Source of the DNA: Henricia sp. BOLD:AAB3569 | Taxonomy: Eukaryota > Echinodermata > Asteroidea > Spinulosida > Echinasteridae | Direction of reading: 5' to 3' | Assembly: GCA_037783545.1 (NCBI GenBank) | Contig: JBBELK010000162.1 | Location: 1,984,001 to 2,048,000 of the forward strand | Length of the DNA: 64,000 nt | Shown here: positions 1 through 64,000 of the stretch, in pieces | Layout of the letters: every line of letters begins with the position of its first letter | Numbering within the stretch: position 1 is the stretch's first letter | Position numbers and translations under genes: made by a program | The notes under the pieces: model-generated | The model's database searches: none | What the model saw: only the letters and a program-made list of their open reading frames with translations | What the model was told of the DNA's origin: nothing

Positions 1-195
1 CAAAATTGTGTTGCTGATGTTTTATAAAGCCCGGCGCAAACAGGAGTCAAAAACACTAAGCACGAAACAAAAACATTTTTCTGGTGACTTTGATATTCGT
101 CTGCGTTAATTACCCATAAACAGAAAACATCGTTTCCTGAAATGTTGGTCTACCGTCTGCGGTACTTGTTTCGATACTGGAGAAACGACGTCTTA
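1..195. other. No recognisable feature
   Basis: I see no gene, repeat or element end in this leading stretch; it is the left flank of the Harbinger-type insertion. Confidence 0.5.
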
Positions 196-601
196 AGGCC
201 CTGTCACAAGAAACCGAATCGCAAGAACGTTCGTAAACCTTATTGAAAAATTAATATTTTTCTAGTTCGGTGGAGAACGGACATAAAATGCAATGCATCA
301 ACTTTCTCATACCGCCCCAGTACCGTTCTGTTTCCGTACCAGTACCGTATACAGCATAAAATGGTCAATTTGATCCAGAATCTAGCAATTTTGTCCGAGC
401 CGAGACAGTACTATTGACGAATTCACCGTTGCTAAACCTAACCATTACCGTTCTAAGACCGTTCTAAGACCGAACACACGAATCAATACCGTTCTATAAA
501 CTGTTGCGCACCGCACATAACTTACCAAAACCTTACTAACACCTTACCAATACCGAACGCATACCGACCGGCAACCGTCGGAAACGGGTGGCTAGCGTGT
601 G

Positions 602-609
602 TATAAATA
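602..609 (+). promoter_or_regulatory. TATA box of the left Harbinger gene
   Basis: TATAAATA lies about 90 bp upstream of the ATG at 699 and inside the element, a natural distance for a short 5' UTR. Confidence 0.5.
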
Positions 610-698
610 AGCGTCTCCGTTCAAATTAAAATCATTACAGTTTCGGATATCGACGAGAACACTACGAGAACACTACTAAATCATTCTCCAGATTCAAG

Positions 699-1316
699 AT
701 GGGCAAAAGAGGACGCCGTGCTGGTGACCGTGGTGCTGCTAGTCGTGGTGCCGGTGGTCGTGGCGCTGGTGGTCGTTGTGAATATCCTGCCCCTGAAGCT
801 GCAGATTTAATAACAGCTGATCTCCACGATGTCCTCCCTCCCCGTGGTGGTCGTCGTGCTGGTCGTGGTGCTGCTGCTCGTGGTAGAGGTCGTGTTATTG
901 CTGCTCGTGGTCGTGGTAGGGGTGCTGTTGGCCATGATGATCCTGCCATTCACGGGGGACTAGCAGCAGCAGCAGTTCTCCAGCAAGAGAAGAGGAGGTG
1001 CAGGCTGAAGCTGAGTTGGAGGTTGAGGATGAGGCTGAGCCTCAAGGAAGGAAGGAAGTCGGATCCTCAGCTCTCAACTCTACCATCAGCCGATCGTACA
1101 CCCCAAGGTCTGGTCTTCTGGCTATCCATGGCCGAACCCACTCCACTCTTCTCTGTCTTCTCCTTCTTTTTCTTCTTCTTCTTCTTCTATTGCGGCGCAG
1201 CACTCCAATGTACATGTTCATCAGGTCAATGTGGTGGTTCAGGGCAGCAATGGCTTGGATTCTCGCGGCATCTTCTGCCGCGTTCATCTTGGAATTCTAG
1301 TGGGATCTGGATCTGA
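699..1316 (+). pseudogene. RG-rich N-terminal remnant of Harbinger accessory gene
   Basis: This 205-codon frame starts MGKRGRRAGDRG and its first 85 or so residues are rich in RG and RGR repeats, with an acidic patch (PEAADLITADLHDVLPP) in the middle. After about residue 100 it overlaps the antisense transposase remnant and is probably not real coding. Harbinger elements carry a second gene for a Myb/SANT-like DNA-binding protein. The position and TATA box fit the start of that gene, but no Myb motif is visible. The function is therefore inferred from context only. Confidence 0.4.
1042..1287 (-). pseudogene. Harbinger transposase, N-terminal fragment
   Basis: The 81-residue frame has an arginine-rich block followed by WVRPWIARRPDLGVYDRLM and VELRAEDPTSF. 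This is the characteristic N-terminal signature of PIF/Harbinger (HARBI1-type) transposases: W-V-x-P-W, R-R-P-x-x-G, then the L-x-x-E-D-P segment. The DDE catalytic core, normally some 250 residues further on, is absent, so this is a deletion derivative. The start lies 58 bp behind a minus-strand TATA box. The match is strong enough to fix the superfamily of the whole element. Confidence 0.8.
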
Positions 1317-1344
1317 ACTGAGCTTCTCATCACAATTTAGTCAT

Positions 1345-1352
1345 ATTTATAC
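1345..1352 (-). promoter_or_regulatory. TATA box of the transposase remnant
   Basis: GTATAAAT on the minus strand lies about 60 bp upstream of the transposase ATG at 1287. Confidence 0.5.
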
Positions 1353-2208
1353 TACATGTGTGTCATGCACGGATTGTTCGGAGAACGGTCGTGATTAGTG
1401 CGTGATAGGCGGTAGATACACGGTAGTAATAAGTTTACGACGTTGTAAGGAACGGAGCGAACGGGGAAGGTAAGGTGAAGTGCGGTATCGGCTCTGTATC
1501 AGAACGCTATCCAATCGTTCGTGATCCGGTACTGGTACGCTGATATCAAACCTTGCCGTATCAGTAACGGCTTATAAACGGCAAAACAGATCCAATACCG
1601 AGCTGATAGCGTGCAAGTAACGACCCGTTAACGTGCTCCAGTTCGGTGGCAATTTTTGAACATGTCTAAAACTTTTTTTCAGCAATTCCGTGCTGTCCTT
1701 ATAACCCCGAGACAGCCAGTGTCAATAACTTATCAGTAACGATAGAGAAACGACCACTTACCGATCACTCCTTATCAATACCGATTCCACATAAATCAGT
1801 ACGGTACATGAACGGTAATGCAATTCGGTTTCTTGTGACAGGGCCTTTAGCGACGACCAATCGTCAATCGTATTCCGGATCACGTGGTATCATGTGACTG
1901 TACTGCTTTATTGTCACCGCTGGCGGCGCTGTATCTGTTTTGGTGGCATTTTTGTTTTCCAATTGTTTGATGGATACACTGAAACGCGGGGTAAACAAAT
2001 TTGTTTCATGTTTCGTGTTTTTCGCCTTCCGTGTGCAGTGGGCTTCACAAAAGGGATTAATGTGTCGGGCAATACTTACATAAGTTGTATTTGTTATGTA
2101 GCAACTTTGTAAACACATTTTTAGATTTTTACATTGAAATAGGAATGTGTTTAAATTCCACATGTTTTGCTATAGTACATGTACATGATTATCTTTGTGA
2201 AACCATCA

Positions 2209-2484
2209 GGGCCCAATTTCATAGAGCTGCTAAAGTGCTAGCTGAAAACGTGTGCTTACTGTAGCAGAAAAGTTGGGCTAACGTTAAGGCTATTTCACGG
2301 TCGCGGCGTGCTTAAGCATGAGCGCGCTTGGAAACAGCCATTGTTGCGTCACTATCTTAAGCAAAATTTGGCTCTGCGGTTAAGGCAGGTTTTCAGTTGC
2401 TTACCGTTAACGATGTCTATGAAATAGCCTGACGCTCGGTTAACGGGAAAATGGGCTGTTAAACAGATCTATGAAATTAGGCCC
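2209..2484. mobile_element. MITE with GGGCCCAATTTCATAG ends
   Basis: About 21-bp imperfect inverted ends (left GGGCCCAATTTCATAGAGCTG; the right end, reversed, differs at about two positions) bound a 276-bp AT/GC-mixed segment containing GCTTAAGC-like words. The ends resemble those of the MITE at 35264-35505, so both belong to one broader family. No coding sequence. Confidence 0.65.
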
Positions 2485-2512
2485 TGGATAGACTCTATTC
2501 ACGTGTTGAAAT

Positions 2513-2654
2513 GGTTCAATCGTGTCCCCTGAATCAGTTCTATAAAGTGCAAATGGTGAATTGAAAAGGTGACGGTATTAAACGTAGCCATTCTAAACCT
2601 CGATCTAAACACGGGGGGTTTGCTTTCTACTGATTAAGGGGACACGATTGAACC
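2513..2654. mobile_element. Short MITE, 25-bp inverted ends
   Basis: GGTTCAATCGTGTCCCCT with about 25 bp of near-perfect inversion at both ends of a 142-bp segment. No clear target duplication; superfamily unknown. Confidence 0.7.
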
Positions 2655-3260
2655 GTTAAAATGTGTGCTAATTTTATTGCTTGGTTGTAGGTTGTTCATT
2701 GTGTTGTAGTCGAGACCATTACAAGACTTTTCACAGGTCACAAGGTGAACAATGACAAAGAGATGATTTTGTGGTAGTTCATCTTGTAACTTGCCTTTAG
2801 ATTGGGGGTCCTATGTTGGTCTTATAGTGTTAAGTGTCTTGTATTTATGGTTATTATCTCAGTCACAACATTATTACTTGCCAACTTATATGTACAACAT
2901 GTGTCGTACATTTTCTTTAAGACAGCTGTTGACTTTCTTGCCAGAAAACAGTTTATCTTGCCAATGTATACAAGTACCGGTGTTGTATAGTCCTATATCT
3001 ATATTTTCGGTAACTAAAAGGTTATATTTGGTGTTCCCCCACCTAGCGTGTGCTTCATTCGCCAATGAATATAATTATTCTTTGATGTAATGCTATAGAA
3101 TACCATTACAGTTGCTGCATGTAGTTATGATACGAGTTTTTTTAATGAGTTAATCTGTGATATTCTAAATACTTCGTGCATTTTACCTTTTTTGAGAAAT
3201 AAAATGCAATGGAATGCGTTGCAAAATTCACTAAAACCATGCAATATCCATTGCATTCTC
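2655..3260. other. No gene or repeat recognised
   Basis: AT-rich stretch with short open frames on the plus strand (a hydrophobic 99-codon one at 2791) but no domain, splice context or repeat I can recognise. Confidence 0.4.
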
Positions 3261-3264
3261 TGTA

Positions 3265-3690
3265 AAATAGGTGCATATTTCAACCTTCCCGATGTGCCCA
3301 TTTGAACCCCTAAGGTGCCCATTTGAACCCCGTGGGGTGCCCATTTCAACCCCTAAGGTGCAAAACTGAACCCCAGCTAGAAATAATCCAGCAAATTATT
3401 AGGAGCACGTTTGCACCTTTTGAAAACCAGGGGTTCAAATTTGAACCCTACAAAGGTGCACAGTTGAACCTTAAAGGTGCACAGTTGAACCTTAAAGGTG
3501 CACAGTTGAACCTTAAAGGTGCACAGTTGAACCTTAAAGGTGCACAGTTGAACCTTAAAGGTGCACAGTTGAACCTTTACATGGGGTGCAAACTTGCACC
3601 CCCTTTTAAGGGTGCAAATTTGAACCCTAAAAGGTGCTGGTGGTGTTGCATTTGTTTGCACCCCAAAAGGTGGATATTTGCACCTTTATT
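3265..3690 (+). repeat. Minisatellite of GGTGCxxxxTTGAACC units
   Basis: The core, about 3453-3580, has six near-identical 21-bp copies of AAAGGTGCACAGTTGAACCT. It is flanked by degenerate GGTGCCCATTTGAACCCC units from 3293 and by inverted AAAGGTGCAAATATCC words at the far end. Because 21 is a multiple of three, the repeat stays open and would read GAQLNLK repeatedly; I treat that as a by-product. Confidence 0.85.
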
Positions 3691-3730
3691 TTTTAGTGTG
3701 GCTACGTGTCAAAAACATGACCTAGCTACG

Positions 3731-4158
3731 TTTGATCTTGAATAACTTTGTAATTTTCCAACGGCTTTTAACCAGAATTTCAGATCATGTAAACAACGCC
3801 TGGCACATCTTATTAAGTGAGTTTCATTAGTTTTGTCAAAGAAGGTGAAATTTTAAAAGCCACACAAAAAAGGCATTTTCAGAATTCCCCACTTTTTACT
3901 TAGCCTCCTTCACAATGTAATGCATTGCTGGGGATGGTGGTGAAATGTGCAAGATGCAGCCAACGAAATGCAGGATCACCCCCAATGTTATTGCAAGTTT
4001 ACTATCTCGATCGTTTCACGCGAAGTGATTTTTTCCGTATGGCTTTTAAATCTTGCCCTCTCAGATAAAGCTGATAAAACCCACTCAATAAAATTTGTCA
4101 TGATCTGAAATTTTGGTTTAAATCCGTTGAAAAATTACAAATTTATTTAAGATAAAAA
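3731..4158. mobile_element. MITE with about 150-bp inverted arms
   Basis: The left arm (TTTGTAATTTTCCAACGG, then AATTTCAGATCATG, then TTTTAAAAGCCA) is matched in inverse order at 4010-4150 with about 80 percent identity. Arms flank a spacer near 3890-4000. No coding sequence; boundaries are approximate. Confidence 0.6.
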
Positions 4159-4506
4159 GCAGGACCAGTTTTCACACGTAGTACAAGCCTACTTAAACGT
4201 ACCCACTACCTGAACAAGACTTAACTCTGCAAGATGTGTCTTCATTTTCTCTGAACCGACTTCAACTACTTTGACCTCCGTCAGTAACAAGCACATATTG
4301 TTTATAGTAAAAGGTTCGAAACAAAACATTAACAAGAGGATACAGTATCACACATTTTACATAATATAATGTCATGTAAATGTCCCCAAACATGTTTACT
4401 AAATAAAATCCATTATAAATCCCCTAGCCTTCGAAATGAAATCAATTAACAGTACATAGAAATCCTGCACACGTAATACAATTATCAACAGTTGTTCGAT
4501 AGATAC

Positions 4507-4858
4507 CGGGACGCGTGTTTTTTTTTTTACACCGCAGCGAGAGGTACACCCCAATTTTTCAACCCGAATAGAGTCTAGGTTTCCAATGACTGATACTTCT
4601 CAAGTGGAAATCTTGGAAATAGTCACAACTCTTACTCTCACTATTAGAGAAAAAGAAGAAACCGAGAAATTTCGAAAAATCCCAAACATGACTGAGATTC
4701 TAACCAGGGACCTTATGATTACAAGTCGAGCTCTCTTATAAACCCTAACCCTGAACCCTAACCTATTATATAGGCCTAGTCTCCTCTCAAGACGCTAAAA
4801 AGGTACAAAACCCCTCATTTTCCCCTCGCAGTGGTGTAAAAAAAAATACGCTACCGGC
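4507..4858. mobile_element. MITE with TTTTTTACACCACTGCGAGGGG-type ends
   Basis: Inverted ends carry a T-run followed by ACACCRCWGCGAGRGG. The same end sequence recurs near 46680 and 47930, so this is a dispersed family. A short CCCTAACCCTGAACCCTAACC patch (telomere-like, near 4742) lies inside but is too short to be an interstitial telomere. Confidence 0.6.
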
Positions 4859-5307
4859 GCATACATTAAAAGAAAACAATTAATTATGACTTACTTACCA
4901 TAAGTCATAATTATGACTTATAAGTCTTATTATATGACTTACAAGTCATAATAATTATGATTTTACTATTTGTTATCATGTCCCTTTCATGTTTCCGTAT
5001 AGACAGAAATGCTCAACAGTTGCTATTACACGATGATCAACATAGGAGTAAACAAAAAAAAACAACTGTTGAGTAACAGAATTACGCAACTGTTGCTGAA
5101 TTTATTTAACCAACTATTGTGTAAACAGAATTGATAACAGAGTTGTGCATTTTCTTACTCAACAACTGCTGGATTGCATACTTAGACAACGTTGAGTAAA
5201 ATGTTGAGTAAAATATTACACAACGTTTTTGCAGCGTAGCCTCTTGTTATTCAAATTTTGTATTGACGAAGCAGGGCGGCATTCTACTGAGCTGGGAAGT
5301 TCATATG
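4859..5307. repeat. AT-rich palindromes and CAACTGTTGAG words
   Basis: ATAAGTCATAATTATGACTTAT near 4900 is a near-perfect palindrome followed by more AAGTCATAA words. From 5010 to 5230 the words CAACTGTTGAGTAA and their reverse recur at least six times, a pattern like the subterminal word arrays of the larger elements in this window. No gene seen. Confidence 0.5.
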
Positions 5308-5490
5308 CAGCACGATATGTGGCAAACGGACTTCCCCCTACCATTGTTCCCCTATTGTGTCTCAAACATCCTAAGAATTTCCAAGGAATTCCTTTCAGTT
5401 TTTAGGGGAGATTGGTGCGTTAACAAAAGGGAAGAGTGTGTTAAGGCATAGGGTCGTCAGGGGGTAGTCCCTCTGCCACATATCGTGCTG
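5308..5490. mobile_element. MITE, family B copy 1
   Basis: Perfect 17-bp inverted ends CAGCACGATATGTGGCA bound a 183-bp segment. Its inside (ATTGTTCCCCTA, AAGGAATTCC, TTTTGTTAA-like words) is homologous, in opposite orientation, to the element at 6319-6480. Confidence 0.8.
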
Positions 5491-6318
5491 GGTATATAGG
5501 GAAGTTGTTAAAGCGAATTGACATAACAAAGATCTGTATCCTCCGTGGAGCTGCTACATAGGGGGCCTACAAAGGATTATCGAGAATGAAAGAAAATACC
5601 ATGCAAGTTGTAGTAATTTCCGCGCGCACATACACGCAAAATTGCGTTAATGTTCATCTGCAGCGGGATTTGTTTTAACGAAAAACGATCCAATAAAAGT
5701 AGCCTAACTGTACTGAGTTGCAAATCACGGCGGTATAATACATTGCAGACGATAAGAATTTCGCGTGAAATCTCAAAGCAGAAAGAAGTCGATCGGTATT
5801 CTCTAAACCAGGCATTACCAACATAATTTACAAATCCAATCTGCCTAAACATGCTTCTCTGAACAAGCAGACTATACTAGCACGGTAATTTTGGTGTTTT
5901 TTAAAAACTTAAACGATAAATGTCAACGAACTAACAATAAATTTGATTATATATAGATATTATAAGAGCTGTTGACGGTTCAATCGTTATACTTGCCGTC
6001 TGTGTTCCCATTTCTAAAATACAAATAACAATTGAACGTATTTACAATACATGTATTGTTTGTGTCCCCTAACGTGTCAAAATATGACTTTTATTATTGT
6101 ACAGCTTTAAAAGCGTAAACCTGCAATGTTATTGGTTTTTGCTGCATGTGTGAATGAATTTCCAGTAAGTTGCTGAAATGCGCCACGTTAACAGGGTTAA
6201 TGAAATCACTATATAAGAAATATTGTAAAATGTATATTATGCAGTGCATGGCTAAATGAATTGGTTGGTTTTATTTTGCGAACTATATGCGTTAAAAATA
6301 GTATATGCTGCCACACAT
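5491..6318. other. No gene or repeat recognised
   Basis: AT-rich DNA without a convincing open frame, element end or tandem repeat. Confidence 0.4.
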
Positions 6319-6480
6319 AGACCGAGTGACTCCCCCTAACGCCTTGGCCTTACCGCCCCTATATACCTCAACGCACTCTTTCCGTTTTGTTAATGTACGA
6401 CTCCCCAAAAAACCTGAAAGGGAATTCCTTGGATGTTTTACACACACTAGGGGAACAATGGAAGGGGAGTCACTCGGTCT
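6319..6480. mobile_element. MITE, family B copy 2
   Basis: Inverted ends AGACCGAGTGACTCCCC bound 162 bp homologous to 5308-5490 reversed. The termini differ from copy 1 outside the shared core. It ends directly at the 5' edge of the LINE. Confidence 0.75.
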
Positions 6481-6486
6481 TATATC

Positions 6487-7573
6487 TTGCACCAAATGAA
6501 AAATAGATACCTCTCAAAAAACTTTGAAAGTTTGCGAACTCTTCTCCAGTCTCTCTCGGAATTTTCCATAATTGCCCTAACAGAGACTTGGCTTAAGGAA
6601 TCCCACAATCTAACTCAATTTTCACTTCCTGGTTATAATCTCGAAATAGTAAATAGAAATTATACAAGTGGCGGCGGTGTTGCCGTTTACATCAAAAATG
6701 ATATTACTTACGAAATCAAAAGTGAATTTTGCATTTCTACTACCGCAATGGAATAAATTTTTATAGAAGTTAAAAATGATAATGCTAAAAACATTGTATA
6801 GCTGGTGTCATTTACAAACCCCCTAAAGCTAATTATACTGACTTTGCCGACAAATTACAAAATGTTATGAGATATTTATCCTCAAACGATAAAAAGGGGT
6901 TAATCTGTGGTGATCTTAACATAAATCTTTTGAATTCCGAAAATAACAACACTCAAGATTTCTTAGAAACAATGTATTCTCATTCCTTTGTTCCTCTTGT
7001 AGATAAACCAACAAGAATTACCAAAACTTCAGCAACCTTAATAGATAATATATTTTCGAATATCTTACCAGTACCCAAATCATTGATATTAATATCAGAT
7101 CTAAGCGACCATTTGCCAGTATCGACATCAATACCTATTAAAAACAAAATTTCGAGAAAAACTGTACAATCTGTGCGTAATTACTCTAATGAAGGGATTG
7201 ATAGATTGAATGCCGACTTACATCATGCAGACTGGTCTTCAGTCCATGAATCGGACAATGTAAATGACGCATATAGCAATTTTTATAGTATATTAATAGG
7301 ATACTACGATAAGAATATCCCACAGAAAAAAACTCGGGCCAAGAAAATAAAATCAAACGCTCCATGGATAACCGAGTCTCTTCTTAAATCAATTAATGTT
7401 AAAAATAAATTGTACCGTAAATTTATTCGTAAACCAAATGAAGAAAATCACTCTAACTATACTAGATATAAAAATATTTTAACTAATGTTTTAAGAAATG
7501 CTAAGAAGAAATATTACTTTTCTGAATTCAACAGAGAAAGGAATAATATTAGCAATACTTGGAAAATCATTAA
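6487..7573 (+). pseudogene. LINE endonuclease domain (broken)
   Basis: The frame shows ALTETWLKESHNLTQFSLPG (the conserved T-E-T-W motif), SGGGVAVYIKND, then GDLNINLL, a TLIDNIFSN segment and ISDLSDHLPV (the S-D-H catalytic motif). These are the motifs of exonuclease-endonuclease-phosphatase fold nucleases that nick target DNA for target-primed reverse transcription. It is split near 6754-6870 by a premature stop and a one-base deletion; the peptide between the two frames (VIYKPPK) is readable in the shifted frame. Confidence 0.9.
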
Positions 7574-8015
7574 AGTTGCACTGCCCGTGTTTGGGCCGAT
7601 TTGGGCGTCAAATTTGTTTTTTAAAGTTAAATAGGTATTTTTCTAGAATAGAAAAAGTTATCAGCTTTCATTTGGTACCAAGAACGTAAAAATCCGTCAA
7701 GGATTAATGCCAGTCGATTAAAAACAAGAAATGATTAAAAGGCTGGCAGGTCAATTAATCGACAGAGTTATGACGTAAATGTACATGTGCGCGTACATGT
7801 GTACATTGTACACATACTATGTACATATGAGCGTACGCGCACATGTACAACATGTGAAGCACGTTTCAAGAAAAAGGCTTGTATCTCCAATTCCCGACGT
7901 CGGAAATTTAAGTTTTTGATATTTTTCGTTACAGAGACACGTAAGCTTTCTAAATTCGTTCGCTTGTGTAAATAATTTTTTTTAATCCTGTCACCGAAAC
8001 ACAGGCAATGCAACT
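7574..8015. mobile_element. TTAA-site MITE inside the LINE
   Basis: A 442-bp insertion with ends AGTTGCACTGCCCGTGTTT (about 20 of 23 bases inverted at the right end), flanked on both sides by TTAA at 7570-7573 and 8016-8019. Removing the insertion and one TTAA rejoins the LINE frame exactly as NTWKIINALLNK, a typical linker, so the target duplication is certain. TTAA targets point to piggyBac or Kolobok. The inside has ACATGTGTACATGT low-complexity palindromes at 7775-7860. Confidence 0.9.
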
Positions 8016-9302
8016 TTAATGCCTTATTAAACAAAACAAACCCATCTCAAAAGCTAACAGCAATTAACGAGAATGGCAAGTTGATTAAAGACGCTACAGC
8101 AATGGCCGAACATTTTAATAGTTACTTTGCAAATATTGGACCAAACCTTGCCCAGAAGATTCCCCAGTCTAGCACTTCTTTTTTTGACTACCTCTCTGAA
8201 CCCAGCCAAAACTGTGTGTTTTTTTACTCCTGCCACTAAATATGAGGTTAAAGATATCATTGACGATCTTCCTAATAAAAAAAGCACAGGTTTAGATGAT
8301 ATCAGTGTGTCTGTTATAAAAAAAAAAGTAATTGATTGCATTATAGACCCCCTTACACATATTATCAATATGTCATTATTATCGGGAATTTTTCCATCTG
8401 ACTTGAAAGTTGCAAAGGTTATTCCTATTTATAAAAGTGGTGAATCTGATCTTGTTAATAACTATAGACCAATATCAATTTTGTCTCAATTCTCAAAAAT
8501 CCTTGAGAAAATTGTTTATAAACGTACATTTGCTTTTTTACAGCAAAATAACACTTCGCAATTTGGATTTAGGACTAAGCATTCAACAACTCATGCAATA
8601 TTACATCTTTGTAATACCATAATAGAAGGTTTTGAAAATTCCCAGCACACACTTGGTATTTTCTTTGATTTTTCGAAGGCATTCGATACTTTGGACCATG
8701 ACATACTTCTTAATAAATTAAACCATTATGGCATCAGGGGTACTCCATTAGCCTGGTTTCGAAGTTATCTTAACCAGAGAAAACAACATGTATTTATTAA
8801 TGGATGTGCATCCACTTCCAGAACCCTGACTTGCGGAGTCCCCCAAGGTTCAATCCTTGGTCCCCTTCTCTTTCTCCTTTATATAAATGACATTACTAAA
8901 TCATCGGATATCTTATCATTCATTCTCTTCGCTGATGATTCCAATATATTTTATAGCCATAAAAATATTCTCACCCTTGTTGATACTGTTAATTCAGAGT
9001 TGAACAGCATAACTGACTGGATAAGGGCAAATAAACTCTCCTTAAATCTAAGTAAAACTTCGTGCATGTTATTTAGCAATTCCCTTAATAAACTGCCAAA
9101 AGATATTTGCATTAATAATTTCAAGATTAATGAAACAAATTCCACGAAGTTTCTAGGTATCTTTATAGATAATAAACTCTCGTGGAAAACACATATAGAT
9201 TACACATGTAAAGTAGTTTCCAAACATATTGGTGTGATTAATCGCCTAAAGCATTTACTTCCGAATGATATTTGCATCATGTTGTACAACAGTTTGATAT
9301 GA
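8016..9302 (+). pseudogene. LINE reverse transcriptase domain
   Basis: The main frame from 8127 reads NYRPISILSQFSKILEKIVY, QFGFRTKHSTTHA, FDFSKAFDTLDHDILLNKL, GVPQGSILGPLLFLLYIND and FADDSNIF. These are RT blocks 1-5, including the catalytic FADD (Y/F-x-D-D). The polymerase core is open for about 360 codons, so decay is moderate. The sequence just upstream (8020-8215) continues the protein in another frame because of an indel in a T-run. A TGA at 9301 interrupts the thumb region. Clade within Jockey/CR1 (Daphne/Crack-like?) is a guess. Confidence 0.93.
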
Positions 9303-9498
9303 TCTTACATTAACTATGGTATATTAGCATGGGGAAATGCTTGTAATCAATATGTCTCTCGAATACTACTACTTCAAAAAAGAGTTATATACGCATTATT
9401 TCTCATTCTGACTATCGAGCTCACACTGACCCTCTTTTTAAACATTACGAATTACTAAAAGTGAATGATATTTATCTTTACCAACTATAGGCATATTC

Positions 9499-9759
9499 AT
9501 GTTTCAATTATCAAAAAATAATGTTCCAAAGTATTTACAATTGCCCTTTATAAAAAACGAACACCTCCATAGTCATTACACCAGACAGGTCCATCACTAC
9601 CATCTTCAAGCAATTCGTACAAATCTTGGGAAGAAATGTGTCACTTTCGAAGGTCCAAAGCTATGGAATTCTCTTGATCCTAATTTGAAAAGTCAAGAAA
9701 AGTTACCAGCATTTAAAACAGAATTTAAAACTTTCCTCCTTACTAAATATGCCGATTAA
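9499..9759 (+). pseudogene. LINE ORF2 C-terminal fragment
   Basis: The 86-codon frame ends with GPKLWNSLDPNLKSQEKLPA and FKTEFKTFLLTKY, the usual C-terminal signature of this LINE group (G-x-x-x-W-N-x-L-P/D ... F-K-x-x-L-K). It is separated from the RT frame by a frameshift and a stop. Confidence 0.85.
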
Positions 9760-10193
9760 AATTCTGATTCCTTAACTTTGTATGAATGGCAGTTTTTTTC
9801 CTGCCCAGCTCTGCATTGTGTTAACTAAACCTACTTGCCATATTTGCTTAATCTACTTACCTTAACTCGTTTTGCTGCTTTGTTTGTTGAACTCACACAC
9901 AGCTCAACTTAGTTGCTTTATTTCATTTTAATGCTGACCATTACTGCGCTCCTGATTTATTTATATTGATTTGCTGGCTTGGTTTTATTTTCTTATTTAT
10001 TTGCACTATTAATTAATTTGGTTAACTTTATAACTTAACATTTATTTCTGAGGAAGCTCACACTAGATAAGCATTGCTTTTTGTGAGCTCCCCCCATACT
10101 ACCTTTTTATACTATAGTGTATTAGTAAAATTGTAATTCATTTTGAGTATGGAAATAAAGTGAACTGAACTGAGATACCACCTCGCACTTCTT

Positions 10194-10441
10194 TATACCT
10201 TTCAATTAGCCTTTTTGAAGTATGGCGGACACAATAGGAGGGCGCACTTTTTGATTTTGGTTTAAATTCACATTAAATGCAAAATAACTGCAATTTCACT
10301 GTGCACTTTTATTTATGTCTTTGTATTATAATTACAACATGTAAATCAAGTCTTTGGAAAGAAATACCAATGTTAAAAGAATTCATAGCCACATAAAATT
10401 GCACCATCTCCTTTTGTTCCGCCATACTTCTAAAAGGTATA
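10194..10441. mobile_element. MITE, about 248 bp
   Basis: Imperfect inverted ends share TATACCTTT and AAGTATGGCGGACA; the left arm has a short insertion. The last bases of the LINE tail precede it by about 20 bp. Confidence 0.65.
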
Positions 10442-10483
10442 AAAACATTATATTTTAGGTTGTAGGCCTATATGTTATTTACC

Positions 10484-10800
10484 ATTGTCACCATAACGAG
10501 TTATCGTATGCGTCGGTTCTTTTTATTCCTTTCGTCACATTCTTTGTACCCTTGAATACCCATCCTAATATTTTCGTTCCTACGTCTGTTACAATTGTCA
10601 TAACAAGGTACCATACCGTACCTAGCGTCAGTCGGGTCTTTTATTCCATACGTCGCACTCTCTTACCTTTGAATACCCGACCTAAGCTTTCAATTCTACG
10701 TTTCTTTTCAATTTTTTTTCGTTTTTACGTCCTTCTCCATTGTCATAACGATGTACCGTACCCAGCGTCGGTCGGTTCTTATTTAATATAAACTACATAC
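10484..10800 (+). repeat. Degenerate tandem repeat, about 110-130-bp unit
   Basis: CATTGTCATAACGA, GGTACCGTACC, AGCGTCGGTCGGTTCTT and TTTGAATACCCGACC recur two to three times in the same order, giving a worn tandem triplication. Confidence 0.6.
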
Positions 10801-10966
10801 TCTACATTTTCCGAATCTAATCATTTTCAGAACGGAATTATTCATCTAAAGAACTGATTATTATACGGAGAATACTCTAATGTTCGTATTATTAAATTAG
10901 GATCGCAGCGATAGAAGATCGTCCCTTCGACAACCGTAACCGATGAAGAGTCGTCACAACGTTATA

Positions 10967-11992
10967 GGGTGATTCCATAAAGTCGGGCCCCAATGGCATG
11001 AATGGGTATTTCATGTTGAATTGTCAAGTTACTTTAACTAAAAATAGGCTACAATTATCACTTTTTAGGCAAACATTTGTGACATTTTAAACACATCATT
11101 TAAAACTAAGATTTTTCTTGTTTTCGGTGGGTTAGCTTGGTTATTTGTAAACTGAAATGATTGACAACACATTGCTTTTGACAATATAACCCACATTTGA
11201 TGAATAATTTTATATTTTAGTAATACAAAAGTTTTTGCAAAAAAATGTTTCACGTGTAGGATGTTACGCGTGAAACATGTGTACATATGTATCAATTTTC
11301 CATGCATAATGTAAGCCTGTACTTGGTTTCAAATCACTTAAATGTTTGGACATTTAAATGTTTAGGCAAACAATAAAAATAGGGTCATTCTGATTTCGTC
11401 GGACCACTTTGGTGTCCCCCTAATATTTACGTCGTGAAACTGTACAGTTACTATAACAATATTTGCTGAGCTTAACATACGGATCTTTCCAGCAAAAATA
11501 TTTTTTCGTGGAGCCTTTTAAACATACATAACAAAACATTTTGTAAACTTTGTAAAATTTCGGCAAAACAACTTTGGTATGCCCAAAAAATCCTTACACG
11601 TGAAACTTTGTTTTTGTGCCATAAAAGTGTATAATGAAAACACTGACATACTAACCAATTGAGTTTTTAGCTTGGAATTGATTACATCTTTAAAAATAAA
11701 CACATAAATGGTATGAAACAAATATTACACTGGTTCTAAATAGAAAAGGGCATTTTGGTGTCGCCCCTTACGAGAGAAACCAATAATATTTCGATGAATG
11801 GAGATATTTAAAGGGTATACATGATTCTTAACCCTTTAAAAGAACTTACATACCATAACTTTTAGGAAACTGAGTAAATATGCAAATTTAATAAATGGTT
11901 TTACAAAATAAAGGATGAATGGTGATGATTTATGGATTTAGGGCCTAAAATGTGCATGTCACAAGTTGGTACCCTAATTTATGGAATCACCC
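10967..11992. mobile_element. 1.03-kb element with GGGTGATTCCATAAA ends
   Basis: Fifteen-base inverted ends GGGTGATTCCATAAA bound 1026 bp of AT-rich DNA. Internal words (TTTGGTGTC with CCCC, ACGTGAAAC) recur. No transposase frame is visible and no clear target duplication, so the superfamily is unknown. Confidence 0.6.
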
Positions 11993-12650
11993 AAGAGTCC
12001 ATAGGCTAACCCAGCGAGAATCAAAGAATCATGCGGCGTGACCTTTTACTTGAATTCTCAATCTTCAGAATTAAGCAAGTAATGGTATAGTCATTTTGTG
12101 TTTGCATTGATCGCTAATGAAATGGTAAATGTCAGATCTGATAATCCATTCTTTGTAGTTTGACGGACGAACCAATTTCGACCGTTTCTGGCCTTTAGTC
12201 CGACGACTGTATAATTTCCTAAGAGTGGACGGCCTGACAATTACAATAAGATACAATTCGGTACGCTTTTCCATTAATACCGAGTTCAATTGAAGGATGA
12301 TCTCCCCGGTAATTTAATTAAGACAACTTACATCTCAAACTGAAGGGAGTCACTATGCATTTTTCCCCCACAAAACTGAACTTTAATCAACTTCCCAGAG
12401 CGTGGTAAAAATCCACCTTGTTTCCGATTAACCACATGCATAAACTGCAAACTTGCGTACATGTATGTGTGGTTTTTGAAGTTTAGTCAACTTAAGATAG
12501 ACATGCAGGATTGGAAAACTGTTAAAACAACCTTATCTCCACGTGTGATTCAAGATGTGCATAATTATATTGTATTTTAAAGGTAGGCCTACATGTATAT
12601 ATATGAAAGGATTGATAATTGAAAGATGAATTTAGAAACACGAGAAAATT
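11993..12650. other. No gene or repeat recognised
   Basis: Only short frames without recognisable motifs; AT-rich. Confidence 0.4.
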
Positions 12651-12840
12651 GCAGTCCCCGACTGCGATTCGAACCCAGGTTCTTGGCTTACATGGCAACT
12701 GAGCTATCTCACTGTGAGCAACTAACAATGGACATTGGGCACACACCATTGTTAATGACAATGGTTTGTGCCCAATTTCCATTGTTAGTTGCTCATAGTG
12801 TCTGAGCATCCCGCCGGAGCACCACAACATTCTCATGTTT
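12650..12840 (-). repeat. tRNA-like SINE head carrying a hairpin MITE
   Basis: Read on the minus strand, GAGATAGCTCAGTTG (A-box-like) is followed after a shortened anticodon region by GGGTTCGAATCGCAG (B-box), as in a tRNA-derived SINE or tRNA pseudogene. The 5' part of the tRNA-like sequence is interrupted by the hairpin at 12712-12799. Too degenerate to assign an isotype; not a functional tRNA. Confidence 0.55.
12712..12799. mobile_element. Hairpin MITE with GAGCAACTAACAATGG ends
   Basis: About 40 bp of stem around a 5-base loop: ACTAACAATGGACATTGGGC is mirrored by GCCCAATTTCCATTGTTAGT. A partly degraded second copy lies at 34680-34771 in an HNMT-like intron. Confidence 0.8.
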
Positions 12841-12881
12841 TGCCTCTCTTGTTTTCAACAATGCAGTGGGGCAAATCCATG

Positions 12882-13384
12882 CCACAAATTGTGGTAATTG
12901 CGGCCACGATGTCGCGAGATAAACAACACGCGAGATGATTGTTCGAAACGGCATCGCAACTCACCAATCGCGCGCCGCGCATGTTGCTCGGTCATCGCAT
13001 GCAGTGCCGATATAATAAAGCGCGCGTGCACGTAGCACGTAGCGCGACATTCAAAATTGCATCATAGCTACGGACGCTGTTGCCAACAGCAAGAGCCAAT
13101 CACGCGCCTCGCTCCGTTTAGTGGTAGCGTCCACTTTTACTAGGGGATAGGGTCTAATGTTTAAATGAACAGTCACTGTAAGGACGTTTTTTAATAGGCC
13201 TATCTTTATTCAGATGAGCATGCGTTTAGCTTTTAGCGAAATATAGTAAGTCTTCCTTCAGTTACGAACATTTATACTGCGTGCAAGATAAAATGATATA
13301 CATATACATAAAAAGATCTCCCCCACACAAATTGTGGTAATTGCGGCCACGATGTCGCGAGATAAACAACACGCGAGATGATTG
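12882..13384 (+). repeat. Pair of 60-bp direct repeats, CpG-rich spacer
   Basis: Bases 12882-12941 recur nearly identically at 13325-13384. The unit holds the palindromes CCACAAATTGTGG and TCGCGA. The spacer is rich in CG and GCGC words (GCGCGTGCACGTAGC), unlike its AT-rich surroundings. Origin unknown. Confidence 0.7.
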
Positions 13385-13399
13385 AAACGGCTTCATTAA

Positions 13400-15300
13400 A
13401 AGGTCAAACATTCCAGGTCAATAGTTTTCCTTGTCTCTCATTGGTCGAACAGCCCGAGGCCTGAAATACAGTTCAGCTCAACTCGTTTCAGCAAGGGTTC
13501 TTGGCAAACTAGGTACGTGTGCAGCAAAGACCATTGCGAAAGGAAGGTGGTGTTTCTTAAAACCCGATTTGACATACAGTTTTTGGTGGTAACCCATTTT
13601 ATGAAGCACACAAATTCTGTGCTGCGTCGCCTGCGTGGCGTGAGAAAGGCCTGCGTGATTTAAGTCGTGGTGGGCCCAGGGTTGTCGCAGAGGAGATTCG
13701 GTGGTGGACGAGGTGATGTTGGTTCTCCTTAGCGGCTGTGACTCATGACCTGTGACTCGCGCCTGATGTCGGGAGGTGCTATTCCAGCTAGCACGGGGAG
13801 GAACGTCGTCTCAGTCGGTCGCATACAGCCGGTTATGATACGCATTGTGTCATTGAGGGTTTTGTCCTATTTGTTTGTGTGGACAGTACGGCACCACATG
13901 GGCGAGGTATATTCTGCTGCACTGTACGCGCTCCCCAGCTAGAGTGTTTGGTTCACGCAATGTCTGTTGGTTCCCGGCAGGAGGCGTTGCCTTGTAATGC
14001 GCAAGGCGCCATCGGTCACCAGCGTAATGTCGGTATTCGTCACTACGCAAAAAACGCTGGGCCAATCATGAGCCTATTCGCCATTCTGCATTTTTTAATA
14101 ACTCAAAAACCATTCAATTGTTTGATTTAAAACCTTTACAAATGAAAATTGGCATATTTAGAACCCTAAATATGACAAAATCTCAATTTCGGAAAAATCG
14201 CTTATTCGCCACTATGCGAAAAATTATTCCACCCCTAGACCCCGATATAATCACCAAAACAGACATACAGTAGGTTCATATCTAAGCTCTATAATACTAG
14301 TTAACATAACAAATCCACATCTAAGCTATATATTACTAATTAACATAGTTCACCTAATTTAAAGCGGCCGAGAACTACACTCGCCTCCGAAATCTCACTA
14401 TTGGCACATCCGTCGACGTTGAGGGCAGCGTAGGAATCTACGCAGTCTCGAGTATACCAACCCGTCGGGTGGACGTGTGTGTGATCGCTCGGGATAAATA
14501 ATGGTTTTGAATTATCATCCAATTAGCTGATACATTTCGAGGAAAATGAAAGTGCAGCAGTGTGTTACCTAGCGTCAAGTTTGGGATGTTTTGTAAGGCG
14601 AAATCAGGTAACCAGAGTAATTTAGAGGCATTTAAACACTTGAGAGGTGTGGGCAGCACCGCGCACCAGTATCATTTTATACGGCAGCTTCAGGCAATCG
14701 TCGTTACCGCACGCACGGTTGGCACTACGTTGGGATAGAGCCTATATACGTTGTGCACATAGTCAAATTGGCTCTTTCTCAACAATGGTAGAGCGCGCTC
14801 CAGTAATTCCTTTTGAATTTTCGCGCGCCTTAAGCAATGCACCTCTCATTGGGCTTGCGTGTGTATTATAGGCTATAATAGTGCCAATGCTGTGTGCTGG
14901 TTGTGCTGCCTCGTCGTGTTTTATGTACCGGACAAGTTTCCAACTACATGTACTCGTTTGCTGAATGTGCTGAAGATGGACATGATTTACGCCTTAGTTG
15001 AGGTACGAATTGCTTAAATGCTTTATATGTCATCAGATATTATTCAGTTTTGGTAAAACATCTGTCAGGCCCATACATATGGCGAATTAGGCCTAATAGC
15101 CACAGGCTCGTATTTTGTAGGTATCACCTGTGTGGCGACGGGGGCCCAACCATTCGACAGGTATACAAGGTATACAGCCAAATATTTTGTACGTATACAA
15201 ATGCATACGACTCTTTAATTAAGTTTGGGCTACTAAGCCCACCATGCACAAGTACGCATTATAACAAATTTAAAAAAAAACCAAGATATATATATTTATA
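13400..15300. other. No gene recognised; small repeats only
   Basis: A worn tandem pair of about 54 bp lies near 14270-14345 (CTAAGCT, ACTA, TTAACATA). Bases 14395-14465 are an inverted copy of 30660-30727. I see no coding signal I trust. Confidence 0.45.
14395..14465 (-). repeat. Dispersed repeat shared with 30660-30727
   Basis: GACGTTGAGGGCAGCGTAGG and TCTACGCAGTCTCGAGTATACC match the complement of 30660-30727 almost base for base. The homology stops at CCAATAG, exactly where a foldback MITE begins in the other copy. Confidence 0.75.
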
Positions 15301-15479
15301 AACAGTGCTTTTCTCCGCCTTTTCATGGAGCCAGGCGGCCAAGGTACAGCGTGGGTCTGCGTGAACGTAGACTAGGTGGGTCGGAGAAGGCATGGGCAGG
15401 TGGAAATGTTTTCGATAATAGGCGTTTACACAAACAGTTTCCGAAATTTAAATTTCCTTTGTTGCTTTTTTCGTGCTCC

Positions 15480-15745
15480 CTATAGGAAAAGGCGGATGCC
15501 TGGCCATAGACAACTCAGCAAGCGCCTAATTATAGGCCTGTGCGGCACTTTTAAGATTTCATCTAAGTGCTTTAAAGAGCTCGCCAAGGATGGTTGGGAA
15601 GACATCGACCAATTGCAAGGTCTGGAAGACCGCTGGAGGGAGAATTTGTTCGCCTTGGCGTCCATTGGAGGACAACGCCGAAATCTGGAGCGAATGCTCC
15701 AACGGGTAAACAAGGCTCAGTGTGCAATTCTAACATGTTTATAAA
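15480..15745 (+). other. Possible coding fragment, unidentified
   Basis: An open frame here has coding-like composition (RLIIGLCGTFKISSKCFKEL, then EDRWRENLFALASIGGQRRN and a hydrophilic helix). It lies just left of the worn GGACGGGCC repeats and could be a detached piece of the retroelement at 25-29 kb or a host exon. I do not recognise it. Confidence 0.3.
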
Positions 15746-15799
15746 CAGGGCACGCCCTTGAATCATGGGAATTAAAATACTAGTTTGGCAGGTTCGTTA

Positions 15800-16175
15800 G
15801 ATGATAGAGGGCGGGCCTCTTTCAAGATCCGTAGTTCGGAAAGTGCCCTCACAATTCTTGTTTTGTTATTGCTCGAGCATGTATAGCGAGCGCAATATAG
15901 CAATAAAAAAGGAGTCAGCCTAGCATTTGGGAAATCTGGTTCTGGCCTTTTGTTTTAAGGTACCTGTGTTAGCGCCCTCATAGGTAATGGAACAGGCCCT
16001 AAGTGGCAAGTGAATGGACTCTTGCTTACTAAATTTATGAAGTGGAGGACGGGCCCCCAAACGCGCAGTTTCAGCACATCTTTTGTTAGGCAATTTACGA
16101 AGCACGGGTTGGGCTTCCGAGTATCAAGGCCTAGATCGTGTTTCTATGGACCAGGACTGGTCCCCGAGTACATGT
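15800..16175 (+). repeat. Worn outlying units of the GGACGGGCC minisatellite
   Basis: GAGGGCGGGCCTCTTT at about 15806 and GAGGACGGGCCCCC at about 16042 resemble the core of the large minisatellite to the right, suggesting the array once began here. Confidence 0.4.
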
Positions 16176-17132
16176 GGGCTATTTCACAATAGGTGGTTAT
16201 TTGAGTAAATTACAGTATAACCCATCCTGGATAACTTTATCAGTGCACATACGTGTTATGAGTGATTTTATATGATGGGTAATATGACGGACAAGCTACA
16301 GAACTATTTTTACATAATTATACGAGTTATTCGTTTTGAATTTCTCTATTTACATGCACTTTTAACACCATTTTGGAGTCTCATTTCAAGTTTTACATTA
16401 GTTTAAGTGGAATCATTTGTTGATGATGCATTATTGTGGTGAATTTGGTGATCGATCATGGATATATAGTGTTCAACAATATTGTGAAACTTGGGTTGGT
16501 GTAATTCGGTCGAAAAATGTTAATTTTATGAACCTTTCAAAATAAAGTGAATTTCTCGTTAAATAAAATATGGTAATGTCTCTCCAGGACAAGGTATTCC
16601 ACACAATGGAATAGTTTGGAGACATGTACTCACAAAGATGTTTGTATCATCTACATGACACATTTGATGGAGTAAATATGACAATTGAGAGATTTGAGTA
16701 AATTTTTTCCAGATCATATTCAGGGTTGTGGAAAATCCGTTAAACATTTGTCCTCTCCAGGACAGCAGTTAATTGTAATATAACATGTCAACCATGATTG
16801 AAATATTTTATTTTATGTTTGTAAAATTAACAGTACCATTCCTTCTAACAGAACATTGCATGGCATTACCATTTCAACATTTAGTCTGGCCATTATATTG
16901 TGATATTCTGTGTTTAACAAAATGTCCTCTCCAGACAACCAATTACAAATCATTATTTCATTGGAAAAAAATAAACATGTTAATCATAATGCCACGCTCT
17001 GATATTTTATGAATTATTAGTATACATCCTGAAGTTTTTAGATCAACAGAGTTTTTGTGAGTTGGACAAGTTTGAAATTTTACCCCGATTTGCCAGTGAG
17101 ACTGAAAGTGTACACTTATTGTGAAATAGCCC
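16176..17132. mobile_element. 957-bp element, ATGT target duplication
   Basis: Ends GGGCTATTTCACAATA are inverted at both sides and flanked by ATGT (16172-16175 and 17133-17136). TGTCCTCTCCAGGAC-like words recur at about 16578, 16750 and 16923. No transposase frame seen. A 4-bp duplication without TTAA leaves the superfamily open. Confidence 0.8.
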
Positions 17133-17136
17133 ATGT

Positions 17137-17255
17137 CTTAATTTCCAGTTCCTTCGAGGAGGCAGAGGATGGGCCTCTGAATGCTATGCTGTTGTTCGTG
17201 AGCACGTCCATTAGACTGAATGATAGATATGTGTCGCCATTAGGCAGCAAGTATA
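17137..17255 (+). repeat. Isolated minisatellite unit left of the 5.2-kb element
   Basis: GAGGATGGGCCTCTGAATGC followed by TATGCT matches the unit of the 22.5-24.9 kb array, showing that the 5.2-kb element split this array. Confidence 0.7.
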
Positions 17256-17559
17256 CACTCTAAAAACTCCCTGGTCAGATCTGACCCGGAACGGGTCAGA
17301 TCTGACCAGAAAAAAGGGTCATATTTGACCCAACCCTTTCTGGGTCAGAATGACCCGGAATGTTGGGTCACTCAGTATGACCCAGAAAGTTGGGTCAAAA
17401 TATTTTTTGACCCGTAAATCGGGTCATTCTTTCTGACCCGGCTCTGGGTCATTCTGACCTGGCTCTGGGTCATTCTGACCCAAGAAGTTGGGTCATTCTG
17501 ACCCAAGACGGGTTGGGACAAATATGACCCATTTTTCCGGGTCAGACGAGATAAGCATG

Positions 17560-18710
17560 TATTCCACACACTATTTATGGCAACAATCTACAGAATTTCT
17601 TGAAAACAATATGTTTGAGGAATAAAATCTGAGCAGAATTTTTATTTTCATAATTTTCATTATTCCCTTTTGAGTAGCTGCCATAAATAAGTGCATGTTA
17701 TTGAAAAGGAACACATGCTTACCTTGTCGGGTTTAGAATAGGATATTGCATGCAGAGCAACTACAAAGAAAATAAAAAGTAAACATTAAATGATCTGCTG
17801 ATGAATATACATATGTACATGTATGTATTTATTTCCAGGAATGCATTGTGATGATCAGTACTTTTGAGTTGTTTATATTGCAGCACTGTATACACGTTGA
17901 AATACATCTTTTAAATAAATCTTTAATGTAATGAATATTTTGGCAATTTGGCATGGGAAACTCCATAAAATATAGCACACAAATGCATGTTACTAAAACG
18001 GTATAAGGTGGCTCAAATTGTACAATAATGGAATATTCAATGTGTTACCCTTTTCTAAAAGTAAAACGCATTGAAAACCGAAGATCATATAGTGTTCTTC
18101 ATGCCAGACCCAGAGAGGTGATCCTACGAGGTCTTAAGGGGGAAGAGAGGTGGAGGGGGAAGGGAGGCCAGGATAACCATGATAACTGGTTGCCATGGTA
18201 ACTGAGCAAGGCCAAACATCAAATGAAGTCAGCCACAAAGTGCTTTTGGCCAAAATATGTTCATGGGTGTTGACAAACATCAATGAACATATTTTCTGAC
18301 TATCTCCAAATGAAAGTACAAATTCAGATTATACAAGGTATTACGAGGTCAGAGAATGTAGTTCAAACCCAAAGTTAAATGTTCTAATGCATCCAGATGT
18401 GTGGCTGTCTTCACCAAACTGGTACATTACCTTCTGCAGGAATGTTCATGTAGATAAACAATGTCAAGGGGAAATGTCCAAAATGCTGTGGAACTCAAAA
18501 CAAACGTCTACTCCTGTCAAATGTGAGTCGACTTTCAAATAATCCAAGGCTTTTTGTTCCACAAACACGAACACCAGCTCTGATTCGACTGCCTCCTCAA
18601 ACAATGAGTGGTTCCCTCCATCATCCCTCTTCCATGTACGTTGGGATATTTAACCCGACCTAAAATGGGAGAAAACAATTTGTCAAATGGCCACTCAAGA
18701 AACTCAGAAG
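17560..18710. other. Element interior, no gene recognised
   Basis: AT-rich interior of the 5.2-kb element; short frames only. Confidence 0.4.
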
Positions 18711-18711
18711 T

Positions 18712-19177
18712 TCGATTGACGACTATAGTTTGACTAGACTAAGAGTCCCCCGAACAACGGAAATTATCCATTGTTTGAGGGACTACCATTGTTCAAGGGA
18801 CTCTACAGACAGTCGCTCAATTTAACTTGCTGCTAAATGTAGCCCAAACCTGGAAGGATTTTTTTTTTCGCGAACGTGTAGTTAGTGTGTTGACGGTAGC
18901 CCAAAGAGAACGTCAAAAGAACCACGGTAAGGCGTCACGTGAGCGCACACGATAGTGCTACTATAGTATGGGCCACTCTGTACTCGCCTTGATGTTCTCC
19001 ATGGGCCAGTATCAACGCACAAACTGCACATTCGCGAGAAAAAAAAATCCACCTCCAGCTTTGGACTACGAGCAAGTTTGATTGAGCGACGAGTCTCTGG
19101 ACTCTATAGTCGTCCCTTGAATGACAGATAATTTATATTGTTCGAGGGACTCCAGTCAAACTATAGTCGTAAATCGA
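18712..19177. mobile_element. Nested MITE, GACTATAGTTTGACT ends
   Basis: Inverted ends TCGATTKACGACTATAGTTT continue into further matched words (AGTCCCYCGAACAA, AATTATC). Length about 465 bp. Confidence 0.75.
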
Positions 19178-19179
19178 GC

Positions 19180-20560
19180 TTGCTCTGGGTTTAATCCACA
19201 ACCCTGTGCCGCTGTGCGTCGTGAAGAGAAAAAAGGGATTGTCGGCCACCGTCAGAAATATGTTTTTGATTCAAAAACGGTATTTTAAGTATTTTTTTAA
19301 AAACGTATTTTCCCGTTAAGAATATCTTTAGACGACCAAATCTGCGGTACCTGTGCCATTGGGCAAAGCACTCAACCACACGTACTCGCTCCATCCTTCG
19401 GAATGGATGTAAAGCCGTTGGTCCAGTGTGTTAGGTAATGGTAATTCGTGAAGAGCAAGGGGATTCTCCGGTGTCTCTGGCCATTTCTAATTCTAATTCT
19501 TCATGGGTTCTCTCACGCTTGCGAGTGTGCAATGATTGAGGAATCCTTGGTATGATTACCAGCAATAAATAATAATAAATGCTACTTACAGGCTGAACAT
19601 CTAACGCCTCAGGACTTGATGGAATCTTCCATCCTACACCGGTGGAGAAGATGCATACATGTAGTAATTGGGTCCTCTTGTGATCATCTGTCAAGAAACA
19701 CCATCTATGGTTATAATATTGCATGACGAAATGCTGAACATGTCAACTTAAAATACCTGCAGATGCAAAAATAAACTTTGCTGTCTTTGCACTTTATTTT
19801 ATTATGCTAAGTTTAGCTAAGATACATGGCCAAGTTTATAAAGATTTGAGCAAGTACATGTAGTACATGTACGTATATGACTGGACACCACATACATACA
19901 ACCAACATGCCATGCAAAATTATGCATAGTTAACACTGTAGGCCTACTGGTTGCCTGCATAGATTCCTGCACTTGAAGCAGAAATTTTGAAACAATGTTC
20001 TGAAAAAGTATGCAGTATAATGTTATAAGCTATGATAACTACCTTGTGCTTTTTGCTGCTTTAGGAATTCCATTCTCAGCCAAACTAGCTTGATGTGTCA
20101 ACTCTTGGTAACTCCAAGCATGTGTCTAATAATAAGAAGCATCAAACTTTCTTCATCCACTTTATTTCCTGTAGAGAAAAACAATTTACATTTTTTAAAA
20201 AGACAATTATGCTTACAAAAACAATCAACTTGTAAATTACATACCGAGCAGACAACTCGTACATGGACCGAGTGGACAACTCGTCCACGAGCAGTAGTTG
20301 AGAAACATGAATAAGAGTTGGAAAGTTGACCAGTCTGAGACTGAAATGACTCATCTAGCATTGAAATGTGCAGATTTGAATGAAAAACCAATAAATTATA
20401 TTGGAAACAAATTAAGATGTTGTGAGGGAACACTTCAAAATTGTTCAGCCCGTCTCATAATATGTTTTGCACACAAGGTGTTTTGATCAACTTCTCAATT
20501 CTTTCCGAAACAAGTTTAGACAGAAAAAGATTTTACTATTATACTAGAGGGCCCCCTACC
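19180..20560. other. Element interior, no gene recognised
   Basis: Contains GGACCGAGTGGACAACTCGT near 20267, an outlying word of the next element, but no convincing coding sequence. Confidence 0.4.
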
Positions 20561-20568
20561 AGCAGGTC

Positions 20569-21900
20569 AACTCGGTCCCAATCCAACTCGGTCCCAAGCC
20601 CCAAACACGCGTGCGTGTTGCTCAATTTGTTCGAAATACGGCGCAACCGTACGCGTCACAAAAAATTACGCTTAAAATCCTGATGCACGTGACAATTTGT
20701 AGGAAGTGACGTCATTTGAACGTGATCAATAGAAATTACGCCGCACGACATTAGACCCAAACAAATATCAAGGTTTGCAGCATGGTTAGTACTTAAAACG
20801 TGACGAAGGAGCGAGTGCAAATTTCCGCATTCCCACAATGTGCAACAACGGACTTGCTTGCGCCATGGCCTGCCGCGACACGGCACAGGAAAGTAAACGC
20901 AATCCATTTCAGACACAAATCGCAAACGTAAATCTGACGTAAAATAATTTGCGGTGAACATTCGCCCAATTAGTTGAACTTAAGCGAATTTGTGACGCAA
21001 ATCATCAATTCGCGTCGAGTTCACTTTCGCAAGCTCTTGCATTTGGCGTATCGCGGCCGCAATCATCCGTTGATTTTTCTCGCACAAGTGAAAACGAGCG
21101 TTACCGCCTGGCGAGCTTTCACACAAGCTCTAAAGTAACTACACTTTGTTATTTTGTAAGGCGAAAGCCGCTTTGTAACGTCAAATTGCCATTCACAACC
21201 AGACAGTGAAATTAAATAATCGTTATGTTGCGTCCATCAAATGAATCGGAAAAGTTCGGCTGCTTGGAAATCTTGTACATTTTTCAAGAGTGGTCGAGTT
21301 GTCGTGGGCCTTCAATCGTTGGAACCGAGTTGAGTTTCAGTTGACTTGGGACCAAGTTGACTCGGGACCGAATCGAGTTTCTTTTAACGGTATTTTTTTT
21401 GTATACATTGAACACGGATTTGGGTGAAGTTATATAGTGCAATCGATAGCTTATTTAATTCGAAGATATACTTCCCACTGACACTTCCGTCGCAAATGTT
21501 GCATTTCTGAGATAAATAAATGATAAAATTACTGCATAAAGTAATGCACAAAATGACGCGGCGAGCGGTCTGTGCGTAAGCGCGACAACAGAGGGCGCTG
21601 CGCGCGCGCGTGAATGGTTATCTTGTGCACTAACTGAAGTAGAAAATGTGATTTTTCTACAGAAAAGCAACATTTACGACAAAAGTGCAAGTGGGAAGTA
21701 TATCTTAAAATTACATTATGTGTTGATTCCAGGAGGTAATTTCCTTAAAATCTTTGTTCAATGTATACGAACAAAATACCCATTTAACTTCATGAACTTC
21801 ATGAACTTCAACTTGGGACCAACTTTACTCGGGACCTGGGACATGTGGGAGTGGGACCGAGTTGACTGGGACCGGGACCGAGTTGACACGAAACCGTTTT
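20569..21900. mobile_element. Nested element with GTCAACTCGGTCCC subterminal words
   Basis: GTCAACTCGGTCCC words stand at the left (20574, 20590 region) and in inverse orientation at the right (21290-21380 and 21810-21898), at least ten in all. Exact termini are unclear, so the boundaries are those of the outermost words. A 244-bp MITE is inserted in it. Confidence 0.55.
21463..21706. mobile_element. Nested MITE, AAGATATACTTCCCACT ends
   Basis: Inverted ends of about 46 bp (AAGATATACTTCCCACT, then CACTT, GTCG, AAATGTTGC) bound 244 bp with a GCGCGCGCG centre. It is the third nesting level: MITE in the GGACCGAGTTGAC element in the 5.2-kb element. Confidence 0.8.
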
Positions 21901-22542
21901 AGCCCCCATATGTATTTTTTCCCCGAAGAAATCTGTCAATGTACATGTCATGCATGTAGTAACTGTAGTGTAGGTCATGGCAAACGGTCGAGTTGACCTG
22001 CAGATTGCAATGTCATATGCATGGTTTACGCACAAAACAAAAAAAATAAAATTGTGGGCACGCACGTAACATTTATCACAAGAAACTACAGTTAATTAAG
22101 CCTGGTGGATTTCTTACCATGCACGGAAACATCCACATGATGTAGGAAGTCATGCTGGTTTCACGAAGCACTTTTGTCATGTTTGTAGATCATGAGATTT
22201 TGATCGGATTTTTTCTTGAACATCGCACGATTCGCAGCCACGTAGACGTGGAAAACCGTTGGCGAAACAAATTTTATCCAGCGCGCGGGCGGTTGCGAGA
22301 ACCATGTGACCATTTCCGGCCAATCACAGAAAGGCATAGACCGCTTTGACACGACGTCACAAATCATGTGACCATTCTCATCCAATCGCAACAATCGTCT
22401 GACCCGGAAAAGGGTCAATTTTTTTTGACCCGGAGAAATGGTCAAAAAATTGACCCGGGAGTTTTTAGAGTGTAGGTGCACTGTGAGTTTGGCTTAACAA
22501 TACTTACAGTTTCGTCATAACCCCAGTCAGAATCTGTATAGG

Positions 22543-24890
22543 CCGAGGACGGGCCTCTAAAGGGCAAGTTCAAAGTACCCATAGTTTACATGTGTACTTG
22601 CCAGAGGTCGGGCCTCTGAATACTAAGTGGTAATACATATTCCACATGTACTCTGTACTAGACAGTGGACGGACCTCTGAATGCCGAGTAAATATTACTC
22701 CCAATGCCAAGTTTAATATGCTCCTAGCTTGCATGTGTACTAGGCAGAGGAGGGCCTCTAAATGCCAAGTTGAAATATGCCAAGTTCTGATGTGACTCTA
22801 TTTTTGCATGGGTACTCTTTACTAGACAGCCGGCCTCTGAATTAGCGTATCCCTATTTGCATGTCTGTTATAGAGAGGACGGGCCTATGAAAGGGAAGTT
22901 AATAATATCAATTTTATGAATGCCAAATTTTAATGTGCCCATGTTTTCTATGTGTATAGATACAGGTACTAAACACAGGACGGGTCCCTGTATGTCAAGT
23001 GTAATATACCCATAAATGGCGTGTGTGCTAGACAGAGGACGGGCCTCGGGACGCCAAGCCCAATGAGCATTTATATTGCAGGTGCGATACACAGAGGGCG
23101 GGCCTCTGTATGAATGTACCCTTGATTTGCATGTGTACTCTGTACCAGGCTGAGGGCGTGCCTCTGAATGCCAGGCTTATGGTACATGTGCAATGTAACC
23201 ATATTTTGCGTATACACCGTATGTAGTCTGTACTAGGCAGAGGACGGGCCGCCTCTGAATACCAGGTTTATTGTACAATGTACAATGTAACGCTATTTTG
23301 CATATACACCGTATGTACTCGGTACTAGGCAGAGGACGGGCCTCTGAGTGCCATGTTTATGGTGCAATGTACTTCTATTTCGTATATATGTACTCTGTGC
23401 TAGGCAGAGGACGGGCCTCTGTATGCCATGTTTATGGTACAATGTACTTCTTTTTCGCAGATATGTACTCTGTGCTAGGCAGAGGACGGGCCTCTGAAGG
23501 CCATGTTCATGGTACAAATGTACTTATATTTCGCATATATGTGCTCTGTACTAATTGGCAGAGGACGGGCCTCTGAATGCTATGTTTATGGTACAAATGT
23601 ACTTGGCAGAGGACGGGCCTCTGAATGCTATGTTTATGGTACAAATGTACTTGGCAGAGGACGGGCCTCTGAATGCTATGTTTATGGTACAAATGTACTT
23701 GGCAGAGGACGGGCCTCTGAATGCTATGTTTATGGTGCAATGTACTTGGCAGAGGACGGGCCTCTGAATGCTATGTTTATGGTACAAATGTACTTGGCAG
23801 AGGACGGGCCTCTGAATGCTATGTTTATGGTGCAATGTACTTGGCAGAGGACGGGCTTCTGAATGCTATGTTTATGGTACAAATGTACTTGGCAGAGGAC
23901 GGGCCTCTGAATGCTATGTTTATGGTGCAATTTACTGGGCAGAGGACGGGCCTCTGAATGCTATGTTTATGGTACAAATGTACTTGGCAGAGGACGGGCC
24001 TCTGAATGCTATGTTTATGGTGCAATGTACTCGGCAGAGGACGGGCCTCTGAATTCTATGTTTATGGTACAAATGTACTTGGCAGAGGACGGGCCTCTGA
24101 ATGCTATGTTTATGGTACAAATGTACTTGGCAGAGGACGGGCCTCTGAATGCTATGTTTATGGTGCAATGTACTTGGCAGAGGACGGGCCTCTGAATGCT
24201 ATGTTTATGGTACAAATGTACTTGGCAGAGGACGGGCCTCTGAATGCTATGTTTATGGTGCAATGTACTTCTATTTCGCATATATGTACTCTGTACTAGA
24301 CAGAGGACGGGCCTCTGTGTGCCGTGTTTATGGTACAATGTACTTCTCTTTCGCAGATATGTACTCTGTGCTAGGCAGAGGACGGGCCTCTGAATGCCAT
24401 GTTTATGGTACAAATGTACTTGGATGCCATGTTTATGGTACAAATGTACTTCTATTTCGCATATATATACTCTGTACTTGGCAGAGGACGGGCCTCTGAA
24501 TGCCGTGTTTGTGGTACAATGTACTTCTATTTCGCATATATGCGCTCATACTTGGCAGAGGACGGGCCTCTGAATGCCATGTTTGTGGTACAATGTACTT
24601 CTATTTCGCATATATGTACTCTGTGCCTGGCAGAGGGCGGGCCTCTGAATGCCATGTTTGGGGTACAATGTACTTCTATTTCGCATATATGTACTCTGTA
24701 CTTGGCAGAGGACGGGCCTCTGAATGCCGTGTTTGTGGTACAATGTACTTCTATTTCGCATATATGCGCTCTATACTTGGCAGAGGACGGGCCTCTGAAT
24801 GCCATGTTTGTGGTACAATGTACTTCTATTTCGCATATATGTACTCTGTGCCTGGCAGAGGGCGGGCCTCTGTATGCCATGTTGATGGGC
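22543..24890 (+). repeat. Minisatellite, AGGACGGGCCTCTGAATGC unit
   Basis: From 22543 to about 23500 worn units are spaced about 60-110 bp apart. From 23545 to 24250 units are 47-48 bp and nearly identical, alternating a GGTACAAATGTACTT and a GGTGCAATGTACTT linker. From 24260 to 24890 units are about 95 bp with the longer linker CTATTTCGCATATATG. The homogenised centre indicates recent local expansion. Long open frames on both strands here are products of the repeat and not genes. Confidence 0.95.
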
Positions 24891-25519
24891 CTTCGCTGGC
24901 ATGCTTATTTTAATGTGGTCCAGGGGCACCTCTTTGTGCCATTTTGTGAATCCCAAAAAAACAAAGTGCCGTGGTTTGTGCGTTTATGAAAGGTCGAACG
25001 GCGGGCCCCGTTAGCACGTCAATGAATTATGTGATGGTTTGTTCCATACATGCAGCCCAAGTCGGCTCTGGATGTCCACAGGCCAAGACGCCTGCAGCTG
25101 CTCAAGCGTGCATGGAGACGAGCTATGATCGCAAGGTTGTCTACGTGATGTCTGTGTTTAGAGAATACGTGGACGAGTTCGAGCCTTTGTTTGCCGAAGA
25201 TGTAAAGGAAAAACATTTGAGTACCAGTGGTATTTGAAAATGCTGGAGAGTCATCTGTGTGAGAGAGATTTTGATCAATCTTTTGATCCCATCGCTACAC
25301 ACGCAGCGAAGCGGAAACGAGGCACCTCCCAGTGGGTAGTTTTCAATGGCAAACCAAGTGGCTTGCCAGTCCCTTTTACACCCACCCCGCCTGAAGTTCT
25401 CTCTGGTAGACTACAGGTAGATTTATAGGCGGTCGGATTCAGAGATCCAACTATTTTGTAGCCGGCACATTAAGCAATGATCCTGGTGCTTTGGGACGAT
25501 ATTTTAGCAGAGTCACCCA

Positions 25520-26000
25520 ATAGGGACGAAGTTCATGGTTGGCTTCATCATGGAATTAGTCTGTATGATTTTTTCCAGTCGTTTCATGGCAGATACAGGG
25601 GCAGGAATTGCTGTTTATAATTGCCCACCGAAAGGTATTTTAAATGCGCTCAATTGTCAAGATTATGTCGCCTTTTCATAGACACAATCACCAGGCGGTG
25701 GATAGAGGGCTCTATATACGTTGTGGGTAGGGTCAAGGAAGTACAGCCGCCGAAATGTGTGACTGCCTTGACAGTTGAACCCAAGAAGCCGCGTCTGCTT
25801 CTATCAATGAAGGGACCTAATCTTTGGCGCAAGGACACACCCTTCAGTGTGGTACCTTTAGGCAATGTTGTCAGACCCATAACCAAAGGCGATATTTTCT
25901 CAAGTACCGACAACAGCCAGGGATACAAGTAAATCTTCTTGACCAAGGAGTCCAGAACCTTTTCCGGCTTCGAGTGGGTTTGGTTTTAAAAAACAGTGCA
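25520..26000 (+). pseudogene. Ngaro-type reverse transcriptase region (fossil)
   Basis: Recognised by GRVKEVQPPKCVTALTVEPK, a KPRLLL segment, and a STDNSQGYK segment that corresponds to the conserved D-x-x-S-G-Y block of DIRS/Ngaro RTs, followed by an SRTFSGFEW segment. Decayed. Confidence 0.8.
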
Positions 26001-27069
26001 TAAGTTTACTCATCCATTGGCTTTTGTCTTCCTGCATGGCTTAAGAACAGAGGTATACATACAGAAATCTGGATAGACGACCGTTTCATTGGTGAGTGCC
26101 ATCCCAGCGATGGAGGGGCAAAGTATACGAAGTCGTGTTTGTTTTATTGCGGTGTGAACAGGACATGCATGGGGACGGTTCCTACATCAGAGCTCTAAGG
26201 GCCGTTTACGTCGTACGCTACATACAGTTAAAGCTCGGCTTGTTCAGCAACTTAAAGAAAAGTCATCGGCAGCCATCGAACAGCATGGTGCATCTCGGGT
26301 TCGGCATCTGCTCCAAACCCTATCATTTCCGATTCCTGAGCATAAAAAGGTATCATTCGCTGAGGTACGAGAGACAATTTTGCGGGAGGATAAAATGCTC
26401 TAAAAGCAGATGCAACGTTTTGTGGGCAAAGGCCAAAGTTTTGCTCTGGTGTTTGTTTGTTTCTGAGGGAATGCTCCTCCTTCATACCTACACTTGATGA
26501 TCTCGTGCCTACGCCTCTGTCACCACAAGTGCGGGAGGAGATTCTATTTTGAAGGTTTGTCGATAGCTTCTCGCAGCAGATCCCTTGGAGTCAAGGCCGC
26601 CACCTAGCTATCGCATCGCACTGTCGGCAGACGCATCTGGCTATAAATAGGACGGTAGTGTAAGTTTCTGAGATTACTGGTCTGCAGACATTTTGGGACA
26701 CACAGGTATATGTCGCAAGGAGGCCCTTGATCTATATTTTGTGTGGCTCTCATTCTTTGATTCGCTATGGAACTTGATGGTGGATGTGGTTGGAGATTCC
26801 AGAAATGTGGTGGATGCTTGTGGACTGGCCTCCGAGCTAGGTCTAAACCGCTTTCAAAAATGTTGAAGTTAAATTTTTTGTTTTGCCCTCTCCTTGGAGG
26901 CAAATTTTTCGCTCAAGTTGACCTAGGTCCCATCTGGTAGTCCCACAGATTTGATGGCACTTTCGTCAAATGTCCCGGCGCGCAGGAACGAGTCTCCACT
27001 CAAGTTCTTCCTTTCGCCTGTCAGAGGCAGGTCAAGCAGGTTTTTTTTTAGAATACCCGTCTTCTACGG

Positions 27070-27550
27070 GATATGTCCCGAATTTTTCAAGGGCTGGGGT
27101 TTGAGCTCTGGGCCTTCCAGTGCTACTTCCCACGTATTGTCACCCCCCGAATGGATATCGCTTACGCTAAGCGTCACCATGTTCTCCTTGTGTCCGACTC
27201 AATGTTCAGAGGGTTCAAAGGATTCGGCTGGCCCAAAGCATTGAGCGTGCAAATGTTAGCCAACGGAGGCACAAAAATGGCCCCGTTATGTAGACATCTG
27301 GTGGTATCTTGCAGGGCTTTTCAGCCGGAGGTGGCAGTTCTGCGCGGAGGCATAAATGATTTCAGCCGATTGACCGACCCTTCGCAGGGTGTAATTGACG
27401 TGGTAGGGGTTTTTCGCGCTGTTGCCCAACTGATCAGGGAAAAAATTCCCAATATGCATATTTGTTCTTTCCTCAGTGTGCCAAACCAAGATGGTGGGCA
27501 TCAATCGCTCAGTCGCCGTAGTCAACTCATTATTGAAAGAGGTCTGTCAT
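27070..27550 (+). pseudogene. SGNH hydrolase-like domain of the retroelement (fossil)
   Basis: LLVSDSMFRGF resembles the G/S-D-S block I and VLRGGINDF the G-x-N-D block III of SGNH/GDSL hydrolases. Ngaro elements are known to carry such a domain, whose role is unclear. Confidence 0.7.
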
Positions 27551-28649
27551 GAATGCTAACTGGCAGTTTTTCTCGAACGATTACATCGTGGAGCAGGATC
27601 TTGCGGACATTGTGCACCTATCGATGATGGGATATCTAAGCTCCAGCGCAGGCTGCGGCTGTTTTTAAGATCCGTTTCGGGCTTGCCCTCGGGAATTGCG
27701 ATACAATGCTAAATTTCTTCTTCAATCATGCCCTCCCCTTCTTCATGAGAGCGTTTAGGTATCTTTTTGAAGATGATCAGTGCGGCAACCAGGCTGACAA
27801 AACTAGGAAACGTGTTGGATACGCAGGGATATGAAGTGCAAAAGAGCGGACTTATTTGCAGCATTAGACCGATTTCTGCGGGAGCATCAAAGCAAATGAT
27901 GTTGTACTGAAGGGGAGAATCTGGAGTCAGCGACACCACTTGACATCCTATGCTTTTCGATCGATCGTGACTCAGAAGGTCGCACGCAGATTCACGGCTT
28001 AGGGTGAAAAAATTTGGGTAAGCACGGGATCTGCTCTTGTGGGTGCCCGCTTATATTAGCGGCATGCACCGTGGACTCTTATGTTGGGCAGATAAGGGCA
28101 TACTTTAACTCATTCGGTAGGACCGAAGTCTGGCGAGTGGGATAAAAGTTCGCAAACCCTTGCATCTCTCACCAAGTTCGTAGATACATGAATGCAATGC
28201 AGCTGGAGCAGGCTGAGTCTCACATTACAAAGCAGGCAATTCCATTGTTTTCTGATAAGTTACGATGGTCGGTGAAAGAGATCACTGACCGATCCTGGAG
28301 ACTTGGCAAAGGCGAAGGTCTTTTCCCCTAGCGCTACGTGGTACAACGAGACTTGGCCCTTTTCCTCTGCCTATAATGGGCCGGGGACAGAGCTGGTGAC
28401 CTAGGAAGAATCAGAACCTGAAAAATAACAAGGATCGAAGGGGGCGATTTTTTATTCAGCCACACTATTGGCAAGACGGTAAGTGAGGGTGACTCATCAT
28501 TGATAATGATTATAAAGTTGCAGGACCAAGGAAAGATGGATCCAGTCGGCGCAGTTCAAAGTCTGGTTGATCTTTCGCCCCTTGGCGGCCAATCGCAGAG
28601 TCCTCGTAAACAAACCCTTCGCCTGTTAACGGACCGAATTCACGGCTGA

Positions 28650-28975
28650 AGATGTATTTTGCCGCAACAGACAATCCTGAAAACCAGCTTTTGAGAGCGC
28701 ACAACAGCCGTGCCTGGGTAGCAACCACACTGCGGCTCCTGGATGCATCGGAGGAGCAGGTGATGGACCACTGCCAATGGGCGTCGCGGAAGACGTACAA
28801 GCACTATACCCAGGTTGAGAGAGTTATGAGGCGTCAGAGCACGGTCCAGGTATTACGCGACGCCGTCTCCACAGCTGAACAAAGTCCAATGGCAGATATC
28901 GTCGGACAATTCTATAGGCGTCTGAACTCGGGCCTCGGGGCCCGCGTAGCTTTCCCGCCATCTACATGCAGCTGA
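28650..28975 (+). pseudogene. Tyrosine recombinase C-terminal region (fossil)
   Basis: AHNSRAWVAT fits the H-x-x-R motif and QWASRKTYKHYTQ the W-(x)n-Y region that carries the nucleophilic tyrosine in DIRS/Ngaro recombinases, which integrate the circular cDNA. Confidence 0.7.
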
Positions 28976-28999
28976 TGTCTATAAATGCCATCACCTACT

Positions 29000-29231
29000 A
29001 ACAAAACTACCCATTTTGTTTTTTAATCAATTTTATAGGCAGCGACAGCTTGAGAAAAGAAAAGAGAAGAAAATAGAATGAAAGAAAGGCAGCAAGACAA
29101 CTATAGTCCAGTTTTTCTTTCCTTTCTATCTGATACAGTCTCCCGCTTTCGTTTGAGGTTTGGGTAAGGATTGGGGTGTATTTGGGCAGGTTTGGGGGTT
29201 CTCGGCGGCCTAAGGGGGCAGGTTTTGGCGA
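29000..29231. other. Purine-rich and G-rich spacer
   Basis: GAAAAGAAAAGAGAAG-type low complexity and then TTTGGG-rich sequence; no gene. Confidence 0.4.
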
Positions 29232-30462
29232 AATCCATCTAACCCATATCTAAACCCTATAGATACCGGAGTCGGACGGAAACAAAGGCGGTTGTGCAAA
29301 TAGGTTACTATTGCATCAAAGCCGTTAGCCTTGTCCAAGGCCGTCAGCAGGTTTTTTTGCTGTACGAGGGAATATTTAGTCTATAGCGCATGCAAACTGT
29401 ACACGGCATCAAAACGAGCCACTTTGAGATAACGACGTCCGTAGTAAACCCGTACGGCAATACATACTGCGTACTAGCTGCGTACGGCCTGGCCTAGCTC
29501 GATAGACGGCCTTGTCTAGTCTGTCACTTCCGAGTTTAATGTGTTTCTTTATATTTTCGGCCGGTTTTGGCCGAAAATGGGCGGGCTTTGGATATGCGGG
29601 TATGCAAGGTATGAATATTTAACATTTGTTTTCAGCCAATCAAAAGCTTCATGAGTAGCACGTAATGCCGCGAAGCATGCATTATGCATGTAATGGCGTC
29701 CTCATGTTACGAGAACCGTGGCATGATCGATGGACGAAAACAACAAATATTCTCGGGTTCGTAGCATTTATTGTGCTTGTCTGTTGACGTATTTGATTAC
29801 ACTTCTGGGGGACAACGGTCGTAATATGACAGCTTTCCTGAATGATTTGTGGGAGCTCTTAATACTGCCTCGGATGAACAAACTGGGGATCGCAGATCAT
29901 AGCGTTTTTCAAACATAGCCTGGCGTGCGTCGAGCAATGAAATCTCAGCTCACGCTGGGGTGGTTTCCCTATTACTGTAATGAGTTTCGCTGGCTGAATG
30001 CAGAACCATCAAGGCTGTTGGGTTTAGGACCGTACCAATACTAGTACGTGCATGTGTGCATAGTCGTAGCGCGGCGCGTTGTGAGCCTATACGTGCAACA
30101 GATTCCGTAGCTCGTACGCGCTTTGTTCAGTTTTATCTTTAGCGGGCCGTCTAAAAGACAAGCTGGTAATATAGAGCTCAGACACAGATTCAACCAACTG
30201 TTTATCTGTTTTTGGAATATATCGGCGTCTTGGGGTGCAATAATAGATGACTGTCGAAAACCTGTTGTCTCGGTAATACATGAAGCCGGGCGAGTGCGTG
30301 TCGCAAGTACGTGTCGCGAGTGCACGTAGGTGTGAACTCACTGACAATCGCGGACGTCCCTTTGTTCCTCTTTTGTTTGGACATAGTAACCTATTTGCAC
30401 AACCGCCTTTGTTTCCGTCCGACTCCGGTATCTATAGGGTTTAGATATGGGTTAGATGGATT
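29232..30462. mobile_element. 1.23-kb element with perfect 80-bp inverted ends
   Basis: Bases 29232-29311 are an exact inverse of 30383-30462 by eye (starts AATCCATCTAACCCATATCT). The interior (29312-30382) has short frames, for example 62 codons from 29730 (MDENNKYSRVRS) and 68 from 30123, none recognised. No convincing target duplication (GA on both sides at most). Identical arms imply a young insertion or arm conversion. Confidence 0.75.
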
Positions 30463-30659
30463 GAGCATAGAAACCGAAGCCAGAGGAAAGCTCAGCAATG
30501 AGGAAGGAGGTCGGGTGGGCGGGGAAAAAAAGGTATATATATAATAATACTCACCAGAAGCTGGCCGCCGAGGCCAAACTATTATCTTACCACCGTTGAG
30601 ACATACAACCGTACCGTCCTCTGCCGACTCGTTCCTTCTCGTCCAAATACCCCCCACCT

Positions 30660-30727
30660 GCCACCTTGGTATACTCGAGACTGCGTAGATTCCTACGCTG
30701 CCCTCAACGTCGACGAATGTGCCAATA
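30660..30727 (+). repeat. Dispersed repeat shared with 14395-14465
   Basis: See the 14395 entry. A minus-strand open frame of about 119 codons crosses it (reads TFVDVEGSVGIYAVSSIPRW), but the copy at 14.4 kb does not preserve that frame, so I do not call it a gene. Confidence 0.7.
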
Positions 30728-30900
30728 GACTGCCGAAGTAAATACGTCACCTTTTGTTGGTTGCCTAGGCAATTGGATCTAAACTAAAAATCACTCAACC
30801 GTGTCCCAGTGCTTTTCCAATGGTACTTTTCCCGACGGTCATGATAGTTTAGATCCAATTGCCATATGGCAACGCACGTCACACTTCGGCTGTCTATTGG
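30722..30900. mobile_element. Foldback MITE family A, copy 1
   Basis: Ends CCAATAGACTGCCGAAGT and inverse GTCTATTGG-type bound 179 bp. Inner inverted arms pair TTGCCTAGGCAATTGGATC with the right half. The middle has AACCGTGTCCCAGTGCTTTT. Copies 2 and 3 lie at 34795-35106. Confidence 0.85.
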
Positions 30901-32176
30901 TGCGTTTGGGGTCGTGCGTTGCTTGGTGAGGTCCCTGGTTATATACACATCATTTTACTGGTGTCACCAGAATTACTTCTGTCAATGTGAAAACCTGCCG
31001 ATTTGAGGTACCAGACTGTTTATTCGTTTCAAGTCTCACTTGCAGTGACTTATGGAAAGTATTGATAACCTGGTACCTTACCAAACAGCATTACATTATG
31101 CAAGTCTGTTTTCAATAATGGAGATACTTTTTTCTCTTGCAGGATTATATCTCTGTATAATGTCATCCAAAACGAAGGAAATTATAAGACAGATCTAAAG
31201 AGATAACTTCAGCTAAAGAACAGCAACGAATAGTGTCACAACATACCTTTCTGCAGAAGCCCTGTTTGCAAATTTCTAATATAGCGTAGGTAACAAAGAC
31301 ACACACAAAATAATGTGTGTGTCCTTGTTACATGCATTATATGGGAAATTTGCACTATTTGTTGCCATTCTTAGGCTTGCACTGGGGAAGGAAACTGCTG
31401 ACCCAAGCAGTTGTCGGCTCTATCGCTGGGGAGCAGGACCAAAAGCCAAGGAGTCGGGAGCTATTTTCATTAAAATGACTTATCAAGCACAATATTGACC
31501 AACTTATTTTACCAATTGTATATTTAATACCTTGTTAATTTGTAAATTGTCTTGCCTCATTTGAATTGAGAGAGTGCATGCGAAATAAATGTCATTGAAA
31601 TTGAAAATTGAAATCGAAATTAATTGAAGTTTTATTCAAAAAAATCAGCTAATCTAATATGTTTTAATTTGATACACGCAAGCTAGGTTGGAGCTGATGG
31701 TCAAATCTCCACGATAATTGTGTTTTCGTTTTCCAAAATAAAGAAATAGAGTATAGGCCTAAGTGATGCGAAACTAATGAAACTAACACGTCACCCTAAA
31801 CGATGTTTCCATCGAAATTACGGCTAAAAGCTGGAGGAAAACGAAACAAATAGCTCATAGCTCATGAATGGGGAATACAGGTAAGGGTAATGTTTCTACT
31901 TGGACGGTATATTTTAACTTTTATAATGCAAAATATGCGATACGCAGCCACACGAACGTAGCGAACACGCCCGGAGATCCTGCTTCTGTATGTACAAACG
32001 ACCTTTGATCCATGACGTCACAACGTTCCATGGGCTAACGCCGAACTGGCTTATTAAATGAAACAATATTAGTGGCGTGAGGAGCACCAGACATCATATA
32101 ATTGATTCATTGTTATTATCACTTTCGACTTTTTACCGATAGTCCTATTAAAAGGAGAGCCATTGTTGAACAAGAT
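30901..32176. other. No gene or repeat recognised
   Basis: A TGTGTGTCC/ACACACA inverted pair flanks 31300. The 61-codon frame at 31313 and other short frames lack recognisable motifs. Confidence 0.4.
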
Positions 32177-32622
32177 AATGCATAGTTCCGAGATTGCCCA
32201 GTTAACCCCGCCCCTTAGATATTGTTGCTATGTGCTCACAAGCCATCGAAAAAAATGGCGACATGTACGTACAAAGCAACGGGACTCGGCATGGAAAGCA
32301 CAGATTCATTGGAGAAAACTCAAAGGTATTTATGTTTTAGGGTCGACAGTTACCGTAGCACACACTGAGCGAAGGGCTAGTAATGCAGGGATAACATATA
32401 TTTATAAAAATGCGCTTTCCTACCTTTGAATAGCGAATCGCCCGACATTGAAACCAAAATTCACCCGGTCACTGGCGCATACAACATACAAACTGTATGG
32501 GCAAAAACATTGCGTGATTGTGATCGATGATTGCATCACTTTGACCTTTGTGGGCGCCGTCTGCTAGCTCTGTTGTGATTGGTCGCGGGTTCGGCTTGAT
32601 TGACAGGTCGGAACTATGCATT
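32177..32622. mobile_element. MITE family C, tandem copy 1
   Basis: Ends AATGCATAGTTCCGA are inverted at both sides of 446 bp. Near the left it has ATGGCGACA after A-rich sequence and a splice-donor-like AAAG/GTATTT about 80 bp on, as if it kept a promoter and first exon of a parent transposon. A 22-bp spacer separates it from copy 2. Confidence 0.8.
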
Positions 32623-32645
32623 GCCGGCATTTAGAAATATAACAC

Positions 32646-33096
32646 AATGCATAGTTCCGAGATTGCCCAGTTAACCCCGCCCCTTAGATATTGTTGCTAT
32701 GTGCTCACAAGCCATCGCAAAAAAATGGCGACACAACGTACAAAACAACGGGACTCGGCATGGAAAGCACAGATTCATTGGAGAAAACTCAAAGGTATTT
32801 ATGTTTTAGGGTCGACAGTTACCGTAGCACACACTGAGCGAAGGGCTAGTAATGCAGGGATGACATAAAAAAATATTCATACAAATGCGCTTTACTACCT
32901 TTGAACAGCGAATCGCCCGACATTGAAACCACTGATTCACGCGGTTACTGGCGCATACAACATACAAACTGTATGGGCAGAAAATCGCGTGATTGTGTGA
33001 TGATTGCATCACTTTGACCTATGTGGGCGCCGTCTGCTAGCTCTGTTGTGATTGGTCGGCGGGTTCGGCTTGATTGACAGGTCGACACTATGCATT
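32646..33096. mobile_element. MITE family C, tandem copy 2
   Basis: About 93 percent identical to copy 1 over 450 bp in the same orientation. In this copy the ATG opens a frame reading MATQRTKQRDSAWKAQIHWR; the corresponding start in copy 1 is frameshifted. Confidence 0.8.
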
Positions 33097-33451
33097 ACAG
33101 CTGCACACGACGACCACACACATATACGGGCGTAGAAGTAAGTCAGCTCGAAATTGGCTGATTTCGTGCGAAGTTGCTAAAACCCTCACCAAGAACGAAC
33201 GCATCATTTTGGTATGGTTCCTCATCGCCACGTCAATAAATACAAACATGAATAGGTCTGGTTCCCGTTGGAGTTATTAAAAATATATAATTTATAAACC
33301 CTTCACTAACAAATCGGTAGGTTCGCGTCGTTTACAAATATGTCGATTAAAATACATGAAAGAAACAATTTCCTCAAAATACGAATATGGTTCTTTTTAA
33401 ACGTGAAATCTGGTAAATTTGAATTGTGGTCTGTCCTGGTATGACATCGTT
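33097..33451. other. HNMT-like gene A 3' flank, nothing else seen
   Basis: AT-rich; presumably holds the 3' UTR of the minus-strand gene. I could not fix a polyadenylation site. Confidence 0.4.
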
Positions 33452-35792
33452 TTATTGCTTGGTGACGATAATATGATCAGCGTCGTGGCGCAGGAACACC
33501 TTGCCGTCGCTCTGTGACGAAATACCCATAAGATAGTCTCTAAACTCCTTCAAGACTTCGGGAGAGACGCTTTTCCGGAAGTTCATGATATCAGATATGT
33601 AGTCCAGCAGAAGGTCACCGTTTGCGGAGTCGTCGAAGCAAGTCGTGATGTCAAAGTCATGATGATTGTCCTCGTTTTCGCAGATCACGTAGAGAATACC
33701 GCGTTTCTCTAAGTATTCGCAGACGTCCCCACTGTTGTAGAATCCATCCCACTGTTCCTTTGCGAACTTGAAATGCTCTTCCACCTTCATCACACCACAG
33801 TTCTCTGTAAGAACATACAATAAATTGCAATAGACCGTGTAAGTCTCGTTTCGGGTCACACTTCCGGAGACCAGTCAGGGAATGGCAATGGGGTTTTTAA
33901 CGTTGGGGCGATCTTCTTGGAATTATCACCCAAGTATACCGTACCGCCAAATACCAATAAATGGAAAAGGCACCTTAAAATCTATCGAGTTTCCCCCGAG
34001 TCTCCGTGTAAATTCATGTGCGGTAAATGTCAGAGGGTTAGGCAGACAAAAGTAAACCTAACTCCCTAGGGTGTACATGTATGTAAAATCATATTGATTG
34101 AAGAGTGTTAGGATTATTGTTCTGTGATATAATTGTAAACCTCAAAACGCAGTGACGGTCTACACGAATGAAAGATATTCTCAAAAGACTGTTCGACTTA
34201 TTTAACAGTTGTTATGTACATAGAGACTTTTTAATCCATTACCTGATTCCAATGCCACCAGCAAGACGCCTCCTTGTGCCAACCGGTCGTACATGTAGGC
34301 CAACATGTTAAACATTTCCTTTTCGTAATACAAACAGAAGAGGGTGCTAATAACGTGATACTTGGTTGTGTCTCCCGTCCTCTCGCAGGATTGTTTGTAC
34401 TCGCTCAGTGTCTCTGTGCGGAACTCAAACTCCACTCCTTTCAAGTCATCTCGTTTCTCCTCAATGAGTTTCTTGTAGAGGTCAAGTTGAGTCTGGCTGG
34501 GGTCAACGGCGGTATTGTGGATGGCAGGGTACTTAGTCAGGAGTCGCGTCATGAAGTTGTACTCTACTTTACCTGATGAATTGGTAACAATTATAACGAA
34601 ATGCAATATCGGGATAAAAATAAAACCGGCGTCACACTACGTGACCCGATACGTATATCTGACGCCTTCATACTACCGACACTATGAGCAAAAACATGTA
34701 CATGTTCATTGTAACCCCATTGTTAGTAACAATGGTGTGTGCCCAATTTCCATTGTTAGATGTTCATAGTGCGAAGTGTGACGAATTGCCATGGCAATAG
34801 ACTGCCGAAGTGAATACGTCACCTTTTGTTGGTTGCCTATAGGCAATTGGCTCTAAACTAAAAATCACTCAACCGTGTCCCAGTGCTTTTCCAATGGTAC
34901 TTTTCCCGACGGCCATGATAGTTTAGATCCAATTGCCATGGCAACGCACGTCACACTTCGGCTGTCTATTGGCTCTAAACTATCATGTCCGTCGAAAAAA
35001 AGTACCACTGCAAAGCACAGGGACACGGTTTAGTGATTTTTTAGTTTAGAGCCAATTGCCTAGGCAACCAACAAAAGGTGACGTATTCACTTCGGCAGTC
35101 TATTGGAGGCACGCTATTGGTATATAGGCCTACCCCAATTCCATATCGTGATGAAAGGATATAGAGTACTAGAGTAGAAAACGTCAGCATGTGCTGCCAA
35201 GGTTACTGGATCTACACTAAAACTAGTGAACTGTTTCTTTAGTCCTCTATTCAGCTTGCTAACAGGGGCCAATTTCATGGCGTTGCTTAGCACGAAAATT
35301 TGCTTAGCACAGGATTTAATTGCTTTATAAAATGGATTACAAGCAAAAATTATACACCAACTTGTGTTCTTCGCAAGAGTAGGAGAATACCTTTCAATAC
35401 ACATCACTTACGATTTTGGCTGGCAATCCATTTTTGCAAAATAAAGCAAACAAATCCTGTGCTAAGCAAATTTTCGTGCTAAGCAACGCCATGAAATTGG
35501 CCCCTGGGCATGCCTGTTTCATACCGTTATACCAGGTACACTATGGGGTGACATGCATATATACTCAAGTGAACTTCTTGATCATGTTTTAATCAATGAT
35601 TATGTTCTCAAAGCAGTGCCTTGGACATTCAGGGGCGGATCCAGGAATTTTTCCAGGAGGGGGTTTTGCCACCAGGGAGGGGTTTTGCCTATCAGATTTT
35701 TATGTCTGCTTGTTTCAGACAGGCGGACACGCAAAAAATGCATTACATTATATTTGTTGGTGTCGGAGCAGGGGGGGGGGGGGGGGGGGTTG

Positions 35793-35823
<31 letters not shown>

Positions 35824-36066
35824 TTTGGATCTGCGCCTGACATTACCATTGCCACTTCCTATGCCCAGAAGCCGTAACTTCTCCCCGTGTTGTAAGTCGA
35901 CATCCATCTGGTCAAGCATCCGCCTCCCAACGTTGGTGTTAACCCACTTCATGTAGTCTGGTAGCCAGGAGGAAATCTTCTCGTTGGAGTAATTCGTGCA
36001 TCGGACGTTATGTTCGTAGTCTTTGCACAGAATTACCAGTGGCTTAGATTGGTCTTTAACGTCCAT
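33452..36066 (-). CDS. Histamine N-methyltransferase-like protein, gene A
   Basis: Three exons join in frame to 300 codons (human HNMT has 292 residues): 36066-35847, 34572-34243 and 33804-33452, with GT/AG boundaries and matching phases. It is an AdoMet-dependent class I methyltransferase, presumably cytosolic. Exon 1 has NYSNEKISSWLPDYM (the E aligns with human Glu28, which holds the histamine amine) and LLGIGSGNG, the AdoMet loop completed by exon 2. Exon 2 has AVDPSQ (motif II) and CLYYEKEM. Exon 3 has DFDITTCFDDSANGDLLLDY, matching human DISDCFIDGNENGDLLWDF. By hand alignment human Gln143 and Asn283 become Phe and His, so the substrate may not be histamine. Intron 1 is filled with MITEs. 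All exons are open; it looks functional. Confidence 0.9.
34680..34771. mobile_element. Hairpin MITE, degraded copy in intron 1
   Basis: ACAATGGTGTGTGCCCAATT and CCATTGTTAGA match the MITE at 12712-12799; the left arm is partly lost. Confidence 0.6.
34795..35106. mobile_element. Foldback MITE family A, two head-to-head copies in intron 1
   Basis: 34795-34972 is a complete copy of the family seen at 30722. 35106-34972 is a second, inverted copy that shares the TCTATTGG end and lacks the last 30 or so bases. The pair makes a large imperfect palindrome. A further fragment of the end lies at 34771-34796. Confidence 0.8.
35264..35505. mobile_element. MITE with perfect 54-bp inverted ends in intron 1
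   Basis: Ends AGGGGCCAATTTCATGGCGT (54 bp, no mismatch by eye, continuing as imperfect pairing almost to the middle). Contains GCTTAGCAC/GTGCTAAGC words. Related to 2209-2484. Confidence 0.9.
35630..35839. mobile_element. hAT-like MITE beside the exon 1 donor
   Basis: Ends CAGGGGCGGATCCAGG and (inverse) CAGGCGCAGATCCAAAGG are flanked by ACATT at 35625-35629 and 35840-35844. The centre holds a G-run followed by a C-run (about 35771-35823). A 5-bp duplication fits hAT-type elements with short duplications. The right copy of the duplication begins 2 nt inside the intron after GT. Confidence 0.8.
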
Positions 36067-36095
36067 TGCTGAAACCCATGCTGAAACAAATGAAA

Positions 36096-36346
36096 CTAGA
36101 CCTGTGTTCGTTCTTGACAACGAACACATGGCTGTTCCCCTCCTTTTTATAAACATATATGGTGTTCGGGATGACCTTTGTTAGTGATCGTATATGAAGA
36201 AATCACGATCGTATGTCAAACGGTCGAGTTTTTATCGATTTTTAAATATCAAATGTTATTACATGCCCCTTTAATCTGACATGTAGGGAAGGTCAAAGGT
36301 GTTGATATATGTTTGGATACCCCACCCTAGTCGAAGTGTAACACAA
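36096..36346 (-). mobile_element. Solo Helitron-like 3' end next to gene A
   Basis: On the minus strand the last 250 bp match the ends of the array copies at 38.9, 40.2, 41.3 and 42.8 kb. They contain TATAAAAAGG, a perfect 10-bp stem (TGTGTTCGTT, loop GTCAAG, AACGAACACA), and end in GGTCTAG followed by T. A terminal hairpin before CTAG is the Helitron 3' signature. It stops 29 bp before the gene A ATG. Confidence 0.8.
36145..36151 (-). promoter_or_regulatory. Candidate TATA box for gene A, inside the Helitron-like end
   Basis: TATAAAA on the minus strand lies about 80 bp upstream of the ATG at 36066, placing a start site near 36115, still inside the mobile sequence. No other TATA box is evident in the 200 bp upstream. 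Use as a promoter is inferred from position. Confidence 0.45.
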
Positions 36347-36455
36347 AACCGTAACGAAAACAAAGGCTGTTCCGACCCGAATCGGAACAGCCAAAAATAT
36401 AAAAAATCGTAACGAAAACAAAGGCTGTTCCGACCCGAATCGGAACAGCCAATAA
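36347..36455 (-). repeat. GGCTGTTCCGA hairpin repeat, two units
   Basis: Two units of about 58 bp, each a 28-bp perfect or near-perfect palindrome (GGCTGTTCCGA with its inverse TCGGAACAGCC) followed by TTTGTTTTCGTTACGATTT. Same units occur at 37762-37915 and 38969-39020, at the 5' side of Helitron-like copies. Confidence 0.85.
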
Positions 36456-37740
36456 GTACTTGGTTTTAAGTAATTTATTAATACAGCATGGGATGGTGTC
36501 TGTGTTCGGATGCCAACTACCCTTACAACACTTTTTGTTGATAACAAAATTAACTATATTTACACCATAATCAGAACGCATATCGAAAAATTTCAATGAA
36601 CTATAATTATATGATATTAGGCAAAATCACGTTCGAAGATTTAGAACGGTAATCTCTCCAGGAACGTGGCAAGGCTTTCGGTATCAGTCCATGCAGCAAA
36701 GCTACAGGCACTCGGAGGCCACGAAAAACCCCCTTTTTCTGATTGAGGAGGAAACGTGGGTGCATCCTAGGATACCAAAAGAGAGTGCACTCCCTTGTTC
36801 ATTGTCCCATTACCTGGATTGTTTACCGAGGTGCCTGAATTGGTTTCTTTGCGAGAAGATCTCAGTTTAAATGAAACAAAAAGAAATACATCTTGTAATA
36901 AGTATAATCAAAGTAAAGGTTACTCGCTTCCCTCTAAAACCAAACAGTTAGTCCTCAACTGAGTGAGCTCAAGACATTCATGTCATATAATTATAGAAAG
37001 TGAATGAGTTATTCTGATAATAGTTAATTATACGTGGTATGAACTCATGTACATGTATTAATTTCTGTATAAACAACCTTCAGGCTCTTCGGACATTGAG
37101 ACAATTGTATTAGCACAATTATGCGAATGCATATTGGGATTAAAATTGTTTGAAAGAATAATCATCAATAAAGTATTATAAAGCATAATGCAATTATTGC
37201 AACTGGCATATTTGCAAGGAACTACAGTGAAGTATATCTAGACACAAACCGATATTCAATGTAAAATAAGATCATGCGTATTGAAATCAAATTTGCTTAT
37301 TGATTGAAAGAATTATTATTGAAGTACACAGGTATTATTACAGAGCGAGTGAGTGGTCTTAAAGAGCGATTACTTATTTGCAACATGTTGATGTCACTGC
37401 AAATGAACCTTAGTGAACTAATCTATACTTTAAACAGCGTTAAATGGAATTGTAGCTCTAATGTAAAAAAAAACGAAAAAAAACAACAAGCTTCAGGGAA
37501 CTTAAGATTTGTGGAAAATACGAACAAACGGAGACGTTTATTTGGATTAGGCCTAATAAGGCCAATATTTGTTGATAATTATCAGAATACATAGGGATAA
37601 GAACAATAAAACCTATGTTCTGCATAAATAGGTTGGACCTTAAGGATAGAGTACCATACATAAAACCCTGTAGCCCTCCAGGCTCTTCGGATTATCTGTC
37701 CGGTTTCAATCCAGTCTAGTTTTGAAAACTGTAGCCCTCG
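36456..37740. other. No gene recognised
   Basis: AT-rich. GGCTCTTCGGA words recur at 37081, 37681 and 37740 with AGCCCTC, a small tandem patch just left of the hairpin units. Confidence 0.4.
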
Positions 37741-37761
37741 AGGCTCCTCGGATTTATTATT

Positions 37762-37915
37762 GGCTGTTCCGATTCTGGTCGGAACAGCCTTTGTTATTTT
37801 TTTTTGGCTGTTCCGACTCGAGTTGGAACAGCCTTTGTTTTCGTTACGATTTATTTTTGGCTGTTCCAACACGGTTGGGAACAGCCTTTGTTTTCGTTAC
37901 GATTTATTTTTTTTT
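37762..37915 (+). repeat. GGCTGTTCCGA hairpin repeat, three units
   Basis: Three tandem palindromic units of 50-58 bp with diverging centres (ATTCTGG, CTCGAG, ACACGGT), followed by a long T-run before the first array copy. Confidence 0.85.
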
Positions 37916-37933
37916 TTTTTTTTTTTTTTTTTT

Positions 37934-38952
37934 ATTCTTTTACTTCTTCCACTTTTTTCAGACGCTATTTCGGACACTTGCACATTGATGATTGACTTCA
38001 AACTTTACATGGACATTGGTCACTATGTGAATTAGTGCATAGTACTAATGACGTAATCATGACGTCATCACGTGTCAGATTAAAGGGGTATGAAGTTTAA
38101 TAAATTAAATATTCAAAAATCAATAAAAATTCAACCGTTTGACCTACGATCTTGATTCCTTCGCCATATACGATGACTAACAAAAGTCTTTAAGATGCGC
38201 ACACGCCTTGACCTTTGACCTCGTTTCCTATTGGTCAAACAGATTTTGCCTTGCCATTTGAAAGTGGTGCAAGATATTTGGACAAAGTCACTTGTGTTAC
38301 ACTTCGACTAGGGTGGGGTATCTAAAAAATATTTTTGTGACCTTTGACCTTGCTCACTTCCGGTCGAAACCGGAAGTGGCCCTTAGTTTGAAAGTGGTAG
38401 GAGGTATTGAGATGGGCTCAATGGTGTTATTATCAGAGGCCCTTAAGCTTTCCAAAAATATAAGTGATGACGTCATCGTACGAAATAGCGCCCTCTAGCG
38501 ACAAGATGATTACGTAATGAAATATTGGAAAATCAATAAAAAATCAACCGTTTGACCTACGATCTTGATTCCTTCGGCATATACGATGACTAACAAAGGT
38601 CTTTGAGATGCGCACACCCCTTGACCTTTGACCTCGTTTCCTATTGGTCTAACAGATTTTGCCTTGCCATTTGAAAGGGGTACAATATACCACGATGGGG
38701 TCAACTGTGTTACACTTCGACTAGGGTGGGGTATCCAAACATATAGCAACACCTTTGACTTTCCCTACATGTCAGATTAAAGGGGCATGTAATAATATTC
38801 AATATTTAAAAATAGATAAAAACTCAACCGTTTGACCTACGATCGTGATTTCTTCATAAACAATCACTAACAAAGGTCATCCCGAACACCACACATGTTT
38901 ATAAAAAGGAGGGGAACAGCCATGTGTTCGTTTTCAACGAACACATTTCTAG
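37934..38952 (+). mobile_element. Helitron-like array copy 1
   Basis: Begins after a T-run with ATTCTTTTACTTCTTCCAC and ends with a hairpin (GTTCGTTTTCAACGAAC) and CTAG followed by T. Contains three TGACCTTTGACC (DR1) words, two TGACGTCA, and ATTACGTAAT at 38509. No coding. Confidence 0.75.
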
Positions 38953-40185
38953 TTTTTTTTTTTTTGTTTGGCTGTTCCGATTCGGGTCGGAACAGCCTTT
39001 GTTTTCGTTACGATTTTTTTTTTTTTTTTTTTTATTCTTTTACTTCTTCCACTTTTTTCAGACGCTATTTCGGACACTTGCACATTGATGATTGACTTCA
39101 AACTTCACATGGACATTGGTCACTATGTGAAGTTGTGCACAGTACTAATGACGTCATGATGACGTCATCACGTGTCAGATTAAAGGGGTATGAAGTTTAA
39201 TAAATTAAATATTCAAAAATCAATAAAAATTCAACCGTTTGACCTACGATCTTGATTCCTTCGCCATATACGATGACTAACAAAAGTCTTTAAGATGCGC
39301 ACACGCCTTGACCTTTGACCTCGTTTCCTATTGGTCAAACAGATTTTGCCTTGCCATTTGAAAGTGGTGCAAGATATTTGGACAAAGTCACTTGTGTTAC
39401 ACTTCGACTAGGGTGGGGTATCTAAAAAATATGTTGGTGACCTTTGACCTTGCTCACTTCCGGTCGAAACCGGAAGTGGCCCTTAGTTTGAAAGTGAAAG
39501 GAGGTATTGAGATGGGGTCAATGGTGTTATTACCAGAGGCCCTTAAGCTTTCCAAAAATATAAGTGATGACGTCATCGTACGAAATAGCGCCCTCTACCG
39601 ACAAGATGATTACGTAATTAAATATTCAAAAATCAATAAAAAATCAACTGTTTGACCTACGATCTTGATTCCTGTGGCATATACGATCACTAACAAATGT
39701 CTTTAAGATGCGCACAGGGCTTGACCTTTGACCTCGTTTCCTATTGGTCAAACAGATTTTGCCTTGCCATTTGAAAGTGGTACAAGATATCCGCATGTGG
39801 TCAACTGTATTACACTTGGACCTAGGGTGGTGTATCCAAAAAATATGGTCGTGACCTTTGACCTCGTTTCCTATTGGTCTAACAGATTTTGCCTTGCCAT
39901 TTGAAAGGGGTACAATATATCACGATGGGGTCAACTGTGTTACACTTCGACTAGGGTGGGGTATCCAAACATATAGCAACACCTTTGACCTTCCCTACAT
40001 GTCAGATTAAAGGGGCATGTAATAATATTCAATATTTAAAAATCGATAACAACTCAACAGTTTGACCTACGATCGTGATTTCTTCATATACGATCACTAA
40101 CAAAGGTCATCCCGAACACCATATATGTTTATAAAAAGGAGGGGAACAGCCATGTGTTCGTTGTCAAGAACGAACACAGGTCTAG
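38953..40185 (+). mobile_element. Helitron-like array copy 2
   Basis: Includes one GGCTGTTCCGA hairpin unit at 38969-39020 near its 5' side. Ends in hairpin plus GGTCTAG/T. Has four DR1 words (39309, 39438, 39722, 39852), three TGACGTCA and one ATTACGTAAT, and a TATAAAAAGG near 40131. Confidence 0.75.
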
Positions 40186-41344
40186 TTTTTTTTTCTTTTC
40201 CTTCTTCCACTTTTTTCAGACGCTATTTCGGGCACTTGCACATTCATGATTGACTTCAAACTTCACATGGACATTGGTCACTATGTGAATTAGTGCACAG
40301 TACTAATGACGTAATGATGACGTCATCACGTGTCAGATTAAAGGCGCATGAAGTTTAATAAATTAAATATTCAAAAATCAATAAAAAATCAACCGTTTGA
40401 CCTACGATCTTGATTCCTTCGCCATATACGATGACTAACAAAAGTCTTTAAGATGCGCACACGCCTTGACCTTTGACCTCGTTTCCTATTGGTCAAACAG
40501 ATTTTGCCTTGCCATTTGAAAGTGGTGCAAGATATTTGGACAAAGTCACTTGTGTTACACTTCGACTAGGGTGGGGTATCTAAAAAATATGTTGGTGACC
40601 TTTGACCTTGCTCACTTCCGGTCGAAACAGGAAGTGGCCCTTAGTTTGAAAGTGGTAGGAGGTATTGAGATGGGGTCAATGGTGTTATTATCAGAGGCCC
40701 TTAAGCTTTCCAAAAATATAAGTGATGACGTCATCGTACGAAATAGCGCCCTCTAGCGACAAGATGATTACGTAATGAAATATTGGAAAATCAATAAAAA
40801 ATCAACCGTTTGACCTACGATCTTGATTCCTTCGCCATATACGATGACTAACAAGGGTCTTTGAGATGCGCACACCCCTTGACCTTGGACCTCGTTTCCT
40901 ATTGGTCAAACAGAGTTTTCCTTTCCATTTGAAAGTGGTACAAGATATCTGGATGTGCTCAACTGTATTACACTTGGACCTAGGGTGGTGTATCCAAAAA
41001 ATATGGTCGTGACCTTTGACCTCGTTTCCTATTGGTCTAACAGATTTTGCCTTGCCATTTGAAAGTGGTACAAGATATCACGATGGGGTCAACTGTGTTA
41101 CACTTCGACTAGGGTGGGGTATCGAAACATATAGCAACACTTTGACCTTCCCTACATGTCAGATTAAAGGGGCATGTAATAATATTCAATATTTAAAAAT
41201 CGATAAAAACTCAACCGTTTGACCTACGATCGTGATTTTGTTCATATACGATCACTAACAAAGGTCATCCCGAACACCATATATGTTTTTTAAAAAGGAG
41301 GGGAACAGCCATGTGTTCGTTGTCAAGAACGAACACAGGTCTAG
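40186..41344 (+). mobile_element. Helitron-like array copy 3
   Basis: About 1.16 kb, closely similar to copy 2 without the hairpin unit; ends in hairpin plus GGTCTAG/T. Three perfect DR1 words (40467, 40596, 41010) and two TGACGTCA. The TATA word is changed to TTTTAAAAAG here. Confidence 0.75.
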
Positions 41345-42779
41345 TTTTTTATTCTTTTACTTCTTCCACTTTTTTCAGACGCTATTTCGGACACTTGCAC
41401 ATTGATGATTGACTTCAAACTTCACATGGACATTGGTCACTATGTGAAGTTGTGCACAGTACTAATGACGTCATGATGACGTCATCACGTGTCAGATTAA
41501 AGGGGTATGAAGTTTAATAAATTAAATATTCAAAAATCAATAAAAATTCAACCGTTTGACCTACGATCTTGATTCCTTCGCCATATACGATGACTAACAA
41601 AAGTCTTTAAGATGCGCACACGCCTTGACCTTTGACCTCGTTTCCTATTGGTCAAACAGATTTTGCCTTGCCATTTGAAAGTGGTGCAAGATATTTGGAC
41701 AAAGTCACTTGTGTTACACTTCGACTAGGGTGGGGTATGTAAAAAATATGTTGGTGACCTTTGACCTTGCTCATTTCCGGTCGAAACCGGAAGTGGCCCT
41801 TAGTTTGAAAGTGAAAGGAGGTATTGAGATGGGGTCAATGGTGTTATTACCAGAGGCCCTTAAGCTTTCCAAAAATATAAGTGATGACGTCATCGTACGA
41901 AATAGCGCCCTCTAGCGACAAGATGATTACGTAATGAAATATTGGAAAATCAATACAAAATCAACCGTTTGACCTACGATCTTGATTCCTGCGCCATATA
42001 CGATGACTAACAAGGGTCTTTGAGATGCGCACACCCCTTGACCTTGGACCTCGTTTCCTATTGGTCAAACAGATTTTGCCTTGCCATTTGAAAGTGGTAC
42101 AAGATATCTGGATGTGGTCAACTGTATTACACTTAGACCTAGGGTGGTGTATCCAAAAAATATGGTCTTGACCTTGCTCATTTCCGGTCGAAACCGGAAG
42201 TGGCCCTTAGTTTGAAAGTGGTAGGAGGTATTGAGATAGGGTCAATGGTGTTATTATCAGAGGCCCTTAAGCTTTCCAAAAATATAAGAGATGACGTCAT
42301 CGTACGAAATAGCGCCCTCTAGCGACAAGATGATTACGTAATTAAATATTTAAAAATCAATACAAAATCTACCGTTTGACCTACAAAATTGATTCCTTCT
42401 GCATATACGATCACTAACAAATGTCTTTAAGATGCGCACATGGCTTGACCTTTGACCTCGTTTCCTATTGGTCAAACAGATTTTGCCTTGCCATTTGAAA
42501 GGGGTACAATATATCACGATGGGGTCAACTGTGTTACACTTCGACTAGGGTGGGGTATCCAAACATATATCAACACCTTTGACCTTCCCTACATGTCAGA
42601 TTAAAGGGGCATGTAATAAAATTCGATATTTAAAAATCGATAAAAACTCGACCGTTTGACATACGATCGTGATTTCTTCATATACGATCACTAACAAAGG
42701 TCATCCCGAACACCATATATGTTTATAAAAAGGAGGGGAACAGCCATGTGTTCGTTGTCAAGAACGAACACAGGTCTAG
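41345..42779 (+). mobile_element. Helitron-like array copy 4
   Basis: About 1.43 kb, longer because the segment TCCGGTCGAAACCGGAAGTG to the ATTACGTAAT word is duplicated inside it (41770-41930, 42180-42340). Ends in hairpin plus GGTCTAG followed by a TTA microsatellite. Three perfect DR1 words (41626, 41755, 42446) and four TGACGTCA. Confidence 0.75.
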
Positions 42780-43130
42780 TTATTATTATTATTATTATTA
42801 TTTTTTTTATTTTTATTTTTTTATTTTTTTTTTGTCCGGCTCTAATTCATTATATACTGACCAACTAGCAATGGTTTTCTCTTTTTTAACATACATATTC
42901 CTCTGTACTTGTTTACCCAATTTCCCAGGAAAACAGCAATCGAAGAATCACAGAGCATACAGTCACTGCACGAGTGTCTCTGAAAGAAATAAAAGATATA
43001 GGATATGAATTCCAAGTCGTAATATTAATTTTCAATGTATTTGCAAGGGATTTTGATATATTTAAGCAGGAATGTGTCTTTTTTTTTTTTTTTTTGGGGC
43101 ATTATCTGTTCTCTGGTTATTTCTCTCTTA
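42780..43130. other. TTA/T-rich microsatellite and spacer
   Basis: (TTA)n and long T-runs at 42780-42835 and 43078-43096; no gene. Confidence 0.5.
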
Positions 43131-43132
43131 GC

Positions 43133-43490
43133 CAAATGCGAAGGCTTGAATTCAAGTCTCATGACCGCGTACTGTGGAGACCGTGTAAGCGTTTGGAGTA
43201 CATGTACCTAGGTTCGAGCCCCACTTCGACCAACGTGTCTGTGTCCCTGGGCAGGGCACTTAATCCCAGTTGCCTCGTCAACCCAAGCGATATATGGGAA
43301 GCTGTTAAGGGGAATGCCACAATCTAACTGCTGATAGGGTTGTGCGTCTGACCAGCAGCCACCTAGTTGAAGCGAAATGGTTCTGGCGATTCCCTGATGG
43401 CATCGGTAATAATGGTAACAGCGCCTTGAGCACCCTGCAGGGTGGATATGTGCGTTATACAAATCTAATCATTATTATTATTATCTAATA
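43133..43490 (+). repeat. tRNA-derived SINE with V-domain-like core
   Basis: A tRNA-like head has B-box GGTTCGAGCCCC at 43211. It is followed by TGTCCCTGGGCAGGGCACTT, like the conserved central domain of V-SINE/Deu-type families. The 3' end is GCGCCTTGAGCACC with GGATATGTGCGTTATACAAA and an ATT-repeat tail. Transcription would be by Pol III and mobility by a partner LINE. Family naming is tentative. Confidence 0.85.
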
Positions 43491-44347
43491 ACAAATCACG
43501 ACAGCTATTATGTAGCTCATAATAGGCTTATGTCACCTTTGGCTTGGATAATATGACAAGGGCTTAAAATGAAGGTCTAAAAACGCATCGTTCTATATAG
43601 GCTACTTTCTTTGGGATTTGAATTAGACAGTAGTCATTTGTTTTTGGCTAAAATTGCTTTTAAATTACCAGATTACAGCCGTCCGGAAAAGTGTTTGTTT
43701 TGGACCTGGGAGAAAATTGGATAAACCGGTTTGATCAGGTAATATTGAAGTGACATGCTTTCAACCGAGCCATCCCGCTATGTCTAAAAAATAGGGAACG
43801 TAATAGGCAGCCCCTTAAGACTTATGTCACAATCTGAAGTTAGCAAACGTGTCTATAACTCCCCAGGGTGTATGTAACATTATTTATTCTGGAGGGTTGA
43901 ATAGTGTTAGGGCTAATCAAGAGTCAATTATCTTGTAATAATTAAACTAGCAAAACAGTCTATACGTAAAAGTTCCCATAATTTATCAATAAAAGAACCA
44001 TTCTCGAGATTTCATCCATCCATCACTAAGGTCAATCAGTGTGCTTACCAAATCCCGTTCATTCAAGGTTTTATGCATCTTTCGTACTTCTATAGACCAA
44101 ATGAATCCTTGTATCAGTATCTAAAGCTTGTACAACACACAAACCCATCGTCTAGATTTGGCAATAAGAATGTCACACGATCGACAGTGGAGAAGGAGCC
44201 GTTTCATCATTATTATAGTAAAGAGCAAGGGTGCAGACGAGAAGCCAAATAAGGGAGAATGTTCATTTAATTGACCCATGTGAATCCGAGGTATCTTCGA
44301 TAGTCGAGTGCGACATTTGTACGATGATAACCCTATTTTAGATATAT
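43491..44347. other. No gene or repeat recognised
   Basis: No convincing frame or element ends. Confidence 0.4.
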
Positions 44348-44625
44348 ATTGTGCGTTTTATGAAATAACTGAAGACGTTTCTTCACGTCTGTAGTTAAAT
44401 TGCATGTTAAAAAGGAAGGGTCGAGATTACTAAAATCTAATATAAGGCATCTTTGCCCGAGGATTGGTATAGAAATATATAAACGATAATTGTGCGTTCT
44501 GTGAAAAGAACTGAAGACGTTTCTTCCATTTCTGTAGTTGAAATGCATGTTGAAAACGAAGGGTCGTAATCACTCACATTTAGTATAAGGCGTCTTTTGC
44601 CCGTAGGCTATGCGATATGCGAATA
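44348..44625 (+). repeat. Tandem duplication, 141-bp unit
   Basis: ATTGTGCGTT, AACTGAAGACGTTTCTTC, CTGTAGTT, GCATGTT and GAAGGGTCG recur in order at 44348 and 44489; about 75-80 percent identical. Confidence 0.8.
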
Positions 44626-45767
44626 GTATATTGGAATTGAACAATTTTTGTATAGATTCTAACAAAGGATTTCTCTGACAATGCAAACTTGTTTACAATT
44701 ACGATGGGAGAGAGAAAGCAACGAAAGGAACTTGATTTCCTTCCTTGATAACTGATAACCATATGCACCAATTCTTCCCAGAACAGAGCATGGGCTATTA
44801 ATTTTTCTTACACTTTCACAGTATCACACTATTGGCTACTGGTACATTCTTCATAATTACATCGCACCTTTATGACGTCATCTCACTTATGTTCATCCTG
44901 AATGATGCCCGAGTTGCAGTACCCTCGTGCTGTATCAGGCTCGCTGATCTTAGTTGGGACTACACCAGATCAAGATGGGCCGGCAAATGCTGGGAGTATT
45001 GTTTTCAGCTGTCCTGGGATGGAATGAAGTGTAGCTGAAGGGTAGAGTGGGTGGGACTCTGCTCGAAACTGTACCGGGATATCCTGTGACTAATAGGACT
45101 TGGGGGAAAAGTTAAAATGTCGTTGAATACGTCATTTCACATTACAGATAATTGCCTGTAAATTCCAAAAACTACTTTTATTGCATAAACAGAGCAATCG
45201 GTAGCCGAGATAAGCATATTAGAAATTAGCCGTTTCCCGCGAAATCGTGTACATGTACATGTGTATGTGACTGAATACAAGAGAGCTCGAAGATGCGATT
45301 AACTATGAAGCGCCCTCACAGTGACAGATTGCGCCAGCAAAGAATTATTAAAGTCTGATTAGTCTTAGTTCAACACGCTATATCTTGTTTTGCGCTAATT
45401 AAAATGGAAGAGTACCTATATTATATATGTGTAATAGCACATATTCACGCCTATATAATAAAGACTACGCACTCGACGAAATTTGCTTGACATACGAGGG
45501 CGCTCCTTATTGCTAGTCATAGAGAGAAACCACAGTTTAAAAAACAAACAAACAAACAAACAACATCACATTTCAAACAGTAGCAGTAGCCTACTGATCC
45601 ATTTCTGACCCAAACAAACTTGTTGGGATTGTTGCAACTGACATACTAAACAAACTCGGTAAACTGTTACAGATCATAACACCAAGAATTCACCGAAAAT
45701 GACAATTTTGTACACAAGTCAATGGATATTTCCTCTGTTATTGTGTGTCTTTGTTTTTTTTTTTTTT

Positions 45768-45801
<34 letters not shown>

Positions 45802-45881
45802 GAAAATGATCGTAATGTGTAAAACACACCCTGTACTATAATTATATTTAATAAAAACCTTATTTAACACGTCCTTTAAAC
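44626..45881. other. No gene recognised; microsatellites
   Basis: Simple repeats (AAAC)n at about 45541 and T-run plus (TTG)n at 45755-45801. No convincing coding sequence. Confidence 0.45.
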
Positions 45882-46518
45882 AAATGTCAATGGGTATAGT
45901 TACCAGTGGAATAGGTATGCCTCAAACTGAAGGCTCGTAGAATACACAAGGTTTTATGTGAACATACTTTAGTGAGCGTAAAGACCCGAATGCCGACTAC
46001 AGAGTATGCAGACAATGCAAGGCGTGAATTAGGTTAACAAAGGTAGAGGATTTCGTCTATAGTGAGATGTTACCAACGGATAAAGCTAAATTGATCCGCA
46101 ACTTCAGAAACGGCAAGAATGCGTTGTAAAACTGAGCAGTATAGTGTACCCACAGTGCACGCGCGATGACGTCACGGATTTCGAATTCCCTATAACGCGG
46201 CAAAAGGCAGTCAGAGTCCGGGCATCTTACCAGTTAAAGCTCATAGGAGGCCTGTGAATAAAAAAGAAATTTGGACGGAAAATACGTGGAAACTTAACGT
46301 GAAGTTAAGCAAATCTCAATGGGTAGTTAGCAGTGGAACGGTAGACCTGAAATGAAGGCTCGGGGAATGCACTGGGTTTTATGTGAACATGCTTCAGTAA
46401 GCGCAGTGACCTGTATACTGACTACAGAGTATGCGAACAATGCCTGCAGGCATAAATTAGGTTAACAAAGGTACTGCAATTTGTCTATATTGAGGGGCGT
46501 TACCAACGAATAAAACTC
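45882..46518 (+). repeat. Direct duplication of about 205 bp
   Basis: 45882-46087 and 46311-46518 match in order (TCAATGGGTA, TTTTATGTGAACAT, GACTACAGAGTATGC, TTAGGTTAACAAAGGTA, GTTACCAACG) with about 80 percent identity. Confidence 0.8.
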
Positions 46519-46664
46519 CATCCCTATTCCCTCCTATTTTGTGTCATAAATAAGTGTTTTTCTTCAAACTGTCCGCCATGTTTTACTACTCGCGGTTACT
46601 AGGTGACGTCATTACACCTTGCTTTACACCACAGACCCGCCCGCGAGCTCGGGCAGTGGTGGCT

Positions 46665-47955
46665 GCCACCGGGGCGCACATTTTTGTTTTACACCACTGC
46701 GAGGGGAATTTGGCAGAAAACGCACAATTTCAATGCTGGTGAAGAGACTAAAGTTCCCCGTACGTATACATGTGCTATACAATGCGCTGTACATGTGCAT
46801 GTAGATTGTTTACGTACGTACTGTACATGTATTATAATAAGATAAATTTCATGATTGATTAGGAAGGAAAAACAAAAACAAAAACTGCATACATATTAAA
46901 ATATCAGCCAAATGATCAGTGCATGTTTTTTATGTTGAATGAATGGTGAAATATTTTTGTGAAACAAAACACCATCGATCGACGGAATTAAGTCCCCAAA
47001 AGTATGTATAAGCCCATCTGGCATAAGGCATTTCTTTCCTCCAAATGTATAAGTTAACTCGATCTGTTTCCAAAACTTGTTTTTCTTCTTTCTATCGAAA
47101 CGCGTTTCGATAGTTCTTTCGAAATGATATTTCGATCGTTCTTTCGGAACGACGTTTCAATCGTTCTTTCGAAACGACGTTTCGATCGTTAATTCTTTCA
47201 AAACGACGTTTCGATCGTTCTTTCGAAACGCGCGTTTCGGTCGTTCTTTCGAAACGACGTTTCGATCGCTCTTTCGAAACGCGCGTTTCGGTCGTTCTTT
47301 CGAAACGCGCGTTTCGATCGTTCTATCGAAACGTTTTGATCGCTCTTTCGAAACGCGCGTTTCGATCGTTCCATCATAACGACGTTTCGATCGTTCTTTC
47401 GAAATGTTTCGGTCGTTCTTTTAAAACGCGCGTTTCGATCGTTCTTTCAAAACGACGTTTCGATCGTTCTTTCGAAACACTTAATTTTTGATTGTTTTTT
47501 TTTTTAAACACTATAATTTCAAACGTTCCCTCCAAACACTTTTTCAATCACTTCTTCTAAATAATCCGAAAATTCTGATGTTAAGAATTGTAAAATTCTT
47601 TAAAATTACCCAGTAAAAATATCATTCATGTCAGTAGGTGCATATTTGATATGGAAAAACCCCGTTGAAGGTGGGAAAATATAGAAGACTTTCACAGGGA
47701 ACACATATTTTTCAGCCTACGTGTAGTATCTTTAAACTATGTTTTGCATACAAGATCTCAAAGCCAAGATCGGCTACCCCTCATTTTTTTTCTGTGGTGA
47801 AAAGTAACCGGTATCATCGTCGGTCGACAGACACGCGGTTTGCAATCATTGGCTTATTACGCATGCGCGACTTTTTCGTAGTCTTTGTACGTGTGCTGTA
47901 ACGAATGATTACCCCTCGCAGTGGTGTAAAAAAAAAAATGCGCCACCGGGGCAGA
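46665..47955. mobile_element. 1.3-kb element with TTTTACACCACTGCGAGGGG ends
   Basis: CCACCGGGGCGCACATTTTT with TTTACACCACTGCGAGGGG at the left is matched in inverse orientation at 47905-47955. Same ends as the MITE at 4507-4858. The middle holds the TTTCGAAACG minisatellite. No transposase seen; no clear target duplication. Confidence 0.6.
47090..47478. repeat. Minisatellite of self-complementary TTTCGAAACG units
   Basis: About 15 units of roughly 25 bp, consensus CGATCGTTCTTTCGAAACGA followed by CGTTT, alternating ACGACGTTTCG and ACGCGCGTTTCG centres. Each unit contains the palindromes TTTCGAAA and CGATCG, so single strands could form hairpins in many registers. Confidence 0.9.
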
Positions 47956-48124
47956 CTCGTGTAACACGTGATGTCTAAAAGAACGCTCCGGTGTAAGTTG
48001 GTGTTACCCAGTGTCAGCATCTCGAACGCCCCCATTATAAACATGATGACCGTAGAAAACTTCCCCTGAAATGTTTGAAGTGCTATATAGTCTTTGAGAA
48101 ATGAGTTAAACAATTAGTTTTCGT

Positions 48125-48305
48125 CTCATGAGACGAAAATTCAATTCGCCCCAAAACCATTTCGCCCGAGTGCCATTTCGCCCCAAATTTCTTCGTCCAA
48201 ACACTACATCGCCCAAATGCCACTTCGCCCCAAAACCACTTCGTGCACAGGCCGTGGTTCAGGGCGAAATAGTTCAGGGCGAAGTGGTTTTGGGGCGAAA
48301 TGACT
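48125..48305 (+). repeat. TTCGCCCCAAAACCA words, left member of an inverted pair
   Basis: Repeated TTCGCCCCAAAACCACTTCG and CAGGCCGTGGTTCAGGGCGA words; reversed relative to 51850-51985. Confidence 0.7.
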
Positions 48306-48898
48306 GCAAACCCTTTTTTGACTGTTTTCTCAAAAGTTGGACGAGGTACGGAGCTGGTTTTTGCTCAGGTTGGTTTTAATCATGCATATCTTCAATCACA
48401 CAGAGGGATAAAACTATTTGTAACAGTTTACCAATCACTATACTATATCTTCAAGTTTAACAAAACAAAGAAAATCAAAGTCTAATATAATTTCTTGAGA
48501 TTTCAAAAGTATGAAAAGAACAGTTTGTTTTTTCAGATGTATTAACTTCTAAAAAAAAAGGAAATTGTAAAAAAGACACATTTAAACTAACAATGTTCTT
48601 TTTAAGTAACTGTAAAAATAAGAAAACTCACCAGGGATATGCAGACACTAAACTTGAAATCTTTGAGAACGGCAGAAAAACACAAAGTTGAGGGTAATCC
48701 GTCACTTTTATTCCCTAATTTCCACTTGAAACAAAACTACCCCTGCAACAGTGAACGTTGCTAAACAGAGCAGCGTCCATTTTTGAAAAAAAGCACATAT
48801 GCTAATGGAAAATAGGGCCACTTTTAGGAGCCACATTGTCCAAAATATTTATAGTTGGAAGAAAAAATACCCCACATCACGGCGATGGCCACATTCTA
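48306..48898. other. No gene or repeat recognised
   Basis: AT-rich spacer between the TTCGCCCC repeat and the 2.5-kb element. Confidence 0.4.
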
Positions 48899-51434
48899 CA
48901 CTCTCAGAACGCTGGTTAAAATATCACTGGTTAAAAATCAGTTGGTTAAAAATCTCCCAATGTTGGTTAAATTCTCCGAGTTGGGTAAATTTTTCTTTAA
49001 CCAGGGGTTGGTTAAGAAATATTATGCTTTCTGGTTGGGTAAACAGCGGGTTGTGTAAAACATTAGATCAGAGGGCTGTATTTTAACCAACTATGGTTAT
49101 AATTTACACCCCCCGCGAAGCGAAAGTTGGTTAAAAAATTCGCCCAACCATGTCACGTGGTGTCCAGTGGAAGCTACCATTGGTTAGTGACTCGATAGTC
49201 TGCAGAAAGGCAAGAGCGACAAAATGCCAACGCGCGTTCGTTTCGTGTGTGTGTGTGCCTTGTACGTGTAAAACTACTACACAAACGTATACAGGACTCG
49301 TGTCATGGAGGATGTGTTGACGGCAAATTTGCAAAATGTAGTGGTGTTTCCGAGCCGAAACGACTAATTTAAGGTAAGTTTTGCCTCGTTAATTGTCTGG
49401 TCCGATCGATGAATGGTGGGGAGACATTTTAGTGGTTGCTAGCGGTCGGTTTTGGAAACCTTTCTCGAAGATTTAAGCCGATTTCAAAGTGTTATGTTTT
49501 ACCCGTACGCGCGGGTTGTCACGAGTATATAACGTTACTTTCACGTTGCATGCAGCGCGCCGTGTGCAGCGAGTGCGGGCCACAAACTACATCACATGTA
49601 CAGTACATACACCATACTCGCTACGCACGGCCTGTATACGTGTAACTTTTCCCACCACTCCCGCCGGGCTGCCCCACCTAAGAGGTAGGGATTATCACTT
49701 TTCGAATGACAAATTCTCCACCTGTGGGGCAAAATTTGGGTTACAAACTCCCCACCCATGGGCCAAAAGATGCACGTTTTGCTCCCTGTGCGCTGAAAAT
49801 TTGATTTCCATGCGTTTAAGTCCCACCCTGCAGGAGCACGGAAATCGTCGGACCAAATCCCCACCTAAGGGGTGGGGCATCGCAGAGTGGAGTAGCGCGG
49901 GGGAGGGATGGGGGCATTGATAGGTGCATTATTAATAATAATAATGAATATTTGTAATGCGCCGGTATCCATGAGAAAGATTATCAGTTGCTATTAGTTT
50001 AATAGTAGTATGAATGGATGGGTCACATATAGGCCTACCGCCTTTGGATCTTACTTTGTTAATTGTTTCATTTTGTTTATCCACACAGGAGGGGCTGATC
50101 GGATTTGGCATCTTGGCAGCAACTGTTACTCGACAAGAACTATGACAGCAGAGGCCAAGGCCGTAACCACTCACCATGCACACCACAGTTGATCTGACTA
50201 GGCTACTGCTAAGCAAGGCTTCGGCGTGAACCACGTCTTTTTGATCAAAGCTGCATTTTGGCCACTTTTTCGACACAACTACAGGTTGAGTAAAAAAAAA
50301 ACTATACACTTTTAAAATTACTTGTGTTTTAGTGTATTAATATTTATTTGAGATGTTTTGACAACATGTATTTTGGATAAGTTCTCCTGTGTCTTTTGGT
50401 AGCAGTTTAAATAAATTATGTCTCATGCATGACCGCACATGAGGCAAATAAGGGTGTCGGGTGGAACACGACTTGCGCCAATTCAGTATGGCTAGGAAAA
50501 AGAAAAGGATTTGAACCAGTGCAGAGCTGACATCTGATGTTGGCGCAAGTCGTGTTCCACCTGACATCCTTATTTGCCTTATGTGCGGTCATGCATGAAA
50601 CATAATTTAAAGGACACAGGGGAACCTATCCAAAATACATGTCAGAACATCTCATATAAATATTTGTACACTAAAACACAAAAAGTAATTTTAAAAGTGT
50701 ATAATACTTTTTTTGTTTACTCACACTGTAGAACGAACTTGCCATTAATTGTAATTGCAACTCGGAAATTGTTATTTCCTAATCTGAATTTAACCTTTCT
50801 TTGGCTGTGTAAACCACAAAAATAAAAGTACGCTCTCTGACTTCATATAGTGCAGCTGAGCTAAACGTCACACAAGCATTCTCGAACTCATTGTTAACAC
50901 AGTGTGATGGTGAAACATTTAAAAATGAAAATGTTTGAAGGAAGCCAAACACTTTCATTTAGAAAATACCAGTATATATTTGGCCTACACCTGCTGCTAA
51001 AGTACATACATGTACATCAAATACATGTATCACAAAATAAATAAAATAAAAAAATTTAAAACTGTCAAGTCCATCGTGTGGTGTTTGCCTTTATTTGGTG
51101 TCCTTTTTACCTAAACTTTTAACATAATAAATTAACCAACTGTTGGTAAAATATTGCCCAATTACTGTGAACAGCATTTCAGTAAAATGCCCAACCATTC
51201 GGGTATAACCAACTGCATGGTTAAAATTTGCCCAACTCGGCATTAACCAACAGATTGGTTAAAATAAAATTAACCAATAATTGGTTAAAAAGTTTAACCA
51301 ACCACGTATTAAAATTTAACCAACCTGGGTTGGTTAAGGTTTTAACCAACTGTTGGGATGTTCACCTGGTAATACATGGTTGGTTAAAATTTTAACCAAG
51401 TTGGTTAAAAATTTTAACCAACGTTCTGAGAGTG
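48899..51434. mobile_element. 2.54-kb DNA transposon, CACTCTCAGAACG ends
   Basis: Inverted ends CACTCTCAGAACG are flanked by TA on both sides (48897-48898, 51435-51436). Subterminal arrays of TTGGTTAAAA/TTTTAACCAA words fill 48913-49140 and 51125-51425. Same architecture as 17256-22472 with a different word. Inside are a foldback (50279-50731) and a short ATG-headed frame at 49305-49367 (MEDVLTANLQNVVVFPSRND) followed by a GTAAGT donor-like site at 49374, possibly a parent first exon. Confidence 0.8.
50279..50731. mobile_element. 453-bp foldback element inside the 2.5-kb element
   Basis: Arms 50279-50480 and 50539-50731 are inverse copies at about 85-90 percent identity, around a 58-bp spacer (GGCGCAAGTCGTGTTCCACC is the inner arm edge). 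Confidence 0.85.
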
Positions 51435-51559
51435 TACACAAGACCATGCACACTCGTTCAGCTCTTTGAGGGCATACAAAATATACATGACCTCGGCGCA
51501 CGGATCTCTGCCTATTTACTTGGGTGCACCCTGAGCGACACCGGAACGACCCGCTGTGC

Positions 51560-51560
51560 A

Positions 51561-51591
<31 letters not shown>

Positions 51592-51690
51592 ACAAAATAT
51601 CGCGCCCCGGATTCGAACCCGGGACGCCAGAGGTGAAAGGCGAGGAAAGAACCCGTACGCCAACCCGACCGCCCCGTTTGAGTTGTGATG
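51560..51690 (-). repeat. tRNA-like SINE head beside a C-run
   Basis: Minus strand: CGGTCGGGTTGGCGTACGG, then CTCTGGCGTCCCGGGTTCGA and ATCCGGGG, giving a good T-arm (CCCGG/CCGGG) and B-box. Acceptor stem pairing is poor, so it is a SINE head or tRNA pseudogene. A run of about 27 C precedes it on plus. A worn relative is at 56330-56375. Confidence 0.6.
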
Positions 51691-51849
51691 AGGGAGATAT
51701 TATTTGACCTCTTAAAGGAGCGTGACCAGATCACATTTTTGGAACTGCCTATTTTTCCCATGGGTATTGAGATTTTTTTACCATATTGTTGGTAATATTT
51801 TTATCATTACCATTTTGAAATTGTTCGTTCCAATTCGTATATTTTCAGA

Positions 51850-51985
51850 GATATCGCCCTAAAACCATTTCGCCCTGAACCACTCGCCCTGAACCACGGC
51901 CTGTATGCACGAAGTGTTTTTGGGGCGAAGTAGGTATTTGGGGTTTAATGGCATGTGGGCGAAGTGGTTTGGGTGCCTTGGTATT
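51850..51985 (-). repeat. TTCGCCCCAAAACCA words, right member of an inverted pair
   Basis: Inverse of 48125-48305, so the pair brackets the 2.5-kb element and may be the ends of an older host element about 3.9 kb long. Confidence 0.65.
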
Positions 51986-52027
51986 GTAGACGTAAAAGAC
52001 ACTCAACTGTAGTAAAACTGGTTTTAA

Positions 52028-52165
52028 GCGGGCCTCCCACTGTGCGATTTGGCCACGAATTCCCTACGACTAGCTACGATTATCGGGGACTGCCTATAGA
52101 CTCTACACACAATCGTACCCAATCGTAGCTAATTCGTGGCAAAAATCGCACAGTGGGAGGCCCGC
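52028..52165. mobile_element. TTAA-site foldback MITE just upstream of gene B exon 2
   Basis: Ends GCGGGCCTCCCACTGTGCGA (inverse at right) are flanked by TTAA at 52024-52027 and 52166-52169. 138 bp; inner arms pair CCACGAATT. It lies 49 bp before the exon, inside the presumed intron 1. Confidence 0.9.
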
Positions 52166-52213
52166 TTAAGTTTTATTGTTGCAATATTCTTTAAATGTTA
52201 ATCATTTCTCTAG

Positions 52214-53351
52214 GCAAGGTAGAGTCCAACTTCATTACGCGACTCCTGACCAAGTATCATGCCATCCACAATACCGTGGTAGACCCTAGTCGCCTCCACG
52301 TCGACCTCTACAAGAAACTCATTGAGAAGAAACAAGATGACTTGAAAGGAGTGGAGTTTGAATTCCGCACAGAGACACTGAGCGAGTACAAACAATCCTG
52401 CGAGAAGACGGGAGACACGACCAAGTATCATGTAATTAGCGCCCTCTTCTGTCTATATTATGAGACAGAAATTACCGCCATCATGTTGGATTTCCTCTAC
52501 GATCGATTGGCACAAGGGGGCGTCCTGCTCGTGGCTATGAAATCAGGTAATTATAATTAAAATTTCGCACTATACTAAGACATTGTTTCAACAGACTAAA
52601 GAGGTATACAGTATAGGCTTTTAGGAATATTATCTTTCATCCGTTAGTATAGCGGAATGGAGTTTTGAGGCTTACAAGTAGGCTGCTTAGACATAAGCGG
52701 AAGGTTGGTTTAACTTTGTTAAATGCTCATCCAAATATGATTACAATTGATGATTTATCTATCAAAATTAACGGATGGTTTATTCTCGTGAAGGACTTTT
52801 GAATGCCCTATATGTGAGACTGGATTTGCCATAAACTGGACTGCAGCATTTACCATTTCTGCAACCAATAGTCTTTTCAGACGCGCACTCCAAACAACTA
52901 AAGTGCCAAGTTTGTTTGTTTACAACAAAATTCATATGCAGTGTCTTTTATAACGTCCATCCACGTTCAGCAGTATAATTACTTTATGTTTGCAGAGAAT
53001 TGTGACCTAATAAGGGTGGAAGCGCGGTTCCAGTTAGCAAACGACGACCGGAATCCAAGCTACAGCAGTCTGCACGTCCGCGAATACTTGGAGAAACGCA
53101 GCATTCCTTACGTGAACTGCGATAACAAAGACGACCACCATGACTTTGACATCACGACGTGCTTCGACGACGCCGACCCAAACGGTCACCTTACGCTCGA
53201 TTTACTGTCTAGTGTCATTAACTTTCGTAAGAATGTCTCTCCCGAAGTCTTGACGGAATTCAGAGACTATCTCATGAGCATTGCGTCGCAGAGAGATGGT
53301 AAGGTATTCTTGCGCCGCGACACTGACCACATCATCGTCAACAAACGATAA
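52214..53351 (+). CDS. Histamine N-methyltransferase-like protein, gene B (exons 2-3)
   Basis: Exon 52214-52546 (AG acceptor, GTAATT donor) and exon 52996-53351 (acceptor TTTGCAG) are open and in the same phases as gene A. Together they encode about 230 residues: GKVESNFITRLLTKY, VVDPSRLHVDLYKKL, KYHVISALFCLYYETE, then HDFDITTCFDDADPNGHLTL and GKVFLRRDTDHIIV. Identity to gene A is roughly 70 percent. The AdoMet loop exon (exon 1) was not found between 43 and 52 kb, which is transposon-rich; it may be further left, diverged or lost. The residue aligned with human Asn283 is Arg, so the substrate is open. Orientation is head to head with gene A. Confidence 0.85.
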
Positions 53352-53750
53352 GAGCATGCCATATTCAAATGTTGCGTAGTAGGCCTATATTCTAATATTA
53401 TCGTGAGAGCGATAAAGGTATTTTAAATATACTTTATATATCTTTTTAGAGCTCTTTTGTATTTTAATCGAATTAATTCGTCAATGAAATGCACGTAATG
53501 CTGGTAAAGGGTTTATACACATATCTTTTTAACTAATATGAAAATGTAGAGGACATCACTGGCGGTTGTAACAAAATCATGTATTATCAACTTGTGCTGT
53601 GAACTGGGCAGTTTTAGGTTGCATGTAATTAAAAACAAATCCACAAATATATTTGCAGTTAGTTGGGTCCTTTTGATGGAGATCCAGTTTGACCGTTTGG
53701 GTCAAGTATTAAAAAGCAAGACCAAGATATTTTGTTCAGATCCTCTTTAA
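53352..53750. other. Gene B 3' flank, nothing else seen
   Basis: AT-rich sequence expected to hold the 3' UTR. Confidence 0.4.
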
Positions 53751-53753
53751 TGT

Positions 53754-53858
53754 ACAGGCTCGTCAGCAATGCGCGCGCGCGCCAAATTCGTGCCACGAAA
53801 TACGCAGCTCCATAGCAAAGGCATGGAGCTGCGTATTTCGTGGCACGAATTTGGCGCA
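53754..53858. mobile_element. Hairpin MITE family D, copy 1 (right end lost)
   Basis: ACAGGCTCGTCAGCAATGCG, a GCGCGCGC tract, then ATACGCAGCTCCATAGC and its inverse; matches 54749-54881 but stops at TTTGGCGCA. Confidence 0.8.
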
Positions 53859-54190
53859 TAGTGTGGATATTTTAAAGTTGGTTGGAATTTATCATGCAGG
53901 AGTATAAATCTTAAACGGAACATGTTTATAACACCTCGAAAGAGGATTTCCGAACAGTTTACATAGGCTACTTCGAAAGGGTGGTGGGCAAATAAAAATA
54001 ACTTCATTGGAACTACCAAAGCAGTCAAATAAAATGAAATACCTTCCCTTTTGGTTTGAATATTATGTGAAATGAACTCGTGTCGCCTTGCTGTCATTTG
54101 TGCCGACAGAAAAATCTCGATCCAATGTCCCAAAGGATCGCGAAGAATGATTGTCTACAATCTGCCTCAACGTCACGGTGTTTGCGACGG

Positions 54191-54484
54191 CTAGGCCTAC
54201 TAACCCCACGCGCTGATTACCGAGTCTAGGCCTACTAACCCCACGCGCTGATTACCGAGTCTAGGCCTATGATCGATAGTTCGATATCTAGGCCTATGAT
54301 CGATAGTTCGATATCTAGGCCTATAGGCCTACTAACCCCACGCGCTGATTACCGAGTCTAGGCCTATGATCGATAGTTCGATATCTAGGCCTATAGGCCT
54401 ACTAACCCCACGCGCTGATTATACCGAATCTAGGCCTATGATCGATAGTTCGATATCTAGGCCTATGATCGATAGTTCGATATC
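54191..54484 (+). repeat. Composite minisatellite of TAGGCCTA units
   Basis: Two unit types are intermixed: TAGGCCTACTAACCCCACGC with GCTGATTACCGAGTC (about 35 bp) and TAGGCCTATGATCGATAGTT with CGATATC (about 27 bp). Four copies of the first and five or six of the second. Confidence 0.9.
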
Positions 54485-54589
54485 AACAGTAGGCCTATAG
54501 TCACTATATTGACTTAAACTGTCCAATGCAATGACTCTGCCCGAAATGATGTATCAAATAACGTCGTTTTGAACTTTTTTCAATGGCAT

Positions 54590-54725
54590 CTTTAAAGGAG
54601 TTTGACCAGATCACTTTCGGGGGCGGTCCCAGAAGGGGGCGGTCGTACGCTCCCATGCCAAGCTTTTCAACACCCCTCCCTCCCCCCCCCACCCCCCCTC
54701 CCCCTGCCCCCCTCCCCCGCAACCG
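54590..54725. other. GGAG-TGACCAGATCAC word and C-rich tract
   Basis: TTTAAAGGAGTTTGACCAGA is shared with 51713-51735. It is followed by a C/CCT-rich low-complexity tract at 54670-54720. Confidence 0.5.
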
Positions 54726-54748
54726 TACCGTTGGGGTATATGCCTTAA

Positions 54749-54881
54749 AGGCACAGGCTCGTCAGCAATGCGCGCGCGCCAAATTCATGGCACAAAACAC
54801 GCAGCTCCATAGCAAAGGCATGGAGCTGCGTATTTCGTGGCACGAATTTGGCGCGCGCGCATTGCTGACGAGCCTGCGCCT
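54749..54881. mobile_element. Hairpin MITE family D, complete copy, TTAA target
   Basis: 133 bp folding almost completely: AGGCACAGGCTCGTCAGCAA pairs with the right end around the loop ATAGCAAAGGCAT. Flanked by TTAA at 54745-54748 and 54882-54885. A transcript would form a stem of about 60 bp. Confidence 0.92.
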
Positions 54882-54885
54882 TTAA

Positions 54886-55313
54886 GTCTTATATGACATC
54901 ACACTTTTGCATGCTTAAATGTGGTTAAATATTGCCTGAGATCACACCACATAGCATCTAGAATCCAACATTTTTCAGGCCTTTAAAGGCCCCATATGTA
55001 TCATAAAGACTGGTTCTGTTCGGTTCGTGACTTCCGATCCGAGTGAGTTTGAGTTGCGAAGTTCATCGGCTGAGGGCGCTATACCTACCCAGAGGCGCTC
55101 GCGCTGTGGTAAAGTGCTGAGGTACTAGGTCGATGCTCGTCCAACAGGCATGACAGGTGCACATATCTGAACATTTAGATAGGCCTAAAGCCAAGGGATA
55201 GTTGACACCTGCAATCCTGCATTAAATTTTGGTGGGAAACCCCCGCGGCCCGCGAAGTTTTTAGTCATTGGTCCTAATTGGACGTGCTCAACAGCTGATA
55301 GACACCAATCGCA
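54886..55313. other. Upstream region of the actin-like gene
   Basis: GC content rises towards 55260; a CCAAT word is at about 55303. No other gene seen. Confidence 0.4.
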
Positions 55314-55315
55314 TT

Positions 55316-55322
55316 TATAAAA
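55316..55322 (+). promoter_or_regulatory. TATA box of the actin-like gene
   Basis: TATAAAA lies 46 bp upstream of the ATG at 55362, implying a very short 5' UTR of about 15 nt. An inverted CCAAT pair lies just upstream (ATTGGTC, GACACCAATC). Confidence 0.55.
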
Positions 55323-55361
55323 TCACCCCGCCCAACGAACTTGTGTTATGTTACAATCACA

Positions 55362-56553
55362 ATGGCAGCCCCAACCCTTGGTAAGCCGCTTCTTCTTCTT
55401 TCTTGCAGATCTTGTTTAGATCATGGAGGAAGAATTTTTAGATCATGTTTCTTCCTCCATGTTTAGATTTATAAGGGTGATACTATTTACCGGAAAACAC
55501 CGGAAATCACCGAAAAACATACTATCGATATACATGTATACCGGAAAACACATTAAAATACCGGGCGTTTCTGGGTATGTTTTGGGGAGTTATTTGGGCG
55601 TTTTCCGGTATTTTATGTGTTTTCCAGTGTTTTCTTTTTTGTGTTTTCTTTTTTGTTTTTTCCGGTATTTAGTATGTTTTCCGGTGTTTTCCGTTATTTA
55701 GTAGGTTTTCCTATGTTTTCCGGTTTTTCCCCGGTATTTAGTATGTTTTTTTCGGTGTTTTTCAGTGTTTTCTGGTAAATAGTACGTACATGTACGTACT
55801 ACCGGATTTATAATGATAATATTTTATTTATAATAATTTTGTTATTAATATTATTATTTAATCCTTGGAAAAACTACTATACACGTTCGTTCGCCAGTTG
55901 AGACTCCATGCACTTACTATTCACTAGTTAAGTTTATGGAGCATGATGTAAAAATCTCAAGTGTTTTTAAAGAAATACGAGATAGTTTCTCATTGATTGT
56001 TAAAATCAGGTTTCCTAACCCTTCCTGGGGCATTATTATGTCATATTAGGAAGAATTAGTGACGAACGTGTACGGTATTTATACCTCAGACATTGTGTAC
56101 AAAACATTGAGACAAGTGTTTACTCAAAAAATCCAAATATTTTCCCACTTCTAATTTTATTTTTTTATCCTCGATTATCTGCACTTACCGATGCTTGGTG
56201 AGTCATTTGAAGAAACAAATTCTGACCAACTTTTCAACTCTTACCTTAGTTTTAACCCCTACAAAAGTGTGGATGGGGGAAACCCTTAGAATCAAGCAGG
56301 GACTGAGAACCTAGCCCACATACTAACCAAGATGGGATTGGAACCAAGGCCACAAAGGTGAAAGACAAGGAAGTACAACTACATGTAAACACATTTTGTT
56401 TCCTTGGCCCGAACAGATGATCGCAAACTGAGTAATTTGGACAAGACGCCTTTGGTCGTGGTCAACGGCTCTCTGATGATGAAAGCTGGTCTGGCTGGAG
56501 AGGAGACACCAAAGAGTGTATTTCGGACTGTTGTTGGAACATTGCGCTCTTAT
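55362..56553 (+). CDS. Actin-like (actin-related) protein, first two exons
   Basis: Exon 1, 55362-55380 (ATG, GCAGCCCCAACCCTTG, GTAAGC donor), ends in phase 1. Exon 2, 56417-56553 (CAG acceptor, GTAAGC donor), begins in the same phase, giving MAAPTLDDRKLSNLDKTPL, then VVVNGSLMMKAGLAGEETPK and SVFRTVVGTLRSY. This aligns with the actin N terminus [20 protein letters not shown] and VFPSIVG, the phosphate-1 loop that contacts ATP. The invariant D of DNGSG is V here and the second G of GSG is L, so it is a divergent actin-related or actin-like protein. Later exons were not found before the window ends, so the gene continues beyond it, is nested around the Polinton fossil, or is broken. Confidence 0.6.
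55421..55461. repeat. Hairpin CATGGAGGAAGAA / TTCTTCCTCCATG
   Basis: 13-bp perfect arms around a 15-bp spacer in intron 1. A compact version of the same word (CATGGAGGAAGTCCTCCATG) is at about 56893. Confidence 0.7.
55481..55784. mobile_element. Foldback element of CCGGAAAACACC words
   Basis: TACTATTTACCGGAAAACAC at the left is inverted at the right with a few mismatches over about 45 bp. The interior repeats TTTTCCGGTATTTAGTATG about five times. About 304 bp, in intron 1 of the actin-like gene. Confidence 0.75.
56270..56380 (-). repeat. Worn tRNA-like SINE head
   Basis: GGGATTGGAACCAAGG and AAAGGTGAAAGACAAGGAA align with the better preserved copy at 51600-51650. Confidence 0.45.
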
Positions 56554-56589
56554 GTAAGCTTATGGGTAGATTACCATGCACAGACACCT

Positions 56590-56754
56590 GCAGCCGATTT
56601 CACGAATCCTTACGCACTGCGTAAGTCCGCTTGCGCAACATTTTATTGCGTAGGCTGCGCAACATTCCTGTGAAAATTACACGCAAGCTATATGGGGCTT
56701 GTGCCATTTTGCAAAAGTTGCGCAAGCTGCGCACTCTTTCGTGAAATCGGCTGC
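56590..56754. mobile_element. MITE with GCAGCCGATTTCACGAA ends
   Basis: Perfect 17-bp inverted ends around 165 bp with repeated TTGCGCAA/GCGCAAGC words. Confidence 0.85.
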
Positions 56755-57340
56755 TAGTGTTTGCCTTGTTATGACCTACTTCCAGATAGCTGAAAGCAAA
56801 GTATAGGCTGTTTTTTTACTGAAAGCATATCCTATATACTTTCAGCCGACCTAAATTGTTTTCCCTTCAAAAACGTGGGTCTGTTCTTGCATGGAGGAAG
56901 TCCTCCATGGTTCTTGACACGTGTCACACACAATTAACACAGGCCCGAAGGGCAGAAACGAATGAACACGCCTACCTATCACTCACACATTGGACGTGTC
57001 AAAAACAGCCCGAACTCTACTATTGATTGTGAATAGCGCCCTCTTTATCCTAAAGGTGACCAGCGCCCATGATCCAGTGTGGCTAGCATTTCACAATTTT
57101 TACATAAAGAGCGTGCTCGGCGATGTGACTTCGCCGATTGGAGAATAAAGAAGGAATATGACCCACAGTATGCCTCACATTGCAAGAAAATAGCTTAGAT
57201 ATGTCAAATTGTTTTGGGGAGCATGCCCCAAGACCACCCAAATGCTGGGTTTTTGCCCCCACACTGTTAGCAGTAACAATAATTGGTGTCGGATTTCAAC
57301 AAGATAACTTTTATATTGACTAAAATTTATGTGTCTAGAA
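56755..57340. other. No gene or repeat recognised
   Basis: Contains the short CATGGAGGA hairpin near 56893; otherwise featureless. Confidence 0.4.
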
Positions 57341-60290
57341 TTATGTTAAAGACAGATCCAGAAGCGTTTAAGCACTGCCCTTGAAATTTCCACCAACCAA
57401 TCAAATAGGACAATAATGATCCACATCGTCTTTTGGTGATCAGTACAATTTAATGATTGTGCGCACGTTGTTGCTACATGTGTTTCTACGTGGGCGGGGC
57501 TTACTGGATCGGCCAATTTACTCTGTGTAACAGAGTGGATGTGATGTTTTTCGCTCTTTAGAATGTTTTGATCTTGGTAAACACAAGTCTTATCGAATAG
57601 CGATAAATATAAATTTACCGTTAGGTTGTCTTTAACCACTACCTTGTTAATTCCTTTAGCCTTCTTTATGACGTCTCGCTCGGTCTGAATGGCGTACAGT
57701 TTTGGTCTGATACACACCGCCCCTATAATCTGTTGACCCGCAGACTCATCTTTAAATTTGCCGATGACCTTCTTATTCGTTTTGTCGTACGTACACCGGG
57801 TGGTCCGATCCTCTGGGTAATTTAAAAAATCGTACAGGTGCTTATACTTGCCCATGTCCGCGTATACGTCATCTCTTTTAATCTCCAAGAGAAGACTGTC
57901 GGTGTCCGTGTACACCAGGTTTACGTTATTTTAGTACTTAATTGGCCTTTAAATTGTTGTAATAAAAGTCGTACATGAGCGTTTTCGAAGAGTCCAATAT
58001 CGTCATACCGCAGTAGATTCGTTTGTCGAGCGTCGTCTTTGTCCTGTACATGATGTTGACCATGGCCAGTTTGCAGTCTTCGAAGACTGTAGTCGATTCG
58101 TAAATTGGTAACGAACACATTTTAAAAAGTTTCTTGTCGTCTTCTAATCTCATGAGCTCGGAGTTTAGCCGATTTCGTACATTTTCCATGGTCTTGCCAA
58201 GACTGAATTATTCATCAATTTGAAAAAGTCTTTTTCGAATTTTGATTTTGATTCTTTGCGGAGCTGAGTGTTTTTGTCGATATATACGACTTCATCCAGG
58301 CAGCTTGCTTGAACGATAGAATTCTGTGAATCTTGGTCAACTTTAATCCGAGATTTAGATACAGTTTTAGCGTCTGATAGTGTACTACGATGTATTTCGT
58401 TCTATTTTTCAGAGTGCACGTTAATTTGTTAACGTCGGGAGTGTCGGATCGCTTATCTTGATTAGTCGCCGTTGGTAATCGGAAAACCACTCTTGAGGAA
58501 CGTTCAAGTTTTCTGGCGCCAGAGGGTAGTCGTTGTGTTCGTCGTGTATTTGTTTTGGATATTCCAAGTCCACTTCTAAAATGTACCCTCTTTCTGTTTG
58601 CGCAGTTTTAATACATCTCCTGTTTAGAATTTGATTTGTATGTCGGTAAGCCATTTAAAGTCAAAATGTTTGTTTATGGCGGCTTCTTCTCTTTGTAAAT
58701 TTTCGAGCAATTTTTCAACCACGTTTTCGCCCCTATAATATGTTTTACTCATTAGATGTCCGTCGCATCTGACTACCGCGTAAGACCACCCGCATGCCTC
58801 GTGTTTTTGCATTTTGATGGTCGCGTTTCCGACTTTTTCTCGGTGAGGCACCTATCAGCGATTCAAAATCTGCGTAAACTACAAATGGGGCCTGCATCTT
58901 ATGCTTCGTGTTTTTAAATTTTATAATGTCTCTTCTACGATTATATTGGTCTAGTTCAGTAGACGGCATAACTATTCTGCTCGCTTTATACCTAATACCA
59001 GAGCAGTCAATTTTGTGTCTTTTTAGTAACTCTTGGGTTCCGTAATGCTGCAGGCAGCGAACGCAAAAGTAGGCCTACTTCTTTTACTTATGCTTATCGC
59101 TAAATAATAGTTTGTTTAAACAGCTAGAAACCCCCCATCCTCAATGTTATAGTTTTTTTGTTTATCAATGTGTATGTGTCTACAACACCATCACAACTTT
59201 TTTTTCACAAAAAATCGACAGGCTTTTGCCTAAAACGTAAAGCAGTTTCGACCCTCTTCACCCGAAATTCTGAAACGCTCGAGGTCACTTGGCTTGTTTT
59301 GACGTCATCCTGATGAGAAACATACAAAACGGTCTGTGCAGTATTGAATGGAAAATACACGAAGTGAATGTTTATCATGCCTGTTTTGTCCTTGTAATTC
59401 AAAATACAAATGTGAAAAACACTTCATGTAATATGACAACAATCTACTATTACCTGTTTTGTGAAAAACGATGAAATTGTGGCTCACAATGAACCTCTTT
59501 TGAAGTAAATACTGGTGCATTGCGACGGGTGGTTTTGTCACGGAACGAACGGCATTCACAGCGGTATGTGTACAGCATGGTACGGTCCCCTGCGGGCGTA
59601 GTCTCCACGTGTTTGAACATCGGCCGTACAAGTTATAGAATGAGCGACTCATTTTTCTCTCTTGGTAATAGAAAAGAAAATATTTCTGCTCTTTTTTTTT
59701 TCATAGTGTCTGGTAAAACATACAGCTACTGGGCATATCTCTGGCTTTTTGGACCAACAAAATTCTTCAAAAAACACCATCTAACAGAGACGGTTTTCCA
59801 AGTTTTTGGCGTGTAAACGTATGGAGCTAACAATCGTGTTGACTTCTCTTTCTCAGGATTGCGTCACGGGGTCACGCGCATATCATGAATACCTAATGAG
59901 CGTTTCAGAAATCGCGAAAATCTCATTTTCGAAAAGCGCACTTTTGCTTGCAATTTATCCACTTAAAACCGACAATTAAAAAATAATAAAAATCCACGTC
60001 GGCAAGAGGGATGTTTGGACTATCGAAAAAAGCCTAAATGCTGGATTTTCGTCAAGGGGGATTCTTCCTCTTTAAATTTTTGATCCAGCAGTAGTGGGTT
60101 TTATCGCCGTCGGAATATAGCATCAGGTTAATGACCTCGCTTTCTGTAAAGTGGAGTGGGTAGATGCCGTTCTTTTCATCGTAACCGAGCACGTTAATGT
60201 TTATGTTGTTTTGTTTTTCAATCTTGGGAACTTGACTTATCGGCGTCGGAAATTTAGTCTGTCGTCTTCTTTGTAGATTGACGTGCAATC
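57340..60290 (-). mobile_element. Polinton protein-primed DNA polymerase B (fossil)
   Basis: Pieces of one family B polymerase lie in order on the minus strand. An N-terminal part (about 60290-60052) has NININVLGYDEKNGIYPLHF and HYCWIKNL. The exonuclease side (about 59070-58420) has APFVVYADFESLIG. The palm side (about 58200-57350) includes YTDTDSLL, the Y-x-D-T-D-S metal-binding motif. These are typical of Polinton polymerases. The fossil is broken, with at least half a dozen breaks, and is interrupted by about 1 kb of unrelated DNA (about 59075-60050). No integrase, protease or capsid gene is seen, so only a fragment of the element remains. Probably old. Confidence 0.85.
59075..60050. other. 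Insertion within the Polinton fossil, unidentified
   Basis: About 975 bp of AT-rich DNA with no polymerase similarity separates two polymerase parts. Clear inverted ends or target duplications were not found, and no gene is recognised. Confidence 0.5.
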
Positions 60291-61200
60291 TAGATTAACT
60301 CTATGCTTTAACTTCTTATAGTACCTGCATCTATAAATTTGTCTTTAAATTTTCCTTGTGCTAATCTAAGTGCCCATAATTTTGCACTTCTTTAGTAAAT
60401 TACGGGATATTGTGATGGTTTTTTTTTCACAACGACCATCCAAAAAGTATTGTCAATGCTGCTACATCACTAAATCATGTAAACATACAGTAGGCCGGTG
60501 TGTACCTTTGACACCCCCCCCCCGCCCCCCCCCCCCCCCCCCCGCCCCCCCCCCCCCCCCCCCCCCCGCCCCCCGTATTACACGGCCGCCCTCCCAAAGA
60601 CACGTCCAGTGTCCTTTTGTAAAATTTGATAATTGAAAGAATATTGTTTCTGTGCACAAAAACTGCACATGACTTAAAGCTGAAATTTATGTCAATTTAT
60701 GGAAAACCTCTCAATACATGTTCCATATATGAAACATCTAATATTTATCCCGCTTTTGTTACCAATTTTTTGTCCACTAACCAATTTTTTTTAAATCTTA
60801 AAATGTATATCTTGACAGAAATCCAGAACTTACTCATTGGTATGCACATATGTGCTCCTGACCAAAGTGGATGGTAATGTATTATGCCATCTATTAGCTG
60901 CAGCATAACGATGTACATCCAGTATGTTGCACAATGTAATTAAAGGCTCCTACAATTAGTTGTTTGCAAGAAAAAGAAATTGCACAATTCCATTGGTGCA
61001 ACTCTTCAAAATGTCCACTATTGACTGCAGTATTACTGTATGTAGCACTTAGTGTCTGCATTTCAGAAATTGGTCGCTCAACTTGGCAAGACATCTCTTT
61101 TTCTGCTGGTAACCTCAATTGACTTGTCATCTTGGTATGGAAGACCTTTAAAGATCTAGCCAATGTTGCACAGGGAGACAGCATTTGTTTCTCATCATCG
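60291..61200. other. C/G homopolymer tract and spacer
   Basis: 60510-60575 is almost pure C with isolated G. The rest is AT-rich with no recognised gene; it should include the 3' UTR of the MOCOS-like gene. Confidence 0.5.
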
Positions 61201-61915
61201 CTAGAGAACTGAAACTACATCCCCAGCACGCAGAGTCGGTCCTTTAGAGGTGATATCATCTCGCAGCAGGTGAACACCAAAAGGCACCTGTGCAGGTTGT
61301 AATTGGTCAATGACAGAAAACCAAGCAAAAAATACTGCATATTAGTATAGTGAGATTGCATTTGGAAAACGGCTACAATTACAACACAACTACATATAGT
61401 TGGTCAACACCCAACAATTTTGCAACAAAACTGCTAATCACCCTCGTAAATGATGTAAGTAGTCTTTCATCAAAGGCTACATTTTATCGACATCATGTAA
61501 TAAACGTGTGAAATTGGCATGTACACATCCACCTTAATGTCACTGAAGAGTAATTTTGGCAATATGCACAAACTTGATGTTCAATACTTTTCAATTTGAG
61601 TAAATTTCTGGCCCAGTTTACCACATTAAAGTGTAATTTAAAAAGTGTTCTTTAACTTCTTCCCAAAATGCAAATACATGTAGGTATAACTGAATTTTGC
61701 TGTTCCCACGGAATGAGAATTGCTGATAGGTGTACAATATACCAAAGTTTGTAGGAGATTTAATGTCAATTGTGCCTGTCAAAAACATTGTCAAAAAATA
61801 TTTTGGGTACCTTATTTCCTCTGACTGATGATATCGTTAGTAAAGGCTCCTTGCTTCGAGCAGCTGTCTGTTGGTCCACACATACCATCTGACAGCGACT
61901 ACATGCACCGGCAAC
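61201..61915 (-). CDS. MOCOS: Molybdenum cofactor sulfurase-like protein, last two exons
   Basis: Exon 61915-61811 (35 codons, phase 0 at both ends, AG acceptor, GT donor) encodes VAGACSRCQMVCVDQQTAAR and SKEPLLTISSVRGNK. Exon 61287-61201 encodes VPFGVHLLRDDITSKGPTLR and AGDVVSVL, then TAG. These match the end of the MOSC domain of MOCOS (G-P-C-x-R-C-Q-M-I-C-I-D-Q, then K-V-x-F-G-x-Y-L and a G-x-x-V-x-V-L close). MOCOS transfers sulfur to the molybdenum cofactor of xanthine dehydrogenase and aldehyde oxidase; the MOSC domain binds the cofactor. The 523-bp intron is intact. Upstream exons are not recognised in the last 2 kb and probably lie beyond the window. A MARC-type MOSC protein is less likely because of the CSRCQM motif. 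Confidence 0.8.
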
Positions 61916-64000
61916 CTGACCAAAGGAAACAACCAACAAAATCACTATCTGTATGTTCCCCTACTGAGCACTCCACATTTTAATCAGCATGTAGCAGCTT
62001 TCCTTTGAAGCATCTAAACCGAGTTGCAAGCCATTACGCCATTACCATGAATTCGAGCTGAACTATTGCTAACTGCAAAATCCCTCTTCTAAGAGACAGT
62101 TAACGGTACACACCTGTTTACATGATTTAGTGATTTAGCATCACTGACAATAATTTTTCGATGGTTGTTGTGACAAAAAATAATCAAATTTGTCAAGTAA
62201 GTAAAAATGTTTAAAATTAACAAAAGAAGCCCATATTGGGCTATACGTTTCACCAGCTGGCCATCGCTGTATAAAACCATGTGTTTGTAAATAAAGGTGG
62301 CATCCGATACGGGCTGACACGTGTTAAAACCGTTTTAAATCATTTCCCCCCGACTATTCACACCTTGCATGATCCTCCAAGGTCAGCGCTGACTCGCGAA
62401 AGGTACTCGAACGCAGTGGTTTCTCGCACGTCCGCAATGCATGGTGCTTTTTTTTCAGATATTATTTGTATTGCCACAAATCTGCGAAAATATGACAGAT
62501 TCTCTCGCCCATATCAACGCCCAGAAGCCCTTCTAATAAAACCTGCTGGCAGATTTGTCTACAAATTAGAAAATACAGTATGTAAATAGTGTTCTTAGGA
62601 CATTATTTTCCATCAAGAAGAGAAACCAACTGCGAATGACAAAAGCAACTCGCACTTCATGTTGGTTTCTACAGCTGGAAGTAAAACTAACTACAAGACC
62701 ACGTGATTTTCTGGAACCGAAATCTGGTACCAGAAAATCACGTGACCTTGGTTTCTTTTCAGGATCTATTCAGTTTATTTCTGAGAGACTTTTAAAATCT
62801 TGTGTGGGTCCATTTCGAGCCCAAAATAGCCCAACAAAGCCGATGTGTCCCTTTAAGGAACACCACACAGTCTGGTATTGCCATACAACGGTGCAATACG
62901 GAACGTTATAGCCGATCTACCATTCCTGCGCGTCTCACCGAGAATTTTGTTGTAGGTTTTTTTGTTTTATTGCCCGTTTGTGAATTTGTGAGGTGTTTTT
63001 GGTTTTTGCTACTTTTGTTGTACAGTTAATTGTAAATTTGAATGCTGTCTGGATTTAGACCGTTTGCGTGAATAAATAAACCGAGAATGAAATACATGTC
63101 AGCAAAAACTGAATGTGATCTCCTCTCTTGGCGGCTGTGTCTTCCTATGTTGAGTAGTATTGACAACAGGTGACCTTGATGAGCCTATTCCAACCCAAAC
63201 TGTCGAGTGTAGCATCAACCAATTCACTTCGGCTTGGAGGAAATCAATCATTCAGCACTTTGGCTATGTATTGTGGATAGAGTTGTTTTCGCCTCCCTCG
63301 TCCTGGCTTGCCATGTTTTGAGTGAGAAAGCGCATACTGGCAAACAAGGTCATTTTCGGCAGACGAAGAGAGTGGCCAAGACATTTCAGTTGCTGTTCTT
63401 TAACAGAGAGAGACAACGCATTAGCTCCAGATAAATTGCAGGTCCCTTGGCATTGGTGTTTGGTCTATTCTGCCGATGTTAAGCATTATACACATGTAAT
63501 AAGCCAATAGACCAGTTGAGTGTTACATTTGCATAAATCCTAGAGTCCCGCCTTCTCGCTACGGCACTCGCGTACGAGGTACCCTCACTCTGGATGCAGG
63601 GTTCACAGTGGATTTACCACTAGTTTCATGAATGATCTTCCAAGTCTTTCAAGAAGCTTTCTCTCTTTCTGCCATTTCTAAATGTCCTATTTAAGCCGTT
63701 GGGCATCAATTTTGTAGGACTGTACAACCAGCCGAGCAAGGTTATGCCATTGATGAATATACCTGTTACAGTAAAATCCATTTAAAAAACGTACCAAGTG
63801 TTTCGTGTCTTCATTTTGTGTTTTTTTTTTCATCATACGTCTGTATTTGCAGAGGCCGCATGCACACGCAAGCACTGCCAGCAGTGTGGTTATGTGATCA
63901 GTGCTATCCTGTACCTATAGAGGGCGCACTTACCATTATCCACAATCGATCCCAGGTTTCGGTCGCGTTCCGGGCATGCTTTAACAATGGCAGTGAGCAC
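61916..64000. other. No gene firmly recognised; presumed upstream introns of the MOCOS-like gene
   Basis: Contains a CACGTGATTTTCTGG hairpin at 62700-62744. A minus-strand frame near 63890-63690 has a hydrophobic run (TTLLAVLACACGLC) before KYRRMMKKK. There is a good minus-strand donor (GTAAGT) at 63933. None could be tied to a known exon. Confidence 0.4.
62700..62744. repeat. Hairpin with CACGTGATTTTCTGG arms
   Basis: 15-bp perfect inverted arms, each carrying a CACGTG E-box at its outer edge, around a 15-bp spacer that itself contains GGTACC. Confidence 0.8.

Follow-up and report, generated by a model that had tools for sequence, protein, structure and literature searches.

Our analysis identifies the repeat array at 37761-42779 (plus strand) of the window, the whole 64-kb stretch of Henricia sp. 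BOLD:AAB3569 DNA that we analysed, as very probably a young, non-autonomous Helentron-type rolling-circle transposon (HINE). Mitochondrial genetic code and gene order likewise indicate a sea star as the host. Arrays of this family were probably built mainly by nested insertion of the element into its own copies. Taken together, an account that joins HINE identity, self-nesting and element-level selection on some of the regulatory words that the copies carry appears likely, and its parts are graded separately below.

A sequence-only reading had described four tandem copies, each with a terminal hairpin and CTAG followed by T, and this is borne out by 3' ends at 38952, 40185, 41344 and 42779, each formed by the hairpin and either TTTCTAG (copy 1) or GGTCTAG (copies 2-4), then TT. 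The cores of the copies span 37941-38952, 39035-40185, 40186-41344 and 41345-42779, all on the plus strand. Three 5' subterminal palindromes, the first of the form GGCTGTTCC...GGAACAGCC, are stacked at the left edge (37762-37789, 37806-37833 and 37859-37886, plus strand), the third being followed by a T-tract to about 37936, and a fourth (38970-38997, plus strand), also followed by a T-tract, stands ahead of copy 2. Copies 3 and 4 are without a 5' palindrome of their own, and the junction of copy 3 is a T-tract. The 3' terminus of the array (42737-42779, plus strand) carries the inverted subterminal repeat GGAACAGCC, a 10-bp hairpin TGTGTTCGTT/AACGAACACA, GGTCTAG and the TT that follows it. 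A fifth copy, internally deleted, in the minus-strand orientation and of the same family, occupies 36096-36452 and has two 5' palindromes and one 3' end.

The ends of the element have the anatomy of HINEs. Subterminal inverted repeats are present, with GGCTGTTCC directly after the 5' TT and the inverted GGAACAGCC beginning 43 bp before the 3' end, and so is a 3' palindrome, whose 10-bp stem stops seven bases before the end. TT follows the GGTCTAG end in 22 of 22 cases (loci L043-L063), and at least two Ts precede GG at all 14 visible left boundaries (12 loci and two window copies). At one empty site (L047), the 40 best rows matched the joined flanks to another repeat across the junction (query positions 1-4 to 160 of 160), and the empty-site copy L090 reads ACTTATTTCTTTT, with neither duplication nor loss. 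The 3' ends and this empty site thus agree on a TT target without target-site duplication; for the minus-strand copy in the window we found no clean empty site, only its left flank belonging to a repeat. The empty site alone fits insertion at either T/T or A/T, and we chose T/T because some boundaries lack an A before the T run: TTGG is preceded by A at 6, by T at 7 and by G at 1 of the 14 left boundaries. The youth of the family is illustrated by L048 and L059 (1,683 and 1,680 bp), which align with 1,676 identities, 4 mismatches and 3 gaps. One trait of canonical Helitrons is present, namely a CTAG, which fits CTRR, after a hairpin that stops seven bases before the end. The canonical 5' TC was not found, the 5' end being (T)TGGCTGTTCC in the boundaries read, and the 14 visible left boundaries do not follow insertion between A and T; because of this 5' end and this target, we rejected a canonical Helitron identity. 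The earlier description of the array as mobile, Helitron-like and tandem therefore holds in kind and needs amendment in class, since the anatomy is that of a Helentron/HINE, and in structure, since the order of parts fits nested insertion.

Autonomous Helentrons exist in the genome, with 150 scored PF14214 matches, many of them in open frames of more than 3,000 aa, and the one element that we examined (L039/L040) has OTU, DUF6570, PIF1 and Exo_endo_phos domains. Among 10 autonomous loci scanned, some of which may stop short of their own 3' end, none shares the ends of the array. A candidate with an 80% match to the array 5' end (L042) proved to belong to a related family, F371, lying downstream of that autonomous element. 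Inheritance of the regulatory words from autonomous Helentrons was likewise considered and rejected: the words at L040 sit beyond the 3' end of the element, in a separate F351 copy, and the autonomous elements sampled at both ends (L088/L039 and L089/L041) have no DR1 or CRE of their own. Single CRE words do occur in three autonomous loci that were read in part (L065, L066 and L068).

To describe the order of parts, each 5' palindrome was written as an opening and each 3' end as a closing bracket, by exact matching, so that altered or cut ends are missed. The array then reads (((]())), balanced at 4:4. An 18-kb array at C1:556-574k is balanced at 12:12 and never negative, and a cluster at C2:327-335k has seven stacked palindromes and then six ends. 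Across the 12 clusters examined, 7 are exactly balanced and 9 never turn negative, while 5 are unbalanced and 3 do turn negative; the minus-strand copy in the window is itself unbalanced at 2:1. Locus L045 has a cut palindrome, an end that exact matching misses, and such cases may explain the imbalance, at least in part. Single bracket words are not decisive, because a random order of the same tokens keeps a 12:12 word non-negative with probability 0.076. The genome-wide search for the unit that the sequence-only reading had proposed returned 2,533 palindromes and 2,852 3' ends, with reversed controls at 0. Of 37 detected core starts, 18 are preceded by a 3' end at just 16-38 bases and 14 by a 5' palindrome. 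By eye, we also noted a pairing of palindrome type with end type (Fisher p=0.045), which at 6 versus 17 pairs is too small a count to weigh.

Given the near-equal totals of 5' and 3' parts and the balanced words, arrays seem to expand chiefly when a new copy enters the T-tract just inside the 5' palindrome of an older one. The element inserts at T-rich sites, and every full copy has a T-tract just inside its own 5' palindrome. A newcomer in this T-tract would have the older 5' palindrome to its left and the older core to its right, an order that the arrays display and a mechanism that we infer from it. Rounds of nesting would then pile 5' palindromes at the left edge, with palindrome-less cores after them, and recurring spacings suggest that block duplication may act as an additional process. 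The arrays could instead have arisen by rolling-circle read-through or from an inserted concatemer, as in other Helitron arrays: in excerpts of the respective reports, tandem arrays in bat and silkworm are attributed to a bypassed terminator (PMC4067079) and those of plants to a lost 3' terminator (PMC12628747). However, read-through predicts a 5' end ahead of each copy, whereas the array has its 5' palindromes stacked on the left, and loss of the terminator should leave a lone 3' end after many 5' ends, whereas the two numbers are nearly equal here. We therefore regard this origin as quite improbable and favour nested insertion.

The cores are dense in words that, as read from their letters, match the consensus for nuclear receptors (DR1), bZIP factors (CRE and ATTACGTAAT) and ETS factors. 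Exact counts against shuffles confirmed the numbers reported earlier for the four copies. All 13 perfect DR1 words AGGTCAAAGGTCA of the window lie within the array on the minus strand (38209-42458; starts at 38209, 38338, 38622, 39309, 39438, 39722, 39852, 40467, 40596, 41010, 41626, 41755 and 42446), against a shuffle mean of 0.00. The five ATTACGTAAT words (38509-42342; starts at 38509, 39609, 40767, 41926 and 42333) have no counterpart elsewhere in the window (shuffle mean 0.07). The CRE word TGACGTCA occurs 17 times in the window, 11 of them in the array (38060-42299, including two perfect doublets TGACGTCATGATGACGTCA at 39149 and 41466). Since its whole-window shuffle mean is 0.71, the six copies outside the array are themselves above expectation, and non-array DNA at 43000-47000 alone holds three against 0.03 expected (0 of 500 shuffles); these six (20707, 32013, 44873, 46167, 46604 and 59300) matched none of the compared repeats. 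An ETS-type inverted pair ACTTCCGGTCGAAACCGGAAGT lies at 39456-39477 in copy 2, and other copies have perfect or altered forms of it. DR1, CRE/PAR and ETS words exceed shuffles within the family segments that carry each, and in the F1 unit neither CCAAT nor CACGTG is in excess (717 and 145 of 1000 shuffles, respectively). Genome-wide, there are 19,949 perfect DR1 words, against 24 for the reversed control. The Helentron family has thus dispersed many thousands of candidate factor-docking words through the genome.

The earlier reading had cautioned that copying alone could explain why all copies keep these words, and had proposed comparing substitution rates inside and outside them. We judged decay in the words against the rest of each of three modules (R0, R1 and R2) by shifting the word positions. 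Rates are lower inside the words of R1, at 0.026 versus 0.070 for the rest, or about 2.7 times less decay (2 of 257 shifts as low; 0.028 and 0.039 for two DR1 words and 0.008 for a CCAAT word). In R0, which holds the CRE doublet and E-box block, conservation is no higher than in the surroundings (60 of 157 shifts), and in R2 it is only slightly higher (19 of 202 shifts). Between families, the alignment of F1 with F351 rises above shuffles in the 5' block and the ETS pair only (60 shuffles each). Even so, 10 overlapping GC-containing 10-mers are common to both (null mean 0.84; 0 of 300 shuffles). They are located in the CRE, in the ETS pair, in CTTTGACCTC and in ATTGACCCCA, and the words in common are of CRE, ETS and half-site type. 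GC-containing word sharing between F1 and F371 is not significant (119 and 68 of 300 shuffles). The GC filter was added later, after mixed unfiltered counts, which for 9-, 10- and 11-mers were 12, 2 and 33 of 200 with F351 and 83, 25 and 5 of 200 with F371. F351 and F371 have long conserved stretches in common that are not known factor sites, and we left their alignment out as evidence because its conservation reaches beyond factor words. Copying alone may thus not fully account for the DR1 and CCAAT words of R1 and for the CRE, ETS and half-site words shared with F351, and it is not contradicted by the R0 block within the family or by F371 (68 of 300). Overall, we consider retention of the words beyond copying to be tentative, at slightly below an even chance, having started from an even one and revised it downwards in view of the extra CRE words beyond the array and of the base pairing that the ETS pair preserves.

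If words are retained, some may be kept by selection on the element itself: copies docking host factors would keep their chromatin open in those cells in which transposition matters, and would be copied more. We regard such selfish docking as a rather unlikely reason for retention. No better than this is the wider proposal, which we consider doubtful, that several related Helentron families keep common docking words (DR1, CRE/bZIP and the ETS pair) under selection despite turnover of their central repeats, and that self-nesting has raised them to tens of thousands of enhancer-like sites, a mobile nuclear-receptor/bZIP network or sink. The words could instead be hitch-hikers, chance content of the founder repeats made abundant by recent copying and homogenisation, with neither binding nor selection; to this we also give a little less than an even chance. 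The lack of extra conservation in R0 and its slightness in R2, the youth of the copies (module means of 94-98% to the consensus; L048 and L059 nearly identical), the non-significant sharing with F371 and the excess of TGACGTCA outside the array all speak for hitch-hiking. Against it stand the slower decay of the R1 words, the excess of DR1, CRE/PAR and ETS words over shuffles in the segments that hold them, and the 10-mers that F1 and F351 share where the remaining centre does not align.

It is also conceivable that the palindromic words, the CRE doublet and the ETS pair, persist because they form single-strand hairpins in rolling-circle replication rather than because proteins bind them. Both are foldable by sequence, and of 32 distinct rows, 24 retain all 9 base pairs of the ETS pair, including 9 rows in which a one-sided change gives G-T. 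Yet one base pair or more is broken in 14 of the 31 distinct CRE doublets and pairing is restored in none, the main change (10 of 31) being to TGACGTAA, which we take to be another bZIP word, and DR1 is not palindromic; we hold this explanation to be improbable. Finally, the array might have been co-opted as an enhancer of the two HNMT-like genes between which it was said to lie, a placement that we could verify. Exons of gene 1 span 33452-34636 on the minus strand (34202-34636 by PDB 1jqd, E=1.9e-10; 33452-33823 by paralogy) and those of gene 2 span 52207-53351 on the plus strand (52207-52551, at 80% identity; 52979-53351 by paralogy), 33452-33823 and 52979-53351 forming a second paralogous pair; a search for a first exon in 35114-35407 gave no PDB match. 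The genes are divergent, and therefore the array, with its consensus words, is situated 5' of the exons identified for each gene. However, about 3 kb and 9 kb separate it from the closest of these exons, and the genome-wide tally of the same family stands at 2,533 palindromes and 2,852 ends. Because of these thousands of other ends, the position near HNMT needs no special explanation, and co-option is very unlikely.

Several features of the family have parallels in known systems, as described in excerpts of the reports cited here. Like HINE/DINE-1 elements (non-autonomous Helentrons; Thomas et al. 2014, PMC4067079), it has subterminal inverted repeats, a 3' palindrome, a TT or T-rich target, a T run of variable length and, in some copies, tandem repeats; in mite HINE families, the subterminal inverted repeats are themselves palindromic (PMC4067079). 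Unlike the elements in those excerpts, ours ends in CTAG, resembling the canonical Helitron end, holds DR1, CRE and ETS words in its central repeats and stacks up to seven 5' palindromes. Cg_HINE of Crassostrea gigas (PMC7492417) similarly encloses a satellite-like centre of repeats in HINE flanks, inserts at T-rich sites without duplicating them, combines related flanks with unrelated central repeats and has yielded no autonomous partner. Its monomers measure about 140-180 bp, whereas the DR1 words here recur at 130, 284 and 414 bp, and the excerpts on Cg_HINE mention neither factor sites nor a nested array order. The idea of self-insertion is itself already known from fungi: for FoHeli of Fusarium oxysporum (PMC5148889), whose 5' hairpin contains bases that recur in inverted form close to the 3' end, it was proposed as the source of multiple 5' termini. 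FoHeli is described with several short 5' termini, a single 3' terminus and a few nested cases, in contrast to the long arrays and similar 5' and 3' numbers found here. ISX of Drosophila miranda (PMC4384637), with its helitron-derived dosage-compensation sites, is likewise a rolling-circle element spreading protein-binding sites; its sites are reported as functional, with affinity and selection tested, whereas ours are candidates known from sequence alone. Our literature search found no report tying Helitrons to nuclear receptor binding sites and CREB, none tying transposable elements to HNF4A binding or the DR1 motif in invertebrates, and no TGACCTTTGACC among the matches listed.

The balanced brackets, in recording the order of insertion, offer a rule, easy to read, by which satellite-like arrays can develop from a rolling-circle transposon. 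Since related families have swapped most of their central sequence, they also amount to a natural experiment on whether transposons retain host-factor sites to their own advantage. Should the words bind, about 20,000 perfect DR1 sites would have been added to this genome, apparently for the most part by transposon families.

The array at 37761-42779 (+) holds all 13 exact occurrences in the window of the DR1 word AGGTCAAAGGTCA, 11 of the 17 of the CRE word TGACGTCA and all five of the PAR-bZIP word ATTACGTAAT, and has four 3' ends, at 38952, 40185, 41344 and 42779, which bears out the word counts and the four tandem copies reported by the sequence-only reading. The array family (F1) has the features of HINE elements as set out in PMC4067079, including an inverted copy of the 5' subterminal palindrome upstream of the 3' hairpin. 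Isolated copies, from loci L044-L063 picked by exact 3' ends, start with (T)TGGCTGTTCC..GGAACAGCCTTTGTTTTCGTTACG, or a close variant of it, and terminate in GGAACAGCCATGTGTTCGTTGTCAAGAACGAACACAGGTCTAG, followed by TT. With the joined flanks of one locus (L047) as query, another repeat matched across the junction in the best 40 rows, and in one copy read out from these matches (L090) the site is uninterrupted and without duplication. Over about 1,680 bp, 4 mismatches and 3 gaps separate copies L048 and L059, and the family was therefore recently active. The genome is rich in autonomous Helentrons (150 scored PF14214 matches), with OTU, DUF6570, PIF1 helicase and Exo_endo_phos domains present in the single element examined; a partner with the ends of the array family was found in none of the 10 autonomous loci checked.

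On single contigs (C159, C585, C708 and C898/C1007) there are several Helitron_like_N matches whose frames are short or broken, in places about 14-22 kb apart, unlike the dispersed Helentrons with frames of more than 3,000 aa. Behind the long frame of two autonomous Helentrons (L040:2860-4062 and L041:5406-7330) lies a tandem repeat of about 79 bp, which differs in copy number and within which TTGGCTG recurs.

The order of termini within arrays suggests how they were built. If a 5' palindrome is denoted by "(" and a 3' end by ")", the array in the window reads ((( ) ( ) ) ), a string that is balanced and never falls below zero. Matching a strict word across the loci and the window detected 37 core starts, of which 14 come after a 5' palindrome and 18 after a 3' end, separated by just 16-38 bases; four open their locus as first token and one comes after another core. 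Exact counts across the genome give 2,533 5' palindromes and 2,852 3' ends, with 0 for the reversed controls. Among the first 100 matches listed for each token, those on contigs C1-C7 and in the first C8 copy are complete in both lists and form 12 clusters. Exact balance was found in 7 of the 12, including 12:12 at C1:556-574k, the other balanced clusters but one being single copies (5/7, 1:1), and nine never turn negative. At C2:327-335k, seven palindromes are stacked and six ends follow; ends outnumber palindromes in three clusters, every one on C3. Since a 12:12 word stays non-negative with probability 0.076 under random order alone, the case for nesting rests on the stacking and the near-equal numbers rather than on any single word. 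These fit repeated insertion into the T-tract of an older copy, in which a new copy would enter behind the older 5' palindrome and the process would repeat. In fungi, self-insertion has already been proposed as the source of multiple 5' termini, according to PMC5148889. Arrays could also arise by rolling-circle read-through (PMC4067079) or terminator loss (PMC12628747), but the patterns that these models predict differ from those seen. Alongside nested insertion, the recurrence of spacings 1162 and 1441 on C8 suggests that block duplication acts too. Two arrays on C10, about 350 kb apart at 305550-308443 (+) and 655183-658076 (-), have equal 3'-end spacings (1291, 1570) in opposite orientation, and represent either an inverted duplication or an assembly artefact.

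The assembly comprises 740.7 Mb in 2,104 contigs; matching Rep rows occur on C898 and C1007, which resemble two haplotypes of a single region, and because some contigs look like duplicate haplotypes, genome-wide counts are perhaps inflated. Mitochondrial COX1 has AAA at a conserved asparagine and ATA at an isoleucine position, in agreement with the echinoderm code. Upstream of it lie ND1, in a reversed frame, and a cluster of tRNAs, the gene order typical of sea stars.

As the sequence-only reading states, DR1 is a site for HNF4/RXR and TGACGTCA one for CREB/ATF; CCGGAAGT is an ETS word. Genome-wide, AGGTCAAAGGTCA occurs 19,949 times (control 24), AGGTCAAAGTTCA 6,423 times (control 31) and ACTTCCGGTCNAAACCGGAAGT 5,531 times (control 0), and TGACGTCATNNTGACGTCA gives 9,878 strand hits, palindromic places counting double (control 1). 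The majority of 100 genome places of AGGTCAAAGGTCA among the matches listed fall in regularly spaced clusters. Half-sites (TGACC/GGTCA) number 11 in the non-redundant F1 unit against 1.7 expected, above 1000/1000 shuffles, and CRE and CCGGAAGT likewise exceed every shuffle; TTACGTAA exceeds all but 14/1000, and CCAAT (717/1000) and CACGTG (145/1000) show no excess. DR1, CRE/PAR and ETS words are each above shuffles in the family segments that contain them, and two of the control sequences, the 3' repeat of a Helentron and another satellite of the window, contain none of them. The CRE word by itself does not set F1 apart, because it is also in excess in a third control, outside the array at 43000-47000 (3 TGACGTCA against 0.03 expected, 0/500 shuffles). 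Elsewhere, AATGTAAACAAAGCAATGACGTCA, a FOX-like word, occurs twice adjoining a CRE at L077:485-630, a stretch that matches none of three Helentron families apart from the CRE doublet.

Whether the words decay more slowly than their surroundings, the check proposed by the sequence-only reading, was answered differently by module in copies from the window and 22 loci (picked by 3' end or 3' region). Decay was slower in R1 (75 copies, 66 distinct; words 0.026, rest 0.070), a value equally low in 2/257 circular shifts, with the two DR1 words alone at 0.028 and 0.039; R1 divergence largely separates subrepeat types, and 15 of the 66 distinct rows carry an altered DR1, TGACCTTGGACCT. R2 (40 copies, 32 distinct) gave 0.0255 versus 0.0451 (19/202 shifts), R0 (43 copies, 31 distinct) showed no difference (0.0235 versus 0.0278, 60/157 shifts), and the fourth module, R3, has none of the tested words. 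CRE doublets, whose changes are chiefly TGACGTAA, lost a pair in 14/31 and restored it in 0, which counts against a pure hairpin role at the doublet; the ETS pair, however, retains full pairing in 24/32 rows.

We also compared F1 with F351 and F371, related families named by repeat period and met beside autonomous elements. With F351, alignment rises above shuffles at just two places, the 5' block (88 bases) and the ETS pair, and that of the F1 centre with F371 is marginal, at the ATTACGTAAT word only (38, where shuffles reached at most 37; 60 shuffles for each comparison). Beyond the 5' block, F1 has 10 distinct, partly overlapping 10-mers of at least 40% GC in common with F351 (null mean 0.84, 0/300 shuffles) and 13 9-mers (null 2.23, 0/300), located in CRE, the ETS pair, CTTTGACCTC and ATTGACCCCA; sharing with F371 is not significant (2 10-mers, null 0.85, 68/300; 9-mers 119/300). 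The GC filter was introduced after an unfiltered count with mixed outcome, in which 9-, 10- and 11-mers gave 12, 2 and 33 of 200 for F351 and 83, 25 and 5 of 200 for F371. Our preferred reading of this sharing, to which we grant less than an even chance, is that selection on putative docking words acts on the element itself.

The flanking genes had been called HNMT-like, and this identity holds: the exon at 34202-34636 (-) matches histamine N-methyltransferase 1jqd (E=1.9e-10), a paralogous exon at 52207-52551 (+) is 80% identical to it, and a second paralogous stretch lies at 33452-33823 and 52979-53351. The two genes are divergent, with the array on the 5' side of the located exons of both; their first exons were not located. 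The window also holds a reverse transcriptase frame at 8085-9299 (RVT_1, E=3.3e-36), probably derived from a retroelement, a tRNA-related SINE-like sequence recognised by eye soon after the array at 43140-43480 (GGTTCGAGCCCC, ATTATTATT tail), and further satellite-like tandem arrays at 23134-24883 (48/75 bp units, with none of the tested factor words) and 47090-47478 (25 bp).

A regulatory role of the words, including an effect on the HNMT genes, is a candidate drawn from sequence; it is less well supported than the rule, absent from the sequence-only reading, that these elements would build their arrays by nesting.
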